DNA of 15,809 bases from an uncultured Oscillospiraceae bacterium (GTDB lineage Bacteria; Bacillota; Clostridia; Oscillospirales; Oscillospiraceae), in contig CAKTMO010000030.1 in NCBI GenBank assembly GCA_934573935.1, positions 1 to 15,809 of the forward strand. Reading direction: 5' to 3'. The translations under genes were made by a program, and so were the position numbers. The notes below the pieces were generated by a model that had not been told where the DNA came from, did not search any database, and worked only from the letters and a program-made list of their open reading frames with translations. Shown here one piece after another: positions 1 to 15,809 of the stretch (position 1 is its first letter; every line of letters begins with the position of its first letter).

Positions 1-1
1 C

Positions 2-844
2 CTGGTGGCCTGCGGCGGCGGTAATAACGCTGCTGACAACAACAACGCAAACGGCGACGCCGCCAACACCGACGAGTCTCTGGTGGTTCTGGAGAACGTG
101 GTGGACTGGGGCGAGACCGAGCCTTACCGTGTTCTGGTGCAGAAGGGCGACCCCAAGGGCCTGCTGGAGGGCATCAACAAGGCCATCGCTGAGCTGACCG
201 CCAACGACGGCGCCCTGATCAAGGAGATCGAGAACAAGGTCGCCTCTCAGGAGACCTACACCCCCGACGCCGTGTCCTCTGACCTGGCTCCCACTGATGA
301 CGCCGCCGCTTCCAGCGACAAGCCCGTCCTGGTGCTGGGCACCAGCCCCGACTATCCTCCCTATGAGTTCTTTGCCGATGCCGCTATGACCGAGTATGCC
401 GGTATCGATGTGGAGGTCGCCAAGTACATCGCCGACTCCATGGGCATGGAGCTGCAAATCGAGTCCATGAACTTCGATAACCTGGTCACCTCTCTGAGCA
501 ACGGTGACTTCGACATGGTGCTGGCCGCCTGCGAGTACACCGAAGAGCGTGCCCTGGCCTGCGACTTCTCCGATCCCTACTACACCGACCTGCCTCCCGT
601 CATCCTGGTGAAGGCTTCCGACGCTGACAAGTACAAGACCGTGGACGATATCAACCAGGCTTCCGTCATCATCGGCGCCCAGAAGAACACCACCAAGGCT
701 ATGGCCACCGCCGATATGTTCCCCGAGGCTGCCAACGGCATGGTGCTGGAGTCCCTGGTCCCCACCCTGGTCACCGAGCTGAAGAACGGCACCATCGACC
801 TGCTGGTGCTGGACGGCAACGTGGGCCTGAGCTACGTTGGCTGA
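2..844 (+). CDS. Amino acid ABC transporter substrate-binding lipoprotein, 5' partial, circularly permuted SBP_bac_3 fold
   Basis: Extracellular lipid-anchored receptor delivering a polar amino acid to the permease and ATPase that follow. The window opens inside the lipobox (L-V-A-C, Cys at 11-13); the signal peptide lies off the left edge. After a Gly/Asn/Ala-rich linker comes a segment (about 77-247) with SLVVLENV, YRVLVQKGDPKGLLEGINKA and a final helix, which in this family is the C-terminal end. An acidic, Ser/Ala/Pro-rich linker follows (248-322). Then the usual N-terminal start appears (PVLVLGTSPDYPPYEFF, from 323), continuing through GIDVEVAKYIA, the ligand-carboxylate Arg in TEERA, GAQKNTTKA and the amine-binding Asp in LVLDGNVG. 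The gene stops at SYVG, where family members normally continue. All expected pieces are present once, in rotated order. The 845-938 gap shows no coding remnant. The transporter role is firm. The permutation is read directly, but an assembly rearrangement is not excluded. Ligand specificity is unknown. Confidence 0.88.
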   Translation: MVACGGGNNAADNNNANGDAANTDESLVVLENVVDWGETEPYRVLVQKGDPKGLLEGINKAIAELTANDGALIKEIENKVASQETYTPDAVSSDLAPTDDAAASSDKPVLVLGTSPDYPPYEFFADAAMTEYAGIDVEVAKYIADSMGMELQIESMNFDNLVTSLSNGDFDMVLAACEYTEERALACDFSDPYYTDLPPVILVKASDADKYKTVDDINQASVIIGAQKNTTKAMATADMFPEAANGMVLESLVPTLVTELKNGTIDLLVLDGNVGLSYVG

Positions 845-867
845 TAACCCCGTGATCTTACCGCAAA

Positions 868-900
868 CGTGCAGAGCCTCGGCTTTGCACGCTTGCGTGC
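868..900 (+). other. Overlapping intercistronic hairpins between binding-protein and permease genes
   Basis: CGTGCAGAGCC (868-878) pairs with GGCTTTGCACG (881-891) with one G-T wobble. The second arm also forms GCACGC (887-892) with GCGTGC (895-900), so the two stems exclude each other. No T-run follows, so this is not a standard terminator. Hairpins after binding-protein genes often stabilise the upstream message and set the protein ratio; that role here is inference. Confidence 0.45.
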
Positions 901-938
901 GCTTTAGGCCCCAGAACATGTGAAAGGATGCTTCGTCT

Positions 939-1670
939 ATGTCGTGGAATGATCTGTTTGTGAATATGGACAACACAAACTTCTTCAATTTCTCGTTCCT
1001 GCCCAAGTATGGTTCCGCCTTTGTCCGAGGCTTTGAATATACGCTGCTGCTGGCTGTGGTCTCCGTGCTGCTGGCGGTGATCCCCGCTCTGCTGCTGGCT
1101 ATGATGCGCCTCAGCAAGGTCAAGCCCATCAAATGGTTTGCCGGCGCGTACATCGCGGTGTTCCGCTCCACCCCCATGCTGGTGCAGTTGTCCATCATCT
1201 ACTTCGGACTGTTCCACTACATCACGTTGCCCCGCACGTTGCTGTTCGGTTTCATCGCCATCAACCGCTTTATCCCCGGTGTGGTGGCTCTGGCTCTGAA
1301 CAGCTCCGCCTATGTGGCTGAGATCTTCCGCGCCGGTATTCTGGCGGTGGATAAGGGCCAGACCGAGGCCGCCCGCTCCCTGGGCCTGTCCGGCTGGCAG
1401 TCCATGCGCCTGGTGGTGCTGCCCCAGGCCATCAAGAACGTGCTGCCCGCCCTGGCCAACGAGGTGGTCACCATGGTGAAGGAGTCCTCCATCTGCTCCG
1501 TGCTGGGCATGGCGGAGATTATGTATACCGCCCAGACCGTCTCCGGTAACTCGTATATCACGCTGGCCCCCTATGTATTGGCCGCGCTGGTGTACTTCTG
1601 CATCAACTATCCCGCCTCCAAGGGTATCGAGGCCATCGAAAGGAGAATGCGTCGTGGCGACAAACAATAA
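939..1670 (+). CDS. Amino acid ABC transporter permease (HisM/GlnP type)
   Basis: Inner-membrane subunit forming the translocation path for a polar amino acid, working with the upstream binding protein and downstream ATPase. The 243-residue length is typical. Hydrophobic segments include residues about 32-56, 66-90 and 100-122, with more towards the C-terminus. The cytoplasmic EAA loop that docks on the ATPase is clear at residues 143-162 ([20 protein letters not shown], matching EAA-G-I-LP). The early segment [15 protein letters not shown] is the usual start of this family. AAAGGA at 923-928 is the ribosome site for the ATG. Its last 17 bases overlap the start of the ATPase gene, indicating translational coupling. 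Confidence 0.95.
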
Positions 1671-2403
1671 CGTGCTGATCTCCGTCCAGCATCTGGTGAA
1701 GGAGTATAATCACGGCGCCGTTCACGCCCTGAACGACTGTGATCTGGATATCAAGCGGGGCGAGGTGGTGGCCATCATCGGTCCCTCCGGCAGCGGCAAA
1801 TCCACCCTGCTGCGCAGCCTGAACCTGCTGGAGCAGCCCACCTCCGGCGCCATCTACTTTGACGGCGTGGATCTGGCCAGCAAGTCGGTGAATATCGACC
1901 GGCACCGCCAGAAGATGGGCATGGTGTTCCAGCACTTCAACCTCTTTCCCCATAAAACGGTGCTGCAGAATATCACCATGGCTCCCGTTACCCTGAAGAA
2001 AAAGACCGCCGCCGAGGCGGAGACCCAGGCCCGTGCTCTGCTGGAGCGCATCGGCCTGGCCGATAAGGCCGACGAATATCCCAATATGCTCTCCGGCGGC
2101 CAGAAGCAGCGTATCGCCATTGTCCGCGCCTTGGCCATGGACCCCGAGGTCATGCTCTTCGACGAGCCCACCTCCGCCCTGGACCCCGAAATGGTGGGCG
2201 AGGTGCTGGATCTCATGCGGGATCTGGCGAAGGACGGCATGACCATGGCCGTCGTCACCCACGAAATGGGCTTCGCCCGCGAGGTGGCCGACCGCGTGGT
2301 CTTCATGGCCGACGGCAAGATCCTGGAGGAAGGCGCCCCCGCAGACCTGTTCGACCACCCCAAAGACCCCCGCCTGCAGGATTTCCTCAGCAAAGTCTTA
2401 TAA
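1654..2403 (+). CDS. Amino acid ABC transporter ATP-binding protein (GlnQ/HisP type)
   Basis: Cytoplasmic ATPase that powers the amino acid importer; 249 residues, usual length. Walker [10 protein letters not shown] (43-51), Q-loop Gln in VFQHFNLFP (about 93), signature LSGGQ (146-150), Walker B VMLFDEP (166-172) followed by TSALDPE, and the switch His in VTHEMG (203). I chose the GTG at 1654 because AAGGAG (1640-1645) sits 8 bases upstream and the protein then starts as relatives do. The frame is open further upstream, from 1573, but that stretch lies inside the permease gene and is not family-like. The gene overlaps the permease by 17 bases and is followed directly by a terminator, so it ends the operon. 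Confidence 0.96.
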
Positions 2404-2431
2404 AAAAAGCACCCGCAAGGGTGTTTTTTTT
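2402..2431 (+). terminator. Rho-independent terminator after the amino acid ABC operon
   Basis: Stem CACCC (2410-2414), loop GCAA, GGGTG (2419-2423), flanked by an A-run before and eight T after. The A/T runs lengthen the stem and make it potentially bidirectional. It begins immediately after the ATPase stop codon. Confidence 0.88.
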
Positions 2432-2475
2432 CACGGGCGGCCCCGTCCCACGAAAATTTGACCGTCACACCCTCT

Positions 2476-2514
2476 GTAGGGGGCGGCGTCCCCGACGCCC
2501 CGCCGTTGAACGCA
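2476..2514 (+). repeat. Single dispersed repeat unit, GTAGGG...GAACGCA family (diverged copy)
   Basis: Starts GTAGGGGGCGGCGTCCCCGA and ends GTTGAACGCA. It shares the GTAGGG start and GAACGCA end with the tandem array at 8291-8816 and contains the self-complementary pair GGCGTC/GACGCC. A short GGGGC-TCT-GCCCC hairpin follows near 2530-2545. Function unknown; units of this kind look like a genome-wide palindromic repeat family. Confidence 0.7.
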
Positions 2515-2580
2515 GAGGGCACGTTAAAAAAGGGGCTCTGCCCCTCCCGACCAATAACCGAAAAGACACATTAAAAATCC

Positions 2581-2620
2581 GTAGGGCGGGGTGCCCTCAC
2601 CCCGCCGCACGGTAAACGCA
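2581..2620 (+). repeat. Single dispersed repeat unit, GTAGGGCGGGGTG...AACGCA family
   Basis: Nearly identical to the first half of the tandem unit at 8412 (one difference in GGTAAACGCA versus GGTGAACGCA). It contains a 9-bp palindromic stem GGCGGGGTG/CACCCCGCC with loop CCCT. It lies directly before a hairpin element, the same order as at 8775-8940, suggesting that the two repeat types travel or are maintained together. Confidence 0.8.
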
Positions 2621-2627
2621 CCCCAAG

Positions 2628-2733
2628 CCTCCCTCTGTGAGGGAGGTGGCAGCTACGGCGGCATAGCCGCCGAGATCGCGGCTAAAAACATGCCACCGGC
2701 ATGTTTTCTTCACGCCGCGACGGAGGGATTGTC
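2628..2733 (+). repeat. Three-hairpin dispersed element, copy 1
   Basis: Three consecutive stems: CCTCCCTC/GAGGGAGG (2628-2646), CGGCGGC/GCCGCCG (2656-2672), and a nested stem with outer arms TCGCGGC (2676-2682)/GCCGCGA (2714-2720) and inner arms CATGCC (2689-2694)/GGCATG (2698-2703) bordered by A- and T-runs. It ends CGGAGGGATTGTC. Copies at 8845-8952 and 8986-9051 keep the folds while changing paired bases. It resembles a small non-autonomous mobile repeat; the inner stem plus T-run could also end transcription on either strand. Confidence 0.75.
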
Positions 2734-2816
2734 CCCCACGAATCCGTCAAATCCCACAACACTCCAACCGCAAATTTGTGCAAAACGTAGAACCCACCAA
2801 AAATTCCCGAAAAAGC

Positions 2817-2844
2817 GTGACTTTTCTCCGCACCATGCTATAAT
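2817..2844 (+). promoter_or_regulatory. Sigma-A type promoter for the surface protein gene
   Basis: -35 GTGACT (2817-2822), 16-base spacer, -10 TATAAT (2839-2844) preceded by TG at 2836-2837, an extended -10. The predicted start is near 2851, giving a leader of about 90 bases. Confidence 0.7.
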
Positions 2845-2857
2845 CAAACATGTATCA

Positions 2858-2904
2858 AACGGCCCATGGGCCGTTGCCGTTTCAATTTCCAATTGATTGA
2901 AACG
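2858..2904 (+). promoter_or_regulatory. Perfect 18-bp palindrome and second stem-loop in the leader of the surface protein gene
   Basis: AACGGCCCATGGGCCGTT (2858-2875) is a perfect palindrome beginning about 7 bases after the predicted transcription start. It is followed by CGTTTCAAT (2878-2886) pairing with ATTGAAACG (2896-2904). In DNA it could be an operator; in RNA two stacked 5' hairpins could stabilise the message. Neither is proven. Confidence 0.55.
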
Positions 2905-2941
2905 AGCCGGATATCAAAAAATTTGAAAGGGAGAACCAATC

Positions 2942-4447
2942 ATGAAGAAGATCCTAAGTGTCCTTCTGGCCCTGGTCATGGCCCTGAGCCTCACCACCCT
3001 GGCCTGGGCGACGGCCATGTCCAACAATTACGTGACCATTGAACTGTCCTATGGCAGCAACGTGGCAGCGGAAGATGTCACCGCGGCCAAGGCATTGTAT
3101 GAAAACCAGCAATATGCCACCTGCAAAGAGGCCAACGAAGCCTATATGGCTCTGTTCGGCGTAACCTGGGTCCCCAGAGAGGGCGGCAATCCTTATCTGA
3201 ATGTGACGGATCACAACGCCCCTCTTTACAAATATGCAGGCACCTCCGGCTCCGTCACCGAAGTCAGATTCTATATCCACGGCACGCTGGATGGCTTTAC
3301 TTCTCTGCTTTCCGACGGCAACCAGATCGACTGTACCGTGGGCGGCAATCACCAGATCTTCCGTACCAGCTACAGCATCATCGGCGTGAACAACGCGGAT
3401 GGCAGCAAGGCGAAGCTGACGAACGGCGATGTGCAGGCCTACGTGGCCGGCGGCTATGGCAGCGGCAATCTGTTCACCACCTCCGGCAAGCTGACCATTG
3501 ATAATATTGAATTCACCAACACCGACAAAACGAAGGTGGGCGCTTCCGCCTCTGTGGATTCCAACGTACCGGATAAGGTGGTCTTCTCTGCCGAAATGGA
3601 GATCAAAAACTGTATCTTCCATGGCCGCCTGTATGTCTATGATAACTTTGAAAATCAGGGCAAAATGACTTATAACATCCACGATAACGTCTTTGACGGC
3701 AGCAACTATTCCGGCGACGACAATGCTTACCCCATCTTTGCCCAGTGCAGAGGCGGCAATACCCTTATCATCAAAGGTAACCAGATCAGCGGCTTTGCCC
3801 GCGGCATCAACATCGACAACCCCAATATCAACGCCGTCATCGAGGGCAATGAGATCTCCATCACCAATCCTGGCCGCGCCTGCATCCAACTCAGCAGCCT
3901 CGCCAGTGCCGAGGTCACCAACAACAAGCTGAACCTCACCGGCGGCAATGCCATTACCCTCCACAAAAATCTATTGGCCCTCTCCGCCGCCCCCACCATC
4001 AGCATCACCGGCAATACCATCACCGGCACCGGCTATTTCATCTATGATGACGCCACGGCAAATGGCAAGGTATTCACTCAGGACAACCTGACCCTGACCG
4101 TCAACGGCAACACCATCCCCGGCACCGTGAAAACCACCAAGGGAATTAAGGGCACCACAATTGTGGAAAACTCCGGTTACGTGAAGGCGGCAGTGGAAGC
4201 CAATGTTCCGCCCACGCCCCCCGTCACCCCCGTTGACCCCACCCCCGATCCCGAGCCCGCCGCCCCCGCCCATACCAACCGCCGCTATCCCGCGACGACC
4301 ACTACCACCACCACCGAGACCCCTGAAAAGGGCAATGACGTTACCTCCGCCAAGACCTTTGACGCCGGTATCGCCCTCTACATCGGCCTCAGCGCCCTCT
4401 CCCTCTCCGGCAGCGCCGTGCTGATGGGCAGGAAAAAGGAATTCTAA
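2942..4447 (+). CDS. Secreted surface protein with right-handed beta-helix-like repeats and C-terminal membrane anchor
   Basis: Probably exported and held at the cell surface; substrate unknown. Signal peptide at residues 1-23 (MKKILSVLLALVMALSLTTL core, cleavage near AWA). Roughly residues 160-400 carry recurrent Asn/Gly-rich turns (IKGNQISGF, IEGNEISIT, VTNNKLNLT, ITGNTITGT, VNGNTI), the pattern of parallel beta-helix proteins of the pectate-lyase/polysaccharide-binding type. Then comes a Pro-rich stalk (PPTPPVTPVDPTPDPEP), RRYPA with a run of Thr, and a last hydrophobic segment beginning KTFDAGIALYIG and ending GRKKEF. No LPXTG motif is seen, so sortase attachment is uncertain. AAGGGA (2927-2932) precedes the ATG. 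It is a single-gene unit between its own promoter and a terminator. I could not align catalytic residues, so an enzymatic role is not claimed; an adhesin or glycan-binding protein is equally possible. Confidence 0.82.
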   Translation: MKKILSVLLALVMALSLTTLAWATAMSNNYVTIELSYGSNVAAEDVTAAKALYENQQYATCKEANEAYMALFGVTWVPREGGNPYLNVTDHNAPLYKYAGTSGSVTEVRFYIHGTLDGFTSLLSDGNQIDCTVGGNHQIFRTSYSIIGVNNADGSKAKLTNGDVQAYVAGGYGSGNLFTTSGKLTIDNIEFTNTDKTKVGASASVDSNVPDKVVFSAEMEIKNCIFHGRLYVYDNFENQGKMTYNIHDNVFDGSNYSGDDNAYPIFAQCRGGNTLIIKGNQISGFARGINIDNPNINAVIEGNEISITNPGRACIQLSSLASAEVTNNKLNLTGGNAITLHKNLLALSAAPTISITGNTITGTGYFIYDDATANGKVFTQDNLTLTVNGNTIPGTVKTTKGIKGTTIVENSGYVKAAVEANVPPTPPVTPVDPTPDPEPAAPAHTNRRYPATTTTTTTETPEKGNDVTSAKTFDAGIALYIGLSALSLSGSAVLMGRKKEF

Positions 4448-4455
4448 AACCCAAC

Positions 4456-4487
4456 AAAAAAGAGACGCCTTCCGGCGTCTCTTTTTT
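4456..4487. terminator. Bidirectional terminator between convergent genes
   Basis: AGAGACGCC (4461-4469), loop TTCC, GGCGTCTCT (4474-4482), with an A-run before and a T-run after. It can serve the surface protein gene (+) and the DUF1836 gene (-), which ends at 4494. Confidence 0.92.
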
Positions 4488-4493
4488 CATCGC

Positions 4494-5108
4494 TCAAGTC
4501 TCCGGCTCCCACAGCGCCACCGCTTCGTCGCTGTAGGGCATCTCCTGCAGATCCAGCAGCTTGGTGGTCAGCAGGCGGGAGAAGTTGGTCATCACCGCCG
4601 TGGACAGCACGAAGCCGTTGACCACCGGCACATCCACCGCCTCCGATTCCAGCAGCTGCGCCGCCATCCCCTCCACCATGGAGATAAAGATCCCCGCCGA
4701 GTCGCTGTACTGCCGCACAAACTCCTCATAGGTGCTCTTTACCTCGTCCTCCGTCAGCCCGTTGGGCAGGATCTTCTGGATCTCCGACATGGTCAGGCTC
4801 TGCTTCAGGGCGCAGATCATGATCAGATACGCGATGTGAACGCGGTGATACTTCTTCTTCTCCGGCGCGGGCATCAGCTTCATGCGCACATAGTTGTTGA
4901 TGGCGCTGGTGGTGATGATCTGCTCCTCCTTTTCCTTCTCCTTCTTGGGCAAAAAGGGCAGATACCGGCTCAGCAGCGTCAGCACCTGATCCATATACAG
5001 CCCCAGCGTGGGGATCTGCTCCCAGGTGGGCAGCTGATAGCGCTGCAAATAGTGGCTCCACCGCCGCAGCTTTCCGGCCACCAGTCGGGGATCATACATT
5101 TCTGGCAT
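4494..5108 (-). CDS. DUF1836 domain protein, probable DNA-binding regulator
   Basis: 204 residues from the chosen start. The centre matches my memory of DUF1836: LPTWEQIPTLGLYMDQVLTL, then ITTSAINNYVRMKLMPAPEK and KKYHRVHIAYLIMICALKQS, followed by MSEIQKIL. The AINNYVR...HRVHIAYLI part resembles a MerR-type winged-helix DNA-binding domain, so a transcription regulator is plausible but not established. A Lys/Glu-rich stretch (PKKEKEKEEQ) sits before the putative helix-turn-helix. I start at the ATG at 5108, preceded by a GGAAGAGAG stretch; the frame is open up to 5174, but the added residues (MLVFFNSICY...) overlap the promoter. It is divergent from the DegV gene and may control itself or that neighbour (inference). 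Confidence 0.82.
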   Translation of the reverse strand: MPEMYDPRLVAGKLRRWSHYLQRYQLPTWEQIPTLGLYMDQVLTLLSRYLPFLPKKEKEKEEQIITTSAINNYVRMKLMPAPEKKKYHRVHIAYLIMICALKQSLTMSEIQKILPNGLTEDEVKSTYEEFVRQYSDSAGIFISMVEGMAAQLLESEAVDVPVVNGFVLSTAVMTNFSRLLTTKLLDLQEMPYSDEAVALWEPET

Positions 5109-5141
5109 ATCTTTTTCTCTCTTCCGCGTGTATTTGATGAA

Positions 5142-5170
5142 AGTATAACATATACTGTTGAAAAAGACAA
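5142..5170 (-). promoter_or_regulatory. Promoter for the DUF1836 gene
   Basis: On the minus strand: -35 TTGTCT (5170-5165), 17-base spacer, -10 TATACT (5147-5142) with TG one base before it (extended -10). Lies back-to-back with the DegV promoter. Confidence 0.65.
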
Positions 5171-5189
5171 GCAAAACTGTTGTACCCTA

Positions 5190-5217
5190 TTGACACCGCC
5201 CGAAAACCCGATATAAT
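5190..5217 (+). promoter_or_regulatory. Consensus promoter for the DegV-family gene
   Basis: TTGACA (5190-5195), 16-base spacer, TATAAT (5212-5217); both hexamers match consensus exactly. The -35 boxes of this and the divergent promoter are about 20 bp apart. Confidence 0.85.
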
Positions 5218-5252
5218 AATATGCATCATTAGATATAAATGAGGTATCCATC

Positions 5253-6134
5253 ATGTCATTTGCCATTTCCACCGATACATCCGCCAACCTGCCCACCGCC
5301 GAGCTGCAGTGGCACCAGCTGCACCTGCTGCCCTTCTCCTATATCATCGGCGACGTGGCCCACCAGTGCCTGGACCTGACCGCCTTTGACGGCGACGCCT
5401 ACTACGAGTCGCTGCGCCATACCCCCGCCAGCACCTCCATGGTCACGGTGGACCAGTACTGCCGGCTGTGGCAGCCGCTGCTGGAGGCGGGACAGGACGT
5501 GCTGCACGTGTGCATGTCCTCCGGCATCAGCGGCGCCTATCAGTCCGCCATCATCGCCGCCCGCGAGCTGCGTCAGGAGTACCCCCAGCGCCGTCTGGTG
5601 GTGTTCGATACCCGCGCCGCCTCGCTGGGCGAGGGCATCCAGGTGCTCCACGCCGCCACCTGCCGCGAGGCGGGCTACTCTCTGGACGCCACCGTGCGGG
5701 AGCTGACGGAGCTGCGTCCCCATATCCGCCAGGTGTTCACGGTGGACGACCTGATGCACCTGCGCCGCGGCGGACGGGTATCCGGCGTGGCCGCCGCCGT
5801 AGGCACCGCCCTGCGCATCAAGCCCATCCTGAAGGGGGACGAGGCGGGCCGCATCGTGGTGACCGGCAAGGTGCAGGGCCGCAAGCGTTCTGTCCGCGCC
5901 CTGGCGGAGAACTTCGCCGCCAATGCCGAGCTGCAGGGCCGCTGGCCCGTGGGCATCGCCCACGCCGGCTGCCGCGCCGAGGCGCTGGAGCTGGCCGCTC
6001 TGATCAAGGAGTCCGACCCCAAGGCCCGCGTCATCGTGGTGGACTACGAGCCCGTCACCGGCAGCCACGTGGGCCCCGGCGCGCTGGCCCTGTTCTACGT
6101 GGACAAAGAGCCGTGGCCTTCGGCTATTTGCTGA
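5253..6134 (+). CDS. DegV family fatty-acid-binding protein (FakB-like)
   Basis: Cytoplasmic protein of the DegV fold. Members studied in Gram-positive bacteria (FakB) hold a fatty acid for phosphorylation by FakA and feed phospholipid synthesis; that function is inherited by family only. 293 residues, slightly over the usual 280. Family marks in order: N-terminal ISTDTSANLP, the ligand-loop TSMVT near residue 62, the SSGISGAYQSA segment, DDLMHLRRGGRVSG in the second domain, and the C-terminal VTGSHVGPGALALFY, the most diagnostic. GAGGT (5241-5245) stands 7 bases before the ATG. No clear terminator follows; the cysteine leader promoter begins 43 bases downstream. No fakA-like kinase gene is visible in the window. 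Most genomes carry several degV paralogues, so the fatty acid preferred cannot be stated. Confidence 0.93.
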   Translation: MSFAISTDTSANLPTAELQWHQLHLLPFSYIIGDVAHQCLDLTAFDGDAYYESLRHTPASTSMVTVDQYCRLWQPLLEAGQDVLHVCMSSGISGAYQSAIIAARELRQEYPQRRLVVFDTRAASLGEGIQVLHAATCREAGYSLDATVRELTELRPHIRQVFTVDDLMHLRRGGRVSGVAAAVGTALRIKPILKGDEAGRIVVTGKVQGRKRSVRALAENFAANAELQGRWPVGIAHAGCRAEALELAALIKESDPKARVIVVDYEPVTGSHVGPGALALFYVDKEPWPSAIC

Positions 6135-6177
6135 ATATTTCCCGTTTTCCTCCTGCGGACTTTGTGTGTCCTGCCCA

Positions 6178-6206
6178 TAGACAACGGGAGGCTGTCAGCC
6201 TATACT
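6178..6206 (+). promoter_or_regulatory. Promoter of the cysK-cysE operon leader
   Basis: -35 TAGACA (6178-6183), 17-base spacer, -10 TATACT (6201-6206). Predicted start near 6213, about 26 bases before the leader peptide ATG and 240 before cysK, so the transcript must pass the leader terminator at 6367-6405. Confidence 0.72.
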
Positions 6207-6238
6207 ATCAGTAGGATTTTAGAAAAGGAGATTCCCGT

Positions 6239-6340
6239 ATGATGCTTCGCGCCTGTTGTGAGAGCTGTCTGTCCATGTGTTGCATGGGCACGCTTCGCCG
6301 CGCGCTGGAAGGTCATACGTTTTCCCGCCGTGCCGCATGA
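6239..6340 (+). CDS. Cysteine-rich leader peptide of the cysK-cysE operon (33 aa)
   Basis: A small reading frame too short for routine gene calling: M-M-L-R-A-C-C-E-S-C-L-S-M-C-C-M-G, then a basic tail to TGA at 6338. Five of the first 15 codons are Cys (6254, 6257, 6266, 6278, 6281), including two adjacent pairs. A strong ribosome site AAAGGAG (6224-6230) lies 8 bases before the ATG, and a promoter lies just upstream. A strong terminator lies between it and cysK. Scarcity of charged tRNA-Cys would stall ribosomes on the paired Cys codons. The peptide itself probably has no function. Alternative: a small metal-binding protein, since Cys-rich peptides can bind metals, but the position ahead of a terminator and cysK favours attenuation. 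No T-box consensus is visible in this leader. Confidence 0.82.
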   Translation: MMLRACCESCLSMCCMGTLRRALEGHTFSRRAA

Positions 6341-6385
6341 CAGGCACGAAAGGTGTGTTGATTCACGCAGAGGGTGTATGAGCTT
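6309..6385 (+). promoter_or_regulatory. Candidate antiterminator arms of the cysteine attenuator
   Basis: AAGGTCATACGT (6309-6320), in the distal leader frame, can pair with GTGTATGAGCTT (6374-6385): 11 pairs including two G-U, one G-G mismatch. This would take up half of the terminator's 5' arm and its loop. The same segment (6313-6319) is also fully complementary to CGTATGA (6236-6242) around the leader start codon. The three arms thus allow 1:2 plus terminator, or 2:3 antiterminator. Pairing was worked out by eye; no folding energy was computed. Confidence 0.6.
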
Positions 6386-6405
6386 CATACACCCTCTGCT
6401 TTTTT
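6367..6405 (+). terminator. Leader (attenuator) terminator upstream of cysK
   Basis: GCAGAGGGTGTATG (6367-6380), loop AGCTT, CATACACCCTCTGC (6386-6399), then six T (6400-6405). A perfect 14-bp stem, among the strongest in the window, placed between the Cys-rich leader peptide and cysK and not at the end of an operon. Confidence 0.93.
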
Positions 6406-6453
6406 GCACATATCATGAAACGAACTGATTGAGAAAAAGAAAGGGCAGAGATC

Positions 6454-7383
6454 ATGGCCATCTATCATTCCGTATCGCAGCTTGTGGGCAACACCCCGCT
6501 GCTGAGCGTAGACAACTATGTCCGCCAGCGTCAGCTTCCCGCAGCCGTTCTGGTGAAGCTGGAGCGCTGCAACCCCGCCGGCAGCGCCAAGGACCGCGTC
6601 ACCCTGGAGATGCTGGACCAGGCGGAGGCCTCCGGCGCATTGCAGCCCGGCGGCACCGTCATCGAGCCTACCTCCGGCAATACCGGCATCGGCCTGGCCG
6701 CCATGGCCGTGTCCCGCGGCTACCATGTCATCCTCACCATGCCCGCCTCCATGAGCGCCGAGCGCCGCGCGCTGCTGAAGGCCTACGGCGCCCAGCTGGT
6801 GCTGGTGGAGACCGGCGGTATGGCCGGCGCCGTGGCCAAGGCCCAGGAGCTGGCCGCCTCGATCCCCAACAGCTTCCTCCCCGGCCAGTTCAATAACCCC
6901 GCCAACCCCGCCGCCCACTATAAGACCACCGGCCCCGAGATCTGGCGGGATACCGACGGCCATGTGGATATCTTCGTGGCCGGTGTGGGCACCGGCGGCA
7001 CCATCAGCGGCGTGGGCCGCTATCTGAAGGAGCAGGACCCCAACGTCCGCGTCGTGGCCGTGGAGCCCGCCGCCTCCCCACTGCTGAGCCAGGGCCACGC
7101 AGGCCCCCACGGCCTGCAGGGCATCGGCGCCAACTTCGTGCCCGAAAACTACGACGCCTCGGTGGTGGATGAGATCGTCACCGTCACCGATGAGGACGCC
7201 TACCTCACCGGCCGCCTGCTGGCCCGCACCGAGGGCGTCATGGCCGGTATCACCTCCGGCGCGGCCCTGTGGGCCGCCGACGAGCTGGCCCGCCGTCCCG
7301 AGAATAAGGGCAAGACCATCGTGGCCCTGCTGCCTGACGACGGCGGCCGTTACCTGTCCACCCCCCTGTGGTCGGAGGAATAA
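6454..7383 (+). CDS. cysK: Cysteine synthase (O-acetylserine sulfhydrylase)
   Basis: PLP enzyme making L-cysteine from O-acetylserine and sulfide in the cytoplasm; 309 residues, the normal length. The PLP Lys is K46 in NPAGSAKDR. The substrate loop TSGNTG is at 73-78, the phosphate-binding GVGTGGT at 177-183, ITSGAAL carries the conserved Ser near the PLP ring, and PDDGGRYLST is the usual C-terminal mark. The start VGNTPLL is typical of the family. An AAAGGG-type ribosome site precedes the ATG. It is the first gene of a two-gene operon with cysE, 2 bases apart, and lies behind the Cys-codon leader and terminator, so its transcription is likely raised when charged tRNA-Cys is low. CysM-type activity on other sulfur donors cannot be excluded by sequence alone. 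Confidence 0.97.
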   Translation: MAIYHSVSQLVGNTPLLSVDNYVRQRQLPAAVLVKLERCNPAGSAKDRVTLEMLDQAEASGALQPGGTVIEPTSGNTGIGLAAMAVSRGYHVILTMPASMSAERRALLKAYGAQLVLVETGGMAGAVAKAQELAASIPNSFLPGQFNNPANPAAHYKTTGPEIWRDTDGHVDIFVAGVGTGGTISGVGRYLKEQDPNVRVVAVEPAASPLLSQGHAGPHGLQGIGANFVPENYDASVVDEIVTVTDEDAYLTGRLLARTEGVMAGITSGAALWAADELARRPENKGKTIVALLPDDGGRYLSTPLWSEE

Positions 7384-7385
7384 CC

Positions 7386-8246
7386 GTGTACGAGGATCAT
7401 ATTCGCGCTGCGGCCTGCGTGATGGCCGAAACTATGAAAAACGCCAACGTCCCCATGTATGGCAGCCGCCTGCGCCTGCCGGAGCGCAAGGCCATCATTG
7501 CACTGCTCAAGGAGATGCGCCAGCTGCTGTTTCCCGCCTATTTCGGCGATCCGGCGCTGATGACGCTGGCGGCGGCGGATTACGCCGCCCTGCTGCTGGA
7601 GCGGATCGAGACCAGCCTTGCCCGCCAGATCGCCCTGGCGCTGCCGGAGGAGCGGGAGGCCGATGCCCCCCGCATCGCCCGCGAGGTGGTGGACCAGCTG
7701 CCCCGCATCCAGCAGCTGCTGCTGACGGACGTGGACGCCATCTTTGACGGCGACCCCGCCGCCCAGAACCGCGAGGAGATCATCCTGGCCTACCCCGGCC
7801 TGTTCGCCATCTTCGCCTATCGGGTCAGCCACGAGCTGTACCTGCGCCATGTGCCCACCATCCCCCGCATGATGACCGAGTACGCCCACAGCCGCACCGG
7901 TATCGACATCCACCCCGGCGCACAGATCGGCAGCTATTTCTTCATCGACCACGGCACCGGCATCGTGGTGGGCGAGACCACCGTTATCGGCGACCATGTG
8001 AAGCTGTACCAGGGCGTGACCCTGGGCGCCCTCAGTCCCCGTGGCGGCCGCAGCCACAGCAGCGGCAAGCGCCACCCCACCGTGGGCGACGGCGCCACCA
8101 TCTACTCCGGCGCCTCCATCTTCGGCGGCGAGACCACCATCGGCGAAAACGCCGTCGTGGGCGGCAACGCCTTCCTCACCGAGTCCGTGGCCGACAACGC
8201 CCGCGTCGTCATTCGTCCCCCCGAGACCATCATCCACAACCTGTAA
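7386..8246 (+). CDS. cysE: Serine O-acetyltransferase (EpsC/CysE type)
   Basis: Makes O-acetyl-L-serine from serine and acetyl-CoA, the substrate of CysK. 286 residues: an alpha-helical N-terminal half (to about 160), then a left-handed beta-helix with hexapeptide repeats (GIDIHPGAQIG, GIVVGETTVIG, KLYQGVTLGA, TIYSGASIFGG). Catalytic-site residues H176 (DIHPG) and D188-H189 (DHGTG) are present. I chose GTG at 7386 because GGAGGA (7374-7379) lies 6 bases upstream, inside the end of cysK; another GTG at 7368 in frame lies within cysK and has no such site. The protein ends PPETIIHNL straight after the beta-helix and lacks the longer tail ending in Ile that enters the CysK active site in the classical cysteine synthase complex, so complex formation is doubtful. 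A terminator follows. Confidence 0.95.
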   Translation: MYEDHIRAAACVMAETMKNANVPMYGSRLRLPERKAIIALLKEMRQLLFPAYFGDPALMTLAAADYAALLLERIETSLARQIALALPEEREADAPRIAREVVDQLPRIQQLLLTDVDAIFDGDPAAQNREEIILAYPGLFAIFAYRVSHELYLRHVPTIPRMMTEYAHSRTGIDIHPGAQIGSYFFIDHGTGIVVGETTVIGDHVKLYQGVTLGALSPRGGRSHSSGKRHPTVGDGATIYSGASIFGGETTIGENAVVGGNAFLTESVADNARVVIRPPETIIHNL

Positions 8247-8273
8247 AAAAAGCCGCCCCGGGCGGCTTTTTTG
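8245..8273 (+). terminator. Rho-independent terminator of the cysK-cysE operon
   Basis: AGCCGCC (8251-8257), loop CCG, GGCGGCT (8261-8267), flanked by an A-run and a T-run. It starts at the cysE stop codon. Confidence 0.9.
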
Positions 8274-8290
8274 CAGATATGCCCTATTTC

Positions 8291-8816
8291 GTAGGGCGGG
8301 GTGTCCTCACCCTGCCGCACGGTGAACGCAGCGGGTACATTGACCACCCGTAGGGCCCGGCGTCCCCAACGGCCCGCACCGGTAAACGCAGTAAGTACGG
8401 TGTAACCCTTCGTAGGGCGGGGTGCCCTCACCCCGCCGCACGGTGAACGCAGCGGGTACGTTGACCACCCGTAGGGCCCGGCGTCCCCAACGGCCCGCAC
8501 CGGTAAACGCAGTAAGTACGGTGTAACCCTTCGTAGGGCGGGGTGCCCTCACCCCGCCGCACGGTGAACGCAGCGGGTACGTTGACCACCCGTAGGGCCC
8601 AGCGTCCCCGACGACCCGCACCGGTGAACGCAGTAAGTACGGTGTAACCCTTCGTAGGGCGGGGTGCCCTCACCCTGCCGCACGGTGAACGCAGCGGGTA
8701 CGTTGACCACCCGTAGGGCCCAGCGTCCCCAACGGCCCGCACCGGTGAACGCAGTAAGTACGGTGTAACCCTTCGTAGGACGGGGTGCCCTCACCCCGCC
8801 GCACGGTGAACGCAAA
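8291..8816 (+). repeat. 121-bp tandem repeat array, four full units plus a partial fifth
   Basis: Units begin at 8291, 8412, 8533, 8654 and 8775, exactly 121 bp apart; the last stops near 8815. Each unit is itself two related halves: A (59 bp) starting GTAGGGCGGGGTGCCCTCAC and B (62 bp) starting GTAGGGCCCGGCGTCCCCAA. Both run through a variable palindromic core to GGT(G/A)AACGCAG. Half A carries the stem GGCGGGGTG/CACCCCGCC; the 8291 and 8654 units have a G-T wobble in it. Single A-like and diverged copies occur at 2581 and 2476. Units differ by only a few substitutions, suggesting recent expansion of an A-B dimer. Because 121 is not a multiple of three, reading frames across it are artefacts. 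Function unknown. Confidence 0.93.
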
Positions 8817-8844
8817 AAGTTTTCTCATGCACCGCACCCAAGAG

Positions 8845-8952
8845 CCTCCCTTGTGTAAAGGGAGGTGGCAGCTACGGCAGCATAGCTGCCGAGATCGCGG
8901 CTAAAAACATGCCACCGGCATGTTTTTTTAACGCCGCGATGGAGGGATTGTC
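8845..8952 (+). repeat. Three-hairpin dispersed element, copy 2
   Basis: Same order as the copy at 2628: CCTCCCTT/AAGGGAGG (8845-8865), CGGCAGC/GCTGCCG (8875-8891), then outer arms ATCGCGGC (8894-8901)/GCCGCGAT (8933-8940) enclosing AAAAACATGCC-ACC-GGCATGTTTTTTT, ending GGAGGGATTGTC. Two stems differ from copy 1 by paired substitutions that keep base pairing. The inner stem with seven T is a plausible terminator in both directions. Confidence 0.78.
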
Positions 8953-8985
8953 GCAAGATGGTGCGGTGGATACTTGATGGATGCT

Positions 8986-9051
8986 GCGGCGGCACAGCCG
9001 CCGCGATCGGCGCTAAAAACATGCCACCGGCATGTTTTTTTAACGCGCCGA
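8986..9051 (+). repeat. Two-hairpin dispersed element, copy 3 (lacks first stem)
   Basis: GCGGCGGC/GCCGCCGC (8986-9004), then outer arms TCGGCGC (9007-9013)/GCGCCGA (9045-9051) around the same inner core AAAAACATGCC-ACC-GGCATGTTTTTTT. Relative to copies 1 and 2 the outer stem has two compensatory pair changes. The CCTCCC/GGGAGG hairpin is missing. It lies 34 bases after copy 2 and upstream of the alanine racemase-like gene. Confidence 0.75.
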
Positions 9052-9060
9052 CGGTGCGAT

Positions 9061-9196
9061 GTAATTGCTGGATGCGCCATCGACAGGCATATTTTCCTCT
9101 CAACGGGCCATACTGAAACCGCGGCGGTGAAACATTTCTTCCGCCTGCCGCGTTTATCCTATGTACGCGATCCATATACCGCATGAGGAATTTACT
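9061..9196 (+). other. Leader region of the alanine racemase-like gene
   Basis: A weak promoter candidate is TTGCTG (9065-9070), 17 bases, CATATT (9088-9093). I see no riboswitch or other clear structure in the remaining bases before the ribosome site GAGGAA at 9185-9190. Confidence 0.3.
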
Positions 9197-10180
9197 ATGG
9201 CAGAATTGATCGTCAATACCGGGGCCGTCCTGCAGAACTACCGGCGCTATGCCGCCCATTCCCAGGTGATCCCCGTTCTCAAGGGCAATGCCTACGGCCT
9301 GGGTGCCCACCCCCTCCGCGAGCTGCTGGCCAAAGAGGGAGCCGCCCTCTTCGCCTGCGCCACACCGGAGGAGGCATTGGCCCTGGCCCAGCCGGAGACC
9401 GACCTGCTTTTGATGTGCTGCGTCCATGATATGACCCTGCTGCGGGCCCTGCTGCAGCGGCGCGTCATTCTCTCGGTGGAGAGTCTGGCCCAGGCCCAGG
9501 CCATCGACGCCCTTCATATGGACGCCCGCGTCCACCTGGCGGTGGACACCGGCTTCGGCCGCTTCGGCTTCCTGCCGGAGCAGGTGGCGGAGATGAAACA
9601 GGTCTTCGCCCTGCAAAATCTGAAAGTGCAGGGTATTTTCTCTCACTTCCGCGGCGCGGCGGCCGCGCCGGAGCAGTTCGCCCGCTTCAGCCGCGTGCTG
9701 CTGGAGCTGGACGGCTGCCCCGTGGGCCTGCGCCACATCGCCGCCACCCACACGGCGGATATCCCCCAATACCGTCTGGACGCGGTGCGCATCGGCGGCG
9801 GTCTCACCGGCTGCTGCGGCGGCGTGCCCGCCGCCACCCTGCAGGCGGAGGTCTGTACCGTCCGCCGCCTGAAGAAAGGCGACCGCGTAGGCTATGGCGA
9901 CACCCTCCTGCGGCGGGACACCGAGGTGGCCGTCCTGGCCGTGGGCACCGCCGATGGCGCCTTCACCTACCGCTACCGCGGCCTGCGCGCCTGCTGGCGT
10001 CAGCGCAAACGCCACGTGCTCATCGGTGGACGGGAGGCCCCCATCATCGCCCCGCCCGGCCTGACCCACACCATGGTGGACGTCACGGGCCTGGACTGCC
10101 ACAGCGGCGATATCGCCGTGATCCCCCACGATCTGGTGCTGACGGGCGAGCACGTCCCCCGCCGGTATACGGAGGAATAA
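9197..10180 (+). CDS. Alanine racemase-like PLP enzyme (divergent, compact)
   Basis: Fold type III PLP enzyme, probably interconverting L- and D-amino acids; alanine racemase supplies D-Ala for peptidoglycan. 327 residues, shorter than the usual 360-390. PLP Lys is K29 in PVLKGNAYGLG with the usual Tyr four residues on. HLAVDTGFGRFGF and FSHF match the barrel core, R198 in AVRIGGGLTG aligns with the Arg contacting the PLP ring, and Y233 in RVGYGDTLL aligns with the second catalytic base. The C-terminal beta domain follows. Deviations: RIGGGLTG in place of the usual R-G-LYG, and an ATHTADI segment where ANSAG-like sequence is usual. I use the ATG at 9197 with GAGGAA 6 bases before; the frame is open to 9161, but that start has no such site. 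It stands alone, with its own terminator. It may be a second racemase with altered specificity (inference). Confidence 0.85.
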   Translation: MAELIVNTGAVLQNYRRYAAHSQVIPVLKGNAYGLGAHPLRELLAKEGAALFACATPEEALALAQPETDLLLMCCVHDMTLLRALLQRRVILSVESLAQAQAIDALHMDARVHLAVDTGFGRFGFLPEQVAEMKQVFALQNLKVQGIFSHFRGAAAAPEQFARFSRVLLELDGCPVGLRHIAATHTADIPQYRLDAVRIGGGLTGCCGGVPAATLQAEVCTVRRLKKGDRVGYGDTLLRRDTEVAVLAVGTADGAFTYRYRGLRACWRQRKRHVLIGGREAPIIAPPGLTHTMVDVTGLDCHSGDIAVIPHDLVLTGEHVPRRYTEE

Positions 10181-10182
10181 AA

Positions 10183-10216
10183 AAGCACCGTGGACAGCGT
10201 CCACGGTGCTTTTTTG
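10183..10216. terminator. Bidirectional terminator between convergent genes
   Basis: AAGCACCGTGGAC (10183-10195), loop AGC, GTCCACGGTGCTT (10199-10211), then T-run. A-run on the other side lets it serve the minus-strand gene ending at 10224. Confidence 0.93.
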
Positions 10217-10223
10217 CCATAGG

Positions 10224-10691
10224 TTAAAATCCCCAGAGGATCATATCCCGCACCAGCAGTATCTCCGCCAGCAGGCAGAACGCCGCGAAAAGGAAGAAGA
10301 GCCCCCCGCCCAGAATCGGCTTTCTGGGCTTATCCTCTCGGATCAGGTCGGGCTTTTGGGGGTCATAATACCCCGTCACCTGCCGCCCCACGCCCTTGGC
10401 GCTGCCAAAGTCCTGGCGGCTGGAATAGGTGTAGGTCTTGCCGTCCACCGTGTACTCATAGGTGGGCAGATAGACCACATACCGCGCCAGACGGCTGGTG
10501 CCGTCCTCCTGCTCCTCCCAGCGCTCCACATCCTCTTTTCTGATGTCGGTCACGGTCATGGTGGTGGTGCCGGTGTACCGCCGCTTGTCGTCCTCGTAGC
10601 CCTGAAGGGCGCTCTTCCGGCTGCGAAGTCCCAGCCATACCATCAGCGCCCCCACCAGCGCCACGATCAACGCGGGAACCAAATTTTCCAT
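10224..10691 (-). CDS. Small membrane protein, DUF3592-like
   Basis: 155 residues. One N-terminal membrane helix (about residues 4-22, LVPALIVALVGALMVWLGL), a soluble middle, and a C-terminal hydrophobic segment (GGGLFFLFAAFCLLAEILLV). The middle part TGTTTMTVTDIRKED, then YVVYLPTYEYTVDGKTYTY and GRQVTGYYDPQKPDLI, matches the pattern of DUF3592-type proteins (beta-rich domain between membrane segments, with the Y-DP-NP-like motif). Function unknown. I start at ATG 10691 because AGGAGGAG stands just before it; an upstream ATG at 10709 would place that site inside the gene. It has its own promoter and a shared terminator. Confidence 0.8.
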   Translation of the reverse strand: MENLVPALIVALVGALMVWLGLRSRKSALQGYEDDKRRYTGTTTMTVTDIRKEDVERWEEQEDGTSRLARYVVYLPTYEYTVDGKTYTYSSRQDFGSAKGVGRQVTGYYDPQKPDLIREDKPRKPILGGGLFFLFAAFCLLAEILLVRDMILWGF

Positions 10692-10735
10692 CGTTTCTCC
10701 TCCTGCCATTAAGAATAGGAAACCCCTGTAAAACC

Positions 10736-10764
10736 AGTGTACCGTAAAACCCCGCCGCGGTCAA
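10736..10764 (-). promoter_or_regulatory. Promoter of the DUF3592-like gene
   Basis: Minus strand: -35 TTGACC (10764-10759), 17-base spacer, -10 TACACT (10741-10736). Confidence 0.65.
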
Positions 10765-10773
10765 TCGTTTTCA

Positions 10774-10805
10774 TAAAAAAGGGGAGGCTGCCGAAGCAGC
10801 CTCCC
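10774..10805 (-). terminator. Terminator of the lipoprotein gene
   Basis: Minus strand reads GGGAGGCTGC, loop TTCG, GCAGCCTCCC, then C and six T. A 10-bp perfect stem with a UUCG tetraloop, starting 6 bases after the stop codon of the gene at 10812. Confidence 0.93.
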
Positions 10806-10811
10806 GCGGCG

Positions 10812-11441
10812 TTATTCTGTTGCCATGGCGCTGAAAAAGCCCATCATCTCTTCCGTGTGATCCTCCACATAGCTGGTAAAGGTCACCACGCAGATGTACT
10901 GCTCCACCGGAATACACACCTGCAGCGACTGGGTGGGGAACCCGTTGTAGGTGGCGGTGGTCAGGATGCTCTGGTACTCGCCGCCTAAAAACTGCGTGGT
11001 CTGGGCCTCGGAGGTCACGTCCTCCATGCCGTCGATGGCGGCGTAGGCGCTCTTGGCCTGGGCGATGCCATTGGCGATAAAGGCGTCCATGTCCACGTCC
11101 GCGCCCTTGTTGTTCTCCTTGTCCACGCTGATGCCCACGCGGTACAGGCCGTCCTCGGTGATCAGGTACATATCCTGCACCTGTCCGCCGTCCTCCAGCC
11201 GCTGGTGCAGCGCGTCCGCCAGCGTGGTCTTCTCGTCAATGGTCACGCTGTTCATCTCCGCGATCTCGTTGTCGCTCATATAGCGGAAGGTCTCAGGGGC
11301 CGTACACACAAGGCCCAGGAATTCGCTGGTATATGTCTGCCCTTCCACGGCGCCGTGCCGGAAGTCCTTACCTCCGGCGGCGCAGCCGGTCATCGTCAGC
11401 GCCAGCGCCAGCAGCAGGGCGGGTATGGTTGCTCGTCTCAC
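10812..11441 (-). CDS. Predicted lipoprotein of unknown function
   Basis: 209 residues. Begins with two Arg, a hydrophobic core and lipobox T-M-T-G-C (ALLLALALTMTGCAAGG), so it should be lipid-anchored on the outside of the membrane. The rest is a soluble alpha/beta domain with YTSEFLGLVCTAPETFRYMS, then a helix-rich centre and a strand YQSILTTATYNGFPTQSLQV near the end. This pattern recalls small surface lipoproteins found next to no consistent partner; I do not recognise a family. The GTG start at 11441 is chosen because AGGAGGA lies 7-8 bases before it; the longer open frame to 11495 would add an Arg-rich stretch that spoils the signal peptide. It has its own promoter and terminator. Confidence 0.8.
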   Translation of the reverse strand: MRRATIPALLLALALTMTGCAAGGKDFRHGAVEGQTYTSEFLGLVCTAPETFRYMSDNEIAEMNSVTIDEKTTLADALHQRLEDGGQVQDMYLITEDGLYRVGISVDKENNKGADVDMDAFIANGIAQAKSAYAAIDGMEDVTSEAQTTQFLGGEYQSILTTATYNGFPTQSLQVCIPVEQYICVVTFTSYVEDHTEEMMGFFSAMATE

Positions 11442-11503
11442 GGGGTGTCTCCTCCTTCTTCCGCGCCGCCTCCAGAGGGGACGGGCGCAGTGCATATGAA
11501 AGA

Positions 11504-11532
11504 ATTATAGTGCAAAAAGTCAAATTCGTCAA
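11504..11532 (-). promoter_or_regulatory. Promoter of the lipoprotein gene
   Basis: Minus strand: -35 TTGACG (11532-11527), 17-base spacer, -10 TATAAT (11509-11504). A second TTGACT lies only 8 bases from the -10 and is badly spaced. Confidence 0.78.
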
Positions 11533-11563
11533 TACGCCATTCTTTTCCTGCCGAAAAAGCGGG

Positions 11564-11590
11564 AAAAAGAGGGGGAATTCCCCCTCTTTT
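11564..11590 (-). terminator. Terminator of the PLP enzyme / B3-B4 operon
   Basis: Minus strand AAAAGAGGGGG, loop AATT, CCCCCTCT then T-run; 8 bp of GC-rich stem plus A/T extension. It follows the stop codon at 11598 by a few bases. Confidence 0.88.
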
Positions 11591-11597
11591 CTGTGAT

Positions 11598-12278
11598 TTA
11601 CAGAACCTCCGGCACAACGATCTCGCCGCTGCCGCCGCAGTATTGCTCCGTGTCCGCGATCAGCTTGCGGGCGGTGTCCCACAAAAGCTCGTCCGGCGTG
11701 GCCTTGTTGCCCTGCACGATGTAAAAGACGTTTTTTGCCGCCTCATCCACCGCCGTCTTGTTCACCTGCCGGATCTCCAGACGGCACAGCACCTCGTTGC
11801 TGTCGTCGCAGTAGCAGTATTCATGGGCCGCCACCGGCACCGGCTCCGTCTGCCCCAGCGGCACGAACCGCTCGCTGCCGTCGGTGAACCGCAGCGTCAC
11901 GTTGCCGTCCACCTTGTCCATGTTGTGGGCCCCCAGCGCCAGCTTGCTCTCCAGCGACAGCAGGTTGTAGATGTCCACCGCCGTGTTGATGTAGAACATC
12001 TCCCCCTGCCCCTTCTTCAGCAGCTTGATCAGGTTTTCGCTGGCGGGAATGTTCTTCCGCCGCTTCACCCCCGTCTCGTCGTGAAGGATGTTGAAGCCCT
12101 CCAGCACCGGATCGGCGTGTACGTCCAGCTCCGCGTACTGTTCATAAAGCGCGTGGAGCTTCTGGGTGCGGTATGCCTTCCATTCGTCGGACTCCACCGT
12201 GTTGTCCATGCCGCGGATCACGGGAAACAGGATCTTCACTCCCGCGTCCAGCACCGCCTGCTGCACGAAAAACTTCAT
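11598..12278 (-). CDS. B3/B4 domain protein (PheT-editing-domain-like)
   Basis: 226 residues. The central and C-terminal parts (ENLIKLLKKGQGEMFYINTA, IYNLLSLESKLALGAHNMDK, FTDGSERFVPLG, then HEYCYCDDSNEVLCRLEIRQ and NVFYIVQGNKATPDELLWDT) match the B3/B4 domain of phenylalanyl-tRNA synthetase beta subunit, which in the synthetase edits mischarged tyrosyl-tRNA-Phe. Stand-alone copies are common in Firmicutes and Actinobacteria; whether they edit tRNA is not settled. The N-terminal 60 residues (VKILFPVIRGMDN...) are the usual extension of stand-alone forms. GGAGGT lies 7 bases before the ATG. It starts 18 bases after the PLP enzyme gene, so the two are probably co-transcribed. The link to a Cys/Met PLP enzyme is curious but unexplained. 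Confidence 0.88.
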   Translation of the reverse strand: MKFFVQQAVLDAGVKILFPVIRGMDNTVESDEWKAYRTQKLHALYEQYAELDVHADPVLEGFNILHDETGVKRRKNIPASENLIKLLKKGQGEMFYINTAVDIYNLLSLESKLALGAHNMDKVDGNVTLRFTDGSERFVPLGQTEPVPVAAHEYCYCDDSNEVLCRLEIRQVNKTAVDEAAKNVFYIVQGNKATPDELLWDTARKLIADTEQYCGGSGEIVVPEVL

Positions 12279-12296
12279 AGCAGTGACCTCCCTTCC

Positions 12297-13508
12297 TCAG
12301 CGGCTCAGGGCCTGATCCAGATCGGCGATGATGTCGTCCGGATCCTCCAGACCCACCGACATGCGGATCATGCCGTCGGTAATACCCGCGGCCTCCCGCA
12401 CCTCCTTGGGGATCATGGTGTGGGTCATGGCCGCCGCCTGCTCCACCAGCGTCTCCGTGTCGCCCAGAGATACCGCCAGCGTGCACAGCTTCAGGCTGTT
12501 GATGAACTTCTTACCGGCCTCCAGCCCGCCCTTCACGTCGAAGGAGATCATGCCGCCGCCGCCCCGCATCTGCTTTTTGGCGATGTCGTACTGGGGATTG
12601 GACTCCAGGAAAGGATAGCGCACCGTCTCGATGCGGGGGTCCGCCTCCAGCCAGCGGGCGATCTTCAGGGCATTCTCATTGTGCTGCCGCATCCGCACGC
12701 CCAACGTCTTCATGCCTCGGCATACCAGAAAGGCCGTAAACGGCGCCATCACCGCGCCGAAATGCATCAGCGTGCCCAACCGGCACTGACGCAGGAACTC
12801 CGTGTCGTTGGAGATCACCGCGCCGCCCAGCAGGTCGCCGTGGCCGCCGATGTACTTGGTCAGGCTGTGGATCACCACGTCCACCCCCAGATCCAGGGGA
12901 TTGGTGTTGTAGGGGGTGGCAAAGGTGTTGTCCACAAACACCTTCGCGCCGTGGCGGTGGGCGATCTTCGCCACCTCCGCCAGATCCACCAGCACCATGG
13001 TGGGGTTGGCGGGGGTCTCCACATAGATGACCTTGGTGTTGGGCTTGATGAGGGGCTCCAGCTCCTCCAGATGGTCCGCCTGGAAGGAATCGTGCTCAAT
13101 GCCGAACCGCGGCAGCCAGTCGCTGGTGATGTCCTCAGTGCCGGAATACTTGGCCTTGGTGAAGATCACGTGGTCGCCGCATTTCAGCGCCGCGAACAGC
13201 GCGCCCGCCACCGCGCCCATGCCGGAGGCGTAGGACACCGCGCCCTTGCCGTGCTCCAGCGCCGCCAGCTTCTGCTCCATATAGTCCAGGGAGGGGTTGG
13301 TGATCCGGCTGTAGGCAAAGCTCTCGGCGTAGTCGCCGCAGGCCTCCACGGCGTCGTCGGTGGAATCGAAATAGAACGTGGACGTCTGATAGATGGGCGG
13401 GATCAGGGAACCGTAGGGGTCACGGGGCTCTCCGGCATGTACCTCCACCGTGTCGAATTTGACCTGCTCCGGCTGAAACTCTGGATGCTTCATGATAAGC
13501 TGGCTCAT
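12297..13508 (-). CDS. Cys/Met-metabolism PLP-dependent enzyme (methionine gamma-lyase / cystathionine gamma-synthase family)
   Basis: 403 residues, fold type I. PLP Lys is K218 (HSLTKYIGGHGD), with Asp193 (VFVDNTF) for the pyridine nitrogen, Tyr66-Arg68 (AYSRITNP) for the phosphate from the partner subunit, Tyr121 (KAKYSGT) stacking on the ring, and the C-terminal SLGDTETL and RMSVGLED marks. Overall sequence runs closest, from memory, to methionine gamma-lyase: PPIYQTSTF, SYASGMGAV, VIYVETPANP. However, the Cys after the stacking Tyr that is characteristic of studied methionine gamma-lyases is replaced by Gly123. Activities possible: gamma-elimination of methionine or cystathionine, or O-acetylhomoserine sulfhydrylation. 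GGAGGT sits 6 bases before the ATG. First gene of a pair with the B3/B4 protein; a 15-bp inverted repeat lies just upstream. No substrate can be assigned from sequence. Confidence 0.92.
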   Translation of the reverse strand: MSQLIMKHPEFQPEQVKFDTVEVHAGEPRDPYGSLIPPIYQTSTFYFDSTDDAVEACGDYAESFAYSRITNPSLDYMEQKLAALEHGKGAVSYASGMGAVAGALFAALKCGDHVIFTKAKYSGTEDITSDWLPRFGIEHDSFQADHLEELEPLIKPNTKVIYVETPANPTMVLVDLAEVAKIAHRHGAKVFVDNTFATPYNTNPLDLGVDVVIHSLTKYIGGHGDLLGGAVISNDTEFLRQCRLGTLMHFGAVMAPFTAFLVCRGMKTLGVRMRQHNENALKIARWLEADPRIETVRYPFLESNPQYDIAKKQMRGGGGMISFDVKGGLEAGKKFINSLKLCTLAVSLGDTETLVEQAAAMTHTMIPKEVREAAGITDGMIRMSVGLEDPDDIIADLDQALSR

Positions 13509-13527
13509 AGCGGCACCTCCATAAATA

Positions 13528-13569
13528 ATATGCTGACAGGCAGCTTGGTTTTCTTGCCTGTCAGCATAT
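13528..13569 (-). promoter_or_regulatory. Perfect 15-bp inverted repeat upstream of the Cys/Met PLP enzyme gene
   Basis: ATATGCTGACAGGCA (13528-13542) and TGCCTGTCAGCATAT (13555-13569), 12-base loop, 20 bases before the start codon of the minus-strand gene. No T-run on either side, so not a terminator. A weak promoter (TTCCCT, 17 bases, TATGCT, minus strand) would put the -10 inside the first arm, which would suit a repressor site; alternatively it is an RNA hairpin before the ribosome site. A smaller dyad CCTATG/CATAGG lies at 13602-13619. Confidence 0.7.
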
Positions 13570-13627
13570 CACATTTTGTCACAACAGGGAAATACCGCGA
13601 ACCTATGTCGCTCCATAGGAAAAAGCT

Positions 13628-14542
13628 TTAGCCTTCGCCAACCCTCAGCTGCGCGGCCATACAGTCCAGAAACGCCCGCTCGATGGGCCGCAGCGCCTTG
13701 CCCCGTATGCCGATCCAGCCGATGTCCACCCGATCCCCTGTGTCGATGGGGACACAGGCCACCTCCCGCGCCAGACGGGACGAGATGACCCCCGTGCCGA
13801 TATCATAGGCCAGGCAGCTGCGCATCAGCGCCGTGCTTACATACAGGTCGCTGATGTACACCACCTTGCGGGGATAGAAGTTGGGCAGCATCATCTCCTC
13901 CGAGAAGAAGCCGGGGGAGTCGGCGTTCTGCTCATACACGATGCAGGGGTAGTTCATCAGCTCCTCCGGCATCACCCGTTCCCGTCCCGCCAGCGGATGG
14001 GTCACCGACAAAAAGGCGTGGGGCACCGCCTGGGTCACGGCGTGGAATTCCAGGTTGTTGTCCTCCAGCACCTTCATCATGTGGCGGCGGTTGGCGTCCG
14101 ACAGGAAGATGACCCCCAGGTCGCTGTACTGCTTGCGCACATCCTCGATCACGGCGGTGGTCTGGGTCTGGTTCAGTCCCAGGGTGTACCGGTCCGCCTC
14201 CAGCGTGCCCACAAAGGTCTCAAAGGCGCTCACCACAAAGTCGTAGTGCTGGCTGCTGACGAAGAAGGAGGGTTTCTCCCGCTCCGCGTCGCTGTGGAAG
14301 TATTCGCCGATATAGTCCGCGTCCCGCAGCAGCCGGTTGCTGAGCTTCAACAGCTCCCGCCCCTCGTTGGTGATGGCGATGCCTGTGGAGGAGCGGGTGA
14401 AAATGGTGATGCCCAGCTCCTCCTCCAGAGCGTTCACCAGATTGCTGATGCTGGGCTGGGAGACGTACAGCTTCTGCGCCGCCTTGCTGAAGGAGCCGCA
14501 CCGCTCCACCATGGATACGTATTTCAATTGCTGCAAGGTCAT
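13628..14542 (-). CDS. LysR family transcriptional regulator
   Basis: 304 residues, standard length. Winged helix-turn-helix at residues 1-62: LQQLKYVSMVERCGSFSKAA, then LYVSQPSISNLVNALEEELG and IFTRSSTGIAITNEG. The remainder is the periplasmic-binding-like effector domain with VIFLSDAN, PLAGRERVMPEELMNYPCIV and a late YDIGTGVIS strand. AGGAGG stands just before the ATG, inside the last bases of the upstream gntR gene's downstream gap (11 bases), so gntR and lysR form an operon. Its stop lies 119 bases before the Cys/Met PLP enzyme gene in the same direction, making that gene a plausible target: LysR proteins often control neighbours, and several control Cys/Met genes. The effector is unknown. 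Confidence 0.93.
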   Translation of the reverse strand: MTLQQLKYVSMVERCGSFSKAAQKLYVSQPSISNLVNALEEELGITIFTRSSTGIAITNEGRELLKLSNRLLRDADYIGEYFHSDAEREKPSFFVSSQHYDFVVSAFETFVGTLEADRYTLGLNQTQTTAVIEDVRKQYSDLGVIFLSDANRRHMMKVLEDNNLEFHAVTQAVPHAFLSVTHPLAGRERVMPEELMNYPCIVYEQNADSPGFFSEEMMLPNFYPRKVVYISDLYVSTALMRSCLAYDIGTGVISSRLAREVACVPIDTGDRVDIGWIGIRGKALRPIERAFLDCMAAQLRVGEG

Positions 14543-14553
14543 GGGCGTCCTCC

Positions 14554-15276
14554 TTATATCTGCAGGTCCCGTCCGGCGGCGCGGGTGTGAGTCTGCATGG
14601 CGCTGCGGGCCGCGCGGCTGTCCTGCTGCTCAATGGCGGACAGGATGATGCTGTGGGTGTCCAGGATCCGGCGGCCCAGGGCCACCCGATCCTCCGCCGA
14701 CAGGGTCAGCATCTTCTGGCGCAGCGTCTCCTTTTCCACGTTGCCCAGCACCTCCGTCACGATACCGGCCACCCGATTGCCGCTGGCCCGCGCCAGCAGG
14801 CTGTGGAACCGCACGTCCAGCTCAATGAACCGCTCATAGTCCGTCAAAGCCGCTTCCGCCTCCGCCACGCACTGCCGCAGATCGTGAAGATCGCTGTCGC
14901 TGCGCCGCTTGGCGGCCCAGGCGGCGATGGTGGAGTCGTTGCTCTGCCGGTATTCGTTCAGCTCGGCAAGGGACACCTGGCTCAACTGGATCATGTCCTT
15001 CAGCGGCTCCTCGGCGGCGTGCAGGCTCAGCTCCTGCACCACCGCGCCGGAGGCCCCCTGGGTGGAGGTGATGTAGCCGCCCTGCTCCAGCCGCTTCAGC
15101 GCTTCCCGAATGGTGGGGCGGCTGCGCTGCAGCTCCGCCATCATGGCCCGCTCCGAGGGCAGGCGGTCGCCGGGCTTCAGGGCGCCGGAGGTGATCAGGG
15201 CACGGAGTTGTTCATAGATATCATCGCTGGCCCGCCGTGCGGGATCCAGATGGATATGCAGCTCCTGCGCGTCCAT
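14554..15276 (-). CDS. GntR family regulator, FadR subfamily (FCD domain)
   Basis: 240 residues. N-terminal winged helix-turn-helix at about 17-85 (DDIYEQLRALITSGALKPGD, LPSERAMMAELQRSRPTIRE, ALKRLEQGGYI). The C-terminal FCD domain of all-helical type has the metal/ligand residues in place: Asp and His in ELDVRFHSLL, His in THSIILSAI and the last His in MQTHTRA. Such proteins sense carboxylic acids (lactate, pyruvate, acyl compounds) and are usually repressors. I use ATG 15276 with AAGGAGG 7 bases upstream; the frame is open to 15306 without such a site. Followed by lysR after 11 bases. The adjacent etfA gene, transcribed in the same direction just upstream, makes an Etf-linked dehydrogenase pathway a likely target (inference). 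Confidence 0.93.
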   Translation of the reverse strand: MDAQELHIHLDPARRASDDIYEQLRALITSGALKPGDRLPSERAMMAELQRSRPTIREALKRLEQGGYITSTQGASGAVVQELSLHAAEEPLKDMIQLSQVSLAELNEYRQSNDSTIAAWAAKRRSDSDLHDLRQCVAEAEAALTDYERFIELDVRFHSLLARASGNRVAGIVTEVLGNVEKETLRQKMLTLSAEDRVALGRRILDTHSIILSAIEQQDSRAARSAMQTHTRAAGRDLQI

Positions 15277-15307
15277 GACAACGCCTCCTTTCAAATGGTA
15301 AAACAAT

Positions 15308-15336
15308 AATATAACAAAATGTTGCTAAAATGTCAA
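15308..15336 (-). promoter_or_regulatory. Consensus promoter of the gntR-lysR operon
   Basis: Minus strand: -35 TTGACA (15336-15331), 17-base spacer, -10 TATATT (15313-15308). Confidence 0.85.
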
Positions 15337-15351
15337 GAAAATTCCTCCACC

Positions 15352-15407
15352 AAAAGGGGCGTAATTGGTACATAAAAGGCCGTTATTGGTACATAAAACG
15401 CCCTTTT
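15352..15407. promoter_or_regulatory. Two 14-bp direct repeats 21 bp apart upstream of the gntR promoter
   Basis: ATTGGTACATAAAA occurs at 15364-15377 and 15385-15398, spaced by two helical turns, so bound proteins would sit on one face of the DNA. The pair is enclosed by an imperfect inverted repeat AAAAGGGGCG (15352-15361)/CGCCCTTTT (15399-15407). The TTGGTAC core resembles the TGGT half-site of FadR-type operators, so GntR self-control is plausible. It lies upstream of the -35, between the etfA terminator and the promoter. Confidence 0.6.
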
Positions 15408-15414
15408 AGAGAGG

Positions 15415-15451
15415 GAAAAAACAGGCTGTAGCAAGACAGCCTGTTTTTTTG
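15415..15451. terminator. Terminator of the etf operon (potentially bidirectional)
   Basis: ACAGGCTGT (15421-15429), loop AGCAAG, ACAGCCTGT (15436-15444), with A-run and T-run on the two sides. For the minus-strand etfA the run of A becomes the U-tract. Confidence 0.9.
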
Positions 15452-15464
15452 AGGGAGGAACCTC

Positions 15465-15809
15465 TTATTTCGCAGCCTTGGCGGCCTTGATGGACTCGAT
15501 GAGTTCGGGGACGACCTTGAACAGGTCGCCGGTGATGCCGTAATCGGCAACCTCGAAGATGGGAGCGGTCTCGTTCTTGTTGACGGCGATGATGCACTCG
15601 GAATCCTGCATACCAGCCTTGTGCTGGATAGCGCCGGAAATGCCCAGAGCAACATAGACCTTGGGATGGACGGTCTTGCCGGTCTGACCCACCTGATGGT
15701 CAGCGGAGATCCAGCCGGCGTCCACGCAGGCGCGGGAGGAACCCACGACGCCGCCCAGGACCTCAGCCAGCTCCTCGGCCAGCTTGATGCCCTTCTCCAC
15801 GTCCTTGGA
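15465..15809 (-). CDS. etfA: Electron transfer flavoprotein alpha subunit, C-terminal part (gene continues beyond the window)
   Basis: 115 codons of the C-terminal FAD-binding domain; the frame is open to the right edge. [53 protein letters not shown] and [10 protein letters not shown], in this order, are the EtfA FAD-domain marks; the QVGQTGKTV and GISGAIQH loops hold FAD. EtfA pairs with EtfB to carry electrons from acyl-CoA or hydroxy-acid dehydrogenases; in anaerobic Firmicutes such pairs often take part in flavin-based electron bifurcation with butyryl-CoA or lactate dehydrogenase. Without the upstream genes neither partner can be chosen. The terminator follows after 14-21 bases, so etfA is last in its operon. 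Confidence 0.95.

Follow-up and report, generated by a model that had tools for sequence, protein, structure and literature searches.

The window (the whole 15,809-nt stretch of DNA analysed here, from an uncultured Oscillospiraceae bacterium) carries a cysK-cysE gene pair behind a short Cys-rich frame and an intrinsic terminator, with the following features:

6178 to 6206, forward strand: promoter of sigma-70 type, TAGACA-17-TATACT, 10/12 match
6226 to 6230, forward strand: leader-peptide ribosome-binding site AGGAG, which together with 6236-6243 makes up segment 1
6236 to 6243, forward strand: core of segment 1, CGTATGAT, including the leader start codon; partner 6312-6319
6239 to 6340, forward strand: leader peptide frame of 33 codons, MMLRACCESCLSMCCMGTLRRALEGHTFSRRAA, with counterparts in 16 relatives
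6267 to 6293, forward strand: P1 hairpin within the leader frame, with the Cys14-Cys15 codons at its loop
6309 to 6324, forward strand: segment 2, the antiterminator strand, coding ..GHTF..; partners segment 1 or 6370-6385
6370 to 6385, forward strand: segment 3, made up of the terminator's first arm and loop; pairs with segment 2
6367 to 6405, forward strand: intrinsic terminator (3:4) with a T6 tract; stem 6367-6399, 15 pairs by scan
6454 to 7383, forward strand: cysK, cysteine synthase A (TIGR01139, 414.9 bits, cut-off 350.95)
7386 to 8246, forward strand: cysE, serine O-acetyltransferase of the EpsC type (NF041874 above its cut-off; TIGR01172 cut-off not passed)

A sequence-only reading had described here a promoter, a ribosome site and a 33-codon frame with five Cys codons (two CC pairs), followed by cysK, and all of these were confirmed when the DNA was read again. 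The Cys codons are numbers 6, 7, 10, 14 and 15 (6254-6259, 6266-6268 and 6278-6283), the frame is predicted to be translatable from its AGGAG site and ATG, and the terminator lies between it and the first gene; this terminator is strong, its stem being counted by our scan as 15 pairs where that reading gave 14. One promoter-like match was found in 6100-6500 against 0.2 expected in shuffles, and promoter-like sequence stands at a comparable position in relatives (by eye only). Finding at least five Cys among 32 non-start codons has a probability of 4e-5 at the Cys usage of the window (1.2%). Nevertheless, the Cys count alone is not proof, because nine of the 474 small frames of the window have at least five Cys (nested starts counted; two of the nine are the leader frame). 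For the 2:3 duplex of the window, 67 of 200 dinucleotide shuffles equalled or bettered its energy, and such energies are too noisy to prove 2:3 from the window alone. Judged by the sequences compared below, it is conservation in relatives that raises both the Cys count and the 2:3 duplex above chance.

The nearest relatives found belong to the genus of G041 (32 genomes), which was reached via the Oscillospiraceae locus L014. At the cut-off used, the cysK search of this genus gave 21 places in 19 genomes, and 16 of them show, upstream of cysK, a Cys-rich frame with a ribosome site before it and a terminator behind it (L081, L111-L122, L124, L125 and L127), with Shine-Dalgarno-like sites 5' of most leader frames. 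These 16 and the window make up the set of 17 leaders used below, which leaves aside L123 (cut by the contig end), L126 and L128-L130; L126 and the more distant cysK copies L128-L130 show no comparable leader layout. The closest leaders, L111 and L112, whose cysK genes are 88 and 87% identical to that of the window, retain MLYRACCHSCLSMCCMGTIWCAYNGHTFSVRAA, and in other leaders the peptide has diverged strongly with its Cys codons kept, for example as CCCC in L116. L127 has a different type of peptide (16.3 bits with the covariance model R1 described below). When 223 distinct regions upstream of cysK were examined, 26 contained a ribosome site followed by a Cys-rich frame, namely the window, the 16 of the genus and nine from outside it; six of these nine have no terminator 3' of the frame according to a script that missed the terminators of L116, L121 and L124, and the ribosome-site filter dropped L036. 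Exact copies of the 16-base segment 2 pattern were found only at four cysK leaders of the genus; when mismatches were allowed, at least one match was another cysK leader (G173).

Several cysK upstream regions carry other arrangements. L127, L036, L042 and L058 have a different type of Cys leader, then a hairpin and T-run; that of L058 reads MMCCDMCCERRVCFAIPI. L042 and L058 also possess an extra small frame, M.LLKERC, nearer to cysK, which by eye resembles MSLLRERCC in L029. Upstream of cysK in L179 we noted MKNMSAKCICCSICTCRCCCRRMP, then a hairpin and T-run, and in L128 MNFTAEFRCCCCP, behind which no terminator was seen by eye.

When folded by computation without a ribosome, most of the 17 leaders form a helix (1:2) that joins the ribosome site and start codon to the tail of the leader frame. 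The complementarity of 6313-6319 to 6236-6242, claimed in the sequence-only reading, proved exact on re-reading. In relatives the two arms change together, as GAAAAC/GTTTTC in L124 and L125, GAAGCC/GGCTTC in L113, GAAGCTG/CAGCTTC in L114 and AGCGGAT/ATCCGCT in L081. Compared with random synonymous recodings that leave the peptide unchanged, the natural 1:2 pairing is also the stronger (mean z -2.22 over the 17 cysK leaders, below zero in 16), and among 42 leaders of other genes its z is below zero in 37. Recoding, folds and changes on both sides thus point to a 1:2 pairing that would free the terminator. The comparative check proposed earlier, conserved Cys codons and covarying arms, was largely passed: Cys codons and terminator recur at the 16 places above, and the competing arms show compensatory changes in L113, L114 and L081.

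The 2:3 pairing had been placed at 6309-6320 with 6374-6385; it is real and extends further, joining 6309-6324 to 6370-6385 in 15 of 16 pairs (G-U counted, one G-G mismatch). Its continuous pairs, G-U again counted, number 12 in the window and 18 in L124 and L125. In an alignment not fitted to 2:3, the pairing is present in 86% of cells against 31-64% when slid. It shares bases with the terminator arm and is thus exclusive with 3:4. It hardly exceeds synonymous recodings in the cysK leaders (mean z -0.56) and is negative in 33 of the 42 leaders of other genes, so that the recoding test supports 2:3 less well than 1:2. In a 10-row alignment its covariation score was matched by 297 of 500 shuffles, its pair types by 434 and its changes on both sides by 69, none of the three standing out. 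With few compensatory pairs, the conservation of 2:3 is weaker than the other marks of an attenuator found here. RNAalifold gave consensus structures without 1:2 in every alignment, showing P1 and the terminator in A2, the terminator only in A5 and P1 only in A6 (L127 was left out of A2-A5 and L119 out of A5). A segment of at least seven bases common to 1:2 and 2:3 was found in 21 of 59 leaders, where shuffles gave 9.6 on average and 15 at most, and the shared segment exceeds chance only moderately. When terminators were swapped between homologs, a leader's own terminator was not singled out (mean -20.7 against -19.0 kcal/mol for swapped ones).

In all of the 17 leaders but L117 and L122, hence in 15, a Cys codon falls within or at the loop of the P1 hairpin, and both P1 and the terminator carry compensatory changes in the A2 consensus. 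In the Met-rich leaders introduced below, 97.5% of P1 cells are paired and its covariation score was reached by none of 500 shuffles; slid by two columns, 86.7% of cells still pair, because the arms are repetitive.

To follow the pairings under a stalled ribosome, the RNA was truncated 5' of the second terminator arm and all bases 5' of the ribosome were masked, the resulting antiterminator figures being predictions from energy rules. For the window they amount to 0.31 in the free RNA, 0.59 with a stall at Cys14, 0.80 with a stall at Cys15 and 0.16 with the ribosome at the stop codon. The rise from 0.31 to 0.80 agrees with the stall effect that the sequence-only reading had expected, and similar contrasts are predicted for L111 (0.36 free, 0.94 stalled, 0.26 at the stop) and L125 (0.57, 0.98 and 0.04); in L113, L114, L117, L121 and L124, on the other hand, the free and stalled states differ little. 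The antiterminator remains above 0.6 with the ribosome at the stop codon in L113, L114, L116 and L124. The at-stop figures alone say little, as that mask is built so that it hides all or most of segment 2; in the window, a ribosome at the stop codon itself would cover segment 2 only in part. Equilibrium folding gave no terminator contrast, the terminator being the main form in every state (0.76-0.99), and therefore the switch would have to be kinetic, taking place during transcription as in trp.

The element extends beyond cysK. The covariance model R1, built from 15 cysK leaders and run on the 32 genomes of the genus and on 400 genomes of the family, matched in 85 of the 400 at E 0.01. We inspected 68 places, leaving out the partial matches L288, L290, L297, L311 and L312 and matches that were weak or to the terminator only; 16 were known cysK leaders (15 of them training sequences) and 52 were others. 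Forty-five of the 52 precede sulfur genes: 22 metQ, 11 metN, five cysE, two cysK, two O-acetylhomoserine sulfhydrylase, two metA and one decayed cysK (L279). The remaining seven (L322, L325 and L328-L332) score 17.8-26.5 bits and overlap the weakest sulfur-gene matches (20.6 upward). We used BLAST to group the downstream proteins and compared ten representatives with NCBIfam models: MetA and O-acetylhomoserine sulfhydrylase lie above curated cut-offs, MetQ and MetN are the best families for their representatives but fall below the cut-offs, and the three CysE pass the EpsC-type cut-off and not that of TIGR01172. The closest relatives found, G179 and G180, have a Met leader before metQ (L313 and L314). 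At L279, as judged by eye, an intact Cys leader with its terminator occupies about 1501-1667, and a truncated cysK remnant lies downstream of it.

A second model, R2, was built from 36 Met leaders and applied at E 1e-5 to the 400 family genomes and at E 0.001 to 391 genomes drawn from the class. It matched in 69 of the former and in four of the latter, one of them G041. The 70 family matches comprise 26 training sequences, one known cysK leader (G173) and 43 others, and these 43 together with three class-wide loci give 46 inspected loci outside the training set, some of them closely related to training loci. All 46 precede met genes, 45 as called by script (29 metN, eight metQ, six O-acetylhomoserine sulfhydrylase and two metA) and L383, before metN, after a wrong frame picked by the script was replaced by the right one. 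Among the class-wide matches, Met-rich leaders stand before metN in G495 and at two sulfhydrylase loci in G586; in G472 the frame begins Met- and Cys-rich and continues through the hairpin. G472, G495 and G586 come from the class-wide sample and may belong to the same family. We read the element as a so far undescribed family of putative ribosome-mediated attenuators for sulfur amino acids, and the comparisons indicate that the cysK-cysE leader, treated on its own in the sequence-only reading, belongs to a larger family that also bears Met codons upstream of methionine genes.

In L313, L291 and L281, the stretch of about 150-175 nt that separates the terminator of the Met leader from metQ contains another short frame, preceded by a ribosome site and including RMCP and a small hairpin GTGTCC..GGACAC (by eye).

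Codon content separates the two groups of leaders. Cys and Met make up 19.6% and 9.6% of the codons in 22 distinct cysK/cysE leaders and 10.6% and 25.3% in 37 distinct met-gene leaders (Mann-Whitney p 4e-8 for Cys and 7e-10 for Met), so that each group is enriched in codons of the amino acid whose genes follow. Met exceeds Cys in 36 of the 37 met leaders and Cys exceeds Met in 16 of the 22 cys leaders; as counter-evidence, Met equals or exceeds Cys in the other six. Leader starts were chosen by a score favouring Cys plus Met, a ribosome site and ATG, identically for both groups, and those of L284 and L301 were set by hand. The P1 arms, in which ATGTGCATG pairs with CATGTGCAT, account for some of the Met found in Cys leaders and some of the Cys found in Met leaders, so that codons inside P1 are not independent evidence; the MMM and CCC runs extend in part beyond P1. 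On these comparisons, the Cys or Met content of a leader follows the downstream pathway.

The frame might be conserved for its product, a functional small protein rich in Cys and Met such as a metal binder or redox peptide, with an ordinary terminator behind it. The peptides are indeed rich in metal-binding residues and have ribosome sites. However, their sequence and length vary widely, codon choice preserves RNA pairings beyond what the peptide needs, Cys versus Met content tracks the pathway, and all 42 leaders of other genes have a terminator-like hairpin 17-55 nt 3' of the frame (on a lenient definition, three T in eight), all of which makes a small protein extremely unlikely. The peptide could alternatively act while still in the ribosome, stalling it in response to a sulfur metabolite rather than to a shortage of tRNA. 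By eye, a short tail motif [RC][RC]A[QH] recurs behind the Cys/Met run of many Cys and Met leaders alike, and it may serve either the RNA or the peptide. Yet the motif is absent or altered in other leaders, that of the window included, leader lengths and tails vary, and the tracking of the downstream gene by Cys or Met richness is what codon starvation predicts, so that we regard nascent-peptide arrest as unlikely.

Clostridia are usually taken to regulate cysteine and methionine through T-boxes, SAM riboswitches and repressors, and the genus of G041 has T-boxes in 32 of 32 genomes and SAM riboswitches in 24 of 32. It is conceivable from this background that the leader is a metabolite riboswitch, a T-box or a protein-bound RNA in which the small frame is incidental. 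But no Rfam family matched the window, and at cut-off none matched 40 related loci apart from one tRNA. Neither the T-box (RF00230; 20 cysK loci and 20 met or cysE loci, some of them without a leader) nor the SAM riboswitch (RF00162) was found in the window or in these 40. What is conserved is the type of codon and the competing arms, not a fixed aptamer-like core, and we consider an explanation of this kind very improbable.

The reading that we favour, at a probability of about 0.9, is a ribosome-mediated transcription attenuator of the trp type that would open cysK-cysE when charged cysteinyl-tRNA is short. This attenuator reading, already proposed from the window alone, is well supported by conserved Cys leaders, recurring pairings and a codon content that follows the pathway, as far as comparative sequence can speak. 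Ribosomes would load on the 33-codon leader and, with cysteine plentiful, would finish and depart, allowing the ribosome site and start codon to pair with the tail of the frame (1:2) and the terminator (3:4) to form. With cysteine short, the ribosome would stall on the Cys codons and segment 1 would stay open; segment 2 would then pair with the first terminator arm (2:3), and polymerase would read into cysK. The parts, their conservation, the alternative pairings and the codon-pathway match can be read from the aligned leaders; from them we infer a switch between pairings brought about by stalling, with cysteinyl-tRNA as its signal.

In the trp, his and leu attenuators of enterobacteria, a leader rich in the regulated amino acid is likewise combined with a terminator and mutually exclusive 1:2, 2:3 and 3:4 pairings. 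The present leaders differ in using Cys and Met, in a segment 1 that takes in the ribosome site and start codon of the leader itself and, for most cysK leaders, in a segment 2 located within the coding sequence. For Cys leader peptides of mycobacteria or other actinobacteria, cysteine-responsive attenuation is reportedly the subject of a 2020 study by Canestrari, going by its title. The sequence-only reading took Cys-codon attenuation to be known mainly from mycobacteria, which is too narrow: in the passages cited here, uORFC-8-2 of Rhodobacterales precedes cysS with tandem Cys codons usually at positions 14-15 and an intrinsic terminator, and ribosome-mediated attenuation is proposed (PMC8632094). 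The tandem Cys at 14-15 and the terminator are as in the window; uORFC-8-2 is alphaproteobacterial and, in those passages (PMC8632094), appears before cysS and in no Met version, whereas the present leaders precede cysK, cysE and met genes. Actinobacterial leaders, those of mycobacteria among them, share the runs of Cys codons before cysteine genes but differ in their phylum and in being leaderless frames, for which the cited passages report no conserved terminator hairpin (PMC1262725). Within the Firmicutes, the excerpts used here from work on ilv-leu of Staphylococcus aureus (PMC5794164) and on Rli60 of Listeria (PMC5864092) describe, with experimental support, attenuation by Leu-rich and branched-chain leader peptides with a terminator and antiterminator, alike in kind and differing in amino acids and genes. 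The fthC uORF motif of Streptococcus also joins a small frame to a terminator, and in the portion cited it is suggested to respond indirectly to methionine via initiation, through initiator tRNA and not through Met codons in the frame, before a folate gene (PMC11109978). An RNA survey whose cited part includes uORF material provides further precedent (PMC6429828). The earlier suggestion that the case is undescribed in its lineage agrees with our searches of an open-access library, which showed no Cys- or Met-codon attenuator in Clostridia and none reading Met codons, subscription papers and supplements being outside the scope of that search.

Very likely this design, carrying Met codons instead, also governs genes for the uptake and synthesis of methionine in this lineage. 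We further think it rather probable that a single ancestral attenuator gave rise, through codon swaps, to a Cys version before cysK and cysE and a Met version before metQ, metN, metA and the O-acetylhomoserine sulfhydrylase gene. The two would together make up a leader-peptide sulfur regulon of Oscillospiraceae-type Clostridia beside many T-boxes; the Met form would be, within the reach of our searches, the first attenuator to read Met codons, and the ribosome site of the leader itself would act as segment 1. If so, common gut lineages would possess a leader-peptide regulon for both sulfur amino acids, a further regulatory layer in sulfur metabolism, and a set of natural variants that sense different amino acids with one and the same RNA design. 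The Met version is complicated by the fact that methionine shortage would also lower initiation on the leader, and how a switch made of AUG codons would work while initiation is being cut is a puzzle in its own right.

Elsewhere in the window, a tandem array with a period of 121 (4.4 copies, 97% matches) occupies 8288-8814, shortly 3' of cysE. Near cysK-cysE, a frame on the reverse strand (12297-13508) resembles by eye a PLP enzyme of cysteine/methionine metabolism, and a LysR-like gene (13628-14542, reverse strand; also by eye) lies upstream of it.
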